This document shows, one piece after another, positions 1 through 64,000 of a DNA stretch of 64,000 nt (position 1 is the first letter of the stretch; every line of letters begins with the position of its first letter). This DNA is from Accumulibacter sp. (GTDB taxonomy: Bacteria > Pseudomonadota > Gammaproteobacteria > Burkholderiales > Rhodocyclaceae). The stretch covers positions 1 to 64,000 of the forward strand of contig JACKLX010000016.1 of NCBI GenBank assembly GCA_024235695.1, written 5' to 3'. A program made the position numbers and the translations under genes. The notes under the pieces are model-generated. The model did not search any database and was not told the origin of the DNA. It saw nothing but the letters and a program-made list of their open reading frames with translations.

Positions 1-1
1 G

Positions 2-244
2 CCGCGCCTGGCGGTGATGGCGCCGGGGCAGACACTGCATTTCACCGCGCTCTCGGTCGCCGCCGCCGAGTTGGCAGCGCGTACGCGAGAGGCGGCTCTG
101 CGCGCGCTGATCGCCGGCATCGGGCCGCTGGCGGAGCCGGGAGCGCTCGACCTGAAAGCGATCTACGACGCCAATCTGGTCAGCGGCGTGGTCGATGCGC
201 AAGCCGTTGAGGGGGGCGCGGTCGGCGACCGCAACGAGGAGTGA
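2..244 (+). CDS. pxpC: 5-oxoprolinase subunit PxpC, C-terminal end (partial)
   Basis: Only the last 80 residues are in the window; the gene runs in from the left edge. The fragment resembles the C-terminal end of the biotin-dependent carboxylase / urea amidolyase-related family (PxpC, formerly KipA/YbgK): a beta-rich segment with a 'PGQTLHF' turn followed by an Ala/Leu-rich tail. PxpC works with PxpA and PxpB in ATP-dependent opening of 5-oxoproline to glutamate in the cytoplasm. The assignment leans on context, because pxpA begins three bases after this stop and its ribosome binding site (GAGGAG) overlaps the stop region. That is the usual pxpBCA operon order. The fragment alone would not be decisive. 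Confidence 0.7.
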   Translation, partial: PRLAVMAPGQTLHFTALSVAAAELAARTREAALRALIAGIGPLAEPGALDLKAIYDANLVSGVVDAQAVEGGAVGDRNEE

Positions 245-247
245 GCA

Positions 248-1021
248 ATGAGGACCGCAACGATCAATCTTAACGCCGATCTCGGTGAAAGCTTTGGCGC
301 CTGGCAAATGGGCAACGATGCCGAACTGCTGCGCATCGTCGGTACCGCCAACATCGCCTGCGGCTTCCACGCCGGCGATCCGCTGGTCATGCGTCGTACC
401 GTGCGGCAGGCGCTGGCGGCCGGCGTCAGCCTTGGCGCACATCCGTCTTTTCCCGACCTGCAGGGCTTCGGGCGGCGCGCGATGCAGCTCCCGGCAGCCG
501 AGCTGGAAGCGATGCTGATCTACCAGATCGGTGCGCTGAGCGGCATTGCCAAGGCCGAAGGCGGGCGGCTGACGCACGTCAAGCCGCATGGCGCGCTGAA
601 CAACATGGCCTGCGAGGATACCGTGCTGGCGACCAGCGTGGTGTCGGCGATCCGCAGTCACGATCCATCGATGATCCTGCTGGCGCCGGCGCTGTCGAAG
701 CTGGCGCTGGCCGGCGAGGCGGTCGGCCTGCGCGTTGCCGCGGAGATTTTCGCTGACCGGGCCTACGGCGAAACCGGCAACCTGCTGCCGCGCAGCCAAC
801 TCGGTGCGGTCCTGCATACGGCCGACGAGTGCGTCGCGCATGTCGTGCGGATGCTCGAAGCGGGAGGCATCCTTACGGTTGGCGGGCAGCTGATTCGCAC
901 CGAATTCCACAGCATCTGCGTGCACGGCGACGGCCCGCAGGCGGTCGCCGCGGCGACCGCCATTCGCGCCTCGCTGCTCGCTGCCGGCGTCAGCCTGCGG
1001 CCGTTGCCGGAAGTGCTCTAG
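248..1021 (+). CDS. pxpA: 5-oxoprolinase subunit PxpA (LamB/YcsF family)
   Basis: This 257-residue protein matches the LamB/YcsF family over its full expected length (about 250). It carries the N-terminal NLNADLGE motif, then NIACGFHAGDP, the HVKPHGALNN segment and a C-terminal ICVHGDGP, all typical of the family's polysaccharide-deacetylase-like barrel. PxpA supplies part of the 5-oxoproline-opening enzyme together with PxpB and PxpC; 5-oxoproline forms spontaneously from glutamine or glutamate and must be removed. ATG 248 is preceded by GAGGAG six bases upstream, and the gene follows the pxpC end by three bases, so they are co-transcribed and probably translationally coupled. Confidence 0.93.
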   Translation: MRTATINLNADLGESFGAWQMGNDAELLRIVGTANIACGFHAGDPLVMRRTVRQALAAGVSLGAHPSFPDLQGFGRRAMQLPAAELEAMLIYQIGALSGIAKAEGGRLTHVKPHGALNNMACEDTVLATSVVSAIRSHDPSMILLAPALSKLALAGEAVGLRVAAEIFADRAYGETGNLLPRSQLGAVLHTADECVAHVVRMLEAGGILTVGGQLIRTEFHSICVHGDGPQAVAAATAIRASLLAAGVSLRPLPEVL

Positions 1022-1056
1022 CCGTCGCCGGACCTGGCGTTTGGCCGGCGATCGTT

Positions 1057-1062
1057 TAGAAT
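1057..1062 (+). promoter_or_regulatory. possible -10 element upstream of zapE
   Basis: TAGAAT lies in the 170-base gap between pxpA and zapE and is the only AT-rich hexamer there. It matches the sigma-70 -10 consensus at five of six positions. No convincing -35 hexamer is present, and the start codon is about 130 bases further on. This is a weak prediction. Confidence 0.25.
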
Positions 1063-1191
1063 ATCGGCATCGCCGTAGGGAGCGGCGAGCGGCGCGAGGC
1101 GCGGCAGAACCGGCGATCACGACGGGCTGCCGGCCGCACCGTCCAACAAGTCAGGGGCGAGGAGCCGTCTCCGCGCACCGGAAAGACGCCG

Positions 1192-2304
1192 ATGCCTCAC
1201 CGAATCCTCAGAGTCCCCGAGCGCGGCATGCTCGACGCCTACGAGCAGGTGCTCGCGGCGCGCGGTTTCGCCGCCGACAGCGCCCAGCGTGCGGCCGCCG
1301 AACGCCTGCAGCGCCTGTACTACGAATTGTTGTCGTTCAAGGTTGGGCGTCGCAGTACGCTGCGGCGCCTCTTCTCGCCGCCCGAGGTGCCGCGCGGCGT
1401 CTATTTCTGGGGCGGCGTCGGGCGTGGCAAGAGCTTCCTGATGGATTGTTTCTTCGATGCGGTGCCCTATCGGCGCAAGCGACGGGTGCACTTTCACGCT
1501 TTCATGCACGGCGTCCATCGCCAGCTAAACCAACGCAAGGGCGAGAGCGATCCGCTGCTGCGCGTTGCCGAGCGCATCGCCAGCGAGGTCCGCCTGCTGT
1601 GTTTCGACGAGTTTCACGTTTCCGATATCGCCGATGCGATGATCCTTGGCCGTCTGCTCGAGGCGCTGTTCGAGAAAGGCGTGGTGTTCGTGATGACCTC
1701 CAATTACCCGCCCGACCGGCTCTACCCGAACGGCCTGCAGCGCGAGAGCTTCCTGCCGACGATCGCCTTGATCAAGGCGCGGCTGGACGTTCTCGAGATC
1801 GATTCCGGCGTCGACTATCGGCTGCGGACGCTCGAGCAGGTCGAGATTTTCCACTTTCCGGCGGATGCCGCGGCCGAACTCAAGATGGCCGATTACTTCA
1901 GTGCGATGGCCGGTGGCGAGGGCGCGGCCGCTGGCAGCATCGAGGTTCTCGGGCGGCAGATCGAGACCCGGCGTCGCGGTAACGGCGTCATCTGGTTCGA
2001 CTTCAAGTCCCTCTGCGGCGGGCCTCGTTCGCAGAACGACTATCTCGAGCTGGCACGCGGCTACCATACGGTGCTGCTGTCGGCGATTCCCCGGATGTCG
2101 GCGAGCATGGCTTCGGAAGCGAGACGTTTCACCTGGCTGGTCGATATTTTCTACGATCACAAGGTCAAGCTGATCGCTACCGCCGACTGCGGCCCCGACC
2201 AGCTCTACACCGAAGGCACCCAGGCCAGCGAGTTTTTCCGCACCGCCAGCCGTCTCACCGAAATGCGCTCGCGCGCCTACCTGGGGCTGCCGCATCTGTC
2301 GTGA
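1192..2304 (+). CDS. zapE: cell division protein ZapE (AFG1-like ATPase)
   Basis: The 370-residue product is an AFG1/ZapE P-loop ATPase. The Walker A motif GGVGRGKS is at residues 74-81 and the Walker B LLCFDEF at about 135-141. An 'MTSNYPPDRLY' segment follows, as in the family, and the C-terminal FTWLVDIFYDHKVKL block is also characteristic. ZapE associates with the Z-ring in proteobacteria and destabilises FtsZ bundles late in division; mitochondrial AFG1 acts in protein quality control. The chosen ATG has only a weak GGAAAG upstream. ATG 1228 is an alternative start that would remove 12 residues without touching the domain. The gene stands alone between pxpA and a convergent GGDEF gene. 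Confidence 0.9.
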   Translation: MPHRILRVPERGMLDAYEQVLAARGFAADSAQRAAAERLQRLYYELLSFKVGRRSTLRRLFSPPEVPRGVYFWGGVGRGKSFLMDCFFDAVPYRRKRRVHFHAFMHGVHRQLNQRKGESDPLLRVAERIASEVRLLCFDEFHVSDIADAMILGRLLEALFEKGVVFVMTSNYPPDRLYPNGLQRESFLPTIALIKARLDVLEIDSGVDYRLRTLEQVEIFHFPADAAAELKMADYFSAMAGGEGAAAGSIEVLGRQIETRRRGNGVIWFDFKSLCGGPRSQNDYLELARGYHTVLLSAIPRMSASMASEARRFTWLVDIFYDHKVKLIATADCGPDQLYTEGTQASEFFRTASRLTEMRSRAYLGLPHLS

Positions 2305-2328
2305 GCGCGCCGCTGCGGCGCCCTGCGA

Positions 2329-3240
2329 CTAGAAGAAGTCGAGATTCACGCACAGCCGGTTGCACCCCGATTCACGCGCTGCCGCAAGCAGCGAGCGGAC
2401 GCTGTCGATCAGCGCCGCGCTGTCGTCGCCGGTGAATTCGCTGACTCCGCCGCTGATCGTCAGCGGCCCCAGCGGGTCGCCGGCATGAGTCGTTTCGACC
2501 ATCTCGCGCAGGCGTTCGAGGCCGGTGAGCGCGTCATTGACGCGAACGTTGGGCAGAATCAGCAGGAATTGGTCGTCGTCGAATCGACCGACCATGTCGA
2601 ATTCCCGCAGACTCGTGCCGAGCAGCCGCGCCAGCTCGACCAGCACGTTTTCACCGGCCTGCGCGCCGCCTGCCGCGCAGAGCTCCTGGAAGCGGTCGAT
2701 GGCAATCAGCGCCAGCGCGAAAGGCGTGCCATAGCGACGAGCGCGGCGTCCCTCGTCGTCGAGCAACAGCGCGATATAGCGCTCGCTGAAGACCCCGGTC
2801 AGCGGGTCGTGCGTCGGTAGTTCCCGGGTCTCGCTGGCCAGCCAGTTGTGCCGGCTCAGGTCGGCCAGCGTCAGCAACACCCGCCGCAGGCTGCCGTCGG
2901 CGGCGAACACCGGGAAGGCGCTGGCGGAACACCAGATCGGTGGCGCTCCCTCGCCGCTGCGAATGCCGATCGGCTGCTGGAGAACGGCTTGTCGCGTCTG
3001 CCGCACCCGCACTTGCAGGCGATCATCGGCGGCCAGCGGATGGCCGTTTTCGTCTTCCCAGGTCGCCGCCCCGTCGCCCAGCAGAATCTCCGCCTGAGCG
3101 TTGCGCTGCAGCAAGGAATCATCAGCCGCAAAGACCAGCAAGCCGATACCCAGGCTATCGAGCAGCGCCGCATAACGTCCGATCTCGTCGTCGTCGGCAC
3201 GAAGGTCGACGAGCGGCAGGTGGTCCGGGTTATCGGTCAT
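2329..3240 (-). CDS. PAS-like plus degenerate GGDEF protein with intact I-site
   Basis: About 303 residues from ATG 3240; an upstream GTG at 3255 would add five. The N-terminal half (about 20-135) reads as a PAS-like sensor, and 'DPLTGVFSERY' opens a GGDEF domain. The active-site signature is DDDQF where GGDEF is expected (about residues 221-225). The first metal-binding Asp of the D-x-D-x-F-K motif is also Ala (AIDRFQ), so diguanylate cyclase activity is unlikely. The inhibitory RxxD site is kept as REFD, exactly five residues before the signature. Family knowledge suggests a c-di-GMP receptor or regulator rather than an enzyme; that is inference. No membrane segment is seen, so it is probably cytoplasmic. 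It lies convergent to zapE. Confidence 0.8.
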   Translation of the reverse strand: MTDNPDHLPLVDLRADDDEIGRYAALLDSLGIGLLVFAADDSLLQRNAQAEILLGDGAATWEDENGHPLAADDRLQVRVRQTRQAVLQQPIGIRSGEGAPPIWCSASAFPVFAADGSLRRVLLTLADLSRHNWLASETRELPTHDPLTGVFSERYIALLLDDEGRRARRYGTPFALALIAIDRFQELCAAGGAQAGENVLVELARLLGTSLREFDMVGRFDDDQFLLILPNVRVNDALTGLERLREMVETTHAGDPLGPLTISGGVSEFTGDDSAALIDSVRSLLAAARESGCNRLCVNLDFF

Positions 3241-3336
3241 CGATCGGCTGGGCACTCACGGGGACGATGTTCGCATCCTACCGCAGAATTCCGGCGGGTG
3301 GCCGCCGGCCCGCCCGCCGGTTACCGGGCCGGGGCC

Positions 3337-3355
3337 GCTGCCGTCATCCGGCAGC
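3337..3355 (-). terminator. terminator-like hairpin after metY
   Basis: GCTGCCG and CGGCAGC form a perfect 7-bp stem with a five-base loop, 12 bases past the metY stop. There is no T-tract on the minus strand, so it may slow RNA decay rather than terminate by itself. Confidence 0.35.
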
Positions 3356-3366
3356 GGGCACCGTCG

Positions 3367-4650
<1,284 letters not shown>

Positions 4651-4695
4651 TCGGTATCTCCCTGGGTGGTTTGCGCAGTGCTTTGACTGGCCAGC

Positions 4696-4724
4696 ATCTT
4701 AGCACTACAGAATGCCGCTGTCGG
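4696..4724 (-). promoter_or_regulatory. metY promoter
   Basis: On the minus strand, CCGACA (4724-4719; four of six to TTGACA) and TAAGAT (4701-4696; five of six to TATAAT) are separated by exactly 17 bases. A start near 4689 would give a leader of about 40 bases to ATG 4650. The -35 sits inside the inverted repeat 4716-4744. Confidence 0.5.
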
Positions 4725-4744
4725 CGCCGGAGATGCCGACAGCG
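4716..4744. promoter_or_regulatory. perfect 10-bp inverted repeat over the metY -35 (candidate operator)
   Basis: CGCTGTCGGC (4716-4725) and GCCGACAGCG (4735-4744) are perfect inverted copies around a nine-base spacer. A third, direct copy of the half-site, GCTGTCGGCG, is at 4767-4776, about 50 bases from the first. The overlap with the predicted -35 suggests a repressor site. A hairpin role is less likely because the dyad is upstream of the predicted transcript start. Confidence 0.5.
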
Positions 4745-5028
4745 ACCGCCTCGTCGCGCACCGTCTGCTGTCGGCGAATTTTACAGTCGCATCCTGGCCA
4801 GAACGGGAAGCGGCAATAAAGCAGACGCTTGGGTCGACGGTATGGATATTGCTTGAACCACGCCAGCCACCCGTTTCGTGCGTCGGAACAAGAACAGCGA
4901 TCGGGATGGCCGTTGGCCATCGGGCGGCGCGGATGTTGCTGCCGCTGCCAGTCAACAGCAAAGGAGGAGGACGGAGGAGAGCTTGGCGCTGCACAGGAAG
5001 CTGCATGCGGTTCCTGTCGCTGGCGCCG

Positions 5029-5064
5029 GGGTTGCCGGTGCTGCTTTCAGGGCACCGGCAACCC
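5029..5064. repeat. 13-bp perfect inverted repeat
   Basis: GGGTTGCCGGTGC and GCACCGGCAACCC pair perfectly around a ten-base loop. On the plus strand a T-rich stretch (GCCTTTCTT) follows, but no plus-strand gene ends here. On the minus strand it lies 110 bases past the araC-type stop without a T-tract. It could be a structured 3' end or a REP-like element. Confidence 0.6.
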
Positions 5065-5173
5065 GCCTTTCTTGCCACCCCGGGCGATCAGCAGGCAAGG
5101 ATCGACGCTGATCGTCCCGCTGCCGCTGATTGATCGCCAGCGGATCAGGATCGATCCCCGGCGCTGGTTGCGA

Positions 5174-6226
5174 TCACCGCGCGGCACGCCACTGCGTTGG
5201 ATTGGCCTGTGCCCAGTTCCTGAACGCCCGCGAAAAGGCGTTCGGATCGTCGTAGCCCAGGGCGGTGGCGATCGCCGACACGGCCAGATGGGTGTTCTTG
5301 AGAAGCTGCTTTGCCAGCTCGAAGCGCGTCTGCCTGATCAATTCTTGCAGGTTCGTTCCCTCGTCCTCCAGGCGCCGCCGAAGTGTCCGCTCGTGCACCG
5401 CGAAGGCGTTCGCAACGGCCGCGCCCGACGCCATGCCGCTCAAGACCATTTGTGGCAGAACACGTTCCACCTGCGCTGCGAAGCTCGCCTGACCCCTGGC
5501 TTCGGCGGCGTGGATCGCCTCGGTCAAGCGTTCGTGGATCGTCGCGTCGGCGCCTTCGATGGCTCTGTCGAGCCACGACGACGCGAAGACCAATCCCGAT
5601 ATTTCGGCGTCGAAGCTGACCGTCGAGTGGAATGCCTGGTGATAGGGCGCGATGTTGTCTGGTTGGCGGCGCGAGAACTGGACGCGCAGTGGCTTCCAGA
5701 CGGGCCCGCAGAGGTCGGCCAGGATGCGGTAGCCAATGCTGAGCGCAGCATCCTGAATCTGCGCGAGTCCGGGCAGACCGTGGTGGAATAGCGAATAGCC
5801 GAGAATCACGCACGAGGTGTCGGCAGCGAGCAGCAGCGGCGCGGCGCCGCGGTCGTGGATGTGGAAAAACCGCAGCAGGCCATGAATCGCCGCGCCGACC
5901 GTCGGCGAATGACGCAGCACGCCGCCGAGCGGGCCGAGGCCCGGCAGCTCGAAGCGTTCGCCGACCAGCAGTCCGAAGTGATCACAGCCGGTGAGCGCGG
6001 CGCAGTTCGCCAGGAGACCGCCGAGAGCCTCGATGGCGATACGATTGTCGGGATCATCGAACAGCGTCCGATCGACGCCGGCTTGCGCAAACGCATCGTT
6101 CGGACTGACGCCCAACTCGGCGAGGACAGCCGGGATCGCCAGCGTCGGGCCGACCCGAATCTCGCCTGGCCCGCTGGTCGACAGCGAAGCCCACGGCGGC
6201 GCCTCTGACCCGGGGTGGTTGTTCAT
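5174..6226 (-). CDS. AraC-family transcriptional regulator
   Basis: The 350-residue product has the layout of AraC regulators with an 'Arabinose_bd'-type N-terminal domain (about 35-225, including 'FGLLVGERFELPGLGPLGGVLRHS' split over the domain start) and a C-terminal AraC double helix-turn-helix (about 260-350). The HTH region contains 'VHERTLRRRLEDEGT' and 'ATALGYDDPNAFSRAFRNW', the typical second recognition helix. ATG 6226 was chosen because GGAG lies seven bases upstream; the upstream in-frame stretch is unlike coding sequence. The gene diverges from the sulfatase gene, and a perfect 8-bp dyad in the shared spacer is a candidate binding site. The likely role is control of the sulfatase-DUF1254 pair; the inducer is unknown. 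Confidence 0.88.
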   Translation of the reverse strand: MNNHPGSEAPPWASLSTSGPGEIRVGPTLAIPAVLAELGVSPNDAFAQAGVDRTLFDDPDNRIAIEALGGLLANCAALTGCDHFGLLVGERFELPGLGPLGGVLRHSPTVGAAIHGLLRFFHIHDRGAAPLLLAADTSCVILGYSLFHHGLPGLAQIQDAALSIGYRILADLCGPVWKPLRVQFSRRQPDNIAPYHQAFHSTVSFDAEISGLVFASSWLDRAIEGADATIHERLTEAIHAAEARGQASFAAQVERVLPQMVLSGMASGAAVANAFAVHERTLRRRLEDEGTNLQELIRQTRFELAKQLLKNTHLAVSAIATALGYDDPNAFSRAFRNWAQANPTQWRAAR

Positions 6227-6339
6227 TGGCGTGCTCCGATCCTCACTGTAACTACACTTTGGTGCACCGGTCTGGTGCGTTGCGGCCAGCGTTGGCGCGG
6301 CGACCAGTATGGGCAAAGAATGTCCGGAACTGCAAGACG

Positions 6340-6377
6340 CCATACGGCGCAAAGTTGTTATATTCGATCCCGTATGG
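6340..6377. promoter_or_regulatory. inverted repeat around the sulfatase promoter (candidate AraC-type operator)
   Basis: CCATACGG (6340-6347) and CCGTATGG (6370-6377) are perfect inverted copies separated by 22 bases. The spacer contains TATATT (6359-6364), a good -10 candidate for the sulfatase gene. The centre-to-centre distance is 30 bases, close to three DNA turns, so both half-sites could face the same side. There is no good -35, which fits an activator-dependent promoter. Confidence 0.45.
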
Positions 6378-6394
6378 CTACTCAGGAGAAAATG

Positions 6395-8974
6395 ATGTCC
6401 AGGATCCGTCGCTTGACCAAGGCTCTATGCCTGTTATTCGCAACCCTGCCGGTCACCGTTCCGGTGTCGGCGCAGCAGGTCACCGGAACGCTGGGATCGC
6501 CCAGCGCCACCACCACCATCAGCGGCAAGCAACTCCCGGCGCCACAGCCGAAATTTGGCGGTGTGATCAAGGACAACGCGGTGAACTCCACGCAATGGTG
6601 GGCACCGCGCATCGTGCCGCCGAAGGGTGCGCCGAACATTCTGTTTATCATGACTGACGACGCGGGTTTCGGCGTTCCCAGCACCTTCGGCGGTGTGATT
6701 CCGACGCCGACCATGGACCGTATCGCCAACGCCGGCCTGCGTTACAACCGCATGTTCTCGACTTCGCTGTGCTCGCCGACGCGTGCCGCGTCGCTCACCG
6801 GGCGCAACCACCACTCGGTCGGTTTCGGCGTCATCGCCGAACAGGCCACCGGCTACCCGGGCTACGACAGTGTCATCGGTGTGGACAATGCCACCATTGG
6901 CCGCATCCTGCGCGACAATGGTTACGCGACGGCGTGGTTCGGCAAGGACCACAACACACCGACCTACGAGGCCAGCCAGGCCGGGCCGTTCACCCAGTGG
7001 CCGACCGGCATGGGCTTCGACTACTTCTATGGCTTTGTCGGTGGCGACGCCAACCAGTGGGGACCGAACCTGTTCCGCAACACCACGCAGATCTATCCGT
7101 GGATTGGCCATGAGGGCACCCTGAAGATGGATCGATCGGATCCAAAAGCGAAGGTCTGGCCAGTCACCGGCAAGGAGCCAACCTGGAACCTGATCACCGC
7201 GATGGCCGACGACGCCATCGACTGGATGACGCGAATCCATCAGACCGATCCCGGCCAGCCGCTCTTCCTCTACTACGTGCCTGGCGCGAGCCATGCGCCG
7301 CACCACCCGAAGAAGGAGTGGGTCGACAAGATCCACGCGATGCACCTGTTCGACGGCGGCTACGAGAAGCTGCGCGAAACCATCTTTAAGAACCAACAGA
7401 AACTTGGCGTTATTCCCAAGGGCCTGGAGCTGACGCCCTGGCCCGACGATCTCATTACCCCCTGGGACAAACTCACGCCCGAGGCGAAGGAGCTCTTCAT
7501 TCGCCAGGTGGAGGTCTTCGCCGCCTACGTGGCCTACAACGATCACGAAATCGGCCGGGTGATCCAGGCCTTCGAGGATCTCGGTCGGCTCGACAACACC
7601 TTGGTCGTCTACCAGAACGGTGATAACGGCACCAGCGGCGAGGGCGGCCCGCTGGGTACCTTCAGCGAAGTCGCTTTCTTCAATGGCGTGGCGCCCCCGG
7701 TCGATGTACAGATGAAGTTCTACGACGCCTGGGGCACGGAGAATACCTACAACCACATGTCGGCCGGCTGGTCGTGGGCCTTCGACACGCCGTTCGACTG
7801 GTTCAAGCAGAACGCCTCGCGTCTCGGCGGCATCAACCAGAATATGGTGGTGATGTGGCCGAAGGTCATCAAGGACAAGGGTGCGCTGCGCGAGCAGTTC
7901 GTGCACGTGATCGACTTCGTGCCCACCTTCCTCGAGGTCACCGGCATCGCTGCCCCCGAAACGGTGGATGGCATCAAGCAAAAACCAATCGAGGGTACCA
8001 GCTTCGCCTACACCTTCGACGCGAAGAATGCCGCTGCGCCCTCAAGGCATGTGACGCAGTATTTCGAGATGATGGGCCAGTGGGCGATATACCACGACGG
8101 TTGGTTGATGAGTACCAAGGCCAATCGTGCGCCGTGGCAGGCATTCCTGCCGACCAATCCCGACCCGCTGAACAATCAGGTCTTCCAGCTCTACGATCTG
8201 AGCACCAGTTGGAACCAGTCGGTGGACATTGCCGCACAGCATCCGGACAAGGTCAAGGAGATGCGGGCGATGTTCCTTGAGGAAGCCAAGAAGTATCAGG
8301 TGCTTCCGCTTGATGCTTCGGTCGGAGCCCGAGTTGCGGCTGCGCGTCCGAGCCTCACCGCCGGCCGCACGGAGTATGTCTATACGCGGCCGATGACTGG
8401 TCTGCCGCAAGGCGATGCGCCCTACCTGCTGGATACCTCCTACACCATCACTGCCGACATCACCGTTCCGGAAAGCGGTGCCGAAGGGATGATTGTGACC
8501 TCCGGCGGACGCTTTGCGGGCTTCGGCATGTATCTGCTCAAGGGCAAGCCGGTGTTCCTGTGGAACCTGCTCGATCAGGAGCGCGTCAAGTGGGAGGGTC
8601 CGACAGCGCTCACGCCCGGTCAGCACACCATTGAGTTTGAATCCAGGTACGACGGGCTCGGCCTCGGCACGATGGCTTACAACAACTTCTCGGGCATCGG
8701 CAGGCCTGCGGACACCACCTTCAAGGTAGATGGCAAGGTGGTCGCGACCAAGAGGATGGAAAAGACGATTCCCATCATCCTGCAGTGGGATGAGAGCTTC
8801 GACATCGGCTCCGACACCATCACCGGCGTGAACGACGCGGACTACAAGCCGCCATTCCCACTGACCGCCAAGCTCAACAAGCTGACGATCAAGGTCGACC
8901 GTCCGAAGCTTTCGCCCGAGGACGTCAAGAAGTTCGAGGAAGCCCTGAAGAAAGTGGAAGCCGGCCGCGAGTGA
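6395..8974 (+). CDS. secreted arylsulfatase (type I, formylglycine-dependent)
   Basis: About 859 residues from ATG 6395, chosen because AGGAG is six bases upstream; ATG 6392 and 6374 are alternatives. A signal peptide of about 26 residues is followed by a type I sulfatase domain. The metal-binding 'FIMTDDAGFG' and the maturation motif C-S-P-T-R with Cys126 are both present. That Cys must be converted to formylglycine by a separate enzyme not encoded here. 'PHHPKKEWVDK' lies in the catalytic core. After about residue 620 comes a beta-rich extension seen in the large (about 780-residue) bacterial arylsulfatases. The protein probably acts in the periplasm on a sulfate ester; the substrate is unknown. 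It is followed by two strong hairpins and the DUF1254 gene. Confidence 0.9.
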   Translation: MSRIRRLTKALCLLFATLPVTVPVSAQQVTGTLGSPSATTTISGKQLPAPQPKFGGVIKDNAVNSTQWWAPRIVPPKGAPNILFIMTDDAGFGVPSTFGGVIPTPTMDRIANAGLRYNRMFSTSLCSPTRAASLTGRNHHSVGFGVIAEQATGYPGYDSVIGVDNATIGRILRDNGYATAWFGKDHNTPTYEASQAGPFTQWPTGMGFDYFYGFVGGDANQWGPNLFRNTTQIYPWIGHEGTLKMDRSDPKAKVWPVTGKEPTWNLITAMADDAIDWMTRIHQTDPGQPLFLYYVPGASHAPHHPKKEWVDKIHAMHLFDGGYEKLRETIFKNQQKLGVIPKGLELTPWPDDLITPWDKLTPEAKELFIRQVEVFAAYVAYNDHEIGRVIQAFEDLGRLDNTLVVYQNGDNGTSGEGGPLGTFSEVAFFNGVAPPVDVQMKFYDAWGTENTYNHMSAGWSWAFDTPFDWFKQNASRLGGINQNMVVMWPKVIKDKGALREQFVHVIDFVPTFLEVTGIAAPETVDGIKQKPIEGTSFAYTFDAKNAAAPSRHVTQYFEMMGQWAIYHDGWLMSTKANRAPWQAFLPTNPDPLNNQVFQLYDLSTSWNQSVDIAAQHPDKVKEMRAMFLEEAKKYQVLPLDASVGARVAAARPSLTAGRTEYVYTRPMTGLPQGDAPYLLDTSYTITADITVPESGAEGMIVTSGGRFAGFGMYLLKGKPVFLWNLLDQERVKWEGPTALTPGQHTIEFESRYDGLGLGTMAYNNFSGIGRPADTTFKVDGKVVATKRMEKTIPIILQWDESFDIGSDTITGVNDADYKPPFPLTAKLNKLTIKVDRPKLSPEDVKKFEEALKKVEAGRE

Positions 8975-8980
8975 GCCGTC

Positions 8981-9014
8981 GCAACCGCCGGCGCCGTGTG
9001 GCGTCGGCGGTTGC
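8981..9014 (+). terminator. 15-bp stem-loop just after the sulfatase stop
   Basis: Two 15-base arms (8981-8995 and 9000-9014) pair fully with a single G-U wobble and a GTGT loop, seven bases past the stop. No T-tract follows. It may terminate partly or protect the sulfatase message from 3' decay while letting transcription continue into the DUF1254 gene. Confidence 0.55.
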
Positions 9015-9044
9015 CACCATTCTCGATAGACCGACGGCCACCGT

Positions 9045-9085
9045 GCGGGGCAGCGAGCGGCAGGCAACGCCGGCTGCTGCCCCGC
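9045..9085 (+). terminator. second stem-loop between sulfatase and DUF1254 genes
   Basis: GCGGGGCAGC (9045-9054) and GCTGCCCCGC (9076-9085) form a perfect 10-bp stem with a 21-base loop. It ends 25 bases before the DUF1254 ribosome binding site. With the hairpin at 8981 it makes a doubly structured spacer. Confidence 0.45.
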
Positions 9086-9120
9086 GTCTCTCCAATCCCC
9101 ATTCCGCAATGGAGTCACCC

Positions 9121-10668
9121 ATGAACCAACGCAGGTACCAAGCGCAGCGACTTGCCCTGATAGTCGCGGCCGGCCTGGCGATGGCCGCACCGCAGGTAAC
9201 GCTGGCGCAGGCGCTCACCGGCGCGCCGGCCGATCCGCAACTGAAGTTTTCGACGCCGATGCCGCCGGGTGTCGCCTCGCCCGACAAGCTGGAAACCCGC
9301 CTGGGCACCCTGAATTTCTTCGACGGCTTCCCCGACAAGGCATCAGCCGAGAAACTGTTCGACAACCTCGATTTCCAGCGTGCCGTGCAGGCCTACCTGC
9401 TGGCGCTGCCGGCGGTCAACCAGGCGGCCAACCGCGCCGCCATCGCGTCGCTCGGTCCGGTGAACAAGACCGTGCCGATCTGGGAGCAGCTGGTCGATCC
9501 GCGCACGGTCGAACTCACCGCCAACGACAACACGCCCTACACCTGGTTCTGGCTCGACCTGAAGGACGGCCCGCTGGTGGTCGAGGTGCCACCCAAGGTG
9601 CTGGGCCTGGTGGACGACATGTGGTACCGCTGGGTGGTCGACCTGGGAATCACCGGCGCCGACAAGGGCGCCGGCGGCAAGTATCTGTTCGTGCCGCCCG
9701 GCTACCAGGGCAAGCTGCCTGATGGCTACCGGTTGGTGCGCCCGCGCACCTACAGCATCTGGCTGGCGTGGCGCAGCTTCCTGGTCGACGGCGATCCGAA
9801 ACCGGGTGTCGACCTGGTCAAGAAGCACACCCGCATCTACCCCTTGGCCGAGGCGGCGAAGCCCAAACCCGTGAACTTCATCGACATGTCCGGCAAGCCG
9901 TTCAACATGGTCAACCCGGCGGGCTTCGGCTACTGGCAACTGCTGAACCAGGTGGTGCAGGACGAACCCAGTGAATCGCTCGACCCGGTGACGCTCGGCT
10001 TCTTCCAGTCGATCGGCATCGAGAAGGGCAAGCCCTTCGCGCCGGACGAGCGGATGAAGAAGATTCTCACCGAAGCCGCCGCGCTGGGTGACGCCACGGC
10101 GCGCGCCAACGCCTTCCACAGCCGCGGCCGCGACGCCTACTATTACGCCGACAGCCACTGGCAGTTGCCGTTCATCGGCGGCTACCGTTTCCAGACCGCG
10201 CCGGGCGTGCTCAACCTCGACGGCGCCAACTTCTTCTTCTTCATGGCCACCGGCGTCACGCCGGCGATGGAAATGAAAATGGTCGGCAAGGGTTCGCAGT
10301 ACGCCTGGACCGCACGCGACAGGGACGGCAACGCTCTCGATGGCGGCAAGAACTACAGGCTGCGCCTGCCGCCGAACGTCCCGGTGAAGGACTTCTGGTC
10401 GGTCATCCTGTACAGCAACCAGACGCGCTCGATGATCCAGACCGATCAGCGTTTCCCGAGTGTCAGCAGTCAGAAGAAAGACCTGCAGGTCAATGGTGAT
10501 GGCTCGGTGGACGTGTTCTTCGGACCGACGGCGCCGGCCGGCAAGGAGAGCAACTGGGTGCAGACGGTGCCGGGCAGGAGCTGGAACACCATCCTGCGGC
10601 TCTACGGCCCGCTCGAGCCGTGGTTCGCCCGGAGCTGGCGACCCGGCGAGATCGAGCTGCAGCCGTGA
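9121..10668 (+). CDS. secreted DUF1254/DUF1214 domain protein
   Basis: About 515 residues from ATG 9121, which has GGAG six bases upstream. A signal peptide of about 29 residues ending in an Ala-rich cleavage region is followed by a DUF1254 domain (about 75-260). A C-terminal DUF1214 domain (about 390-510) has the typical 'DFWSVILYSNQTRSMIQ' and 'PGRSWNTILRLYGPLEPWF' blocks. Proteins of this family are exported and widespread in environmental proteobacteria; their biochemical function is not established. The gene is in the same direction as the sulfatase and separated by a structured 146-base spacer. Shared control by the divergent AraC-type gene is inferred. It ends convergent to an FAD-oxidoreductase gene. 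Confidence 0.9.
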   Translation: MNQRRYQAQRLALIVAAGLAMAAPQVTLAQALTGAPADPQLKFSTPMPPGVASPDKLETRLGTLNFFDGFPDKASAEKLFDNLDFQRAVQAYLLALPAVNQAANRAAIASLGPVNKTVPIWEQLVDPRTVELTANDNTPYTWFWLDLKDGPLVVEVPPKVLGLVDDMWYRWVVDLGITGADKGAGGKYLFVPPGYQGKLPDGYRLVRPRTYSIWLAWRSFLVDGDPKPGVDLVKKHTRIYPLAEAAKPKPVNFIDMSGKPFNMVNPAGFGYWQLLNQVVQDEPSESLDPVTLGFFQSIGIEKGKPFAPDERMKKILTEAAALGDATARANAFHSRGRDAYYYADSHWQLPFIGGYRFQTAPGVLNLDGANFFFFMATGVTPAMEMKMVGKGSQYAWTARDRDGNALDGGKNYRLRLPPNVPVKDFWSVILYSNQTRSMIQTDQRFPSVSSQKKDLQVNGDGSVDVFFGPTAPAGKESNWVQTVPGRSWNTILRLYGPLEPWFARSWRPGEIELQP

Positions 10669-10677
10669 GCTGAGCTG

Positions 10678-10693
10678 GCTGCCGGGCGGCAGC
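10678..10693. terminator. small hairpin between convergent genes
   Basis: GCTGCC and GGCAGC pair around GGGC in the 33-base gap between the DUF1254 stop and the convergent oxidoreductase stop. It is short and has no T-tract, so it is only a candidate bidirectional terminator. Confidence 0.3.
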
Positions 10694-10701
10694 AACGGCC
10701 G

Positions 10702-11952
10702 CTATTCGCGGTGGCGGTCGGGCGTTTTCGCGGCGTGGCCGTCGATCAACGGCGCCGTGCCAGTGCGTACGCGTCGGCTTCTACCGCGCAGCAGGAAGCG
10801 GCCGGGGTCGACGGCGTCGACCAGTTCGTCGGCCAGCGGTAGCGCTTCGCCGGCGATCTGGCAAGCCAGAAGTTCGCCGGCCAGCGCCGACCAGACGATG
10901 CCGCGGGCGCCAAAACCGTTGATCACGTACAGCCCCGCAACTCGCGGCATTTCGGCAAGCGGTCGCGACGGTGCGTCGGGGTCGATCGCCGCGGCGTCGC
11001 CGACGGCGCCGATCATCGGCAGGCGGTCGGGCGACAGCGGCCGGAAACCGACCCGTCCGTCGAGCTTGCTGGCAGCGAATCTGCTGCCGTAGCCGGGCAG
11101 GATGAAATCGAGCTTGGCCAGGTTTTCGCCGTGGTCGGCGTCGCGCAGCGCCGCTTCGTCGTCATCGACGCTGAAGGTGGCGCCGACGCAGCGCACGCCG
11201 TCGATCGCCGGTGTGACGTAGCCGAGGCGGCAGACGACGAGCTCGGGCACCGAAGCCGCCGCCGCGTCGAGATGCGAAACCTGGCCACGGGCAGCACGCA
11301 GAGGCAGGTGGGCGGTGACGGCAAAACGTTTGGCACCGGTGGCGTTGGCGACGATCAGGACCGGCGCTTCGGCGATCAGCGTGCCAGCCGCATCGCGGGC
11401 GCGCCACAGATTTGCCGGGCGGTCGATCTGTGCGACCTCGGTGCCGTAGTGCGGGCTGATCGCGGCGGCATGCCGTGCCAGGTTGGCACGGCACAGCGAC
11501 GCCGGGTCGACCCAGCCGCCGCCGGGGAACCACCAGCCGCCGGTGGCGACCGGCCAGCCAGCCAGCCGGCTGGCCGGCTCGCGGTCCACGAAGCGCAGCG
11601 CCTCGGCCGCCGGCTGCTGGCGCTCGACGACCAGGCGCTGGGTCGCGGCGTGGCGGTCGTCGCGCGCCAGATGGAGGACGCCGGTCGGCGCCCAGCGCAG
11701 AGGCTGGCCGCTGGCGGTCAGCGCCGCGAAATGCCGGCAGGCCTGCGTGAAGCCGGCGCGCGTCAGTCGCGCCAGGCGGTTGTCGTCGAGCGAGGGCAGC
11801 GGCCGCAGGACGCCGGCGAGATTGCCGGAAGCGCCCCGGCCGGGGGCGTCGGCGGCGTCGATCAGGTCGATCGTCCAGCCGCGTGCGGCCAGACCTTGGG
11901 CAGCGCTGCTGCCGGCCAGACCGGCGCCGATGACGATCGCGTGGCGGTTCAT
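10702..11952 (-). CDS. FAD-dependent oxidoreductase, MnmC C-domain-like
   Basis: The 416-residue protein has an N-terminal dinucleotide-binding fold (IGAGLAGSSAAQGLA at about residues 8-22) and a DAO-type oxidoreductase fold. It resembles the C-terminal half of MnmC, which oxidatively removes the carboxymethyl group of cmnm5s2U34 in tRNA. 'GRGASGNLAGVLRPLPS' near residue 40, 'GFRPLSPDRLPMIGAV', and 'GARGIVWSALAGELLACQI' near the C-terminus match that family. The methyltransferase half of bifunctional MnmC is not adjacent, so this is a stand-alone MnmC2-type enzyme or a relative with another substrate. The start is 28 bases after the lysS stop in the same direction, so co-transcription with lysS is likely and would suit a tRNA-linked role. 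Confidence 0.75.
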   Translation of the reverse strand: MNRHAIVIGAGLAGSSAAQGLAARGWTIDLIDAADAPGRGASGNLAGVLRPLPSLDDNRLARLTRAGFTQACRHFAALTASGQPLRWAPTGVLHLARDDRHAATQRLVVERQQPAAEALRFVDREPASRLAGWPVATGGWWFPGGGWVDPASLCRANLARHAAAISPHYGTEVAQIDRPANLWRARDAAGTLIAEAPVLIVANATGAKRFAVTAHLPLRAARGQVSHLDAAAASVPELVVCRLGYVTPAIDGVRCVGATFSVDDDEAALRDADHGENLAKLDFILPGYGSRFAASKLDGRVGFRPLSPDRLPMIGAVGDAAAIDPDAPSRPLAEMPRVAGLYVINGFGARGIVWSALAGELLACQIAGEALPLADELVDAVDPGRFLLRGRSRRVRTGTAPLIDGHAAKTPDRHRE

Positions 11953-11980
11953 CGACCGGCAGGCGGGCGTAGCGGCCTGC

Positions 11981-13495
11981 CTACTCGGGCCGCATCTGCG
12001 GGAAAAGGATCACGTCGCGGATGTTCGCCGAGTCGGTCAGCAGCATCACCAGCCGGTCGATGCCGATGCCGCAGCCGGCGGTCGGCGGCAAGCCGTACTC
12101 GAGCGCCCGGACGTAGTCGGCGTCGTAGTACATCGCCTCTTCGTCGCCGGCGTCCTTCGCCCGGGCCTGTTCGAGGAAGCGCGCCGCCTGGTCTTCCGGG
12201 TCGTTCAGTTCGGAGAAGCCGTTGGCGATCTCGCGGCCGGCAATGAACAGCTCGAAGCGCTCGGCGATCTCCGGGTTGCGGTCGCTGCGGCGCGCCAGCG
12301 GGCTGACTTCGGCCGGGTAGTCGATGATGAAGGTCGGATCCCACAGCTCGGCTTCGGCGGTCTCTTCGAAGAGCAGCAATTGCAGCGTGCCGAGCCCGGC
12401 GTCGGCGCCGACCTCGACCTTCATCGCCGCCAGCTTGTCGCGCAGCCACGATGCGTCGGCGAGTTGCGCGACGCTGTAGCCGGGATGGTTGCGGCGGATC
12501 GCTTCGCTGATTGTCAGGCGGGCAAAAGGCTTCGAGAAATCGAGTGTCCGGCCCTGGTATTCGAATACCTCGCTAGCCAGCGCCTGGCGTGCGCTGTGAC
12601 GCAGCAGGCCTTCGGTGAAGTTCATCAGGCGGCGGTATTCCGAGTACGCCTCGTAAAACTCCATCATTGTGAATTCGGGGTTGTGGCGCGGGCTGATGCC
12701 TTCGTTACGGAAGTTTCGGTTGATCTCGAAGACCTTCTCGAGGCCGCCGACGACCAGACGCTTGAGGTACAACTCGGGCGCGATGCGCAGGAACAGCTCC
12801 ATGTCGAGCGCGTTGTGGTGGGTCTTGAAGGGTCTCGCCGACGCACCGCCCGGGATGGGGTGCATCATCGGCGTTTCGACTTCGAGGAAACCGTCGTCCA
12901 CCATGTAGCTGCGGATCGACTGGACGATCCGGCTGCGCACGGCGAAGGTGAACCGCGATTGCTCGTTGGTGATCAGGTCCACGTAGCGCATGCGGTACTT
13001 CTGTTCCTGGTCGGTCAGCCCGTGGAACTTCTCCGGCAGCGGTCGCAGCGACTTGGCGAGCAGCCGCACCTCCGAACACTCGATGGTCAGTTCGCCGGTG
13101 CGCGTGCGAAACAGCGTGCCGACGGCGCCGACCATGTCGCCCATGTCCCAGCGCTTGAACGCCGAGTAGGCATCCTCACCGATCTGGTCGCGGCTGACGT
13201 AGGCCTGGATGCGGCCCGAAAGATCCTGCACGGTGATGAACGAGGCCTTGCCCATCACCCGCTTGAGCATGATCCGGCCGGCGACGCGCACTTCGACCGG
13301 CATTTCGGCGAGCTCTTCGCGCGTCCTGGCGTCGTAGAACTCGTTGATCTTGCCGGCGGTGTTCTGGCGTTCGAAATCGTTCGGATAGGCGCCGCCGGTC
13401 TGCCGCCATTCGGCGAGCTTGGCACGGCGTTCGGCGATGATGCGGTTCTCGTCGTGCTGCGGCGAGCCGTTCTGGGGGGCGTCGGAGTGAGACAT
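11981..13495 (-). CDS. lysS: lysyl-tRNA synthetase, class II
   Basis: 504 residues, the normal length for LysS. The N-terminal OB-fold anticodon-binding domain (about 55-165) includes '[18 protein letters not shown]'. The class II catalytic core has motif 2 around [20 protein letters not shown] and motif 3 in [13 protein letters not shown], followed by the conserved '[13 protein letters not shown]' ending. It charges tRNA-Lys with lysine in the cytoplasm. ATG 13495 was chosen because the sequence upstream belongs to other genes (an Ivy-like gene and prfB), although a long open frame continues there. It sits downstream of prfB in the same direction, the common prfB-lysS arrangement of proteobacteria, here with a small gene between. 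Confidence 0.95.
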
Positions 13496-13515
13496 GATGG
13501 GGTGGGCTTTCGCGA

Positions 13516-14001
13516 TCAGTTCTTGGATGGGTCGGCCAGGCTCTGCGCGTCGCTGTTGGCGCGCTCGAGCAGGAAGCCGCCGATCGCCCTGGCGGTCGCC
13601 TTGTCGGCCGGCATGCCGTACCAGCGCGAAAACGCGGTGCGCGTATCGCCGGGTTCGTTGCCCACCGGCGGCAGGTAGAAGAGGCCGCTGGCCAGCCCGG
13701 TCTGCGGTTCGAACAGCAGGTAGATGCGTTCGTCGAGGCAGCCTTTCGAACTGCACGCCGAGGTCAGCAGGTAGCGCGTGCCGTCGATGGTGACGATCTC
13801 GGCGGACTTGCCGGCGGCGAGCCGTTTGGTCCACGCCGGCAGATCGCTGCCCTTGACCGCGTTGCGGTAGGCTTTGGCCAAGTCGGGCTTTGACTTGAGC
13901 AGTGCTTCCGGTTGCTGGCCGACGTAGCTGTCGAGCGATGCGGCGACTGCCGGCGCGGCAAGTGCCGCCGTCAGGATGCTGCAGCAGAGCAGTCTTTTCA
14001 C
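13516..14001 (-). CDS. Ivy-like lysozyme inhibitor family protein
   Basis: A 161-residue secreted protein with a clear signal peptide (about 1-21). The body resembles the Ivy (inhibitor of vertebrate lysozyme) family: a paired-cysteine loop in '[23 protein letters not shown]' (two blocks), then 'GLFYLPP', and an '[11 protein letters not shown]' C-terminal helix start. In Ivy the loop is CKPHDC, and its His blocks the lysozyme active site. Here the loop is C83-SSKG-C88 without a His, so inhibition by that mechanism is doubtful. It is a periplasmic protein of uncertain job: a diverged inhibitor, or a family member with another role. It lies between prfB and lysS, three bases beyond the prfB stop. 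Confidence 0.6.
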
Positions 14002-14004
14002 GGT

Positions 14005-15109
14005 TTACACCCCCTGTTTGAGGCTTGCTTCGATGAACTGGTCGAGGTCGCCGTCGAGCACGCCCTGCGTATTGCCGACCTCGACGTTGGTACGCAAGTC
14101 CTTGATTCGAGACTGGTCGAGGACGTACGAGCGGATCTGGTGGCCCCAGCCGATGTCGGACTTGGCGTCTTCGAGCTTCTGCTGCTCGGCCTGGCGCTTG
14201 CGCATCTCGGCCTCGTAGATACGCGATTTCAACATCGCCATTGCCTCGGCGCGATTGCGGTGCTGCGAGCGGTCGTTCTGGCACTGGACGACGATATTGG
14301 TCGGCAGGTGGGTGATGCGCACCGCCGAGTCGGTCTTGTTGATGTGCTGACCACCGGCGCCGGAGGCACGGTAGGTGTCGATGCGCAGGTCGGCCGGATT
14401 GATGTCGACTTCGAAGGAGTCGTCGATCTCGGGGTAGGCGGTCACCGAGCAGAAGCTGGTATGGCGGCGGGCGTTCGAATCGAAGGGCGACTTGCGCACC
14501 AGACGATGGATGCCGGTTTCCGAGCGCAGCATGCCGTAGGCGTACTCGCCGGCGAGCTTGATGCTGGCGGTCTTGATGCCGGCGACCTCGCCCTCCGACT
14601 CCTCGAGCACTTCGACGGCGTAGCCCTTGCGTTCACCGTAGCGCACATACATGCGCAGCAGCATCGCCGCCCAGTCCTGCGCTTCGGTGCCGCCGGCGCC
14701 AGCCTGGATGTCGACGAAGCAGTTGAGCGGGTCGGCCGGATTGTTGAACATGCGCCGGAACTCGAGGCCGCCAATCTCCTTCTCGATTGCATCGATGTCG
14801 GCAGCGATCGCCTTCAGCGTGTCTTCGTCGTCTTCATCGCGGGCCATCGCGAACAGTTCGCCGGCGTCACGCAGGCCGTCGCCAACACGGTCGAGCGTCA
14901 GCACGACGTTCTCGAGCGACCGCTTTTCGCGTCCCAGCGCCTGCGCGCGCTCGGCGTCGTCCCAGACCTTCGGATCCTCGAGTTCGAGCGCGACGGCCTT
15001 TAACTGATCCGCTTTCTGATCGTAGTCAAAGATACCTCCGCAGCTCTGTGGCGCGCTGACCGAGGTCGTCGAGCCGGTTGTCGATGATGTTGAGTTGTTC
15101 GGCTTCCAT
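14005..15109 (-). CDS. prfB: peptide chain release factor 2, with programmed +1 frameshift
   Basis: RF2 recognises UGA and UAA stop codons and triggers peptide release. The product is about 367 residues and is made from two frames. ATG 15109 starts 27 codons that end at an in-frame TGA (15028-15026), and translation then continues in the +1 frame as '[10 protein letters not shown]'. The second part contains the SPF stop-codon recognition tripeptide (in [12 protein letters not shown]) and the GGQ catalytic motif ([11 protein letters not shown]). The frameshift cassette is the classical one (separate entry), so this is autoregulation and not a broken gene. A perfect -10 TATAAT is about 35 bases upstream. 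Downstream in the same direction are the Ivy-like gene and lysS. Confidence 0.96.
15025..15040 (-). promoter_or_regulatory. prfB +1 programmed frameshift site
   Basis: Read on the minus strand, a Shine-Dalgarno-like GGAGG (15039-15035) is followed by TAT, the slippery CTT (15031-15029), the in-frame stop TGA (15028-15026) and C. The three-base distance between the internal Shine-Dalgarno and CTT, and the TGAC context, are those known for RF2 autoregulation: low RF2 slows termination at UGA and lets the ribosome slip to +1. Confidence 0.95.
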
Positions 15110-15142
15110 GGTTTGTCTGATCGCTTGAGGGAGAAGCCGCCC

Positions 15143-15148
15143 ATTATA
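15143..15148 (-). promoter_or_regulatory. prfB -10 element
   Basis: A perfect TATAAT on the minus strand, giving a predicted start near 15136 and a leader of about 27 bases. The -35 region is GC-rich without a good match, so strength is uncertain. Confidence 0.45.
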
Positions 15149-15337
15149 TACGTACGCTGCTGCGGGCCGGCTCGCCGAATCGACCGAAGAGCATTGCTCC
15201 GGGTGCGGCACGGCACCGGTTGCCGGGCTGCTGCGAGTTGCCGGCCGTGCCCCTTTGGCGACAGCAGGGGCAAGGCCCAAACGATCGCCAGATGACGCCT
15301 CTTGCCACTCTGACCAACGGCTACTGCCGTATGGCGG

Positions 15338-16162
15338 TCAGCCGCCGAGCCGGTTGCCGGTGTGGCGCAGCACGGGTAACTGGAACGTGTGGCGCGCGCG
15401 TCGATCGGGGCAGTCGAAAACGAGCTCGGTCGGTTCAGTCCGCCAGGCGTTGCTCAGACGCACGATGTATCGCCGCTTCGCTGACAGGCCGGAAATGGTG
15501 TAGGAGCGCTTGCTGTAGCTGCGCCCTGTCCGACGATCCGTTACGCGCGTTTCGGCCTGCCCCAGCCGAACCTCGGCGACCAGCCTGCGGTCGGCCGCAT
15601 CGAGCACATAAACGCGCTCGATCACTTCGCGCTGCCTGCGATCGTCAACGCCTTCGAAGCCGGTCTCGGAAGCGATGCTGCCGCTTACCTTGCATACCTT
15701 CGCGTCCTCTGTCAGTGGCGGAACTGGTGGAGACGGAGGAGACGGAGGAGAGGCGTCCGAGACTGGCTCGCTGCAGGTTTCATAGCGGAGAAAGCCGATG
15801 CCTGCCTTGCGCGGCAGCGGCGCAACGAAGCGCGCCGTCGTTCCCGGGTCGATATCCTGTACCCTGATCGTTTGCGTTCCGTAGCTGACGACTGGCAGCC
15901 CCTTGTTTCGATCATCAAAATGGCTGCTCAGGGAAAACACCAGGTCGACGCAAGGGTAGCGCCATCGCGATCTGTTGGTGACCGTGCCGACGATGTTCCC
16001 GGCTTCGCCGGCCACGCTCTGCGAGGAGAAGCTTGTCGTCAGGTCATCCGCGGGCGCCGCCGCAAGGGCGGGAGAAGTCGCCAGCCCGGCCGTGCAGAGC
16101 AAGAGGCCAAGCCACAGTGGCCGGCGGCAAGAAGCTGGAACCCTCAGGTCGAAGAAAGTCAT
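15338..16162 (-). CDS. secreted protein of unknown function with proline-rich linker
   Basis: About 274 residues from ATG 16162, chosen because GGAG lies six bases upstream and a signal peptide follows at once; the long upstream open frame is not coding-like. After cleavage near residue 33 there is a beta-rich domain of about 100 residues ('[13 protein letters not shown]', '[15 protein letters not shown]'), which looks like an FxLYD-type or similar small beta-sandwich. A linker with repeated SPP units follows, and then a second domain with two Cys (VCKVSG, FDCPD) and '[20 protein letters not shown]'. I do not recognise the family. The layout suggests an extracytoplasmic two-domain protein. 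It is monocistronic, between prfB and a PEP-CTERM gene. Confidence 0.7.
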
Positions 16163-16521
16163 GCCGGTCTCCATGTTGGCGGTTGGCGTCGTTCCGCCCC
16201 GGCGAATGCGCTCGGTTCGGCGTCCGGCGGGTCGAAATCCTGCGGGTCCCTGCTTTTTCCAGGCCCACGTGCTTCCCGGCCAGTGCTGATGCAGTGTCGC
16301 CGGAAGTGGTGACCGATATCCTTGGGCGGTTAGCCACCCGCCGACGAGAGCGGCGGTGATCAACGCGCCTTACCGCCTGTCGCGATTAGCCCGCCAGACG
16401 GCTCGTCAGCCCGACGCGTTCTCGATACGCTCGACCATCACGGCGTCCGCGCGCACCGACGAAGGGGTAGAAAAGGAGAGGGAACCGAGGCTCCCTCTTG
16501 TGTCGTCGCGCGGCAGTTCGA
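16163..16521. other. 359-base intergenic region
   Basis: Between the start of the secreted unknown gene and the stop of the PEP-CTERM gene, both on the minus strand. Apart from the terminator at 16471-16497 I see no gene or clear promoter; open frames here are uninterpretable. Confidence 0.5.
16471..16497 (-). terminator. Rho-independent terminator of the first PEP-CTERM gene
   Basis: On the minus strand GAGGGA (16497-16492) pairs with TCCCTC (16483-16478) around an eight-base loop that can pair further. TCCTTTTCT follows. It lies 25 bases past the stop codon of the PEP-CTERM gene. Confidence 0.6.
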
Positions 16522-17334
16522 TCAGCCGTGCGTCACCCGGCGACGCGTCATCACCAGCCCGACCAGGCAAAGGCCCAGGAGGGCAACCGAGGTGGGTTCG
16601 GGAACCTGGGTCCCTTCACCCTGAAAGGTCAGTCCATCAATGGTGTTGTTGATGTCACCAAATGGTTTGAAACCGGCGCCAAGCAGCGTGCCGGTAAGAC
16701 TGTACGGGGCGACCAGTCCGCCGGCCTGGCCGACCCACAGGATGCTGCTGTCGGGATCGTAGGCCAGCGCACCTGCCAGGTTGGGTGTCGTGAACTGCGG
16801 CGTGAAGATGTTGGTGCCGGGATCCCAGGTTCCAACTTGTTGTGCGCCCCAGTTTGTGATCCACAACTGGCTTCCTACCAGGGCCATGCCGACGACGCTC
16901 GGTACCGAAAAGGTCTGGATGACGGCGCCAGTGACCGGGTCGATCTGCTGGATGTTGTCGGGGTAGTGGGCGTGATAGAGCTTGCCGCCACTGAACTGCA
17001 TTTCTTCGTTGCAGCAGTTGTTGGGGAAACCGGCGGTAACGGTACTCAGCACATTGCCATCGTAATCGATCGTACGCAGGGTATTGGCTTCCGGTTCGCC
17101 CGCGTAGAGATACCCTGGGCCATCGCCCAGACCGTTCAGGTTGAAAGTCAGAGGAATGCCGATCTGGCTGACGAAGTTGGCGCCGTTGACCGTTGCCTTG
17201 ACGAGGGTGCTGAACCCGGTGCCGGCGAATTCCTCATTATCGGTGCCGATAAAAAGCACTCCAGCGGAGGCAACTTGCGCCGTTGCGCAGGCGGCCAGCG
17301 CCAGACTGCCGAGCAGGGACTTGGACGACTTCAT
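16522..17334 (-). CDS. PEP-CTERM sorting-domain protein, beta-propeller-like
   Basis: 270 residues with an N-terminal signal peptide (about 1-24) and a C-terminal PEP-CTERM tail: VPEPTSVALLGL, a hydrophobic segment, then an Arg cluster (TRRR) near residue 265. Such tails are recognised by exosortase and removed as the protein is moved to the surface or exopolysaccharide. The body has repeated blades such as 'LYAGEPEANTLRTIDYDGNV' and 'LWITNWGAQQVGTWDPGT', suggesting an SMP-30/NHL-like propeller; this part is inferred. AAGGAG is upstream of the ATG. A sigma-54-type promoter and upstream dyad lie 127-212 bases upstream, in the same arrangement as at the next PEP-CTERM gene. No exosortase gene is in the window. 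Confidence 0.88.
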   Translation of the reverse strand: MKSSKSLLGSLALAACATAQVASAGVLFIGTDNEEFAGTGFSTLVKATVNGANFVSQIGIPLTFNLNGLGDGPGYLYAGEPEANTLRTIDYDGNVLSTVTAGFPNNCCNEEMQFSGGKLYHAHYPDNIQQIDPVTGAVIQTFSVPSVVGMALVGSQLWITNWGAQQVGTWDPGTNIFTPQFTTPNLAGALAYDPDSSILWVGQAGGLVAPYSLTGTLLGAGFKPFGDINNTIDGLTFQGEGTQVPEPTSVALLGLCLVGLVMTRRRVTHG

Positions 17335-17460
17335 GGCAACACTCCTTGTGAAGGGTCGAAGTACGTGAGGCTGCTACGCCAGCTACCGTGTGAGGCGCAC
17401 GCCCCGAGAATACGCTCGCGCGTGCCTAGCACGCGCTGTTGAGCGTCGTGGCAGAGAGCA

Positions 17461-17476
17461 AGCACAACTTGTGCCC
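17461..17476 (-). promoter_or_regulatory. sigma-54 (-24/-12) promoter of the first PEP-CTERM gene
   Basis: On the minus strand GGGCACAAGTTGTGCT has GG (17475-17474) and GC (17463-17462) with the required ten-base spacing, and keeps GGCAC and TGCT of the consensus TGGCACGNNNNTTGCW. The predicted start near 17450 gives a leader of about 116 bases, nearly the same as for the second PEP-CTERM gene. Confidence 0.6.
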
Positions 17477-17527
17477 TATTGCTAAGGTATTGGTTTGTTG
17501 GAGTTTACGTTCTTCACCGTGAACCAA

Positions 17528-17546
17528 CTGTAAAGAATTCCGACAG
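17528..17546. promoter_or_regulatory. upstream activator dyad, first PEP-CTERM promoter
   Basis: On the plus strand CTGTAAAGAATTCCGACAG is an imperfect dyad (CTGT-N11-ACAG). It lies 51 bases upstream of the -24 element. It matches the element at 18645-18663 at 14 of 19 positions, with common core TGTAA-N4-TTCCGACAG. Confidence 0.6.
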
Positions 17547-17778
17547 ATTGACCGATCACGGCGCGGGCGCAGCCGACAGCTGCCATCACGTCTTCGCAAG
17601 GAAAGCCGTTATACGTGCATGACGTCGCGGAGAAGGTCTGTTTCTTGGCCCCCGCGTGCGCGATCGGCTGGCGAGAATGCAACAGGCATGAGTCCGCGAC
17701 GACCAGGCCAGACGCTGGCGGCGCTTGCCCCGGGTGTCGGTGGGCGACCCTGCGGCGCTGGCTGGCTCGCTCGGCGGG

Positions 17779-17807
17779 TCAACGAAACGGGGTCGCGTCA
17801 GCGACCC
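17779..17807 (-). terminator. terminator of the second PEP-CTERM gene
   Basis: GGGGTCGC (17788-17795) and GCGACCCC (17800-17807) form a perfect 8-bp stem with a four-base loop. On the minus strand it is followed by GTTTCGTT. It lies about 57 bases past the stop codon at 17865. Confidence 0.55.
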
Positions 17808-17864
17808 CGAATTGCCGCCGCGAGCGGCTCACAAGCCCAGGTACCCGGCCTTGCCGGGTCTTGC

Positions 17865-18434
17865 TTACCGCGATCTACGGCGCGTCGCGGCGAGACCCAT
17901 CATCGTCAAGCCGAGCAGGAACAGCGTTCCGGGTTCGGGTACCGCATTCCCCTCCACGGTCGTGCGCGTGTCGAGTCCGAGTGCGATCGATCCCCCGCCA
18001 CTGGGAACCTCATTGCTGACCACCAGCGCCAGCGACGAGAATTCGCCGGCGATTGCGGCAAAGGACAGGGCGACGTTGGTCAGCCCGGTGCCATCGGCGT
18101 CCGACCAACTCCAGTCGCCGACATCGATGCCATTGACCAGAACATCCCAGTCGACCGATTGTCCGGCTGCCAGTACATTCTGGGTGACATTGAGATCCAT
18201 CGACAGCGAGCTGACGTTGAAGAGGCCGGTGGCGGGATACCCCTGCGACACCGAGTCGCCCCGCGCCATGCTCCAGAAGTAGCCGACCTCGGTCGCCGAC
18301 AGGGAGCCGACCGACGCCACGACGGTCGCCAGGCTGGACGGGAAGGTGACGGTCACGGACGCGGCTTGTGCCACTCCGGCAGTGGCGACGGCCAGGGCCG
18401 TGGCGGCAACGGTGTTGCGCAGGCAATGCTTCAT
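17865..18434 (-). CDS. PEP-CTERM sorting-domain protein, unknown body
   Basis: 189 residues with a signal peptide (about 1-25) and a PEP-CTERM tail beginning near residue 165: VPEPGTLFLLGL, a hydrophobic stretch, then TRRRSR. The body between is Ser/Ala/Thr-rich and beta-like, with a regular 'VDWDVLVNGIDVGDWSWSDADG' region (two short blocks). I do not recognise it. It is presumably exosortase-processed and deposited at the cell surface or in the matrix. It has its own sigma-54-type promoter with an upstream dyad, and a terminator downstream, so it is a single-gene unit regulated like the PEP-CTERM gene before it. Confidence 0.87.
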   Translation of the reverse strand: MKHCLRNTVAATALAVATAGVAQAASVTVTFPSSLATVVASVGSLSATEVGYFWSMARGDSVSQGYPATGLFNVSSLSMDLNVTQNVLAAGQSVDWDVLVNGIDVGDWSWSDADGTGLTNVALSFAAIAGEFSSLALVVSNEVPSGGGSIALGLDTRTTVEGNAVPEPGTLFLLGLTMMGLAATRRRSR

Positions 18435-18567
18435 TTTCTTTATCTCCGAATGGGTTGGATACGTCGGCCCGGGATTCCACTCACCTGCGCCCGATTACCA
18501 GACGCTGGTCGTCGGTCGCTGCGGTGGGCCGGAAAATCTGAAGCTCCCGAACCTTGCCCAACTTCAA

Positions 18568-18583
18568 AGCAATTAGCGGGCCA
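18568..18583 (-). promoter_or_regulatory. sigma-54 (-24/-12) promoter of the second PEP-CTERM gene
   Basis: On the minus strand TGGCCCGCTAATTGCT agrees with TGGCACGNNNNTTGCW at every fixed position except one (C for A). GG is at 18582-18581 and GC at 18570-18569. The predicted start near 18557 gives a leader of about 123 bases. Confidence 0.75.
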
Positions 18584-18644
18584 GAAAAAAATTTGCTTAT
18601 GGAACAGTCGCATGCTGACTTGTGCCTGCCGTTTGGAGCTTGTC

Positions 18645-18663
18645 TTGTAAGATTTTCCGACAG
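18645..18663. promoter_or_regulatory. upstream activator dyad, second PEP-CTERM promoter
   Basis: On the plus strand TTGTAAGATTTTCCGACAG lies 61 bases upstream of the -24 element. The matching site at the first PEP-CTERM gene is 51 bases away, so the offsets differ by exactly one helical turn. This is the expected position of an enhancer-binding protein site. Confidence 0.6.
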
Positions 18664-18827
18664 CTTCAGTGTTGCTGCGGTCGGCGGCATCTGCGGGCCT
18701 GCAGGTCAGCCGCGCAGGCGGGTCGGCGAGCTTCGGGTGGGGTCCGAGGAAGCGGCCGGGACGTCCGTGATCGCCCGACCATCGTGTTGCGGGGTGCACG
18801 GCTGGCCAACGGGGCGATGCGCCAGCC

Positions 18828-20567
18828 TCAGCCCGCCTCGTTCTCGATATGCTCGATCATCAACTGCGGCGTCTGGACGCCGTTGAAATCGTTGATCGCC
18901 AGCCGGTAGGCGGCGCGGATGGTGTCGCCGGGGGCGCGGTCGAAATTGAACTGGATGGCGTCCAGCCTTTGCACGCCCTTGCGCAGCCGCAGCTTGAGGT
19001 GTTTTTCCTTGAGGATGCGCTGGCTTTCGACGACGAACTGGTCCTCGAAGAGCGGCGCCGGGAAGCCCTGGCCCCAGACTTCGGCTTCGAGCAGGCGCGC
19101 CGTGGCGAGCGAGCAGTAGGCCGATTCGAGGCTGCCATCGGTCTCCAGTGTGCGCGTCCGGTCGGCGGGTGCCAGCAGCTCTTCGGCGACCTGCGCGAAC
19201 AGCTCGCGAAAACGTGGCAGCGCGTCTTCGCGGATGGTCACCCCGGCGGCCATCGCGTGCCCGCCAAAGCGCAGCAACAGCCCCGGCGCGCGCTTGCCGA
19301 GCAGATCGAGCGCGTCGCGCAGGTGCAGGCCGGCGATCGAGCGGCCCGAGCCCTTCAGTTCGCCGCCGCCAGGCTCACCGCGGGCGAAGGCGAATACCGG
19401 TCGGTGCAGCCGGTCCTTGATGCGAGCGGCGACGATGCCGACAACGCCCTGGTGCCAGTCGGCGTCGAACAGCGAGACACCGGTCGCCGGCGAAGCGGCG
19501 TCCGCGTTTCGGTCGAGATCGCTGCTCGCCTTCTCGATCAGCCGCAGCGCCTGTTCCTGCATACCGGCCTCGATTTCTCGCCTTTGGCGATTGAGCGCAT
19601 CGAGTTGTTGCGCGATGTTCATCGCCCGCGCGTCGTCGTCGGTGACCAGGCATTCGATGCCCAGCGACATGTCGGAAAGGCGGCCGGCGGCGTTGAGGCG
19701 CGGACCGATCATGAAACCGAGATCGATACTCGAGGCGCCTGCCGGGTCGCGTCCGGCGGCGCGAAAGAGGGCGCGCAGGCCTGGCGTCAGCCGCCCCTGG
19801 CGGATGCGCTGCAGGCCCTGGCTGACCAGCACGCGGTTGTTGTGGTCGAGCTTGACGACGTCGGCGACGGTACCCAGCGCGACCAGGTCGAGCAGATCGG
19901 CAAGCTTGGGCTCGCGCCTTCCGCCGGCTTCGGAAAACCAGTCGCGGCGGCGCAGCTCGGCGCGCAGCGCGAGCATCACGTAGAACATCACGCCGACGCC
20001 GGCGAGGCTCTTGCTCGGGAAGCCGCAGCCGGGCTGGTTGGGGTTGACGATGCACTCGGCGGCCGGCAACTCGTCACCCGGCAGGTGGTGGTCGGTGATC
20101 AGCGTTGCGATGCCCAGCTCCCTGGCGCGGGCGACGCCGTCAACGCTGGCGATGCCGTTGTCGACGGTGACGATCAGGTCGGGGCGGTTCTGTGCCGCGA
20201 GGTCGACGATGTCCGGCGACAGTCCGTAGCCGCAGGTGAAGCGGTTCGGGACCAGGTAATCGACGCGTGCGCCGAAAGCCCTGAGCGCCCGGATGCCGAC
20301 CGCGCAGGCGGTGGCGCCGTCGCAGTCGTAGTCGGCGACGATGAGGATTCTTGCCTGCCGGGCGATGGCGTCGGCGAGCAGTGCTGCCGCCTCGCCGGAG
20401 CGCGTCAGCCGTGCCGGCGGCAGCAGCGACTTGAACTGATAGTCGAGCTCGCTGCGCATGACGACGCCGCGCGCGGCGTAAATGCGCGCCAGCAGCGGGT
20501 GCAGTCCCTGTTGTTCGAGTTGCCACTGGACGCGCTGCGAGACCGGACGGCAGAGCAGGCGCGTCAT
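18828..20567 (-). CDS. recJ: single-stranded-DNA-specific exonuclease RecJ
   Basis: 579 residues, normal for RecJ. The DHH phosphoesterase domain has DYDCDG at 79-84, VDNGI near 135-139, and ITDHH at 157-161. The DHHA1 domain (about 340-460) includes 'DWHQGVVGIVAARIKD' and 'LLLRFGGHAMAAGVTI', and an OB-fold follows at the C-terminus. RecJ degrades single-stranded DNA 5' to 3' in recombination and mismatch repair. ATG 20567 overlaps the stop of the upstream RpfE-like gene by four bases (ATGA), so translation is probably coupled. The long open frame upstream is the neighbour read in another frame. Confidence 0.95.
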   Translation of the reverse strand: MTRLLCRPVSQRVQWQLEQQGLHPLLARIYAARGVVMRSELDYQFKSLLPPARLTRSGEAAALLADAIARQARILIVADYDCDGATACAVGIRALRAFGARVDYLVPNRFTCGYGLSPDIVDLAAQNRPDLIVTVDNGIASVDGVARARELGIATLITDHHLPGDELPAAECIVNPNQPGCGFPSKSLAGVGVMFYVMLALRAELRRRDWFSEAGGRREPKLADLLDLVALGTVADVVKLDHNNRVLVSQGLQRIRQGRLTPGLRALFRAAGRDPAGASSIDLGFMIGPRLNAAGRLSDMSLGIECLVTDDDARAMNIAQQLDALNRQRREIEAGMQEQALRLIEKASSDLDRNADAASPATGVSLFDADWHQGVVGIVAARIKDRLHRPVFAFARGEPGGGELKGSGRSIAGLHLRDALDLLGKRAPGLLLRFGGHAMAAGVTIREDALPRFRELFAQVAEELLAPADRTRTLETDGSLESAYCSLATARLLEAEVWGQGFPAPLFEDQFVVESQRILKEKHLKLRLRKGVQRLDAIQFNFDRAPGDTIRAAYRLAINDFNGVQTPQLMIEHIENEAG

Positions 20568-21619
20568 CGCTCGCCACGCGCCAGCGCCTGCGCGGTTGCT
20601 GCCAGGGGGCGTGGACGGCGCCACAGTTGCCATTGCTCGCCGCGACCGCTCTCCCAGGCGAGCGTCGCGTAGGCGGTCGAGGCGTGCAGCTGCAGGCGCG
20701 CGATGGCGCCGCCGGCGAGCGCCTTCTGCAGCGGCGCAAACCAGCGCGCCTCGAGTTCGTGCAGTCCGGCGCGGTAGGCGTCGGCGTCTTCGTATTGCAC
20801 TGCTCCCTGCAGCCCATCGAGCAGCAGCAACTGGCGACTGCCGGCCGCCGCTCGAGCGAGCAGCACCGCGGCATTCTCGGGCGGCTGCTGCACGACAAGG
20901 CCGGAAGCGCGGCCGAGACCCCTGGCCAGCGGGAGGCTGGCCCAGACGCCGTCGAAGTTGGCCTTGTGCGCCGCCGGCAGGGCTCCGGCACCCCATAGCC
21001 ACAGGCTGTTGATCGTCGGCTGGCCGGCCGCTTCGCGCCGTTCGTTGGCCGGCTGCCCGTGCAGCACCATCTGCACCTCGTTGAGCAACTGTCGCAGGCC
21101 GCGTGCCTGCGGCGTTTCCGGCAGCTGGCTGCCGACCCGGCGACCGGCGACGGCGGACAGCGGCAGCACGTCGAAGTGGCCGAGGTCGGTCTCTGCAGCG
21201 AGCTTCAGATACCAGCGGTCGGCGGTGGCGACGTGGAAGCGGCCGACGTCGGCGAACTGACGGTTGAGCTCGGCGACGATTTCGCGTGCCTCTTCGAGCG
21301 CGATGCCCAGACTGCCGCCATCGGCAAGAATCAGGCGTTCCTGGTGCAGGCGCAGATGCACCGGGTCGGCACACAGCCAGCAGCCCTCGCTGGCGCTCGG
21401 TGCGTCGGCTTCGCCGAGCACCCGAAATGCCGCGTAGGGGACGTTGCCGGCCAGCCCGAAGGCGTCGCCGAGCGTTGCTTCGAGCGACTGTGGCGGACGC
21501 CGGCGCAAGCGGCTGCGCGCGATCAGCGTGTTCAGGCCCGGGCAATGCAGCGCGTCCAGGGCGTGGCGGTCGTCCGGTTCGGGCCAGACCAGTTCGGGTA
21601 CGACGAGGGTGAGCTGCAT
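20564..21619 (-). CDS. RpfE-type / phosphoglycerate-mutase-like protein
   Basis: 351 residues. It belongs to the group often annotated as 'regulatory protein RpfE' or 'phosphoglycerate mutase', found next to recJ in beta- and gammaproteobacteria. Visible landmarks are the N-terminal 'LTLVVPELVWP', 'PVHLRLHQERLIL' near 105, 'VQMVLHGQPAN' near 185, 'PTINSLWLWGAG' near 200, and an acidic 'LLLLDGLQGAVQYEDADAYR' stretch near 285. I see no phosphoglycerate mutase metal site, so a metabolic function should not be assumed. The start codon lies downstream of three 10-bp tandem repeats and has no purine-rich ribosome binding site, which is odd. It overlaps recJ by four bases. Confidence 0.75.
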   Translation of the reverse strand: MQLTLVVPELVWPEPDDRHALDALHCPGLNTLIARSRLRRRPPQSLEATLGDAFGLAGNVPYAAFRVLGEADAPSASEGCWLCADPVHLRLHQERLILADGGSLGIALEEAREIVAELNRQFADVGRFHVATADRWYLKLAAETDLGHFDVLPLSAVAGRRVGSQLPETPQARGLRQLLNEVQMVLHGQPANERREAAGQPTINSLWLWGAGALPAAHKANFDGVWASLPLARGLGRASGLVVQQPPENAAVLLARAAAGSRQLLLLDGLQGAVQYEDADAYRAGLHELEARWFAPLQKALAGGAIARLQLHASTAYATLAWESGRGEQWQLWRRPRPLAATAQALARGER

Positions 21620-21630
21620 GGCGGCGAGAA

Positions 21631-21660
21631 GGCGAGGGTTGGCGAGGGTTGGCGAGGGTT
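21631..21660. repeat. three tandem 10-bp repeats in the leader of the RpfE-like gene
   Basis: GGCGAGGGTT occurs three times without change, with partial copies on both sides. Read in the direction of the RpfE-like gene, the repeats form a pyrimidine-rich leader 11 to 41 bases before its start codon, where a ribosome binding site should be. Confidence 0.85.
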
Positions 21661-21826
21661 GGCGTCCGCCAAGCGGGGCGTCGCGTCGCTGCCGGCAGCT
21701 TGCGGCGTGCTCTCGGGAGGAGGGCGGCGACGGTCGGAAAAGTGTAGCATAGCGCCTTCGCCGCTTCGGCGCTCCGCTCTGCCACGCCCGCCACCCCCGC
21801 CACCCCGAGATGACCTGCCGCCCCCG

Positions 21827-23074
21827 ATGGCCCTTCCCTACGAGTTGCTGATCGGCCTGCGCTATACGCGCGCCAAGAAGCACAATCACTTCATTTCCTT
21901 CATCTCGTTGATCTCGATGCTCGGCATCGCGCTCGGCGTCGCCGCGCTGATCGTCGTGCTGTCGGTGATGAACGGTTTCCAGACCGAGTTGCGCTCGCGG
22001 ATTCTCGCTGTCGTCTCGCACATCCAGATCACTGGCGGCAACGGCGAGATGACCGGCTGGGAGCTGGTCGCCGAGCAGGCGGCCGGGCAGCCGCACGTGC
22101 TTGCCGCCGCACCCTTCGTGCAGGCGCAGGCGATGCTGTCGTACGGCAACCTGGTGCGGGGCGCGCTGGTGCGTGGCATCCTGCCCGATCAGGAAGACCG
22201 GGTGGCCGATTTCGGCCCGCACATGAAGAGTGGCAAGCTCGACGAATTGCGCCCCGACAGCTTCAACATCGTCCTTGGCAGCGAACTGGCGCGCGCGCTT
22301 GACGTCTTCGTTGGCGACCGGGTGACCCTGATCGCGCCGCAGGGTGTGGTGACGCCGGCCGGAGTGATTCCGCGCCTGAAGACCTTCACCGTCGTCGGAC
22401 TTTTCGAGGTCGGCATGTACGAATACGACAGCGGCCTGGCCTTGATCAGCCTCGCCGACGCGCAGCGCCTGTACCGCATGGACGACCGGGTTTCCGGCGT
22501 GCGCCTGAAGCTCGACGACCTGTTCGTGGCGCCGCGTGTGGCGCGCTCGCTGGCCAGCACGCTGACCGCCAACGCCTATATCAGCGACTGGACGCGCAGC
22601 CACGCCAATTTCTTTCGCGCCGTGCAGATCGAGAAGAACATGATGTTCATCATCCTCTCGCTGATCGTCGCCGTGGCGGCGTTCAACATCGTCTCGACAC
22701 TGGTCATGGCGGTCACCGACAAGCAGGCCGACATCGCCATCCTGCGCACGCTGGGGGCCAGTCCGCTGAGCATCATGCTGATCTTCATCGTCCAGGGCGC
22801 GCTGATCGGCTTCATCGGCCTTGGCCTGGGCGTCGCCGGCGGCGTCGCACTGGCGCTCAACGTCGATGTCGTGGTGCCGTTGATCGAGCGGCTGTTGGGG
22901 ACGCAGTTTCTCGCCAAGGAGGTGTATTACATCTCCAACCTGCCCTCCGAATTGCAGTGGGGCGACGTCACGACGATCGTCGGCGTCGCTTTCGTGCTGG
23001 CGCTGCTGGCAACGATCTATCCGAGCTGGCGTGCGGCGCGGGTCAACCCGGCGGCGGCCTTGCGTTATGAGTGA
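21827..23074 (+). CDS. lolC: lipoprotein-releasing ABC transporter permease LolC/E
   Basis: 415 residues in the LolC/LolE family. TM1 (about 22-50) has the typical '[23 protein letters not shown]' region, a large periplasmic MacB-like domain follows (about 50-265), and then three TM segments at about 270-300, 315-345 and 375-400. With LolD it releases outer-membrane lipoproteins from the inner membrane to LolA. A single permease gene here, rather than separate lolC and lolE, suggests a LolF-like single-permease form, though another copy could lie elsewhere. The lolD start (ATG 23067) overlaps the lolC end by eight bases, and the gene diverges from the RpfE-like gene. Confidence 0.92.
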
Positions 23075-23753
23075 GCCGGTACTGGCCTGCCAGGGCCTGA
23101 GCAAGATCTACCGTCAGGGTGACAGCGATGTGCCGGTGTTGCTCGGCGTCGACTTCGCAGTAGAGGTCGCCGAGCGGGTAGCGATTGTCGGCGCCTCGGG
23201 TTCGGGCAAGAGCACGCTGTTGCACCTGCTCGGCGGCCTCGATGCGCCGAGCGGTGGCCAGGTACAGTTGATGGGCCATGACCTGAACACCATTGGCGAT
23301 GCGCAGCGCGGTACGCTGCGCAATCGCCACCTGGGATTCGTCTACCAGTTCCATCATCTGCTGGGCGAGTTTACCGCGCTCGAGAACGTTGCCATGCCGC
23401 TGATCATCCGGCGGCTGCCGAAAGCTGAAGCCGAAGCGCGCGCCGCGGTCGTGCTCGGCGAGGTTGGCCTCGGACATCGCCTGCAGCACACACCGTCGGA
23501 GCTGTCGGGCGGCGAGCGCCAGCGGGCGGCGATTGCCCGCGCGCTGGTCACCGAACCGGCGTGCGTGCTGGCGGATGAGCCGACCGGCAATCTCGACCGG
23601 CAGACAGCGGCCGGCGTCTTTGCACTGATGCTCGAGCTCAACCGCTCGCGGCAGACCAGTTTCGTCGTCGTCACCCACGACCCGGCGCTGGCCGGCCGTG
23701 CCGAGCGCATCCTGACGCTGAGCGACGGCAAGCTGCAACCCGGCCTGGCGTGA
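23067..23753 (+). CDS. lolD: lipoprotein-releasing ABC transporter ATP-binding protein LolD
   Basis: 228 residues. Walker A is GASGSGKS (about residues 42-49), the signature is [15 protein letters not shown], and Walker B is [11 protein letters not shown] with the H-loop in '[10 protein letters not shown]'. This is the MacB/LolD-type ATPase that powers the release of lipoproteins by the LolC/E permease. ATG 23067 overlaps the last codons of lolC by eight bases, so the two are translationally coupled. A short gap then leads to a chemoreceptor gene. Confidence 0.95.
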
Positions 23754-23834
23754 GATCGTCGCCAGGGCGGCTCAAGTTGTCGCGGCAGCGGCCGTTTACG
23801 CAGGTGCGTCGCCACCTCCTGGAGAAGATCGAAG

Positions 23835-25856
23835 ATGCGCACCCTGTTTGCCCCGGCCATCGCGCTGCTCAACCGCCTCGGCTACACGACGAAGTTCGCG
23901 ATCATGGGCGTGCTCGCGCTGGCGGCGATCAGCATTCTGGCGGTCAACCTCTACCGGAGTCTGGATCGGGTGATCTACCGCTCGCAACAGGAGCTGGTCG
24001 GTATCGAGCTGATCAAGCCACTGGCCAGCCTGATCCAGGACCTGCAGGTGCATCGCGGCCTGTCGTCGGGCGTGCTCAACGGCGACGACCGGATGGAGTA
24101 CCGGCGCGCCGCTCGCGAGAAGCGGGTCAACGAGGCCTTCGCCGCACTTGTCGCGAGCTTGCCGCCGTCACTGGCGGCGAGTGAGGCGTGGACGAAGATC
24201 GTCGCCAACTGGGCGTCGATCGCGAAGGATGGCCTGAAGCTGGCGGTGGCCGAGAATTTTGCCGCTCATACGCGTCTGATCGGCGAACTGCAGGGTCTGC
24301 AGGGGGGGATTGCCGATCAGTACGCGCTGACCAACGATCCCGACATCGATTCGCGTTACCTGATCGATACCGTGGTGGACGAGCTGCCTTTGGCGCTCGA
24401 GAGCATGGGTCAGCTGCGGGCACTGGGAACCGGCGCGCTGAGCCGCAAGCAAACGCTGGTGCTGGCCCAGCAGGTCGAGTTGACGGCGCTGCTCGCCCGA
24501 CTCAACTCGTCGGTCGCCAGCCTGCGCCGCAGCCTCGAGAAAACCTCGCGCTACAACCCCGGCCTGCAGGCGGCGCTCGATGCCGCGGCCGCCGACATGG
24601 GCGCCGCGGCGGGCAAGTTCAACACCCTGGTGACGCAGGACATTCTCTCGGGAAACTACGAGACGCTGCCGGCGGTGTATTTCGCGATGACCACCGCCGC
24701 GATCGAGAAGGGCTACAAGGAGATGTTCGAGAATCTCGTGCCGACTCTCGAGAACTTGCTGCAGCGGCGGGTCGAGTTGGCGCAGCGCGAGTTGCAGCTC
24801 AATCTCCTGGTGTCGGTTCTGATCCTGCTGGTCTACGCCTACGTGTCGATCGGCCTGTACTACGCGACGATCGGCAGCATCAACCGCCTGGCGAGCAATG
24901 CCCGGACCATCGCGACCGGCGATCTCAGCGTGGCCGTCGATCTTGGCACCCGCGACGAGTTGAAACTGGTCGGCGACAGCCTGAACGAAATGACCGGGGC
25001 GTTTCGCGCGCTGATCCAGAGCGTGCAGCGCAGCGCCGGGCAGGTGCTCGAGGCGACCAGGAAGCTCGCCGCGTCGTCGGTGCAGATGACCCGCAGCAGC
25101 GATCAGCAAAGCGCCGCCGCCTCGACCATGGCGGCGGCTGTCGAAGAAATGACCGCCGGTATCGAAAACCTTTCGGCCAATGCCCTCGACGCCAACCGGA
25201 TTTCCAGTCGTGCCGGCGAGTTGTCGGCCGATGGCAGCAGCGTCGTCGGCAACGTCGTGCAGGAGATCGAGCGGCTGGCCGAAGTGGTGAACGATTCGGC
25301 GTCGATCATCGCCGAGCTGGGCGGGCGGTCCGAGCAGATCTCGGCGATTGTCAACGTGATCAAGGAGATCGCCGATCAGACCAACCTGCTGGCACTGAAC
25401 GCCGCGATCGAGGCGGCGCGTGCCGGCGAATCGGGACGCGGCTTCGCGGTGGTGGCCGACGAAGTGCGCAAGCTGGCCGAGCGCACGACGCGCTCGACGC
25501 AGGAGATCTCGAGCATGATCGGCGCCATCCAGAGCGGATCGCGCGATGCGGTGGCGAGCATGAACGTCGGCGTCAGCCGCGTCGCCGCCGGCGTCGCGCT
25601 GGCAACCCGGGCCGGCGAAGCGCTCGGCGAGATCGGCGGCAACGCCCGCCAGGTGGTCGACAGCGTCGCGCACATCTCGAGTGCCCTCAACGAACAAAGC
25701 GCCGCCAGCTCCGAGATCGCGCGCAACGTCGAGCGGGTGGCGCGGATGGCCGAGGAGAATTGTGCGGCAGTTACCGGCAACGCCGGCACCGCGGCGCAGC
25801 TCGAGCGCCTTTCGGAAGCGCTCGATACCGAGGTTCGCCGCTTCAAGCTGGCCTGA
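23835..25856 (+). CDS. methyl-accepting chemotaxis protein with NIT-like sensor
   Basis: 673 residues. TM1 is at about 14-36. The helical periplasmic domain (about 40-320) includes '[19 protein letters not shown]', like the nitrate/nitrite-sensing NIT fold. TM2 is at about 325-347, with HAMP at about 348-400. The cytoplasmic signalling domain has the hairpin tip '[18 protein letters not shown]' near 515-535 and '[16 protein letters not shown]' after it. It reports ligand to CheA/CheW; nitrate or nitrite is a family-based guess. The start has GGAG 11 bases upstream, a little far. The C-terminal pentapeptide for CheR tethering is not seen. It follows lolD but is probably a separate unit. Confidence 0.88.
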
Positions 25857-26737
25857 TCCCGGGCCAGCATCCGCGCCACCAAAGTACGTCCTCGGCGTCC
25901 GTCGCTGCCGGTCAGGATGCTGTGCGATGTCGTGATCTCGTCGGTCGCTGGGACAGGTTCGGCCGCGTGGCGCCGCCGATCGCGTCGATTTGCCGGCGGT
26001 GCATCGCGGCCGCGGTCCGGCAGCTGCGGCTCGATTCGCGGTTCACGGTCGCGGCCAGCGATCGTTGGTGCTGTCGATGACGGCGCGTGCCAGCTGGCGG
26101 CCGCTGCGCCAGGCGCCTTCAACCTTGCCACCGTTGAGCCAGTCGCCGCACAGACCGATCGCTCGCGCGGCACTCCAGATGCACCCGACGTCGAGCGCAG
26201 GTGCGCTGTCGGCATGGCGCCGGCGATGTGTGCCGTCGATGTCTGCGGACCGTCGCCGCCAAGGCGGGAGCGGCCTGCTGGAGCAGCGGCATCGCCCGTG
26301 GTGCCGGGACCGCCAGCATGATCGCCGTGAAGCGTTCATCGAAGCAGCCGCTTTCGGCGGTATCCAGTTGCCAGCCATTGCCGCGACGGGTGCTCATCCG
26401 GCCGGACCGCGGCTTTCTTGATTGCTGGTGCTCGGAAGTATGTTGCCGGTCGTGCCGCCGCTGTTTGCACGGTTTATTGTTTCGGCCGGCGATGCGCCTG
26501 AAATGGCCAGGCTCCTGACGACCATCGACATCTATGCCGCCAGCCTCATCGTCCCGCACTGGACCGTGGTCGTCACGGAGGCGATCCTCGCCGTCATCGT
26601 GATGGTCATGAAAGGCCCGGCGTGCGTTGCCGACGCGTATCCGCTCGACACTCCGACACTCCGACACCCCGGAGGGATGACGACAACTACGACATTTTGC
26701 GCCAGGACCGGTTCACCCGATGCGCAGCGACGGCGGC
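25857..26737. other. 881-base region of decayed sequence
   Basis: Between the chemoreceptor stop and the small lipoprotein gene there is no intact, well-supported gene. It holds a broken FAD-oxidoreductase remnant on the minus strand (26043-26400) and a possible truncated membrane-protein gene on the plus strand (26422-26778). The two meet near 26400-26420. A short GACACTCC tandem repeat is at about 26648-26668. Confidence 0.6.
26043..26400 (-). pseudogene. remnant of an NAD/FAD-dependent amine-oxidase-like protein
   Basis: Two pieces of one protein family lie in different frames. The upstream piece (about 26400-26280) gives 'GWQLDTAESGCFDERFTAI' and then 'MLAVPAPRAMPLLQQAAPAL'. The downstream piece (about 26185-26043) gives 'IWSAARAIGLCGDWLNGGK' and then 'VEGAWRSGRQLARAVI', the conserved C-terminal FAD-contact region of renalase-like NAD/FAD-dependent oxidoreductases. 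Between them roughly 100 or more residues of the family are missing and the frame changes, and the N-terminal half is absent altogether. This is a decayed gene and not a small protein. It is inferred from family memory; a search would settle it. Confidence 0.65.
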
Positions 26738-26778
26738 TCAGTCCTTCTCCGGCATCGCCGACGAGTGGTGACTGGTGA
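26422..26778 (+). CDS. possible small membrane protein, probably N-terminally truncated
   Basis: An open frame of about 118 codons from TTG 26422 (ATG at 26440), with a stop codon directly before it. It encodes two hydrophobic stretches ('MLPVVPPLFARFIV' and 'LIVPHWTVVVTEAILAVIV') followed by 'MVMKGPACVADAYPLD'. Third-position GC is high up to about 26660, as in real genes here; after that it becomes low-complexity and overlaps the end of the next gene antisense. No ribosome binding site is evident. It may be a remnant of a two-helix membrane protein cut at its N-terminus. I do not recognise the family. Confidence 0.3.
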   Translation: MLVLGSMLPVVPPLFARFIVSAGDAPEMARLLTTIDIYAASLIVPHWTVVVTEAILAVIVMVMKGPACVADAYPLDTPTLRHPGGMTTTTTFCARTGSPDAQRRRLSPSPASPTSGDW

Positions 26779-27223
26779 TCAGCCATTGTTTGCCGTCCCA
26801 CTTGTAGGTATAGGTGTAGCGCGCCCTGACCTGCGCGCCAGTGGTGCCGTAGGTGAAGGTGTAGAGGCCACTGTCCAGCGCGCTGTTGCAGCCGATCTCG
26901 ATCGTTCGCGAGTCGATCTTGCCGACCGGTTTGTTGGCGAGGAAGTGGCGGAAATAATCCTCTTTCTCGGCCGTGGTGAGTCGCGGCTTGTTCGAGACGG
27001 TCGGCAGCAGTACCGATCCCGGCGCATAGTTGGCGGCGACCTGATGCGCGTCAGCCGTTTGCAGGGAGAGATTCCAGCGGTCGAACAAGGCGGCGATTTC
27101 CTGCTCGCTGGTCGGCTGGCAGACCTCCGTCCTGGCTGGCGTTGCGGTCGTTACGGCGGCGCCCGAGGCGCAGCCGGCGAGCGCGACGGCAAGAGTCATC
27201 GACACGGCAAGATCATGATTCAT
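26738..27223 (-). CDS. lipoprotein with NTF2-like (SgcJ/CaMKII-association type) domain
   Basis: 161 residues. The N-terminus is a lipoprotein signal with lipobox LAGC (Cys at about residue 18). The rest is an NTF2-like fold of the SgcJ/EcaC or CaMKII-association type: 'EIAALFDRWNLSLQTADAHQVAANYA' (two blocks) and the C-terminal 'RARYTYTYKWDGKQWLITSHHSS'. Such domains bind small ligands or dimerise; no enzyme activity can be assigned. GAGG seven bases before ATG 27223 supports the start. It is monocistronic and divergent from comEC. Confidence 0.8.
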   Translation of the reverse strand: MNHDLAVSMTLAVALAGCASGAAVTTATPARTEVCQPTSEQEIAALFDRWNLSLQTADAHQVAANYAPGSVLLPTVSNKPRLTTAEKEDYFRHFLANKPVGKIDSRTIEIGCNSALDSGLYTFTYGTTGAQVRARYTYTYKWDGKQWLITSHHSSAMPEKD

Positions 27224-27457
27224 GGCCAATCCTCGGCTGGTGTTCGGGTGCGGTGAAGGAACGGTGCCGGGCGGCGGTGCGCGGCCTCTGGGAGCCGTCG
27301 CCGGGAGCTTGGCGACGGACGCCCTCCTGCCCACTCTACAAGACGGCGCAAGACGGTGGCAAGCGGGTCCATCACGCGTGCGCCGGCGGGCGGCCGGCGC
27401 CGCCGCACGCGCGAGACGAAACACGCGTCCGGCGGCCGTTTTCCGGTTTAATGCGGC

Positions 27458-29803
27458 ATGCGCCTCAAGATCATCGCCTTCGCCATCGGTGTCGCCTATC
27501 TGCAGACCCGGCAGAGCCTGCCGGCATTGCCGCTGGTGGTGGCGATCCTCGTCGGCGCCTCGCTCTTGCTGTTCTGCGCTGGTCGCCATCGGCAGCGCGT
27601 ACGGCCTGCCCTGTCGACCTTGTGCTGGGCGCTTCTGGGCGTCGCCTGGGCGGCGCTGCTGGCCGGGCAGCGACTGCAGGAGAATCTGCCGGAAGCGTGG
27701 GAGGGCCGCGATGTCGAGCTGGTCGGCGTGGTCGCCTCGTTGCCGCAGCGCTTCGAGGGCGGTGAACGCTTCGAATTCGCCGTCGAGTCGGTCGACCCTG
27801 CCGAGGCGGTCATGCCGCGGCGGATCATGCTCTCCTGGTATCACGGTCGCCGCGATGGCGAGTGGCGTCAAGGGCTGGCGCTTCGTCCGGCCGAGCGCTG
27901 GCGGTTCACGGTTCGCCTGAAACGGCCGCATGGCAACGCCAACCCCTACGGCTTCGACTACGAGGCCTGGCTGTTCGAGCGTGGCCTGCGGGCGACCGGC
28001 TATGTCCGTCCGCACGGCGGCGCGAAGCGCCTCGACGATCTCGTTCTGCGGCCCGGCTACGCGATCGAACGTCTGCGCGAGGTCATTCGTGCGTCGTTTC
28101 AGGAGGTGCTGCCCAACGCACCCTATGGCGGCATCCTGGCCGCGTTGGCGATTGGCGACCAGCAGGCGATTTCGGCGGCGCAGTGGCGCCTCTTCCGCCA
28201 GACCGGCGTCACCCACCTGATGTCGATATCCGGTCTGCACGTGACCATGGTCGCCGCCTTGTTTGCCGGTCTGGTCGGCTGGCTGTGGCGGCGCAGCGAG
28301 CGGCTGATGTTGTCGCTGCCGGCGCCGAAAGCGGCGATTGCCGCCGGCTGGCTGGCCGCCTGCGGTTACTCGCTGCTCGCCGGTTTTGCCGTGCCGACGC
28401 AGCGGACGCTGTACATGTTGAGCGTGGTGGCGCTGGCGCTGTGGTCGGGGCGCAACCTGGGCGCCAGTCGCAGCCTGCTGCTGGCTCTGCTGCTGGTGCT
28501 GCTGCTCGATCCCTGGGCGGTGCTGGCGCCAGGCTTCTGGCTCTCCTTCGCGGCAGTCGGCCTGCTGTTTTTCGTCGGCACCGCCCGGCTTGGCGCCGAC
28601 CCCGGCTGGCCGGGGCTGCTCGCCCGTTGGGGGGCGACGCAGTGGGCGGTGACGATCGGCACGCTGCCGCTGCTGTTGCTGCTCTTCCAGCAGTTCTCGC
28701 TGGTCTCGCCGCTGGCCAACGCCGTCGCCATCCCGGTGGTCAGCTTCCTGATCACGCCGCTGGCGCTGCTCTTCGCGATCTTCGCCTGGCCGCCGCTGCT
28801 GCAGCTCGACCACTGGCTGTTGTCCGGTCTGATGGGCTTTCTCGAATGGCTGGCGCGCTGGCCGCTGTGGCAGCAGCCGGCGCCGCCGCTGGCGGCAACG
28901 CTGCTGGCCTTGCTCGGTGTCGTCTGGTTGTTGCTGCCGCGCGGCTTTCCGGCCCGCTGGCTGGGTCTCTGCCTGCTGCTGCCGGCACTGTTCTGGCCGG
29001 CAGCGCGGCCGCCGCCCGGTGAGGCCTGGGTCGACGTGCTCGACGTCGGCCAGGGGTTGGCGGTGGTCGTGCGTACCGCCGAGCACACGCTGCTTTACGA
29101 CACCGGGCCGCTGTACAGCGCCGAGTCGGACGCCGGGCAGCGCATCGTCGTCCCCTATCTGCGGGCGACCGGCGTCGAGCGGATCGATACGCTGGTGGTG
29201 ACGCATCGCGACACGGATCACTCTGGCGGCGTCGTCGCCGTTCAGGAAGCGTTGCCGATCGGCCGCACGCTCAGTTCGCTGCCCGAGCTGCCGGGCGAGC
29301 GCTGCGCTGCCGGCCAGGCGTGGGAATGGGACGGTGTGCGTTTCAGCATGCTGCACCCACAAGCCGACGACTACCAGCGCAAGGTCGTCAGGAACAACAA
29401 CATGAGCTGCGTGCTGCGCGTCGAGAACGCATTCGGCAGCGTTCTGCTGACCTCCGATATCGAGGCCCGCGACGAACAGGCGCTGCTCGCCCGCACGCCG
29501 GAAATGCTGCCCAGCGACGTCTTGCTGGTTCCGCACCACGGCAGCGCGACGTCGTCGACGGCTGACTTCATCGCCGCTGTCGGTGCCCGCGACGTGATTT
29601 TTCCGGTTGGTTACCGCAACCGCTTCCATCACCCGCGTCCGGACATCGTCGAGCGCTACGCCGGCCGCCGCTTGTGGCGCACCGATGCCGACGGCGCGAT
29701 CCGCATCAGCCTGGGCAAGGGCGTCGTTCTCTCATCGTATCGCGCCGAACGTCGGCGCTACTGGCAGGGAGCAGTGGCGGCGAGATCAGAAGAAAGTCCA
29801 TAG
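27458..29803 (+). CDS. comEC: ComEC/Rec2 family DNA uptake channel protein
   Basis: 781 residues. There are N-terminal membrane segments and a DUF4131-type domain (about 30-190). The competence domain (about 220-490) has 'GVTHLMSISGLHVTMVAALFAG' (two blocks) and many transmembrane helices. The C-terminal metallo-beta-lactamase-like domain has VLDVGQGLAVVV near 530, THRDTDHSGG near 585, and 'LLVPHHGSATSS' near 690. ComEC moves single-stranded DNA across the inner membrane during natural transformation, and the C-terminal domain may be a nuclease. All three parts are present, so the protein looks functional. No other competence genes are adjacent. Confidence 0.93.
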   Translation: MRLKIIAFAIGVAYLQTRQSLPALPLVVAILVGASLLLFCAGRHRQRVRPALSTLCWALLGVAWAALLAGQRLQENLPEAWEGRDVELVGVVASLPQRFEGGERFEFAVESVDPAEAVMPRRIMLSWYHGRRDGEWRQGLALRPAERWRFTVRLKRPHGNANPYGFDYEAWLFERGLRATGYVRPHGGAKRLDDLVLRPGYAIERLREVIRASFQEVLPNAPYGGILAALAIGDQQAISAAQWRLFRQTGVTHLMSISGLHVTMVAALFAGLVGWLWRRSERLMLSLPAPKAAIAAGWLAACGYSLLAGFAVPTQRTLYMLSVVALALWSGRNLGASRSLLLALLLVLLLDPWAVLAPGFWLSFAAVGLLFFVGTARLGADPGWPGLLARWGATQWAVTIGTLPLLLLLFQQFSLVSPLANAVAIPVVSFLITPLALLFAIFAWPPLLQLDHWLLSGLMGFLEWLARWPLWQQPAPPLAATLLALLGVVWLLLPRGFPARWLGLCLLLPALFWPAARPPPGEAWVDVLDVGQGLAVVVRTAEHTLLYDTGPLYSAESDAGQRIVVPYLRATGVERIDTLVVTHRDTDHSGGVVAVQEALPIGRTLSSLPELPGERCAAGQAWEWDGVRFSMLHPQADDYQRKVVRNNNMSCVLRVENAFGSVLLTSDIEARDEQALLARTPEMLPSDVLLVPHHGSATSSTADFIAAVGARDVIFPVGYRNRFHHPRPDIVERYAGRRLWRTDADGAIRISLGKGVVLSSYRAERRRYWQGAVAARSEESP

Positions 29804-29980
29804 CGTCGCCGTCGATGTCGCGCGCTATTCCGCCATATCTTCGCAACGATAAGCGCGTAAGCGGTTGTGCTTGAGGGCGCCGACGAAGTGACATCCGAGT
29901 GGTCTGACCATCGCTGGCGTGCCAGAGCAATGACCGCGCTTGAACAGTCCGCGTCTGTCTTGCTACGGTTGCCGATCCCG

Positions 29981-30841
29981 CTACTGTTGCCCTGTTGCTG
30001 CGAGCAGTGGCCGGCAGGCCGCGGGCATGGCCGGCTCTGCCCTGGAACCTGAGGGTTTGGCCGCTTTGCGCGCCTCGTCGCTGAACCACCAGTCGAGCTC
30101 CCTGCCGCAGCCATCGCCGGCCGGGATGGCTGCCTGCTGCTCGCACTCGGCGCTGGCGTCGGGGCACCGCAAGCGAATGTGAAAGTGGGCGTCGTGTCCG
30201 AACCAGGGGCGGAGCTTGCGCAGCCAGGCGCTGTCCGCTTCGCTCCGGCATAGGGCACGCTTGATCGCCGGGTTGACAAAGATGCGGTCCACCCCGGGAT
30301 GGTCGGCCGCGGCCCTGAGCAGGGCCTTCTGGTCGTCGCCCCAAAGGGGGCCAAGGTCCTCGCCGTCCTGGGTAAGCATGCTTGGCGGGTCGGCCTGGTC
30401 TGCGGTTTCGCGGATGGCGGCGACAGCGGATGGGGCGAGCTTGAACCAGATGTCCACATCGAGGCCGTTCTGATGGCTACGATGCGCGCTGGACATCAGC
30501 CCGCCCCTCGCTTGGCTGAGGTCGCCGACCATCAGCAGGTCGTCGCCGCGCCTGGCCTGGCTTCGGCCGAGGTCCGAGACAAGGCGCAACAGTTCCGCAT
30601 GGCCGTAGAAGCGCTTGCGTTCGCGGCGGATGCTGACGTAGCCGGGCCCTTCGGCGGGGAGCGTTTGGGCACCGGCGATGCAGCCGTTGGCTACCCCGCC
30701 GATGACCCTGGTGGGTCCATTGCTGGGGGCTGTGACCTGAGCCCAGGGGCTCGCCAGGGCAGCACCGCTGACGCCGGCAGTGAGCCAGGTGGCCAGCAGC
30801 AGGGCAGCGGCGTAGGTCGCCGGCAGGAGGTCGCGGTTCAT
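29981..30841 (-). CDS. mepA: penicillin-insensitive murein endopeptidase MepA
   Basis: 286 residues with a signal peptide (about 1-30). Metal ligands of the LAS/MepA metallopeptidase fold are visible: SSAHRSHQNGLDVD (His120, His123, Asp128/130) and GHDAHFHIRLRCP (His216, His219, His221). It cuts D-Ala-meso-DAP cross-links of peptidoglycan in the periplasm and is not inhibited by penicillin. Cysteines near 54, 198 and 226 may form disulfides, as in the E. coli enzyme. The start codon has no strong ribosome binding site. The upstream 85-residue gene is 160 bases away in the same direction. It ends convergent to comEC. Confidence 0.92.
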   Translation of the reverse strand: MNRDLLPATYAAALLLATWLTAGVSGAALASPWAQVTAPSNGPTRVIGGVANGCIAGAQTLPAEGPGYVSIRRERKRFYGHAELLRLVSDLGRSQARRGDDLLMVGDLSQARGGLMSSAHRSHQNGLDVDIWFKLAPSAVAAIRETADQADPPSMLTQDGEDLGPLWGDDQKALLRAAADHPGVDRIFVNPAIKRALCRSEADSAWLRKLRPWFGHDAHFHIRLRCPDASAECEQQAAIPAGDGCGRELDWWFSDEARKAAKPSGSRAEPAMPAACRPLLAATGQQ

Positions 30842-31001
30842 GGTCGAGAACCCCGGCAGCAGACGCCTGGCCTCGGGCAAGGCGCAGCGTGGCGCGGCGT
30901 ATCGCCGCTCCTGGCAGATGCTGGGGCGCTTGCTTTCGGCGGTGTTGTGGTCCTCGATGGCGGCTCTGAAAGCGGGTCGCTTGCGCACCTGCCAACGATC
31001 G

Positions 31002-31259
31002 TCAGACTCCGGGCGTGAGCTGCACATGGCGTCGCGCGGCCGCTGCCCGGCTTTGCCACTGCTGACGGAATTGCCTGGCATTGGCCTCGATCCAGGCCAG
31101 CGCGTGGAGGTCCCGCTCATTCGAGGGAAAGCGCTCGACATAGGCTTCGATGACGGCAACCTGCTGGCGGAGAAATTCGGGTTCCGAAAAATCCGGCTTC
31201 GAAAACCTGCCTAGCAGACCGCGAAAGACGTGAAATGCTGGGTTGTCCGAGAGATTCAT
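31002..31259 (-). CDS. small protein of unknown function
   Basis: 85 residues from ATG 31259, which has an excellent AAGGAG eight bases upstream. The sequence is mostly helical and charged, with 'NPAFHVFRGLLGRFSKPDF', 'QQVAVIEAYVERFPSNERD', and 'ALAWIEANARQFRQQW'. It has no signal peptide or membrane segment. I do not recognise it. It precedes mepA in the same direction, so it may share a transcript. An AT-rich 36-base near-palindrome lies 136-171 bases upstream and may be its control region. Confidence 0.65.
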   Translation of the reverse strand: MNLSDNPAFHVFRGLLGRFSKPDFSEPEFLRQQVAVIEAYVERFPSNERDLHALAWIEANARQFRQQWQSRAAAARRHVQLTPGV

Positions 31260-31864
31260 GGTTTTCGCTCCTTGAGGAGAGAGGTGCTGGCCATGGTGGC
31301 CCGACAGATACATCGGTAACGGCTCCTGGCACGTGTTTCTTGAAGTGATCGTCGTGCTGACCGGCACGAGCTTGTTATGGCAAGTAGTGATAAGCGACTT
31401 TAACTATGTGACCTAACATAATGTAAGTCGTAGTTATTGTCTTCCGCATCCTGGGGCAGTTGTCAACACGGTTGCGCGGCTGATAGCGTTTTGGTCGCAG
31501 TTAGTGGTGAAAAACTGACGCTTGTCGGTTTCCTGCCACGATCGTCGTGTGCCTTACCGGAGCGGTCGGCGGCCTGGTTCGTTGCCGTGCCTGGCGCGCC
31601 GTCGCGACTCGTCGCGCAGTTGCTCCGACCTGACCTCTGGCGGCGCGGCGCGCTTTCGACGAGCAAGCAAGGCATGTGCTAGAGTCGTGCCCTCCCGTCG
31701 TGGCGACCGCCGCAGAATGCTGGCAAGCCGCAAGTTCGCACGGCGGCTGCGGCCGGGAAAGCGAATCGTTGGTCCAGGGCTCGCCCGCTTCGAGGGCTGG
31801 CGGCGGTGATTGCCTGCCGACCCGTTGGAAATGAGGAAATGGAACCTGCAGGGAGATTTTCAAG
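31260..31864. other. 605-base intergenic region
   Basis: Separates the divergent small-protein gene and the first alpha/beta hydrolase gene. The only distinct element is an AT-rich island at about 31380-31440 with the near-palindrome 31395-31430. Open frames between 31437 and 31720 have no ribosome binding site or recognisable product. Confidence 0.5.
31395..31430. promoter_or_regulatory. 36-base near-palindrome in an AT-rich island
   Basis: The outer arms CGACTT (31395-31400) and AAGTCG (31425-31430) are perfect inverted copies. The inner arms ATGT and ACAT lie symmetrically five to six bases inside them. Overall 26 of 36 positions agree with the reverse complement. The island stands out strongly from its GC-rich surroundings and lies between divergent genes, as expected for an operator. 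Confidence 0.5.
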
Positions 31865-32764
31865 ATGAGCGTGCGTGCCGAGCTCTCGCGCTGGCTGGCG
31901 GGTGAGACGCCAGGATGTGTCGAACGCGACGTCCGCTGTGCTTCGGCGTCGGGCCTGCACCGCATGGCCTACACGCAGTGGGGCGAGGCGGACAATCCGA
32001 ACGTGCTGATCTGCGTACACGGCTTGACGCGCAATGGCCGCGACTTCGACGAACTGGCGCGGGCGATGGCGTCCGAGTATCGCGTGATCTGCCCCGACGT
32101 CGTCGGGCGAGGACGCAGCGATTGGCTGCGCGATCCGTCGAGCTACGTTTTTCCGCAGTACGTCGCCGACCTGATGGTGCTGCTGGCGCGCCTCGACGTC
32201 GAGTCGGTGCATTGGCTGGGAACCTCGATGGGCGGTGTGATCGGGATGTGGATCGCCAGCCAGGAGGACTCGCCGATCGCCCGTCTGGTGCTCAACGACG
32301 TCGGGCCGCTGATCCCGGTGGACTCCTTGCGGCTGATCGGCGAATACGTCGGCCGGGCGCCGAAGTTCGAAAGCTACGAAGACGCCGAGAAGTATGTCCG
32401 CCTGGTCAGCGAGCCCTTCGGTCGGCTGACCGACGCGCAGTGGCGGCATCTCACCGAGTTCAGCCTGCAGCACGCGGCCGATGGACGCCTCGAGATGCGC
32501 TACGACCCGGCCATCGGCGACCCGTTTCGGCACGAGTTGAGCGCCGGCGACGTCAATCTCTGGCCGATCTACGACAGCATCCGTTGCCCGACGCTGGTCG
32601 TCCGCGGTGCCGACTCGACGGTGCTGACTCGCGACACGCTGCACGAGATGGCGATCCGCGGGCCGCGGCCGCAGACGGCGGAAATCCCCGGTGCCGGGCA
32701 CGCGCCGATGTTTCTCGATGCCAGCCAGATCGCCGTGGTGCGCGATTTCCTGCTGATCGGCTGA
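31865..32764 (+). CDS. alpha/beta hydrolase
   Basis: 299 residues of the alpha/beta hydrolase fold. The oxyanion region is ICVHGLTRNGRDFD near 50, 'CPDVVGRGRSDW' follows near 76, the nucleophile is Ser121 in GTSMGG, an acid lies near 'VVRGADSTVLT', and a catalytic His is in 'PGAGHAPMF'. It lacks a signal peptide and is probably cytoplasmic. The substrate is unknown; esters or lactones are typical. AGGGAG lies nine bases upstream of the ATG. The second hydrolase gene starts two bases after this stop, so the two are co-expressed. Confidence 0.87.
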   Translation: MSVRAELSRWLAGETPGCVERDVRCASASGLHRMAYTQWGEADNPNVLICVHGLTRNGRDFDELARAMASEYRVICPDVVGRGRSDWLRDPSSYVFPQYVADLMVLLARLDVESVHWLGTSMGGVIGMWIASQEDSPIARLVLNDVGPLIPVDSLRLIGEYVGRAPKFESYEDAEKYVRLVSEPFGRLTDAQWRHLTEFSLQHAADGRLEMRYDPAIGDPFRHELSAGDVNLWPIYDSIRCPTLVVRGADSTVLTRDTLHEMAIRGPRPQTAEIPGAGHAPMFLDASQIAVVRDFLLIG

Positions 32765-32766
32765 GC

Positions 32767-33594
32767 GTGCCCTTCGTCGAAGTCGACGGACAGCAACTCG
32801 AATATCTGCTGATTCCGGCGCGACGCCGCAATCGGCCGACCTTGGTGTTTCTCCACGAGGGTCTCGGCAGTGTCTCCTTGTGGCGGGACTTTCCGGCCAG
32901 CGTCGCCGAGGCCAGTGGTTGTCGCACCATGCTCTGGTCGCGCCTCGGTCACGGCGATTCGGCGCCGCTGGCAGCGGCGCGGACGCCGCGCTATCTGCAC
33001 GAGGAGGCGCTGCATCGCCTGCCGCCGCTGCTCGACGCTCTGGCCATCGAACGGCCGCTACTGGTCGGCCACAGCGATGGCGCGTCGATCGCGCTGATCC
33101 ACGCCGCAGCCTTTCCCGACCGGGTGGCAGGGCTGGTCGTCCTGGCGCCACATGCCTTCGTCGAGGCGAAGGCGCTCGCCGCCATCGTGCACGCCGGCGA
33201 ATCGTACGCTGGCGAGGCGAGCGGCGAGCGGCGACGGAAGCTGGCGCGCCACCATCGCGATGCCGATGCCGTCTTTGCTGCCTGGCATGACATCTGGTTG
33301 GCTCCGGAATTCCGCGCCTGGGACATCCGCGACTGTCTGCCGGCGATCCGTTGCCCGTTGCTGGCTGTCCAGGGCGAAGACGATGAGTTCGCGACGATGC
33401 GCCAGATCGAGTGCATCGCCGAGGCCGTCAGCGATTCAGTCGTCGACCGGCGGGCCGACGTGGACCTGCTGAAGCTCGCCGATTGCCGGCATTCGCCGCA
33501 CCGCGACCAGCCGCTGGCGGTTCGCCAGGCGATCGTTCGTTTCGTCGATCGACTGGCTGCTGCCGGTGTTGGCGCGCTGCCTGGCGGTCGATGA
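32767..33594 (+). CDS. alpha/beta hydrolase, second of a tandem pair
   Basis: 275 residues from GTG 32767, the first in-frame start after the upstream stop. The open frame reaches far into the previous gene, but the sequence only becomes hydrolase-like here. Features are 'VFLHEGLGSVSLWRDFP' near 27-43, 'SRLGHGDSAPL' near 58, nucleophile Ser103 in VGHSDGAS, 'LLAVQGEDDEFATM' near 197, and a His in 'CRHSPHRDQP' near 245. It differs clearly from the first hydrolase, so the pair is not a recent duplication. They may act on successive or related substrates. No regulator is adjacent. Confidence 0.83.
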   Translation: MPFVEVDGQQLEYLLIPARRRNRPTLVFLHEGLGSVSLWRDFPASVAEASGCRTMLWSRLGHGDSAPLAAARTPRYLHEEALHRLPPLLDALAIERPLLVGHSDGASIALIHAAAFPDRVAGLVVLAPHAFVEAKALAAIVHAGESYAGEASGERRRKLARHHRDADAVFAAWHDIWLAPEFRAWDIRDCLPAIRCPLLAVQGEDDEFATMRQIECIAEAVSDSVVDRRADVDLLKLADCRHSPHRDQPLAVRQAIVRFVDRLAAAGVGALPGGR

Positions 33595-33628
33595 GCGGTA
33601 TCCGCGGTGTGGCGGACTTGCCCGGCGG

Positions 33629-34150
33629 TTAGCTGCCGATCACGCCGCAGGCGATGCGGGCGCCGCCGCCGCCGAGCGGCGCCGGGTTGTCGGAGTGATT
33701 GTCGCCGCCGGCGTGCACCATCAGCGCGCGCTTTGCCACGTCCGAAAGTTTCAGCCTTGGCGCCAGCACCGGGCTGCCGGCGCTGCCGTCGGCGGCGACG
33801 TAGAGTCCCGGCAGGTCGCCAAGATGCCCGTCACCCCATGGCTCGCCATGTCGCTTGCTGTCCTGCGGATCGAAATGCCCGCCCGCCGCCAGTGCGGCAA
33901 CGGCTGCCCCGTCCTTGTCGGCCGGCGCGCACGACGCGTTCTGGTGTACATGAAAGCCGTGCAGGCCCGGTGGCAGCCCCTTGAGGTCGGGATAGAAGGC
34001 GAGGCCGTACGGCGTTTCGACGATGCGGACCGTTCCGGCGGTGGCGCCGACGCCTTTGCCGTCAACGTGGTTCACGGTGACGGTTGTCTCCGCGGCGCTA
34101 GCCAGGACCGGGAATACGACGCAGGCGACAAAGGCAACTGAACGTTTCAT
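33629..34150 (-). CDS. sodC: Cu/Zn superoxide dismutase
   Basis: 173 residues with a signal peptide (about 1-19). Copper and zinc ligands are visible: HGFHVHQ (His67, His69), GGHFDP (His92), [12 protein letters not shown] (His101, His109, Asp112) and [11 protein letters not shown] (His146). Cys74 and Cys168 would form the family disulfide. It removes superoxide in the periplasm. AAGGAG six bases before ATG 34150 fixes the start. It is monocistronic, and its stop is 34 bases from that of the convergent hydrolase pair. Confidence 0.95.
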
Positions 34151-34498
34151 GGCTCTCTCCTTGAATGGAACGGAACTGCAGGTCGGGGCCAACGACTGGT
34201 CGGCCTTCCTGGGGCGCCGGTAGGGGCCCGCTACGGGCTCGGCATCGGTACAGGGCTGTGCGCCGGAGCCGGCGGAGCGCTTGCCGCCGGCGAGCCATTG
34301 CGAAGCCATGATAACCACTGGACCAAGGACAGGGCAAGGTCGCGCGGCGCGATGCCGGGGACCGGGCGGCTGAGCCGCCTTGCCGCCGCTCTTTCCAGGC
34401 TTGAGCGTGCCATGAACTGCCGATGGCAGGATCAGCGGCTGAGATCATCTTGCCGAGGCGTTTGGTGCGGAACGTGTCAAAGACCTTGAGACGCCACA
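34151..34498. other. 348-base intergenic region
   Basis: Between sodC and the NHL-repeat gene, both on the minus strand. It holds an 8-bp hairpin (GCCGGCGG at 34268-34275 with CCGCCGGC at 34284-34291) and a small GGCGGC-TGA-GCCGCC hairpin nearby. I see no gene and no clear promoter. Confidence 0.5.
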
Positions 34499-35353
34499 CT
34501 AATAGTCACCAGAGAGTCTGAGGATACGGCCGGTCTTCGTTTCGGCCACGTACAGGTTGCCAGTCGCGTCAAACGCCGGGTCGCGCGGTTCCGCCAGCCC
34601 TTCGAGCAGGGTGATCGTTGTTCCGTCCAGCCGAACCTTCGAGAGCTTCCCAACCTGCGGTTGGGCAACGTAGAGTTCCCCGGATGGCCCGATGGCCAAG
34701 CCGACCGGACGTTCGATGTCCGTCACCTTCTGCACTTTTCCGTCCCGACTTACCTTGACGATCCGGTTGCCCGTATTCTCATTGACGAAGACATCGCCGG
34801 CCCTTCCGAAGGCCAACCCGTGCGGCCAGGAGAGCCTGGACGCGATCACCCGCGTCATCTCGCGGCCCTTGAAAGCGATGACTCTTCCCCGGTGCAACTC
34901 GCAGACCAGGAGATCGCCGTCGGGACTGAAATCCAGGTCCACTGGAAATTCCACGTCGCCGATGTAGGTCGACACGGCTCCGGCAGGGGAGATCTGTGCC
35001 ACGCGGTTCGCGCCGCTGTCTGCAACGTAGAGGTTGCCGTGTGCATCGATTGCCAGGTCGTGTGGGTCGGTGAACCCGTTGGCCACCTGCGTCACCCTGC
35101 CGTCGGGAGTCACTGCTGCAATGCTGCCACCGGCTTGTTCCGTTACATAGAGTGTGCCTGACGGACCAAAGACCAGACCGCGGGGCCCCGCCAAGCCGGC
35201 CGCAACGACCACATAGGTCACGTTTGAGCTCGGTTGGAGGACCACAGGCCGCTTATCCGATGCTTCCGCCTCAGCCGCGTTTCCCGCCCCAGCACTGGCA
35301 AGAGACGTTACCATCACCAGGAATGCTGCTGACTGCCGGATACTGACGTTCAT
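34499..35353 (-). CDS. secreted NHL-repeat beta-propeller protein
   Basis: 284 residues with a signal peptide (about 1-26). Six recurring blades of about 40 residues follow, each with 'GPSGTLYVTEQAGGSI', 'DAHGNLYVADSGANRV', 'GRAGDVFVNENTGNRI' or 'GPSGELYVAQPQVGKL' type units. These are NHL/SMP-30-like repeats forming a beta-propeller. The protein is probably periplasmic or extracellular and may bind ligands or proteins; no catalytic residues can be named. It stands alone, flanked by two sizeable gene-free stretches, and its surroundings are less GC-biased than the rest, so it could be a later acquisition. Confidence 0.8.
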   Translation of the reverse strand: MNVSIRQSAAFLVMVTSLASAGAGNAAEAEASDKRPVVLQPSSNVTYVVVAAGLAGPRGLVFGPSGTLYVTEQAGGSIAAVTPDGRVTQVANGFTDPHDLAIDAHGNLYVADSGANRVAQISPAGAVSTYIGDVEFPVDLDFSPDGDLLVCELHRGRVIAFKGREMTRVIASRLSWPHGLAFGRAGDVFVNENTGNRIVKVSRDGKVQKVTDIERPVGLAIGPSGELYVAQPQVGKLSKVRLDGTTITLLEGLAEPRDPAFDATGNLYVAETKTGRILRLSGDY

Positions 35354-35735
35354 ATCGCATACTCCTCAGGACTACCGTGAAAGTCGCGGGCGCGACTCAC
35401 AAATCTCCCTTCGCCGTTGCCCGTGAGGGGTCGGGCAGTGAGGTGGGGAATTCAGGGAGAATGCTTCCTGCCCGTCGAGTGATTCCGACATGCAGGCCGG
35501 AATGCACACGGCAATCGCCGGGAGCGGTCACAGCTTTAATGATCCGGGCTGTCTCGACAGTTCATGGCCGTCTGGGCGACGAAGCGGTAGGGATGTACGT
35601 GTTTCGGTCGAGTTCCACCTGTGCGCCTATGACTCTCCGACCGCGATCAACGGTCTTGGTTCGGCTGCTTGTTACCGTCCTTGCCGCGTAGGTTGCAGCG
35701 GCCGACTCGCCCGTTGCTCGACAAGGGTCGAGCAT
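35354..35735. other. 382-base intergenic region
   Basis: Between the NHL-repeat gene and the pirin gene (both minus). Apart from the hairpin after the pirin stop I find nothing that supports a gene; the plus-strand open frame at 35377-35691 has no ribosome binding site and no recognisable product. Confidence 0.45.
35716..35733 (-). terminator. hairpin directly after the pirin stop
   Basis: GCTCGAC (35716-35722) and GTCGAGC (35727-35733) pair perfectly with a four-base loop, two bases past the stop. It lacks a T-tract. Confidence 0.35.
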
Positions 35736-36650
<915 letters not shown>

Positions 36651-36736
36651 CGCGCACCTCCTCTCTGTTGACTGGTCGCTGCTATCCGGCGGCCGCGGTG
36701 GTCCTGGCGAGCGGACGCTTCGCCAGCCCATTGGCC

Positions 36737-37525
36737 TTATTGCAGGCCGCTCGCCGGCAGCAGTCGCGACGCCGGGTCCTGCCGGTAGAAGATGGCGAAC
36801 TGCTCGTAGAGCGCCGGATACTGCGCCCGCAGCAGTTCCGGCGTTTCGAAGAACGCTTCGCTCATCACCGCGAAGAATTCACCCGGACTCTCGGCCGCAT
36901 AAGGATCGAACAGCGTCTCCGGCCCGCCGGCTTCGGCTTCGTCGACCTGTGCGCAGAAATCATCATAGCTGGCGTGCAGCACGTCTTGCCAGTCGGCGCG
37001 CGAGATTTCCGGCGGCAGCGCCGGAATGCCGTTCGCTTCGCCACTGAGCATGTCCAGCTTGTGCGCGAACTCGTGAATGACGACGTTGTAGCCGGCGCCG
37101 GCCATCTGGGCGTCGCGCCAGGAGATCAGCAGCGGTCCTCCCTCCCAGGCTTCGCCCGAGGCGAGTTCGTCGTACTCGTGGACGACGCCGAATTCATCCT
37201 CGACGCTGCGCGGGATGACGAACTCGTCGGGGTAAACGACGATCCCGACCCAGCCGCGATAGTAGTCGAGACCGAGTTCGAGGATCGGCAGGCAGCCCTG
37301 CGCGGCGATCGACACGCACATCGGGTCATCGAGTTCGAGTCCGCCGGCGGCCGTGAACTCCTTCTCGGCAAGGAAGCCCTCGGTCAGCGCGCGCAGGCGC
37401 TGCTGCTGGTCGTCGGAGAGCGCGCCGAGGAAGGGCATGGTGGTGATCAGCCGGTCCCACAAGGCATCGGGTAGCGGTGCCGTTTCCGGCTTTCGCCGCA
37501 ACCAGCCGATCAGCTTGCCGATCAT
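36737..37525 (-). CDS. mtfA: MtfA family zinc metallopeptidase
   Basis: 262 residues, the MtfA length. The zinc motif HEFAH is at His151-Glu152-His155, and a third ligand is probably Glu212 in 'AESPGEFFAVMSEAFF'. 'GIVVYPDEFVIPR' precedes the active site, as in the family. MtfA in E. coli binds the repressor Mlc and has aminopeptidase activity; that partner may differ here. The protein is cytoplasmic. ATG 37525 overlaps the end of the EamA transporter gene by four bases (ATGA), so the two are coupled. Confidence 0.92.
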   Translation of the reverse strand: MIGKLIGWLRRKPETAPLPDALWDRLITTMPFLGALSDDQQQRLRALTEGFLAEKEFTAAGGLELDDPMCVSIAAQGCLPILELGLDYYRGWVGIVVYPDEFVIPRSVEDEFGVVHEYDELASGEAWEGGPLLISWRDAQMAGAGYNVVIHEFAHKLDMLSGEANGIPALPPEISRADWQDVLHASYDDFCAQVDEAEAGGPETLFDPYAAESPGEFFAVMSEAFFETPELLRAQYPALYEQFAIFYRQDPASRLLPASGLQ

Positions 37526-38427
37526 GCGCTTGTCGCCGGTGCCGGCGCGGCGGTGGTCAGGTAGATGCCGGCGAAGATCAGGACGATGCCCAGATAATGG
37601 TAGCCGTGTGGAATCTCGGCGAGGAAGATCGCCGCCAGGATGGTACCGAAGACCGGCATCAGGTGGATGAACAGGCTGGCCTTGCTGGCGCCGACTTCAC
37701 CGACCGCGCGGTTGTAGAAGACATAGCCAAGAAAACCCGGAAAGATTCCGGTATAGGCGATGCCGGCGAGCGAACTGGCCGAGACGTGGATGATCCTGCC
37801 CTGGGCGATCTCCCAGGCGTACGCCGGAGCGAGAGCGAGCAGGCCGACGACGATCAAGGCCGCGAGCAGCAGCATCGGGTCGATACCGGCGGGTCGCCAC
37901 TGCAGGCCGATGGTGTACAGCGCCCAGGTGAATACCGCCGCCAGCATCCACAGGTCGCCGACGTTCAGGCCGAGATTGGCCAGCGTCTGGACGTTGCCAC
38001 GGCCGACGATGATCATGACGCCGAACAAGGAGATCAGGACGCCTAGCCATTCGATGGCGCGCAGGTGCTTCTTGAGGAAGGCCCACGACAGGGCCATGGT
38101 GGCAATCGGGATGAACGAATTGAGCAGGACGGCATTGGTCGCTGCGGTGTAGTTCAGCGCCAGGTAAGCGAGCGTATTGTAGCCGGCGACGCCGAGCAGG
38201 CCAAGGACCACCACCGGCTTCCAGCCGCGCCGCAGCAATGGCCATTGCGCACGCAGATGGGGCAGGGCGAGCGGCAGCACCAGCAGCAGGGCGATCGCCC
38301 AGCGCCAGAAAGCGAGCGAGAGGGGCGGCACCTGCTCACGGATCGCGCGGCCGAGCACCATGTTGCCTGACCAGAACAGGACGGTCAGCGCAAGCAGCAG
38401 ATAGGGGTGTTGCAGGCGGTCGAGCAT
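37522..38427 (-). CDS. EamA/DMT family transporter
   Basis: 301 residues with ten predicted membrane helices in two EamA repeats (about 8-140 and 155-290). It has 'VLFWSGNMVLGRAIREQVPP' near the N-terminus and 'GEVGASKASLFIHLMPVFG' in repeat two. These are inner-membrane metabolite or drug exporters of the DMT superfamily; the substrate is unknown. It overlaps mtfA by four bases. Divergent to relA, whose promoter lies in the 66-base gap. Confidence 0.9.
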   Translation of the reverse strand: MLDRLQHPYLLLALTVLFWSGNMVLGRAIREQVPPLSLAFWRWAIALLLVLPLALPHLRAQWPLLRRGWKPVVVLGLLGVAGYNTLAYLALNYTAATNAVLLNSFIPIATMALSWAFLKKHLRAIEWLGVLISLFGVMIIVGRGNVQTLANLGLNVGDLWMLAAVFTWALYTIGLQWRPAGIDPMLLLAALIVVGLLALAPAYAWEIAQGRIIHVSASSLAGIAYTGIFPGFLGYVFYNRAVGEVGASKASLFIHLMPVFGTILAAIFLAEIPHGYHYLGIVLIFAGIYLTTAAPAPATSA

Positions 38428-38481
38428 TGGTCGCGGGCGGCTGGCAAAGGCGCATTATGCCTGATGCTCGGTCGCGTCCAT

Positions 38482-38487
38482 TATAAT
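38482..38487 (+). promoter_or_regulatory. relA -10 element, possibly for a leaderless transcript
   Basis: A perfect TATAAT ends six bases before ATG 38494. A start at the usual distance falls on or next to that ATG. The -35 region is poor (CTGATG at 38461-38466, spacing 15). Confidence 0.45.
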
Positions 38488-38493
38488 GAGCTA

Positions 38494-40719
38494 ATGGTCT
38501 CGGTCATCCACTCGGTCGCCGCCCAGAGCGACCTCGAACACTCCTGCTTGACGCTTGCCGAGGGCCTGACGCCTGCCGACAGCGAACGCTTGCGACGGGC
38601 AGTCGACTTCGTCGAGCCCTTCTACGGCGATCGTCGGCTGGGCAGCGGTGAAGGCGTCTGGGGCCACGCGCTGGGGATGGCGCTGATCGTCGCCGGGCTC
38701 CGGCTCGACACCGATTCCCGGCTGGCGGCGCTGCTCTTCGCCGTGCCGGCGCAGCAGGAACACGGCCTGACCTTGATCGAGAAGCAGTTCGGGCGCAGTG
38801 TCGCACATCTGGTCGACGGCATTTCGCGGCTCAACCGCGTGCGTCCGATCACCCGCGGTTTTGTCGCCCATTCGGTAGACAGCAGCGACAAGAAGCCACA
38901 GGAGATGAAGGCGCAGATCGAGGTGCTGCGCAAGATGTTGCTGGCGATGGTCGAGGATATCCGCGTCGTCTTGCTGCGTCTTGCCTCTCGCACTCAGACC
39001 CTGCGCTACTATGCCGACGAGCCGGACGAGTTGCGTGTGCCGGTGGCGCGCGAAACGCTGGAACTGTACTCGCCGCTGGCCAACCGGCTGGGCGTCTGGG
39101 AACTGAAGTGGGAGCTCGAGGACCTTTCCTTTCGCTTCATGCATCCGGCGATCTACAAGGACATTGCCCAGCACCTCGACGAGAAGCGAACCGAGCGCGA
39201 GCAGTTCATCAGCGAAGCCGTCGCGCTGCTGCGGCGGGAGCTGGCCGCCGCCGGCATCGGCGACGCCGAGGTCTACGGCCGACCCAAGCACATCTACAGC
39301 ATCTGGAACAAGATGCGCAAGAAGGACGTCGCTTTTGCCGAGGTCTACGACGTGCGCGCGCTGCGGGTGATGGTTGATCAGGTCAAGGACTGCTATACGG
39401 CGCTGGGCATCGTTCACCACATCTGGTCGCCGATCGCCAGCGAGTTCGACGATTACATCGCTCATCCGAAAGGCAACGACTATCGCTCGTTGCACACCGC
39501 CGTGCATTGCCCCGACGGACGGGCGCTCGAGGTGCAGATCCGGACCCGCGAGATGCACCGTCACGCCGAGCTCGGGGTGGCCGCGCACTGGCGTTACAAG
39601 GAAGGCAGCAAGGCCAGTGCGGAAGACCGTTACGACGAGAAGATCGCCTGGCTGCGGCAGTTGCTGAGCTGGCGGGACGAGGCGGTCGATTCGTCGGACT
39701 GGGTCAGGCATTACAAGCAGGCCGCTTTCGACGAGACGCTTTACATCCTGACGCCACAGGGCCGGGTGGTCGACCTGCCGCGGGGAGCGACACCGGTCGA
39801 TTTCGCCTACCGGGTGCATACCGATATCGGCCATCGCTGTCGCGGTGCCAAGGTGGACGGCGCGCTGGTGCCGCTGAACACGCAGCTCACCACCGGTCAG
39901 CGTGTCGAGATCATCCTCGCCAAGCGCGGTGGTCCGTCGCGCGACTGGCTCAATCCCGCGCTCGGCTACGTGTTCACCCATCGCTCGCGGGCCAAGGTCC
40001 GGCAGTGGTTCGCCAGTCTGGCGCTCGAGGACATGCTCGCCGAAGGGCGCGCCGTGGTCAGCCGCGAGATTCAGCGGCTGGGCCAGTCCGGGATCAGTCT
40101 CGACGAGCTTTCGGCACGGTTGGGCTTTGCGCGCAGCGAGGACCTGTTCATCGCCGTCGCCCGCGCCAAGCTGAGCATGCGCCAGTTGCAGGTGGCGGTG
40201 CGTGGCGGCGAGAGCGCGGCCGAAGAGGAGGAAGTCAGCGAGTTGCCGGTATCCAGGCTGCGGCCGAGCGACGAGTCCGAGAAGGGCATCCTGATCGTCG
40301 GCATCGATCGTCTGCTGACCCAGCTTGCCGGCTGCTGCAAACCGGTGCCACCCGACGCCATCGTCGGCTTCGTTACCCGTGGCAAGGGGGTTTCGGTGCA
40401 TCGTGCCGACTGCAGCAACTTCGCGAACATGCAGGCGATGCATCCCGAACGGGTGATCGAAACGAGCTGGGGTGGCGGCCCGGAGGGCATCTTCGCGGTC
40501 GACATCGCGATCGACGCGCACGATCGTCAGGGGCTGCTGCGTGACGTTTCCGACGTGCTCGCGCGTGAAAAGATCAACGTCATCGCGGTCAATACGCAGT
40601 CCAGGCAGGGCAATGCGCACATGCGCTTCACTGCCGAAGTCGGCAGCATTGCACAGCTCGACCGCACCCTGAGCCTACTGCACGGCGTCGAGGGCGTCGT
40701 CGGCGTGCGCCGCGCCTGA
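38494..40719 (+). CDS. relA: (p)ppGpp synthetase RelA
   Basis: 741 residues, RelA-like in length (E. coli 744). The N-terminal HD domain is degenerate: the HDxxED metal motif is replaced by 'LLFAVPAQQE', so hydrolase activity is not expected. The synthetase domain has 'VYGRPKHIYSIWNKM', 'FAEVYDVRALRV' and EFDDYIAHPKGNDYRSLH. TGS ('YILTPQGRVVDLPRGATPVD'), zinc-finger-like 'LAGCCKPVPPD', and a C-terminal ACT domain follow. It makes ppGpp on stalled ribosomes under amino-acid shortage. ATG 38494 was chosen, and a perfect TATAAT directly before it may make the message leaderless; in-frame ATG 38464 would add ten residues. Stress genes (usp, ppk1, ppx) lie downstream on both strands. Confidence 0.93.
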   Translation: MVSVIHSVAAQSDLEHSCLTLAEGLTPADSERLRRAVDFVEPFYGDRRLGSGEGVWGHALGMALIVAGLRLDTDSRLAALLFAVPAQQEHGLTLIEKQFGRSVAHLVDGISRLNRVRPITRGFVAHSVDSSDKKPQEMKAQIEVLRKMLLAMVEDIRVVLLRLASRTQTLRYYADEPDELRVPVARETLELYSPLANRLGVWELKWELEDLSFRFMHPAIYKDIAQHLDEKRTEREQFISEAVALLRRELAAAGIGDAEVYGRPKHIYSIWNKMRKKDVAFAEVYDVRALRVMVDQVKDCYTALGIVHHIWSPIASEFDDYIAHPKGNDYRSLHTAVHCPDGRALEVQIRTREMHRHAELGVAAHWRYKEGSKASAEDRYDEKIAWLRQLLSWRDEAVDSSDWVRHYKQAAFDETLYILTPQGRVVDLPRGATPVDFAYRVHTDIGHRCRGAKVDGALVPLNTQLTTGQRVEIILAKRGGPSRDWLNPALGYVFTHRSRAKVRQWFASLALEDMLAEGRAVVSREIQRLGQSGISLDELSARLGFARSEDLFIAVARAKLSMRQLQVAVRGGESAAEEEEVSELPVSRLRPSDESEKGILIVGIDRLLTQLAGCCKPVPPDAIVGFVTRGKGVSVHRADCSNFANMQAMHPERVIETSWGGGPEGIFAVDIAIDAHDRQGLLRDVSDVLAREKINVIAVNTQSRQGNAHMRFTAEVGSIAQLDRTLSLLHGVEGVVGVRRA

Positions 40720-40836
40720 GCGCCGGGGCGCCGGCTGGCGATGTTGTGCAGGTACGGCACCGCCGCTGGCTTGTCGCCGGAGCGGCGGCTCGCGACGACC
40801 GTCGGCCGCCGGCGCGCGGTCGGTGAGCGCCGGCGG

Positions 40837-41715
40837 TCAGCGTGCGGCGACCAGCACGTCGCAGCGTGCCTGCGGCAGCACCCGCTTGGTGACGCTGCCG
40901 AGCAGCAGTTCCTCGGCCATGCCGACGCCGTGTTTGCCGAGAACGATCAGGTCGGCGCTCTGTTCTTCTTCCTGTTCCAGGATGCCGAGTGCGGCGTCGC
41001 CGTGGATCAACAGCGGTCGCCACCGCGAGGCGGCGATCTGGGCATCGGCGGCGGCCTGTTGAAGGTGGAGCAGCGCTTCTTGCTGGGCCTTGCTGCGGTA
41101 GCGCTGGATCAGCTCCTCGTTGACGCCGGAAATGCGCATCTTGCCCTCGAAGCGCGCTTCGTAGGCGTGCAGGAGAATCAGCTCTGCCTGCGGCGCGACC
41201 GTCATCGCCAGACGGATTGCCCGCAGCGACCAGGGCGAGAAATCGATTGGCACGATGACGCGTCGGTAGGCTTCGCGGGGCGCCTGTCTGACCAGCAGGA
41301 TCGGCCGCAGGGTTACCCGCAGCAAGCGCTCTGCCGTCGCCCCGAGCAGCCAGTGGCGCATGAAGCCGGCACCGCGCGTGCCGACGATCAGCAGTGTCGC
41401 GTCGAGCAGATCTGCCTGTCTGCCGATACTTTCCATCACCTCTCCTTCAAGCAGATGCTGGCCGGCGCTGACGCCGAGCGGTTCGCCGATTTCGGCTGCG
41501 AGCAGCGACAGCGCCTCGCGCGCCTGCGCGCGGATCTGTTCCTGCACAGCCTGGCCATCATCGTCGAACAGGTGCAACAGCTCGGCCAGCGCCCGCCTTT
41601 CCAGAACGTGTGCGAGCACCAGCCGCGCGCCGGTTTGCCGGGCCAGCATGGCGGCCCGCTGGGCAGCATGGCGCGACGGCGCCGAAAGGTCAGTGGCGAC
41701 AAGCAGACTGTTCAT
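40837..41715 (-). CDS. universal stress protein with two Usp domains
   Basis: 292 residues made of two UspA-type domains (about 1-145 and 150-292). Both keep the nucleotide-binding glycine motif: 'GTRGAGFMRHWLLGATAERLL' is split over the first, and 'GKHGVGMAEELLLGSVTKR' in the second, so ATP binding is likely in both. Tandem Usp proteins are cytoplasmic and induced in stress or stationary phase. GGAGG seven bases before ATG 41715 supports the start over the longer frame. It lies 66 bases after the P-type ATPase gene in the same direction, so they may be co-transcribed. Its stop is convergent with relA. Confidence 0.9.
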   Translation of the reverse strand: MNSLLVATDLSAPSRHAAQRAAMLARQTGARLVLAHVLERRALAELLHLFDDDGQAVQEQIRAQAREALSLLAAEIGEPLGVSAGQHLLEGEVMESIGRQADLLDATLLIVGTRGAGFMRHWLLGATAERLLRVTLRPILLVRQAPREAYRRVIVPIDFSPWSLRAIRLAMTVAPQAELILLHAYEARFEGKMRISGVNEELIQRYRSKAQQEALLHLQQAAADAQIAASRWRPLLIHGDAALGILEQEEEQSADLIVLGKHGVGMAEELLLGSVTKRVLPQARCDVLVAAR

Positions 41716-41781
41716 GAGGTGTCCTCCGGGTAGTTGAGTGCTTCGGTAATCTTCGCGAGACATGCCTGGCAGCGGCCGGGT

Positions 41782-44487
41782 TCACAGACGGCCGACCGGC
41801 AAACGCCGCAACACCGCTTTCTCCGCTTCGACGGCGAGGAACTGGCCGGCGCCAAGGGCCAGGATCACCAGCCACGACGCCGCGTCGAGGCCTTCGCTTT
41901 GGAACACCTCCTGGAGCGCTGGGGCGTAGGTGAACAGCAGCTGGAAAGCGATCAGGGTGGCGCTCACCCAGAGCGCCACCGGGTTGCCGGTGAGGGTCTC
42001 GCGGGTGAACGCCGAGGCGGTGAAGTGGCGTACGTGGAACAGGTACAGCAGTTCGCCGACGACCAGCATGTTCACCGCTGCCGTACGGGCCGTCTCGACG
42101 CTGCTGCCGCGCGCCAGTTCCCATTCGAAGACGCTGAAGGTGACGACGACCATCAGGGCGCTGACGTAAGCGATGCGCGCCGCCAGCACGCGCGTGATCA
42201 GGGCTTCACCGGGGCGTCGCGGCGGCCGTTGCATGACCCCGGGCTCGGCCGGCTCGAAAGCCAGCGCCAGCGCGAGGGTCACCGCGGTAATCATGTTCAC
42301 CCACAGAATCTGGCCGGCAGTGACCGGTAGCGCCAGGCCGAGGAAGACCGCCAGCAGGATCACGCCCGCTTCACCGCCGTTGGTCGGCAGGATGAACAGC
42401 AGCGATTTCTTGACGTTGTCGAAAACCACGCGACCCTCGCGAACGGCCTGCGCGATGGTCGCGAAGTTGTCGTCGGTCAGCACCAGGTCGGCGGCTTCGC
42501 GCGCCGCGTCGGTGCCCTTGTCGCCCATCGCCACGCCGATGTCGGCTGCCTTCAGCGCCGGCGCGTCGTTCACGCCGTCGCCGGTCATCGCCACCAGTTC
42601 GCCCTGCGCCTGCAGCGCGGCGACCAGGCGCAGCTTGTGCTCGGGGCTGGCGCGTGCGATCACGTCGGTCTCGCGCGCCCGGCGGCGGAGCGCGTCATCG
42701 TCCAGCGCGTCGACCATGTCGCCGGTCAGAACCCGCTCGGCGTTCAGGCCCAGTTGTCGGCCGATGGCCGCCGCGGTGACCGCATGGTCGCCGGTGATCA
42801 TCTTCACCCGCAGTCCGGCGTGCTGGCATTCGGCGACGGCGGCGATCGCCTCCTCGCGCGGCGGATCGATCAGTCCGACCATTCCCAGCAAGGTCGAACG
42901 CCAGCCGATGTCGACCATCGACAGCGACGTCGTCGTTGCCGGCATTTCGCAGCGCGCCAGCGCGAGTACCCGCTGACCGGCAGCGGCGGCGGCGTGCATC
43001 CGCTGGTCCCAGGCCGCACGGTCGAGCGGCCGGCCGCCAGTGTCCTGCACGCACAGGTCGAGAATGCGTTCCGGCGCGCCCTTGAGCAGCACCTCGGCGT
43101 GTCCGGCATGGTCGTGATGCAGGGTGGCCATCAAGCGGTGTTCCGACTCGAACGGGATTTCGTCGACGCGCGGTTGCGCGGCGGCGACCTCGGCCGGGTC
43201 GAGGCCGGCCTTGCGCGCCAGCGTCTGCAGGGCACCTTCGGTGGGATCGCCGAGCAGTTGCCAGCCACTCGTCGGGTCGTGCCTGAGCTGTGCGTCGTTG
43301 CACAGCAGAGCGCAGCGTACCAGACGCTGCAGAGCGATGTCACCGAGCGGGTCGATCGGCTCGCCATCGCACAGGAAACCGCCCTCCGGCGCGTAGCCGG
43401 CGCCGCTCACCGCGAGGGTGGCGGTGGGCAGCATGACGCGCACGGCGGTCATTTCGTTCCTGGTCAGCGTGCCGGTCTTGTCCGAGCAGATGACGGTGAC
43501 CGAGCCGAGCGTCTCGACCGCCGGCAGCCGGCGGATGATCGCGTGCTTGCCGGCCATGATGCGGGTACCGATGGCGAGCACGATGGTGACGATCGCCGGC
43601 AGGCCTTCGGGGATCGCCGCCACCGCCAGGCCGACGACGGCGAGAAAGATCTCCAGCGCCGGCATCTGGTGCACCAGACGCCCGTAGAGGAAAGTGATCA
43701 GTCCGACGACAAGGATGAACAAGGTGATCTGGCGCGCGAACTGATCGAGCCGCCGGGTGAGCGGCGTCGCCAGGGTGTGGACGCCGCCGACCAGCCGGCC
43801 GATGCGCCCGATCTCGGTCGCCTGCCCGGTACCGACGACGACACCCTGTGCCTGGCCGGAATTGACGACTGTGCCGGAAAAGGCCAGGCACGAGCGGTCG
43901 CCGATCGGAGCGGCGCTGGCCACGGGTTCGCTGCCCTTGTCAGCCGGCAGCGATTCGCCGGTGAGCGCCGCCTCGTTGATCCGCAGGTTCTTCACCCGCA
44001 ACAGTCGCAGGTCGGCCGGCACGCGCGCGCCCGCTTCGAGCAGCACGATGTCGCCGGGCACCAGCAGCGTCGCATCGACTTCGTGCCGTTCACCGGCGCG
44101 GATCACCATGGCGCGGCTGGCGAGCATCGCGCTCACCGCCTCCAGCGCCTTCTCGGCCTTGCCTTCCTGTATGAATCCGATCGCCGCGTTGATCAGCACG
44201 ACGGCGGCGATCACGCCGGCGTCGATATAGTCGGCGAGCGTGAAGGTGATCAGCCCGGCGGCGAGCAGCACATAGATCAGGGGGTTGTGAAACTGCAGCG
44301 CAAAGCGCCGCCAGGGCCCGTGCCGCTGCGCTGGTGGCAGGGCGTTGCGGCCGTGGCGTGCGAGGCGCTGGGCAGCCTCTTGCGGAGCAAGACCGGTTTG
44401 GGTGACCGCCAGCGCACGCAGGACGTCGGCCACCGGCAATGCGTGCCAGACGGGAGATTTCTCGGCGGTTGGCGGCGGGCTGGCCAT
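41782..44487 (-). CDS. P2-type cation-transporting ATPase
   Basis: About 901 residues from ATG 44487 (GAGG six bases upstream; ATG 44508 would add seven). It has the cation ATPase N-domain, TGES in the actuator domain, the phosphorylation motif DKTGTLT with Asp336, the hinge [12 protein letters not shown], and about ten membrane helices. The helix-4 motif AIPEGLPA is that of P2-type pumps such as SERCA/PMR1-like Ca2+ ATPases; Na+ or other ions are possible. It would export a cation from the cytoplasm. It follows ppk1 in the same direction but after a 313-base gap. Control of Ca2+ or Mg2+ traffic would suit a polyphosphate-storing cell, but that is inference. Confidence 0.88.
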
Positions 44488-44800
44488 CGCTTGCCTCAAG
44501 CGAAGCATGCCCGATTGGTGTCAGACGTCGAGGCCGTCCGACGACGAGGCCGATGCGTCGATGATCGACGGCCACTGGTCGGCAAGCGGCGGCCTGACCC
44601 GGCGCTGTCACGCGAATCTCGCGCGTTCATGGTCAGCTCGGTGTCTCAACTCGGCGCGGCCGCTTCATCGCCATGCCGCAAACAATTCGGCCTGGTGTGG
44701 CAGCCGTGCCAGTTGCGCCTCGACGCCAGGTCGGTCGGTGCCGGTCGGTCGTTCGCCCGGCGCCGACCGTTGCTGCTTGCGTACGATTGCTGCTCCCGCC
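44488..44800. other. 313-base gap between the ATPase and ppk1 genes
   Basis: Both flanking genes are on the minus strand. I see no gene, no clear terminator with a T-tract, and no good promoter. Confidence 0.4.
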
Positions 44801-46942
44801 TCAGTCCTTCAGCAGTTCGATCAATTCGGCCTGCGACGAGTGCGGCGCGGTGCGCGATCCCCGCCGCTGGTGGTAGGTGCCGTCAGGGCCAAGTTCCCAG
44901 GCCAGGGTGTTGTCGGTCAGGTAGATCTGCAGTCCTTCGGCGATCACCCGGCGTTTCAGCTTCCGGTCAAGCACCGGAAACGCCAGTTCGATGCGCCGGA
45001 AGAAGTTGCGGTCCATCCAGTCGGCGCTCGACAGATAGACCTTTTCCTCGCCGTCGGCAAAGAAATAGAACACCCGATGGTGTTCGAGTTGGCGGCCGAT
45101 GATCGAGCGGACAGTGATGTTTTCCGACAGGTCCTTGACGCCGGCGCGCAGGCCGCAGACACCGCGCACGATCAGGTCGATCTTGACGCCGGCCTGCGAG
45201 GCCTCGTAGAGCGCGGCGATGGTTTCCGGTTCGAGCAGCGAGTTCATCTTGGCGATGATCCGCGAGCGTTTGCCGGCCCGCGCTGCCTCGGCTTCGGCAC
45301 GAATCCCGGCGACGACATTCGGCTGCAGCGAGAACGGCGCCTGCCACAGGTGGGTCAAGGTCTGCGCCCGACCCAGGCCGGTGAGTTGCTTGAAGACCTC
45401 GTTGGTGTCGGCGCCGATCTCCTCGTTGCAGGTCAGCAGGCCGAAGTCCGAATAGAGGCGGGCGGTCTTCGGATGGTAGTTGCCGGTACCCAGGTGCACG
45501 TAGCGACGCAGGCTGCCACCGCTCTTCTCCTCCTCGCGGCGGACGATCATCAGCATCTTGGCGTGCGTCTTGTAACCGACAACGCCGTAGATGACGTGCG
45601 CGCCGACCTCCTCCAGCTTGGTCGCCCAGCCGATGTTGGCTTCCTCGTCAAAGCGCGCCATCAGTTCGACGACGACGGTCACTTCCTTGCCGTTCTGCGC
45701 GGCACGGATCAGCGACTGCATCAGGACCGAGTCGGTACCGGTGCGGTAGACGGTCATTTTGATCGCCACCACCTGCGGGTCGACCGCCGACTGCTGCAGC
45801 AGCTCGATCACCGGGTTGAAACTCTGATAGGGGTGGTGCAGCAGGATATCGCCGTTACGGATGGCGTCGAAGACGCTGGTGCACTTCTGCAATACCTTCG
45901 GTGTTCCCGGGGTGAACGGCGGGAACTTGAGATTGTCGCGCTGCACCCCGTCCGGCACCTGCATCAGGCGAACCAGATTGACCGGACCGGCGACGCGGTA
46001 GAGGTCGCGCTCGGTGAGGTTGAACTGCCCGAGCAGGAACTCGGTCATCGCTTCCGAACAGTTGTTGGCGACTTCCAGCCGAACCGCGTCGCCGAAGTGC
46101 CGCTGTGGCAACTCGCCCTGGATCTTGGCGCGCAGGTTCTTGACTTCCTCTTCGTCGACGAACAGGTTGCTGTTGCGGGTGACGCGAAACTGGTAGCAGC
46201 CGAGTACCTTCATGCCGGCGAACAGTTCGTGCACGAACTCGTGCAGGATCGACGACAGGAAGACGAAGCAGTACTCGCCTTCGCAGACTTCGCGCGGTAG
46301 CCGGATGACGCGCGGCAGCACCCGCGGCGCCTGGACGATGGCGGCGTCCGAGCTGCGCCCGAAGGCGTCGCGGCCTTCGAGCTCGACGGCGAAGTTGAGG
46401 CTCTTGTTGAGCACCCGCGGAAAGGGGTGCGACGGGTCGAGACCAATCGGTGTGATTACCGGCATCACTTCGCGGAAGAAGAAGCCGCTGATCCACTCGC
46501 GCTGCTTGGCGGTCCAGTCGGAGCGCTTGACGAAGCGAACGCCTTCGGCGGCGAGCAGCGGCAGGATTTCGTCGTTGAGCAGCGCGTACTGTTCGCGGAC
46601 CAGCGCGTGCGTCTCGTCGCTGACCAGGCGATACACTTCGCGAGCGGTCTTGCCGTCGGTGGTGATCGCCACCGATCCGAGCTTGAGTTGTTCCTTGATT
46701 CCCGCCACCCGGATTTCGAAGAACTCGTCGAGGTTGCTGCTGACGATGCACAGGAAGCGCAGCCGCTCCAGCAGGGGGGTTCTGGGGTTCTTTGCCTGCC
46801 ACAGCACACGGCGATTGAAGGCCAGCAGACCCATCTCGCGATTCTGGAAATAATCCGACGGGAAACCGCTGGGCGATGCCTGGGGAGCGGTCTGGTGAGC
46901 GGTCTTGGGAGCAGCCTCGGTGGTCGTGGCGACGATGTTCAT
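44801..46942 (-). CDS. ppk1: polyphosphate kinase 1
   Basis: 713 residues, the standard length. All four PPK1 regions are present: the N-domain 'FQNREMGLLAFNRRVLWQA', the head domain, and the two PLD-like catalytic domains. These contain 'GYKTHAKMLMIVRRE' (autophosphorylated His region), 'YVHLGTGNYHPKTARLYSD', and 'RQLEHHRVFYFFADG'. It polymerises the gamma-phosphate of ATP into polyphosphate, reversibly, at the inner membrane. AAGGA lies before ATG 46942. It is divergent from ppx over 241 bases. Pho-box motifs were looked for in that gap and not found with confidence. ppk1 is the usual typing marker for Accumulibacter clades, so this sequence could place the genome. Confidence 0.96.
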   Translation of the reverse strand: MNIVATTTEAAPKTAHQTAPQASPSGFPSDYFQNREMGLLAFNRRVLWQAKNPRTPLLERLRFLCIVSSNLDEFFEIRVAGIKEQLKLGSVAITTDGKTAREVYRLVSDETHALVREQYALLNDEILPLLAAEGVRFVKRSDWTAKQREWISGFFFREVMPVITPIGLDPSHPFPRVLNKSLNFAVELEGRDAFGRSSDAAIVQAPRVLPRVIRLPREVCEGEYCFVFLSSILHEFVHELFAGMKVLGCYQFRVTRNSNLFVDEEEVKNLRAKIQGELPQRHFGDAVRLEVANNCSEAMTEFLLGQFNLTERDLYRVAGPVNLVRLMQVPDGVQRDNLKFPPFTPGTPKVLQKCTSVFDAIRNGDILLHHPYQSFNPVIELLQQSAVDPQVVAIKMTVYRTGTDSVLMQSLIRAAQNGKEVTVVVELMARFDEEANIGWATKLEEVGAHVIYGVVGYKTHAKMLMIVRREEEKSGGSLRRYVHLGTGNYHPKTARLYSDFGLLTCNEEIGADTNEVFKQLTGLGRAQTLTHLWQAPFSLQPNVVAGIRAEAEAARAGKRSRIIAKMNSLLEPETIAALYEASQAGVKIDLIVRGVCGLRAGVKDLSENITVRSIIGRQLEHHRVFYFFADGEEKVYLSSADWMDRNFFRRIELAFPVLDRKLKRRVIAEGLQIYLTDNTLAWELGPDGTYHQRRGSRTAPHSSQAELIELLKD

Positions 46943-47105
46943 GGGTTCCTTCCGTGAAAATTTGTTGATCAGGCAGGCGGGTAATTGGTAGCAGACATAT
47001 TACAACCATCGCCACCGCAGGGGGTCGATCGGCCGGAGCTTTTCTCGGCAAGGCGGCGGTCGATGGGCGCATTTCGGGCGGCGATGAGGCTCCCGGCAGT
47101 AGTGC

Positions 47106-47111
47106 TAAAAT
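47106..47111 (+). promoter_or_regulatory. possible -10 element of ppx
   Basis: TAAAAT lies 72 bases before the ppx ATG in the shared ppk1-ppx spacer. No convincing -35 is present. Confidence 0.3.
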
Positions 47112-47183
47112 AAGCAGTCGGCGATTTCCCGCACACCATTCACCGCGCCGCAGATCCGAGGGCGGCGCTCACGCCAGGCAGCC

Positions 47184-48695
47184 ATGAGTTACGAACTAAT
47201 CGCAGGCGTCGACCTGGGGTCGAACAGTTTTCGCGTTCAGGTCGGTCGTGTCGTCGGCTCGCGGATCCACCCGCTCGACACGCACAAGGAGCCGGTGCGG
47301 CTGGGTGCCGGCCTGACCCGTGACAAGATGCTCGATCATGCTTCCCAGCAGCGGGCGATCAGTGCCTTGCAGCGCTTTGGCGAGCGCCTGCGCGGTTTTG
47401 CGCCGGCCACCGTGCGGGCCGTCATCACCGACGCGATGCGCGTCGCCCGCAACGCCAACGTCATCCTGCCGCAGGCGGAAGCCGCGCTCGGTTTTCCGAT
47501 CGAGATCATCGGTGGTCGCGAGGAGGCGCGCCTGATCTTCATCGGCGCAATCAACGCCTTGCCGGCCGCCGCGCATCGGCGGCTGGTGGTGGACGTCGGC
47601 GGTGGCTCGACCGAACTGGTGATTGGCGAGGGTAGCGAGCCGCTGCTGATGGAGTCGCTGTTCATGGGCGGCATCAGTTATCGCCAGCGCTTCTTTCCCG
47701 ACGGCAAGGTGCACAAGAAGAGCCTCCGGGCGGCCGAAGTCGCCGCGGCGCGCGAGGTCGAGGCGATTGTCGCCGACTACCAGCGCTGCGGCTGGCAAGA
47801 GGTCGTCGGGTGTTCGGGTTCGGCGCAGGAAATTGCCGGCATCCTCGAGACCAACGGCCTCAATCCCGACGGCGGCAGCGGCATCAGTCGCGAGGGACTG
47901 GCCAGACTGCGCGAGCGGCTGCTTCGGGCCGGTTCCGCCGAAGCGCTGAAGCTCGAGGGTGTCAGCAGCGACCGCCTGCAGATTCTCCCCGGTGCCATCG
48001 CGATCATGTCGGCCGTCTTTTCCGAGCTGGCCATCGAGCGCATGATCTACTCCGACGGTGCGCTGGCGCTGGGCGTGCTCTACGATCTGCTCGGGCGCTT
48101 CGAGCACCACGATACGCGCGACGAGACGGTGCTGCACTTCATGCGCCGCTATCAGGTCGCCGAGGCACAGGTCAGACGCGTCGAACGGACCGCGCTGACG
48201 CTGCTCGGGCAGTTGATCGCGCTCGATTCGTCGGCGCACGAGAACGACGTGCACTTCCTGCGCTGGGCGGTTTCCCTGCACGAGATCGGCGTTTCGGTGG
48301 CGCACGCGGGCTTTCACCGGCACGGTGCTTATATCGTCAGCAACGCCGACATGCCGGGTTTCTCGAAACGCGACCAGCAGCGCCTGGCGTTGCTGATTCT
48401 CGGGCAGTACGGCAAGCTGCAGAAGCTGGCGGCGATGCCGGCGGGCGACGCCAACTGGCGACTGCTGCTGTGCCTTCGCCTGGCCGTTCTGGTGCATCGT
48501 TCACGCGACGACGAGGCGTTGCCGAACTGGTCGATCAAGGAGTCGCCGGTCGGCTTCGAGCTCGCCGTTCCGGCGGACTGGCTGGCGGCGTGCCCGAGCG
48601 TCGCCGCCGCGCTGGTCGACGAGGCGCTGTTCTGGCGCCGCATCGGCGTTACCGTCCAGATCAAGCGCCTGCCGGACGAGGTGGTGCTGCCATGA
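47184..48695 (+). CDS. ppx: exopolyphosphatase (Ppx/GppA family)
   Basis: 503 residues. The N-terminal actin-like ATPase domain has 'AGVDLGSNSFRVQVGR', 'ITDAMRVARNA', 'EARLIFIGA' and the phosphate-binding VVDVGGGSTELVIG. The C-terminal HD-like domain follows from about residue 310 ('LHFMRRYQVAEAQVRRV'). It removes terminal phosphate from polyphosphate, and some members hydrolyse pppGpp. ppGpp inhibits Ppx in E. coli, which makes the nearby relA meaningful, though the link is known only in that species. The stop is eight bases before the GTG start of the MlaE-type gene, so ppx heads a five-gene operon. Confidence 0.93.
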   Translation: MSYELIAGVDLGSNSFRVQVGRVVGSRIHPLDTHKEPVRLGAGLTRDKMLDHASQQRAISALQRFGERLRGFAPATVRAVITDAMRVARNANVILPQAEAALGFPIEIIGGREEARLIFIGAINALPAAAHRRLVVDVGGGSTELVIGEGSEPLLMESLFMGGISYRQRFFPDGKVHKKSLRAAEVAAAREVEAIVADYQRCGWQEVVGCSGSAQEIAGILETNGLNPDGGSGISREGLARLRERLLRAGSAEALKLEGVSSDRLQILPGAIAIMSAVFSELAIERMIYSDGALALGVLYDLLGRFEHHDTRDETVLHFMRRYQVAEAQVRRVERTALTLLGQLIALDSSAHENDVHFLRWAVSLHEIGVSVAHAGFHRHGAYIVSNADMPGFSKRDQQRLALLILGQYGKLQKLAAMPAGDANWRLLLCLRLAVLVHRSRDDEALPNWSIKESPVGFELAVPADWLAACPSVAAALVDEALFWRRIGVTVQIKRLPDEVVLP

Positions 48696-48702
48696 GCGCC
48701 TG

Positions 48703-49818
48703 GTGAGCGCGGCGACGATTGCCACCGTCGAGCGGGCGGCCAGCGTGCAGGTGCAGCTTGCCGGCGACTGGACGCTGGCGACCATGCCGCAGCCGATTTC
48801 GCGCCTCGAGCTTCGCCTGCGCCATCTCGCCGCCGGCGATGCCGATTGGGATCTGCGGGCGATCGCGCGCATGGACAGTGCTGGCGGCATTCTGCTGTGG
48901 CGCGCCTGGGGACGACGCTGGCCGGCATCGCTGGCCATTTCTCCCCGGCATCGGTCGCTGATCGAGCGTGTCGAGGCGGTGCCCGTCGATGTCGGGCCGC
49001 CGAGCTCGCCGGGACACCTGAACGCGCTGCTGCTTCTCGGTCGATTGGTCCTGGCGGCGATTGACAACCTGGCGGGAATCGTCGCGCTGATCGGCCAACT
49101 GGTTCTCGACGTGGCTCATCTCTGCCGGCATCCGCGCGACATTCCATGGCGCGAGTTCTCGGCAAATCTGTTCAAGAGCGGTGCGCAGGCGCTGCCGGTG
49201 ACGGCGCTGATCGGTTTCCTGATCGGCGTCGTCCTGTCGTATCTCTCTGCCCTGCAGCTGGCGACCTTCGGCGCCGACGTGTTCATCGTCAATCTGCTCG
49301 GCATCAGCATCGTTCGCGAGCTTGGGCCGATGCTGGTGGCGGTCCTGGTTGCTGGCCGCTCGGGTTCGGCGATGACTGCCCAGATCGGCGTCATGCGGGT
49401 CACCGAGGAGATCGACGCGCTGGCGACGATGGGTGTTTCGCGCAGTCAGCGGCTGGTGCTGCCGAAGGTCATCGCGCTGTCGATCGCGATGCCGCTGCTG
49501 GTCGTCTGGTGCTCGGCCGCAGGGATCATTGGCGGAATGGTATCGGCCAATCTGCAGATGGACCTGTCGTACGGCTTCTTCATCGACACGCTGCCGAAAG
49601 TGGTGCCGGTCAGCAATCTCTGGATCGGCATGAGCAAGGGCGCCGTCTTCGGTTTCCTGATCGCACTGATCGCCTGCCACTTCGGCCTTCGGGTCAAGCC
49701 GAATACGGAAAGCCTCTCGTCACAGACGACCACTTCGGTGGTAACCTCGATCACGGTGGCGATCCTGGTCGATGCCATCGCGGCGATCCTGACCCGCAAT
49801 GTCGGCATTCCGCTGTGA
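48703..49818 (+). CDS. mlaE: MlaE-type ABC permease with N-terminal STAS-like domain
   Basis: 371 residues from GTG 48703. The first 100 residues resemble a STAS domain ('VQVQLAGDWTLATMPQP', 'RMDSAGGILLWRAW'), the fold of MlaB. After that comes an MlaE/YrbE permease domain with about five membrane helices and 'GISIVRELGPMLVAVLVAGRSGS' (two blocks). MlaE-type permeases move phospholipids between membranes with MlaF and MlaD. The fusion gives the MlaB function in the same chain. The stop overlaps the likely GTG start of the ATPase gene by three bases (GTGA). No mlaC is present; a PqiC-like lipoprotein gene completes the operon instead. Confidence 0.88.
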   Translation: MSAATIATVERAASVQVQLAGDWTLATMPQPISRLELRLRHLAAGDADWDLRAIARMDSAGGILLWRAWGRRWPASLAISPRHRSLIERVEAVPVDVGPPSSPGHLNALLLLGRLVLAAIDNLAGIVALIGQLVLDVAHLCRHPRDIPWREFSANLFKSGAQALPVTALIGFLIGVVLSYLSALQLATFGADVFIVNLLGISIVRELGPMLVAVLVAGRSGSAMTAQIGVMRVTEEIDALATMGVSRSQRLVLPKVIALSIAMPLLVVWCSAAGIIGGMVSANLQMDLSYGFFIDTLPKVVPVSNLWIGMSKGAVFGFLIALIACHFGLRVKPNTESLSSQTTTSVVTSITVAILVDAIAAILTRNVGIPL

Positions 49819-50612
49819 GCACGCCGCCTGAGACAGCTCCGATGACGGCCCCGGTGATCGAGATTCGCGGACTGTGCACGCGTTTCGACGACGTGCTGGT
49901 TCATCAGGGCATCGATCTCGATGTCGCCGCCGGGCAGATACTCGGTCTGGTCGGTGGCTCCGGCAGCGGCAAGACCACCCTGCTGCGCGAGATCGTCGGT
50001 CTGCTGGCGCCGAGCGCCGGCAGTCTCAAGCTCTTCGGGCAGACGATGCTCGACGCCGACCCAGAACGCGGCCGAGCGGTCCGCCGGCGCTTCGGGATGC
50101 TCTTCCAGCAGGGGGCGCTGTTTTCGGCGTTTTCGGTTTTCGACAACATCGCTTTCCCGCTACGGGAGTTGCGTACGCTCGACGAGGCGATGATTCGCGA
50201 TCTGGTGTTGCTCAAGCTGGCGATGGTCGAACTCGAGCCACGCCACGGCAGTTTGATGCCCGCCGAGTTGTCCGGCGGCATGGTCAAGCGCGTCGCGCTG
50301 GCGCGGGCGCTGTCGCTGGAGCCCGAGCTGCTGGTCTTCGACGAGCCGACGGCCGGTCTCGACCCCGATCTTGCCGAGAGCTTCGTCAGACTGATCAAGT
50401 TGCTGCAGCGGGAACTCGGGTTCACGGTGGTGATGGTGACGCACGATCTGGCGACCTTGAAGGGTCTGGCGACGCGGCTGGCGGTGCTCGCCGACAAGAA
50501 GATCATCGCCTGTGGTACGGCCGAAGAGGTGCTGGCCGTCGATCATCCCTTCATCCACAACTTTTTCGGTTCGGGGCACTCCGCCGCGATCACCGGACAG
50601 GAGGCGAGCTAA
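49815..50612 (+). CDS. mlaF: MlaF-type ABC transporter ATP-binding protein
   Basis: 265 residues from GTG 49815, which overlaps the previous stop (GTGA); ATG 49842 would give 256. Walker A is GGSGSGKTT near residue 45, the signature is LSGGMVKRVALARAL, Walker B is LLVFDEPTAGLD, and 'VMVTHDLATL' contains the H-loop. The LSGGM signature is typical of MlaF-like ATPases. It energises the MlaE permease. The MlaD-type gene starts two bases after the stop, with GGAGG inside the end of this gene. Confidence 0.9.
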   Translation: MSTPPETAPMTAPVIEIRGLCTRFDDVLVHQGIDLDVAAGQILGLVGGSGSGKTTLLREIVGLLAPSAGSLKLFGQTMLDADPERGRAVRRRFGMLFQQGALFSAFSVFDNIAFPLRELRTLDEAMIRDLVLLKLAMVELEPRHGSLMPAELSGGMVKRVALARALSLEPELLVFDEPTAGLDPDLAESFVRLIKLLQRELGFTVVMVTHDLATLKGLATRLAVLADKKIIACGTAEEVLAVDHPFIHNFFGSGHSAAITGQEAS

Positions 50613-50614
50613 CC

Positions 50615-51559
50615 ATGGAGAACCGTTCGCACGCCCTGATGGCCGGCTTGTTCACGCTGCTGCTCGGCGTTGCGGCGGTACTCTCGGCATGGTGGTTCGG
50701 CGGCAAGCACGAACTGACCCGGGAGTACACGGTGGTCACCAGGCAGAATGTCACCGGCCTCAGCCTGCAGGGACAGGTCCGCTATCGCGGCATCCGGGTG
50801 GGCAAGGTACAGGCCATCGAACTCGACCCCGAGGATCTGCGCAATATCCTGATTCGCATCAGTGTCAACCAGGCGGTACCGGTGACGCACGGGACGACTG
50901 CCAAGATGGGCTATCAGGGCGTCACCGGCATCGCTCACATCCTGCTTGAAGACAGCGGCCGTGATCCGGCGCCGCTGGCCGGCGACGACGGCGAAGCCTC
51001 GTGGATCAGGATGCAGCCGTCGCTGATCGAGGAGTTGTCCGACGCCGGTGGCGCCACACTGCGCGAAGCGAAGGACTTCCTGGTCAATGCCAACAAGCTG
51101 CTGAACGACGACAACCTGCAGCATTTTGCGCGGATCCTGGCCAACCTCGATGCGACCACCGCCAGTGCCAACGACGCGATCGGCCAGTTCCGCAAGCTGC
51201 TGACGATGCTTCCGGAGAACGTCCGCCTGCTCAGTGCAACGCTGGCGCGCGCCGAGCGGGCGGCGGGTGAGGCGACGCCAGTGCTGGTCGAGGCGCGTCG
51301 CCTGATCGTTCGCCTGCAGACGGTCAGCGACAAGGTGGAACGGCTGATCGGTGATCCATCGCCGGGCGGCATCGGCGCGCTGGCGCCCCGCCTGAACGAA
51401 CTCGGCAGCGAGTTGTCGGCCAACTCGCGTCAGCTCCAGCGGGTGCTGCAGATGCTTGAAGAGTCACCGCAGAGCATCGTTTTCGGCTCGCCGAAGCCTG
51501 CTCCGGGACCCGGCGAGGCCGGCTTTGCCCCACCGCCACGTAGCGAGGGATCACCATGA
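50615..51559 (+). CDS. mlaD: MlaD-type MCE domain protein
   Basis: 314 residues. An N-terminal membrane anchor (about 8-28) is followed by one MCE domain (about 40-118) with 'GLSLQGQVRYRGIRVGKV' and 'TTAKMGYQGVTGIAHILLED' (split). A long helical C-terminal part (about 150-290) ends in a Pro/Gly-rich tail. It is anchored in the inner membrane and binds lipid in the periplasm. At 314 residues it is longer than E. coli MlaD (183), nearer to the long-helix PqiB/LetB or needle-like MCE proteins, so it may reach further towards the outer membrane. GGAGG before the ATG; the lipoprotein gene overlaps the stop by four bases. Confidence 0.9.
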   Translation: MENRSHALMAGLFTLLLGVAAVLSAWWFGGKHELTREYTVVTRQNVTGLSLQGQVRYRGIRVGKVQAIELDPEDLRNILIRISVNQAVPVTHGTTAKMGYQGVTGIAHILLEDSGRDPAPLAGDDGEASWIRMQPSLIEELSDAGGATLREAKDFLVNANKLLNDDNLQHFARILANLDATTASANDAIGQFRKLLTMLPENVRLLSATLARAERAAGEATPVLVEARRLIVRLQTVSDKVERLIGDPSPGGIGALAPRLNELGSELSANSRQLQRVLQMLEESPQSIVFGSPKPAPGPGEAGFAPPPRSEGSP

Positions 51560-52170
51560 GAAGGCTGTTACTGCTGTTGGCGTTGGCTTTGCTGACGGCC
51601 TGCGCGACCGGCGGGCGCAATGCAGCGCCACCCGAAGTGTATGATTTCGGCCTGCCGGCTCAACGCCTGGTGGGCGACGGTCGCTGGTCGAAAGTCGCGC
51701 TCGAAATCCGGGCGCCGTACTGGTTCGACTCGCTGAGCATCGAGTATCGCCTGCTCTACGACGACCCGCTGAAGCTGCGCAGCTACGCCGGCAGTCGCTG
51801 GGCCGGTGCGCCCGGGCTGCTGCTGTCGCAGCGCTTGCGGCAACAGCTCGGACTGGTTGGCAGCAGTGGCCATACCGCGGCCAGTTGCCTGCTGCGTTTG
51901 GAGTTGCAGGAATTCTCGCAGGTTTTCGACACGCCGCAGCACAGTCGCGGCGTCTTGCAGGGCAGCGCCGGGGTGCTCGACGGCAGGCACCGGGTGGTCG
52001 CCGAGCAGTTGATCGCGATCGCGCAGCCGGCCGCCACGGCCGACGCCCGCGGCGGCGTCCGTGCCCTGGTAGCGGCCAGCGAGGAACTCGGCCGGCAACT
52101 TGCCGGCTGGTTGAACGAACTTGAGAAAAATGGCACGCTGAAAAGCTGCCTGGCGGCGCCGGGCAGCTGA
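51556..52170 (+). CDS. ABC-type transport auxiliary lipoprotein (PqiC-like)
   Basis: 204 residues with a lipoprotein signal ending in LTAC (Cys about 16). The rest matches the ABC-transport auxiliary family that includes PqiC: 'YDFGLPAQRL', 'IRAPYWFDSLSIEYRLLYDD' (two blocks), 'WAGAPGLLLSQRLRQQL', and a C-terminal amphipathic helix. Such lipoproteins sit in the outer membrane and receive the MCE protein. The start overlaps the MlaD-type stop by four bases. It takes the place where mlaC would be expected. Confidence 0.83.
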   Translation: MRRLLLLLALALLTACATGGRNAAPPEVYDFGLPAQRLVGDGRWSKVALEIRAPYWFDSLSIEYRLLYDDPLKLRSYAGSRWAGAPGLLLSQRLRQQLGLVGSSGHTAASCLLRLELQEFSQVFDTPQHSRGVLQGSAGVLDGRHRVVAEQLIAIAQPAATADARGGVRALVAASEELGRQLAGWLNELEKNGTLKSCLAAPGS

Positions 52171-52263
52171 CTTGCACCAGCGGCAGTGCCGCCGGGTCCA
52201 GGCGCCGAGGGCCGGCTCGCGGCGCTGCCGACCAACCCGTTGATCGACATCAAGGAGACAATC

Positions 52264-53064
52264 ATGAGCACCCCGACGCCAGCCCAGGACGATCCCTACC
52301 TTCTGCGCAGCGATCGCAATGGCATTGCGACGCTGACCCTCAACCGGCCGCAGCAGTTCAACTCCCTGTCGCAGGCGATGATCGCTGCCCTGCAGGCCGA
52401 GCTCGACGCCATCGCTGCCGATCCAGCGGTGCGCGTGGTGGTGATCGCCGGTGCCGGCAAGGCCTTCTGTGCGGGTCACGACCTCAAGGAGATGCGCGCC
52501 AACCACGACAAGGCATTCATGCAGGATCTGTTCAGGCGCTGCGGCAGGATCATGATGGCGATGACGCAGATGCCGCAGCCGGTGATCGCACGCGTCCATG
52601 GCATCGCCACGGCAGCCGGTTGCCAACTGGTGTCGATGTGCGACCTGGCGGTCGCCGCCGACAGCGCGCGCTTCGCTACCTCGGGGATCAATGTCGGGCT
52701 GTTTTGCGCCACACCCGGAGTTGGCTTGTCACGCAATCTTGGCCGCAAGCAGGCGCTGGAGATGCTGCTGACCGGTGATTTCATCGACGCACAGACGGCG
52801 CTGCAGCAAGGCCTGGTCAATCGCGTCGTCGCCGGCGATGTGCTCGATGCCGAGATCGACAAGCTCGCCGGCTCGATCATTGGCAAGTCGTCGGTGGCCA
52901 TCGGCATCGGCAAGCAGATGTTCTACAAACAGCTCGAAATGGGGCTCGAAGGCGCTTATCAATACGCCTCGGAGGTGATGGCCTGCAACATGATGACCGA
53001 AGACGCCGCCGCGGGTATCGACGCCTTCATCGGCAAACGCAAGGTCGAGTGGCTGGGGCGGTAG
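52264..53064 (+). CDS. enoyl-CoA hydratase/isomerase family protein without both catalytic Glu
   Basis: 266 residues of the crotonase fold: 'IATLTLNRPQQFNSLSQAM' at 21-39, the CoA/oxyanion segment 'KAFCAGHDLKEM' near 66-77, and 'VNRVVAGDVLD' near 192. At the two places where hydratases have catalytic glutamates it has Gln121 (AGCQL) and Gly141 (FATSG). Simple hydration of enoyl-CoA is therefore unlikely. It resembles the ECHDC3 group, whose reaction is not well defined. AAGGAG six bases before ATG 52264. It is 93 bases after the lipid-transport operon and may be independent. Confidence 0.85.
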   Translation: MSTPTPAQDDPYLLRSDRNGIATLTLNRPQQFNSLSQAMIAALQAELDAIAADPAVRVVVIAGAGKAFCAGHDLKEMRANHDKAFMQDLFRRCGRIMMAMTQMPQPVIARVHGIATAAGCQLVSMCDLAVAADSARFATSGINVGLFCATPGVGLSRNLGRKQALEMLLTGDFIDAQTALQQGLVNRVVAGDVLDAEIDKLAGSIIGKSSVAIGIGKQMFYKQLEMGLEGAYQYASEVMACNMMTEDAAAGIDAFIGKRKVEWLGR

Positions 53065-53089
53065 CTTCGGCAGCCCGCTGCAGCCCTGG

Positions 53090-54565
53090 TCAGATCACCG
53101 CCAGGTGATCGTGGCCGCCGGCCTTGGCGTCGTACAGCGCCTTGGCGGCGCGTTTGAGAACGTCGTCGAACGATTGATCGCTGGCGTTCGCCTGGCTGGC
53201 GCCGACACTGGCCGTGAACTGGACGGTGCCGTTCTCGGTCGGGATCGAGATCCTGGCGATTCCTTCACGCACCCGCTCGGCGACCACCACCGCGTCGCTG
53301 ACGTCGGTGTTGCGCAGCAGGATCGCGAATTCCCCGGCGCCCAGCCGGCCGAGCAGATCCATGCCGCGCAGACAGTCTCGTGCCACCTCGGCGAAGGCGA
53401 TCAGCGCCCGGTCACCAATGGCATGGCCGTAGCCATCGTTGATGCGCTTGAAGAAATCGATGTCGAACAGCAGGATGGTCAGCGGCGACTGCGAACGATG
53501 GGCGCGCAGTAGCTCATTCTCGAGTGATTCGACGAAGTGGTGGCGACTGCTGACACCGGTCAGCCGGTCGGTGGTCGCCAGATGCTGCAACTCGGCATCG
53601 CGGTTGGCCAGCACTTGCAGCAGGCGCAGCGATCGATAGGCAACGACCGCCAGGGGCAGGGTGATGCCCAGCGCCAGCAGAACGACCCACAGCGTTTGTT
53701 TCAGCCAGGGCGCCAGAAGCTGTTCGTAGTCCGCCGCAACCATCACCACCAACGGCCAGTCGGGAACCGGCGAATAGCTGACCAACTGCCGTTGCTGCGA
53801 GCCTTCTGCTTCCTCGAGCAAGACCACGTTGCTCAACTGCGGCGCCAGCAACTCGCCGGCCAGCACTCCTCCGGGCAGCGGCTGGCCGAGCAGCTGTACG
53901 TCGTCGGGCGCCCTCGCCAGGACCATGCCGTCGCGTCGCAGGAGGGTGATCGAGCCGCCTGGCTTGCGGCGCTGCATGTCGTAGACCTCGCTCAGTTTCG
54001 CCGGGTCGATCTCGGCAAGCAGCATCGTCAGGCCGTGTGTCGGAGCTGTCAGTCGCAGGGCGACCGGCAGCACGAAACCCTGGCCGGGCTGAACGCGTGC
54101 GGGGCGGCCGATGAACAGCGTGCCGTCGTTGGTCGCGTCGCTGAAATAGTCGCGGTCGGCGACACTTGGCGGTGGCGGCGGCGTCTCGTCGAGGACGTCG
54201 ACGACGCTGCCGTCCGCGGCCAGCAGGCGAATGCCGATGGTCACGCCGGCGGCGCTGCGAAAACCCGCGATCAGCTTGCGGAAAGCCGGGTCGGTGCGTG
54301 CGTCACGTCCGGGGTTCGCCTCCAGCCATTGCGCGCTGGTCGCCAGGAAGACGTTGACCAGGCGAAACTGCCGCCGCGTCTGGTCGGCAACAGCGTGCGT
54401 CATGCGCTGCAATGCCTCACCGGTCGTCGCGATGCGCTCCTCGCGAGCCGACACCACCCAGAAGGCGACGGCAGACCACAGCAAGGCGATAAACAGCAGC
54501 GTCAGGACGATCACCGTTCGCGGACTTGCCCAATCCTCAAGATGTTTGCCGCTGCCTTTGCTCAT
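53090..54565 (-). CDS. dCACHE-GGDEF protein with altered active-site signature
   Basis: 491 residues from ATG 54565. TM1 is at about 18-40, a periplasmic dCACHE-like sensor follows (about 45-290), then TM2 (about 291-311) and a GGDEF domain (about 330-491). The signature is G-A-G-E-F at 409-413, so the metal/catalytic acidic residue at position three is Gly. The D-I-D-F-F-K-R-I-N-D motif at 368-377 is intact, and the inhibitory site RGMD (400-403) lies five residues before the signature, as normal. It may be inactive or weak as a cyclase and act as a c-di-GMP-binding signal protein. The sensor ligand is unknown. Convergent with the enoyl-CoA hydratase-like gene. Confidence 0.87.
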   Translation of the reverse strand: MSKGSGKHLEDWASPRTVIVLTLLFIALLWSAVAFWVVSAREERIATTGEALQRMTHAVADQTRRQFRLVNVFLATSAQWLEANPGRDARTDPAFRKLIAGFRSAAGVTIGIRLLAADGSVVDVLDETPPPPPSVADRDYFSDATNDGTLFIGRPARVQPGQGFVLPVALRLTAPTHGLTMLLAEIDPAKLSEVYDMQRRKPGGSITLLRRDGMVLARAPDDVQLLGQPLPGGVLAGELLAPQLSNVVLLEEAEGSQQRQLVSYSPVPDWPLVVMVAADYEQLLAPWLKQTLWVVLLALGITLPLAVVAYRSLRLLQVLANRDAELQHLATTDRLTGVSSRHHFVESLENELLRAHRSQSPLTILLFDIDFFKRINDGYGHAIGDRALIAFAEVARDCLRGMDLLGRLGAGEFAILLRNTDVSDAVVVAERVREGIARISIPTENGTVQFTASVGASQANASDQSFDDVLKRAAKALYDAKAGGHDHLAVI

Positions 54566-54724
54566 GCGTTCTACCTGTCCACGCCCGTGGCACTCCGCAG
54601 GCATTCTAACAGCGTGTTCGCCTTTGCCGACAGTCCGGCGGCCAGCCGGGCGGGCGTCGCCGACGCCCGGCGCTGGCGCTCGCCTGCCGATGGTGTTTGC
54701 CGAGTGGTACGGCCGCGCATTCCC

Positions 54725-55411
54725 TCAGCGGGATCGATGGCGCGTTTCGGCGCCGTCGTCGTGCCGGTCTTCGCCGGCCGTCTCGCCGGTCCACTCGGCA
54801 TCCTCACCCTCGACGTCGATGATGCCGCCGAAGAATTCGATGGCGGTGTCGGCGACCTGCGAGGTGTCGTAGTAGGCGTAGGCGCCGGCACCCAGGGCAC
54901 CGAAGACCGGGATCCAGCGCGAGATGCCCTTGCCGATCAACCTTTGCGCGATATGCATGCCGATTTTCATCACCACCGCCTGGACTTGTGGACGCGAGGC
55001 CCGCTGAACGACGAAGCGCTTGCCGACCTGCGCCACCAGATCGCGCACGACCTTGGCGTCGGTGTGCCTGAACAGGCAGTAGATCATCTCTTCCCGGCCG
55101 AGCTCCTGCGCCTTGCCATGGCAGGCCGCGATGTCGGCCACCAACTGCGTCTGCAGTTGCCACAGCGCGCGCAGTTCGGGCAGCAGCGTCAGCCAGCCGA
55201 GCGGGCCGGGTGGCAGGCTGAGTCCGCCGGTGGTGACGGCGGCCTGTCGGGCGGCCGTGCCGGCGATCGCCCGCGCCCGGGCTTGCGGTCTGGCATGAGG
55301 AAGTTCGCTGCTGGCCGGCGTCTGGCCGACGTAATCGAGAATCGCCTCGGCGATGCGGGGGCCGGCTCTCAAACGAGAGTCGCGTTGTTTCGAGAAGCGT
55401 TTATCTGCCAT
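54725..55411 (-). CDS. EcsC family protein
   Basis: 228 residues of the EcsC-like family: 'LPPGPLGWLTLLPELRALWQLQ' (two blocks) near 68-90, 'QRLIGKGISRWIPVFGALGA' with a glycine-rich hydrophobic helix near 155-180, and 'YYDTSQVADTA' after it. The C-terminus is acidic and ends in a His/Arg-rich tail. EcsC proteins have no well-established activity; in Bacillus the gene is next to an ABC transporter, but no such partner is here. It lies 70 bases after a methyltransferase gene in the same direction and may share its transcript. Confidence 0.8.
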   Translation of the reverse strand: MADKRFSKQRDSRLRAGPRIAEAILDYVGQTPASSELPHARPQARARAIAGTAARQAAVTTGGLSLPPGPLGWLTLLPELRALWQLQTQLVADIAACHGKAQELGREEMIYCLFRHTDAKVVRDLVAQVGKRFVVQRASRPQVQAVVMKIGMHIAQRLIGKGISRWIPVFGALGAGAYAYYDTSQVADTAIEFFGGIIDVEGEDAEWTGETAGEDRHDDGAETRHRSR

Positions 55412-55481
55412 GGTCGGGGTGCCATCTGCAAACAGGGGGTGGTGGGGTCGGCGGTGCGGCGGCGCAAACAGCCATGGTCGC

Positions 55482-56114
55482 TCATTGCGCCGCCTTGCGC
55501 CAGACACTGGCCAGCCAGGGTTGCTGCGCGCAGGGCAAGCCAGCCGGGCGGAAATAATGCTCGAGCTCAAGGTAACCGGCGTCGGCCATCCGGCACCGCC
55601 AGGCGGCAAGGTCGTGGTAGCTGGCGTAGCGTTGGCCGTGCCAGCCCTCCTCGTTGTCGCCGCGCGGGTTCGAGCAGAAAAGCACGCCGCGGCGCTTGAG
55701 CGTGGCGTGCAGTTGCCGCAATACGCGCGGCAGCTCCTGCTGCGGCACATGAAACAGCGAAGCGTTGGCAAACACGCCGTCGAAGTGGTCGCCGGGCAGA
55801 TCGAGCTTGAGAAAATCCTGTTGCCAGACCGGACAGCCGCTTTCGATCCGCGCCATGTCAACGAAGGCCCGGGCGCCATCGAGGCCGATGGCGCGATGGC
55901 CGAGCCCGGCAAGGGTCTTCAGATCGCGCCCCGGGCCGCATCCGAAGTCGAGAATCGTGAATGGCGCCAGGCCCTCGATGTGGCGCAAGAGGGCGGCGAC
56001 ATTCTGACTGACGTCGTGGTCGCGCGTCGCGTCGCGGAAATTCGCCGCGTTCTGGTTGTAGTGCTCGATCGTCTGGGCGGCGATCTGTTCGAGCTCATCG
56101 GGACGTAGTGGCAT
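55482..56114 (-). CDS. class I SAM-dependent methyltransferase
   Basis: 210 residues from ATG 56114; the open frame goes further upstream but is not protein-like there. SAM-binding motif I is 'ILDFGCGPGRDLKTL' near residues 55-69. Acidic loop 'AIGLDGARAFVDMAR' and motif 'GDHFDGVFANASLFHVP' follow. This is a small soluble methyltransferase of the Methyltransf_11/25 type; the substrate cannot be named. It is upstream of the EcsC-type gene and divergent from the CYTH-CHAD gene. Confidence 0.85.
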   Translation of the reverse strand: MPLRPDELEQIAAQTIEHYNQNAANFRDATRDHDVSQNVAALLRHIEGLAPFTILDFGCGPGRDLKTLAGLGHRAIGLDGARAFVDMARIESGCPVWQQDFLKLDLPGDHFDGVFANASLFHVPQQELPRVLRQLHATLKRRGVLFCSNPRGDNEEGWHGQRYASYHDLAAWRCRMADAGYLELEHYFRPAGLPCAQQPWLASVWRKAAQ

Positions 56115-56548
56115 GGTACCGGTCGCTGGTCGAACGCCCTGCCTGCGAGTTGCGAAGCCGGCGCCGAAGTCGATGGTAAACCATCGGCGACCGATCCGGT
56201 GACCGCGAAGCTTGCGTCGGCGAGGCGCGAAACGGCCACGGCCCATCGCTGCAAAGGTCCGCAGCCCGGCCGTGCGGCCGCATCCTTGCGGCGAGCCGGC
56301 CAGGCGGTGATGGTCCGGCGACCCGTCGCGCGCCGCGCCGCCATGTCGGCGGTGGCCACTGGCCAGCCCGGGCCGACTCGCCGCTTTCCGTCGGCAGAAG
56401 CGGGCGCCCGGATCTTCCTGTGCTAATCTACGTCGGTGCGCGCTGCCGTCACCTGCCTGCCCTGGCTGGCCAGGCGACCGGGTGGCGCCAAGGGAATGAA
56501 CAAGATAACCCCGAGGCGGCCTGGCCGCCCACCGTGCGAGGGTTCGTG
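56115..56548. other. 434-base gap between divergent genes
   Basis: GC-rich, with several short self-complementary runs (for example GGCCG-TG-CGGCC at about 56269). The best promoter candidate is an extended -10, TGC followed by TAATCT, at 56421-56429, facing the CYTH-CHAD gene about 120 bases further on. No gene is supported. Confidence 0.4.
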
Positions 56549-58036
56549 ATGGCCACCGAGACTGAAGTCAAGTTGTCCCTGTCGGCGCGCTCTGCCAGCC
56601 AGTTGTCCAGGCACCCGTTGCTGGCCGAACTGGAGCCGCAACGGCAGCGGCTGATCAATACCTACTACGACACGGCGGACAACCGCCTGCGCAAGGAAGG
56701 TATCGTCGTGCGTCATCGCCAGAAGGGTCGCCAGTGGCTTTGCGGCGTCAAGACGGCGGTGCCGCTCAGCGGCGGCCTGGCACAGCGCAAGGAGTGGGAG
56801 TTCCCGGGTCACCCCGGGGAGTTCGACTTTTCGCGCGTTGATCAGAGTTCCGTCCGCGATCTTGTCGAAGCGCTTCGTGATCAGCTGCAACCGCTGTTCA
56901 CCACCCGCTTCACGCGCACCGCCTGGATGCTCGAACCGCGCGCCGGCGTGCGCGTCGAAGTGGCTCTCGACCGTGGCTGGATCGACGCGGGCGGACGGCG
57001 CGAGGAGATCCGCGAGGTCGAACTGGAACTGTGCGCCGGCGCGGTCAGCGATCTCTTCGAGGTGACCGCGGCGCTGCAGGCCGGCCTGCGACTGCATCCC
57101 GAGGCACGCAGCAAGTCCGATCGCGCCTACCGTCTGCTGGCCGACCTGCCGGTGACCGCAGCGAAGGCGATTGCCATTCCGATCGACGCCGGCCTGTCTA
57201 CCATTGCCACCTTTCGACTGGTCGCGCTGGCGTGTGTCAATCATCTGCAGCGTAACGAACAGGGCCTCTGCCAAACCGACGCGCCGGAGTTCGTTCATCA
57301 GGCGCGGGTTGCCATTCGCCGTCTGCGGTCGGCGATTCGCGTCTGGCAGCGACACCTGCCCGAGGCTTTCGTGGCGCGCTTCGATCCCCTCTGGCGCGAA
57401 CTGGCACAGGGACTCGGCGAGGCGCGCAACTGGGACGTCTTTCTGGCCGCGACACTGCCGGTGCTCGGCGAGAGCCTGCCCGACAGTCGCGGGATCGATC
57501 AACTGCACACCCGCGCCCGCCAGCGCTGCCGCAGCAGTCGCCAGCTTGCCAGGCGGGCGCTCAGCTCGCCCGCCTATTCGCGCCTGCTGGTCGACTTTAC
57601 CGCGGCGTTGCTGGCGCTGCCGGAGGCCAGTCCCGCGCCGGTCGGCAGTTTCGTGCCGGCGTGGCTCGAAAAGTGCACCAGGCGGGTCAACCAGCGCGCC
57701 TTGCACGCCCTGGGCAGCGACGATGCGGCTCGCCATCGTCTCCGCCTGGCGTTCAAGCAGCTGCGCTACGCGGTCGAGTTCTTTTCGCCGCTTTTCGCCG
57801 CCGGTCCGGCGCTCGATAACTACCAACAAGCGGTCGCCGCCTTGCAGGAATTGCTCGGCAGTCAGAACGACCTGACGGTTGCCATGCAATTGACCGGCGA
57901 GACTCTGCCGGCTGCGGTAGCGGCGCCGATTCTCGACTGGCTGGGGCGGCAGAGCGAATCACTGCTGCCGGAACTGGGCGCGCGGCTGGACAACTTCCGC
58001 CAACAGCAGACGCCCTGGCAGCAGTTGTCCGCTTGA
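56549..58036 (+). CDS. CYTH and CHAD domain protein
   Basis: 495 residues from ATG 56549 with GAGGG six bases upstream. The N-terminal CYTH domain (about 1-200) has the metal-binding ExExK as ETEVK at residues 4-8, so triphosphate hydrolysis is possible (inorganic triphosphatase type, like YgiF). The C-terminal CHAD domain (about 220-490) is helical with conserved His and Arg, 'FVHQARVAIRRLRSAIRVW' and 'DDAARHRLRLAFKQLRYAVEFF' (two blocks). CHAD domains bind polyphosphate and can localise to granules in other bacteria. In a genome with ppk1 and ppx about 10 kb away this points to polyphosphate handling; the link here is inferred. Confidence 0.9.
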   Translation: MATETEVKLSLSARSASQLSRHPLLAELEPQRQRLINTYYDTADNRLRKEGIVVRHRQKGRQWLCGVKTAVPLSGGLAQRKEWEFPGHPGEFDFSRVDQSSVRDLVEALRDQLQPLFTTRFTRTAWMLEPRAGVRVEVALDRGWIDAGGRREEIREVELELCAGAVSDLFEVTAALQAGLRLHPEARSKSDRAYRLLADLPVTAAKAIAIPIDAGLSTIATFRLVALACVNHLQRNEQGLCQTDAPEFVHQARVAIRRLRSAIRVWQRHLPEAFVARFDPLWRELAQGLGEARNWDVFLAATLPVLGESLPDSRGIDQLHTRARQRCRSSRQLARRALSSPAYSRLLVDFTAALLALPEASPAPVGSFVPAWLEKCTRRVNQRALHALGSDDAARHRLRLAFKQLRYAVEFFSPLFAAGPALDNYQQAVAALQELLGSQNDLTVAMQLTGETLPAAVAAPILDWLGRQSESLLPELGARLDNFRQQQTPWQQLSA

Positions 58037-58079
58037 GCCCGAGCGGCGCGGCTCGCGACCTGGGTGGCGCGGCAGCCGC

Positions 58080-59468
58080 TCAGAGCTGGTAGATCCAGCT
58101 GGCGATCACGAAGTAGTTGAGGACGCCCAGAATGTCGATGGCGGTGGTCACGAAGGGGCCGGTGGCGACCGCCGGGTCTACCTTCAGGCGCTGGAAGATC
58201 ATTGGCAGCAAGACGGCCAGCAGGGCTGCGCCGGTCATGTTGCCGAGAATCGTCAGGCCGACCACTTCACCGAGCGCGATGCTGTCGTGTATCAGGTAGC
58301 CGTAGACCGCCAGGATGACGCCGTAAAAACTTCCCAGCAGCAGGCCGACGCGCAATTCCTTGAGCACCAGCGGCACCGTGTCGCGGACATCGATGGCGCC
58401 GGTGGCAAGGCCTCGCACGGCGACGGTGGCCGACTGCACGCCGACGTTGCCGGCCATTCCCATCACCACCGGCAGGAAAGCGCCGAGCACCAGAACCTCG
58501 GCGAGAATGGCCTCGTAACGGCCAATCACCGCCGTCGCCGCCAGACCGCCGACGAACGCGGCCAGCAGCCAGGGCAGACGTATCCTGGCGATCTTGAACG
58601 ACGATTGGGTGAGCGTTTCCGACTCGCTGGTGCCCGCCATTTTCAGCATGTCGCGGGTCGTTTCCTCTTCGAGGACATCGATCACGTCGTCGACGGTAAT
58701 CATTCCGACCAGCAGGTTGTCGTCATTCACTACCGGGATCGCCAGCAGACGGTACTTGTCGACCAGCATCGCGACGGTGGTCTGATCGGTGTCGGTGCTC
58801 ACCTTCATGACCCGTCGGTTCATGATCTTGTGCAGTGGCGTGTCGGGGCGTGCGAGCAGCAGTTGTCGCAGCGAGACGACGCCGGCCAGGCGTCCCGCCT
58901 CGTCGGTCAGGTAGAGATAGAAGACCATCTCGACATCTTCGTGGCTGCGAATGTTCTCGATGCCTTCTTCTACGCTCAGGGTCTGCGGCAGCGAGAAGAT
59001 ATCGGTGGTCATGATGCCGCCGGCGCTGTCGGGGTCGTATTGCAGGAGGCTTTCGACTTCGTCCTGGCTTTCGCGTCCGAGCAAGGCCAGCAACTGCTCA
59101 CGCTGTTCTTCCGGCAGTTCGCCGATCAGGTCGGCCAGTTCGTCCGGCCGCACATGTTCCAGGACGCCGGCCAGCCGCTCAAGCGACGACTCCCGCATCA
59201 CCTGCTCGCGCAGGTCGGGCGGCAACTGGCTGAAGACATCGGCGGCCATCGCCGTGTCGGCGATGGCATAGAAGATGTCCACCAAGTGCGCCGGAGGCAA
59301 ATCGTCGAGAACCGACGCAAGGTCCGCAGGATGGATCTTCGAGAGCATTTTCTGCAATGACGCGCGGGCGTTGCGCGCGTAGAGCCGATCGATCGTTTCG
59401 ACCAGGCGCTTCTTCTTGCGATCGTAGGTCGCCGACGCTGCTGGCTTGCTCTCTATATTGATTTGCAT
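58080..59468 (-). CDS. mgtE: magnesium transporter MgtE
   Basis: 462 residues. The cytoplasmic N-domain (about 30-140) has repeated 'LPPAHLVDIF', 'LPPDLREQVM' and 'LPEEQREQLL' units. Two CBS domains (about 145-265) include 'GIMTTDIFSLPQ' and 'VVNDDNLLVGMITVDDV'. The membrane domain with five helices (about 295-462) has the pore motif region 'PVVMGMAGNVGVQSATVAVRG' (two blocks) and 'LPMIFQRLKVDPAVATGPF'. It is a Mg2+ channel gated by cytoplasmic Mg2+ through the CBS and N domains. Mg2+ is the main counter-ion of polyphosphate, which makes the neighbourhood sensible. No M-box riboswitch is evident upstream. It stands alone, with AGGGGA before the ATG. Confidence 0.95.
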   Translation of the reverse strand: MQINIESKPAASATYDRKKKRLVETIDRLYARNARASLQKMLSKIHPADLASVLDDLPPAHLVDIFYAIADTAMAADVFSQLPPDLREQVMRESSLERLAGVLEHVRPDELADLIGELPEEQREQLLALLGRESQDEVESLLQYDPDSAGGIMTTDIFSLPQTLSVEEGIENIRSHEDVEMVFYLYLTDEAGRLAGVVSLRQLLLARPDTPLHKIMNRRVMKVSTDTDQTTVAMLVDKYRLLAIPVVNDDNLLVGMITVDDVIDVLEEETTRDMLKMAGTSESETLTQSSFKIARIRLPWLLAAFVGGLAATAVIGRYEAILAEVLVLGAFLPVVMGMAGNVGVQSATVAVRGLATGAIDVRDTVPLVLKELRVGLLLGSFYGVILAVYGYLIHDSIALGEVVGLTILGNMTGAALLAVLLPMIFQRLKVDPAVATGPFVTTAIDILGVLNYFVIASWIYQL

Positions 59469-60013
59469 AATTATTGTCCCCTGATCGCGGTGCGTGCGAG
59501 ACCGCGAGCGGGGGAGTTTACTCGCAGGCTGCGGGTCGGTCCATTGATTTCCTGCAAGCTGACGCCAGCTACGTGTTTCAGGATGACGGCGGGTCTCGAC
59601 TGGCTGGTGACGACCATCGCTGCTGCCATCGAGCGGTCGTGGTCGACGCCATCAGGCGGCATTTCGTGAACTGCGTCAGCCTGGCGTTGCTGGAGGAATT
59701 GTCATGCCGGCTCGGTTGTTGAGCCAGTCTGGCAACCTTGCCCGCTCGTCGTCGCGCAAGCAGCCGCCGAGCTTTCTCGGTGACCGGCGCCAACGGCCGC
59801 GCTGAATCCGTCGGCCAGCCGGACTTGCCGACGAAAGCTGTCGTTCTTCGTGAGTAGCGCATCGCCTGGTCGAACAGGAATGCGATCGCCGGCCCGTCGG
59901 AAGAGCTTCGAAGACTCGACGAAGACTCGACGAAGACTCGAGGACGAGCGCCGGGCAATGCCGAGGCGTCGACGAAGGTGCCCGACGCGCAGCAGAAGCG
60001 TCGCCCGGACGGT
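59469..60013. other. 545-base intergenic region between mgtE and aroG
   Basis: No gene can be supported; the open frames are Arg/Ser-rich in all phases. Its only distinct feature is a run of three 11-bp tandem repeats at 59909-59941. Confidence 0.5.
59909..59941. repeat. three tandem 11-bp repeats
   Basis: CGAAGACTCGA occurs three times in a row without change. It begins 73 bases past the aroG stop, in the downstream region of that gene. The unit is itself nearly self-complementary at the ends (CGA...TCG). Confidence 0.85.
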
Positions 60014-61087
60014 CTAGCCGCGTCGCGCCGGCAGCACCTCGTGCAGCAACCTGGCGGCGTCGCGAATCATGGTTTCGGTGCTGTCCCAGTCGACGCAGGC
60101 ATCGGTCACCGAGCAACCGTACTTGAGCTGCGAGAGGTCCTCGGGAATCGGCTGATTGCCGGCGACGAGATTGGATTCGATCATCATTCCGACCAGCGAC
60201 CGGTTGCCGAGGCGCACCTGGTTGACCACGTCGGCCATCACCAGCGGCTGCAACTCGGGCTTCTTGTAGCTGTTGGCGTGCGAGCAGTCGACCACGATGT
60301 TGGTCGCCAGGCCCGCCTTGCCCAGCGCCTGCTCGGCCATCTGCACGCTGACCGTGTCGTAGTTCGGTCGGCCATCACCGCCACGCAGGACCAGGTGTCC
60401 GTAACGGTTGCCGCGCGTTCGCACGATCGACGTCCGCCCCTGGCCGTTGATGCCCAGGAAGCTGTGCGGCCGCGACGCCGAGAGGATGGCATTGACGGCG
60501 ATGCCGACGTCACCGTTGGTGCCGTTCTTGAAGCCCACCGGGGTAGACAGGCCGGAGGATATCTCGCGGTGTGTTTGCGACTCGGTGGTGCGCGCGCCGA
60601 TCGCCGTCCAGGAAATCAGGTCGCCGAGATACTGCGGCGAGATCGGGTCGAGCGCTTCGGTGCCTGCCGGCAGGCCGAGTTCGGCGATCTCGAGCAGGAA
60701 CTCGCGCGCCTGTTGCATTCCCCGGTCGACGTGAAACGAGTCGTCCATGTCCGGGTCGTTGATATAGCCCTTCCAGCCGGTGGTCGTCCGCGGTTTTTCG
60801 AAGTAGACGCGCATCACCAGATACAGCGACTCACTGACCTCGTCGGCAAGCGCTTTCAGCCGGCGCGCATAGTCCAGCCCGGCCACCGGGTCGTGGATCG
60901 AGCACGGCCCGACGACGACGAACAGGCGATGGTCGCTGCGGTCGAGAATTCCGCGCAGCGCCTCGCGGCCGCTCATCACCCGCCCGGCGGCGGTCGGCGA
61001 GAGCGGCAGACGGGCCTGGATTTCCTCGGGCGAAGGCATCGCGTCGAAGGCGCTGACATTGATGTTGTCGATGTCGAAAGTGGTCAT
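60014..61087 (-). CDS. aroG: 3-deoxy-D-arabino-heptulosonate 7-phosphate synthase (class I)
   Basis: 357 residues, typical for the AroFGH type. Landmarks are 'VVVGPCSIHDPVAGLDYARR' (two blocks) near 57-76, 'MRVYFEKPRTTTGWKG' near 92-107, 'GFKNGTNGDVGIAVNA' near 187, and 'VDCSHANSYKKPELQP' near 268. It condenses PEP and erythrose-4-phosphate in the first step of the shikimate pathway. Which aromatic amino acid inhibits it cannot be told from sequence, so the symbol is by class. ATG 61087 overlaps the mfd stop (ATGA), an unusual pairing that should couple the two genes' translation. Confidence 0.93.
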   Translation of the reverse strand: MTTFDIDNINVSAFDAMPSPEEIQARLPLSPTAAGRVMSGREALRGILDRSDHRLFVVVGPCSIHDPVAGLDYARRLKALADEVSESLYLVMRVYFEKPRTTTGWKGYINDPDMDDSFHVDRGMQQAREFLLEIAELGLPAGTEALDPISPQYLGDLISWTAIGARTTESQTHREISSGLSTPVGFKNGTNGDVGIAVNAILSASRPHSFLGINGQGRTSIVRTRGNRYGHLVLRGGDGRPNYDTVSVQMAEQALGKAGLATNIVVDCSHANSYKKPELQPLVMADVVNQVRLGNRSLVGMMIESNLVAGNQPIPEDLSQLKYGCSVTDACVDWDSTETMIRDAARLLHEVLPARRG

Positions 61088-64000
61088 TGTTTGGGCACGC
61101 GGGTCAGTTGATGAACAAGGTCTTTCACCGCCGCTACGCGGTCGGCCAGGGTCGCACAGTGACGTTTGAGAACCAGCCTGTCCTGCCCGGCCAGTCGGTA
61201 GTCGCGGTTCCTCTGGATCAGTTCGATGATCCGCGACGGGTCGATCGGCGGTTTGGCCTCGAACTGTACACTGATCTGTTCGCCGGTGGCGTCGAGCTTG
61301 CTGACCCCCAGCGGCTTGCACAGCAGGCGCAGGCGATGACTGTCGAGCAGGGCGCGGGCCTGCGGCGGCAGCTCGCCAAAGCGGTCGACGAGTTCTTCCT
61401 GGAGGTCGGCGAGCTGGTCGCTGGCCGTGCAGTTGGCGAGGCGCTTGTAGAGCGCCAGCCGTTCGTGGACGTCCGGAGCGTAATCGTCGGGCAGCAGAGC
61501 AGGGGTATGCAGGTTGACCTCGGTGGCGATCGCCAGTGGCTGCGTCAGATCGGGCTCCTGGCCTTGCTTGAGGGCCGCGACGGCACGGTTGAGCATCTCG
61601 GTGAACAGGTTGAAGCCGACTTCCTGCATCTCTCCCGACTGGTTGTCGCCGAGCACTTCGCCGGCGCCGCGGATTTCCAGGTCGTGCATCGCCAGGTAGA
61701 AACCAGCACCCAGCTCGTCCATCATCTGGATCGCTTCCAGGCGCTGTCGGGCCTGCTTGTTGAGCGCCTCGTGATCGTGCGTCAGCAGGTAGGCGTAGGC
61801 CTGGTGGTGCGAGCGTCCGACCCGGCCGCGCAGCTGGTGGAGCTGCGCGAGACCGAACTTTTCGGCACGGCTGATGACGATGGTGTTGGCGTGTGGATTG
61901 TCGATGCCGGTTTCGATGATCGTCGTACACAGCAGGACGTTGGCCCGCTGCTGCGTGAAGTCGCGCATCACGCGCTCGAGTTCACGTTCCTTCATCTGGC
62001 CGTGGCCGACGACGATGCGCGCCTCGGGCAACAGCTTGGCGAGCTTGTCACGGACGTTGTCGATGGTGTTGACTTCGTTGTGCAGGAAGTACACCTGGCC
62101 GCCGCGCTTGAATTCGCGCAACAGCGCCTCGCGAATGATGCCGTCCGAGAAGCGGCTGACGAACGTCTTGATCGCCAGCCGTTTCTGCGGCGCCGTGGCG
62201 ATGACAGAGAAGTCGCGCAGACCTTCGAGCGACATCGCCAGCGTACGCGGGATCGGCGTCGCGGTCAGCGTCAGTACGTCGACCTCGGCACGCAGTGCTT
62301 TCAGTGCCTCCTTCTGGCGGACGCCGAAGCGATGCTCCTCGTCGATCACCACCAGCCCGAGACGGCTGAACTTGACGTCTTTCTGCAACAACCGGTGGGT
62401 GCCGATGACGATATCCAGGCGGCCCTCGGCGAGTTCCCCGAGTGCCGCTTTGACCTCTGCCGTGGTCTTGAAGCGCGACAGCTCGGCGATCTTCACCGGC
62501 CAGTCGGCAAAGCGGTCGTTGAAGGTCTGGTAGTGCTGTTCGCAGAGCAGCGTCGTCGGGCACAGGACGGCCGCCTGCCGGCCGCCAGCGACGGCGCAGA
62601 AGACCGCACGCAGGGCGACCTCGGTCTTGCCGAAGCCGACGTCACCGCAGACCAGGCGGTCCATTGGTCGGCCGGATTTCATGTCCTCGATCACCGCCGC
62701 AATTGCCGCCGCCTGATCGGGCGTTTCCTCGAAACCGAAACCGTCGGCGAACGCCTCGTGGTCATGCGCCCTGAATTCGCAGGCGTGCCCCTGGCGTGCC
62801 GCCCGCAGCGCGTACAGCGCCAGCAGCTCGGCAGCGGTGTCGCGAGCCTGCAGGGCGGCCCGGCGTTTGGCCCTTTCCCATTGCGGCGAGCCGAGCGTAT
62901 GCAGTGGTGCTGCGTCGGGGTCGGCGCCCGAGTAGCGCGAGATGACATGCAGCTGCGCCACCGGCACGTACAGCTTGGCGTCGCCAGCGTAGTGCAGCTC
63001 GAGAAACTCCATTTCGCCTTCGCCGAGATCAAGGTGAATCAGACCCTGATAGCGGGCGATGCCGTGCTGCTCGTGAACCACCGGCGAACCGACCTTCAGT
63101 TCGGTGAGGTCACGCAACCAGTTATCGACCGACGCCTTGCGTTGTGCGACGTGGCGGGCGCGCCGCGAGGGGCTGTCGGCGTACAGCTCGGCTTCGGTGA
63201 CGATCGCCAGTTGGTCGAGCTGGAAGCCGTCGTGCAGCGGTCCGACGGCCAGCGACAGCCTGCTGTCGGCGGCAAGGAAATCGGCAATGCTCGCGCTGGC
63301 TGCCGGCTGCAGCCCGTACTCCGCGAGCAGTCCGGCCAGTGTCTCGCGTCGTCCGGCGGTCTCGGCGAGCAGCAGGACGCGGCCGGCAAAGCCGGCGATG
63401 AAGCCTTTCAGGCGTTCGAGCGGGTCGTGCGCGCGGCGGTCGACGGCCAGCGACGGCAGGCCGCGCGCCGGTCCGTCGTCGCCTGCGGCGAGCCTTACGC
63501 TGGCAAGCGGACGGGCAGCGACGAAGAAAGGCTCTTCGGCCAGGAACAGATCGGCAGGCCGCAGCAGGGGATGGCTGCGGTCGCCGGCGAGCAGCTCGTA
63601 GCGTGACTGCGCTTCACGCCAGAAGGCGCGAATCGCCGCCGGTACGTCGCCGTGCAGGACGAGAACGGCAGCGTCGGGAAGATAGTCGAAAAGGCTGGCC
63701 GTTTCCTCGAAGAACAGCGGCAACCAGTATTCGATGCCGGCGGTCGGAACGCCATTCGAGACGTCCTTGTACACGCGCGATTTGCCCGGGTCGCCGTCGA
63801 ACAGCTCGCGAAAGCGCTGGCGAAAACGCGTCCGCCCGTGCTCGTCGAGCGGGAACTCACGCGCTGGCAGCAGGCGAATCTCGGGCACCGGAAAAAGAGT
63901 GCGCTGGCTGTCGACGTCGAAGGTCTTGATGCTTTCAATTTCGTCGTCGAAGAGATCCAGACGGTACGGCAGTTGCGAGCCCATCGGGAAGAGGTCCACG
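61084..64000 (-). CDS. mfd: transcription-repair coupling factor Mfd (N-terminus beyond window)
   Basis: The last roughly 972 residues are present; about 175 N-terminal residues lie outside the window. The visible start 'DLFPMGSQLPYRLDLFDDEIESI' (split) is the UvrB-homology region. The RNA polymerase-interacting domain follows ('GSPVVHEQHGIARYQGL'). Next come the RecG-like translocase motifs: Walker A GDVGFGKTEVA, 'LVVIDEEHRFGVRQKE', 'TATPIPRTLAMSLEG' and 'TTIIETGIDNPHANT', and then the C-terminal TRCF domain. Mfd removes RNA polymerase stalled at DNA lesions and recruits UvrA. The stop overlaps the aroG start by four bases. Confidence 0.96.
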   Translation of the reverse strand, partial: VDLFPMGSQLPYRLDLFDDEIESIKTFDVDSQRTLFPVPEIRLLPAREFPLDEHGRTRFRQRFRELFDGDPGKSRVYKDVSNGVPTAGIEYWLPLFFEETASLFDYLPDAAVLVLHGDVPAAIRAFWREAQSRYELLAGDRSHPLLRPADLFLAEEPFFVAARPLASVRLAAGDDGPARGLPSLAVDRRAHDPLERLKGFIAGFAGRVLLLAETAGRRETLAGLLAEYGLQPAASASIADFLAADSRLSLAVGPLHDGFQLDQLAIVTEAELYADSPSRRARHVAQRKASVDNWLRDLTELKVGSPVVHEQHGIARYQGLIHLDLGEGEMEFLELHYAGDAKLYVPVAQLHVISRYSGADPDAAPLHTLGSPQWERAKRRAALQARDTAAELLALYALRAARQGHACEFRAHDHEAFADGFGFEETPDQAAAIAAVIEDMKSGRPMDRLVCGDVGFGKTEVALRAVFCAVAGGRQAAVLCPTTLLCEQHYQTFNDRFADWPVKIAELSRFKTTAEVKAALGELAEGRLDIVIGTHRLLQKDVKFSRLGLVVIDEEHRFGVRQKEALKALRAEVDVLTLTATPIPRTLAMSLEGLRDFSVIATAPQKRLAIKTFVSRFSDGIIREALLREFKRGGQVYFLHNEVNTIDNVRDKLAKLLPEARIVVGHGQMKERELERVMRDFTQQRANVLLCTTIIETGIDNPHANTIVISRAEKFGLAQLHQLRGRVGRSHHQAYAYLLTHDHEALNKQARQRLEAIQMMDELGAGFYLAMHDLEIRGAGEVLGDNQSGEMQEVGFNLFTEMLNRAVAALKQGQEPDLTQPLAIATEVNLHTPALLPDDYAPDVHERLALYKRLANCTASDQLADLQEELVDRFGELPPQARALLDSHRLRLLCKPLGVSKLDATGEQISVQFEAKPPIDPSRIIELIQRNRDYRLAGQDRLVLKRHCATLADRVAAVKDLVHQLTRVPKQ

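Follow-up and report, generated by a model that had tools for sequence, protein, structure and literature searches.

Sigma-54 promoters of two neighbouring PEP-CTERM genes in an Accumulibacter genome: probable members of a PrsR-type regulon with box-to-promoter distances in steps of about 11 bp

The window, that is, the whole stretch of 64,000 nucleotides analysed here, is part of contig C16 of an Accumulibacter sp. genome (3.83 Mb, 32 contigs). It contains two neighbouring minus-strand genes whose products both carry a C-terminal PEP-CTERM sorting signal (TIGR02595), as the preliminary description of this DNA had recognised, and each gene is preceded by a sigma-54 promoter and, farther upstream, by a PrsR-type box:

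16522..17334, minus strand: PEP-CTERM gene 1 (270 aa); TIGR02595 at 20.7 bits (cut-off 16), PF07589 above cut-off
17476-17461, minus strand: sigma-54 -24/-12 promoter of gene 1, GGGCACAAGTTGTGCT, GG-N10-GC, 10/12 consensus positions
17483..17495, minus strand: IHF-like site in the gene 1 spacer, AACCAATACCTTA, 8/9 consensus, starting 19 bp before the promoter
17529..17545, minus strand: PrsR-type box (Haft motif 1) of gene 1, 17-mer TGTCGGAATTCTTTACA in gene direction, spacing 52
17865..18434, minus strand: PEP-CTERM gene 2 (189 aa); TIGR02595 at 25.3 bits (cut-off 16), PF07589 above cut-off
18583-18568, minus strand: sigma-54 -24/-12 promoter of gene 2, TGGCCCGCTAATTGCT, GG-N10-GC, 11/12 consensus positions
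18646..18662, minus strand: PrsR-type box (Haft motif 1) of gene 2, 17-mer TGTCGGAAAATCTTACA in gene direction, spacing 62

The two GG-N10-GC promoters are present where they had been described, the weaker match on the 12-position score being that of gene 1. Sigma-54-dependent promoters require RpoN and start transcription about 12 nt after the GC; by extrapolation, the start sites would lie at 17450 and 18557. Inside promoter 1, GCACAACTTGTGC (17463-17475) forms a perfect inverted repeat, probably arising by chance from overlap between the -24 and -12 elements. On the plus strand, the boxes read TGTAA-AGAA-TTCCGACAG (17529-17546) and TGTAA-GATT-TTCCGACAG (18646-18663), and these letters confirm that the two upstream elements are identical at 14 of 19 positions. 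In gene direction, both follow the common pattern TGTCGGAANNNNTTACA and close with TTACA, as TTTACA in box 1 and CTTACA in box 2. The distances of 52 and 62, measured from the 17-mer box, agree with those of 51 and 61 reported before, which were counted from a 19-mer. The IHF-like site of gene 1 is placed as in other promoters of the 248-pair set described below; a consensus scan of the corresponding places in the gene 2 spacer found nothing recognisable as an IHF site (best match, 5/9). Collectively, the arrangement of promoter and box is confirmed as real, and the earlier interpretation of the promoter pair is supported.

This arrangement is a further case of an element already known. Haft et al. 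2006 (PMC1569441), in the parts of the text considered here, found motif 1 and motif 2 upstream of 99 out of 167 proteobacterial PEP-CTERM genes, most of them single and with a long upstream region, and described a 17-nt box ending in TTTACA, a spacer with a mean of 62.8 (SD 10.6, range 32-92) and then the -24/-12 element; the distribution of the motif was matched to PrsR, PrsK and PrsT, and PrsK/PrsR were proposed, with PrsR as the likely activator. The window resembles that element in its boxes, in its -24/-12 promoters at 52 and 62 nt, in its PEP-CTERM genes and in the presence of prsK, prsR and prsT in the genome. In the searched text of PMC1569441, IHF is absent as a word, "helical" occurs only in the title of a reference, and spacing is given as mean, SD and range.

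Across the genome, the box pattern occurs 7 times without mismatch, 14 times with one and 23 times with two, that is, 44 boxes with up to two mismatches against 19 for the reversed pattern. A promoter-like match (at least 9/12 consensus positions) lies 41-97 bp away on the TTACA side of all 21 boxes with no or one mismatch and on the other side of none; for boxes with two mismatches, the corresponding counts are 8/23 and 1/23, and 196 of 4000 random window positions had such a match. The orientation of the box is fixed in this genome, and the box itself is asymmetric, facing its promoter the same way in all 21 near-perfect copies, which rules out a strict dyad for the upstream element, described earlier as a dyad. 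One of these 21, at C15:98978, has a weak promoter only. It is one of two same-direction boxes 214 bp apart (G000:C15:98978-98994 and 99192-99208), before a gene truncated at the edge of the contig, and could be a duplicate of the one at C15:99192; repeats of motif 1 were also noted by Haft et al. 2006 (PMC1569441, in the part considered).

The preliminary description named a lack of enrichment before PEP-CTERM genes as grounds for refutation, and the counts do not refute its reading on that ground. The genome has 30 PF07589 hits, of which 28 exceed the cut-off, and by coordinates a box lies upstream of at least 17 of the 30, a lower bound because the upstream regions of several long genes fall outside the examined stretch. 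A matrix trained on other genomes added diverged boxes at C12:37021 and C1:221162, upstream of two further hits, and we read the site at C11:44425 as belonging to the hit at C11:42272, about 2 kb downstream. Boxes with phased promoters also precede genes lacking a PF07589 hit, among them that of a serralysin/RTX-like protein (G000:C1:205328) and one whose product has a weak pre-peptidase match below the Pfam cut-off (G000:C6:10801). Among the seven examined products behind boxes without a PEP-CTERM hit, four gave no Pfam match and one a weak, below-cut-off match of LuxR type.

The genome encodes the expected regulatory system. The genes prsK, prsR and prsT are adjacent (TIGR02915, TIGR02916 and TIGR02917 at 741, 845 and 908 bits, all above cut-off) and adjoin an EpsB_2 glycosyltransferase gene; a single protein exceeds the PrsR cut-off, and there is one rpoN (469 bits) and one ihfA above cut-off (150.5 bits). 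Among 200 sampled genomes of the order, the strict box-promoter pattern is found in 44 and PrsR above cut-off in 48, both together in 39, the pattern only in 5, PrsR only in 9 and neither in 147 (39/44 versus 9/156; Fisher p = 2.7e-27, with shared ancestry ignored), and the reversed-pattern control has no hit among the matches listed. The mismatches with a role of PrsR are thus the 5 of 44 box-positive genomes without PrsR above cut-off and the 9 of 48 PrsR-positive genomes without the strict pattern. Within the genus, the pattern is found in 28 of 28 genomes, with a single match for the reversed control. In the phylum sample, it is found in 20 of 299 genomes and the reversed control in 3, so that some of the 20 are likely chance matches. 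Together with the gene content, the co-occurrence lends support to the PrsR/PrsK-type activator suggested earlier for the window, as far as sequence comparison can indicate it.

Box-promoter pairs were collected from the own genome, the genus, many genera, the phylum and the order by matching set letters of the box and allowing a gap of limited length, which makes spacings of 25-119 visible in the own genome and of about 36-97 in the relative sets. The genus set comprises 30 loci among the matches listed (3 further rows were lost in de-duplication), the many-genera set at least 80 loci (82 matches, 13 of them set aside), the phylum set 29 loci of 46 listed rows and the order set the listed rows outside the own genome. 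Promoters below 9/12 were dropped and pairs more than 60% alike by ungapped identity were merged, reducing 267 pairs to 248; such de-duplication may miss gapped copies and removes ancestry only in part. The distances in these 248 pairs cluster in six teeth at intervals of about 11 bp, with very little between them: 42.5 bp (n = 11), 51.9 (38), 63.0 (123), 73.9 (30), 85.2 (36) and 95.9 (9). The slope of the comb is 10.93 +/- 0.08 bp per tooth, or 11.06 +/- 0.09 when its shortest tooth is omitted; 210 of 247 distances lie within 2 bp of the comb and 241 of 247 within 0.3 turn, leaving 6 of 247 farther off against 99 expected from an even spread. The periodicity peaks at a period of 11.08 (bootstrap 10.94-11.28) with R = 0.747, compared with null maxima of 0.264 in 500 jittered sets and 0.193 in 1000 smoothed-density sets.

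By subset, the period is 11.38 in the own genome (n = 29), 11.20 in the genus (n = 30), 11.14 in the order (n = 105) and 10.72 in the many-genera set (n = 65), and the phylum remainder (n = 19 after de-duplication) has no peak near 11 bp. The fitted 10.93 +/- 0.08 does not favour a uniform step of 10.5 bp, but we claim no firm difference from 10.5-10.9 bp because the many-genera set alone peaks at 10.72. Both window promoters, at 52 and 62, sit on teeth. Phasing by one helical turn, which the preliminary description had proposed for them, is thus borne out in 248 promoters, although the two spacings differ by 10 bp, 1 bp less than the mean step (about 11); from the two window promoters alone, "exactly one turn" was weak, a match to within about 1 bp having, by our own estimate, a chance of about 1/4.

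The 13 matches that were set aside come, by record title, from Bacteroidota, Bacillota, Actinomycetota and other distant groups, were chosen after the match lengths had been seen and are likely due to chance. These few rows have no clear comb: three of the 13 deviate by more than 0.3 turn, where an even spread would give about 5. When they are restored to the many-genera set, R is lower but the peak stays (0.685 at a period of 10.85, n = 82), and when the nine that pass the filter are added to the 248 pairs, R is 0.713 at 11.15. Three loci that were retained are, judged by title, not from Proteobacteria (L150, L157 and L172; two Nitrospira-type and one other bacterium), and their spacings of 61, 52 and 52 are on the comb, so the element may extend beyond that phylum. 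In the cross-genus set, seven of the eight spacers on the 42-43 bp tooth, the shortest, are from records titled as Sphingomonadales (L112-L114, L126, L135, L155 and L166), a lineage that may use a tighter loop; in the whole set, a positioned IHF match of at least 7/9 is found in 4 of 11 spacers of 41-43 bp.

Many of the spacers also contain an IHF-like site. With the 9-position consensus as given in PMC7962754 (in the part considered), a match of at least 8/9 is found in 115 of 248 spacers, compared with a mean of 26.5 +/- 5.0 and a maximum of 39 in 100 shuffle runs, and a full 9/9 match in 27 of 248 (shuffle mean 1.8, maximum 6). A strong match is absent from the remaining 133 and from window promoter 2, so that an IHF site in every promoter is not supported. 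The reversed consensus gave 21 of 248 matches, of which 2 were positioned, and a flank control gave 14/172 upstream of the box and 9/172 downstream of the promoter against 70/172 in the spacers.

The site is not only frequent but also positioned in many relatives: for 92 of 248 spacers, the best hit falls at one of two places, 18-20 or 29-31 bp upstream of the promoter (mean 3.06, maximum 9 in 100 shuffle runs). In the 52 and 63 classes, the end of a forward copy and the start of a reverse copy mostly fall 18-20 bp before the promoter, and in the 74 and 85 classes mostly 29-31 bp before it. Forward (70) and reverse (45) copies are mirror images about one point, which would fit a bending protein with pseudo-symmetry, such as IHF, if it can bind either way round. 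The pattern was first seen in the many-genera set and recurs in 71 of 183 spacers of the other four sets, a count that is not a clean hold-out because the two places were fixed after all sets had been seen. Without any IHF input, an alignment of the 61-65 class (115 spacers) has information peaks at the positions expected for the forward site and for the far end of the reverse site. The distance from box to bend is about 33, 44 or 55 bp and that from bend to promoter about 8 (five cases), 19 or 30 bp, which suggests that the two segments each change by whole turns.

We consider it very probable, judging from these sequence patterns, that the two window promoters are members of a genome-wide PrsR-type regulon controlled through a phase-locked loop of PrsR, IHF and sigma-54. 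In such a loop, phosphorylated PrsR would bind the 17-bp box, a sharp bend would be introduced into the spacer by IHF or a similar protein, roughly 19 or 30 bp upstream of the promoter, and PrsR would then contact the sigma-54 RNA polymerase waiting at the -24/-12 element, upon which the promoter would open. A loop this short would close well only with the box on the right face of the helix, and spacers would therefore change by whole turns.

It is unlikely that the direct geometry of PrsR and polymerase alone produces the phasing, with the AT-rich spacer element serving as an UP-like or flexible stretch rather than as an IHF site. In its favour, the comb is weaker but still present in the 39 spacers without an IHF match of at least 7 (R = 0.73; maximum of 300 null sets, 0.57), from which it follows that IHF is not needed to explain the phasing, and the flank of the IHF-like element is AT-rich (0.69 versus 0.61 for the spacer). 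Against it stands a non-palindromic IHF consensus that occurs in both orientations, mirrored, about 30-fold above dinucleotide shuffles at that place (which was picked post hoc), with no such excess for the reversed consensus. Shared ancestry or the copying of paralogous promoters, generating the comb without selection on phase, appears highly improbable: related genomes do have promoters in common and some spacers contain tandem repeats, but the set was de-duplicated at 60% ungapped identity (through which gapped copies may slip), the comb is seen in the many-genera set on its own (n = 65, R = 0.835), and six teeth with near-empty gaps would call for repeated whole-turn changes.

The box might instead be bound by another sigma-54 activator of the same genome, which we regard as quite improbable. 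Eight proteins score above 280 bits with the PrsR model, below its cut-off of 502.6, and in the part of PMC4641369 considered here one common Desulfovibrio motif is predicted for two activators, DVU0110 and DVUA0057, for which reason PrsR, by analogy, need not be the only binder of the box. Against a different activator stand the single protein above the PrsR cut-off, the co-occurrence of box and PrsR among the 200 genomes and the match by profile between the motif distribution and PrsR in PMC1569441 (part considered). In support of the PrsR reading, DVUA0057 of Desulfovibrio bound its five predicted PEP-CTERM targets, plus several other places, by DAP-chip, with no binding motif validated in that study (PMC3333781, part considered). 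A point that counts against the PrsR reading is that the flocs of an Aquincola prsK mutant were not restored by plasmid-borne prsK or prsK-prsR (PMC9850573, part considered).

The proposed PrsR-IHF-sigma-54 loop has counterparts among known systems. According to the sections of PMC9850573 considered, the start of Aquincola pepA was mapped behind a -24/-12 element, is RpoN1-dependent and has a predicted enhancer upstream; the window is similar in its PEP-CTERM genes, -24/-12 promoters and predicted upstream enhancers, although pepA is a single gene and was studied experimentally, and a word search of the main text found no mention of IHF, helical or spacing. The 11-bp comb resembles the Vibrio qrr system (LuxO, sigma-54), where the loop lengths of 61 putative natural enhancers cluster in steps of about 11 bp (PMC4740811, part considered), albeit with another activator, in one genus, with tandem sites and loops of about 80-120 bp, and with no IHF site named in that part (section 10). 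RpoN promoters are known to have IHF acting between their enhancer and promoter (PMC7962754, part considered); here, an IHF-like site lies between activator site and promoter in many relatives and at window promoter 1 (8/9) but not at promoter 2 (5/9), and, unlike in those promoters, it occupies two places one turn apart, within one regulon, in many genera and in both orientations. What goes beyond print, as far as the open-licence literature is concerned, is the quantised spacing and the positioned IHF-like site at PEP-CTERM promoters: in the portions of that literature considered, we found no report of phasing or IHF at such promoters, and in two texts containing both "PEP-CTERM" and "integration host factor", the latter was traced to reference lists.

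In sludge bacteria, PEP-CTERM proteins have been associated with flocs and with surface polymers, and to our knowledge the switching of their genes has been little tested. The anatomy outlined here, with its box, bend site, promoter and allowed distances, yields precise predictions for mutants, and the comb provides hundreds of natural spacing variants bearing on how strictly an enhancer and a promoter share a face of the DNA in vivo. We are evenly divided on the broader proposition that the PrsR regulon acts as a natural ruler: box-to-bend and bend-to-promoter distances would each be restricted to whole turns (about 11 bp) in hundreds of promoters of Proteobacteria, through selection for a bent loop of constant geometry. 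If so, the interval between teeth would provide an in vivo measure of the helical repeat of DNA, and phase could serve as part of the evidence for locating promoters.

The window holds one further pair, on the plus strand:

4769..4785, plus strand: third PrsR-type box, 2 mismatches, spacing 52, on the comb
4819-4831, plus strand: IHF-like site of the third pair, 7/9
4838..4853, plus strand: sigma-54-like promoter of the third box, 9/12 positions

No gene was seen on the plus strand in the stretch that this promoter faces, and the next gene, encoding an AraC-type regulator (5174-6352), is on the opposite strand. The pair (4769-4853) may be a remnant, or may drive a small RNA or peptide. Elsewhere in the genome, a box at G000:C19:25085 is followed by a promoter at 85 bp and then by a small predicted protein (116 aa) without a Pfam match, the start of which we read as Tat-like.
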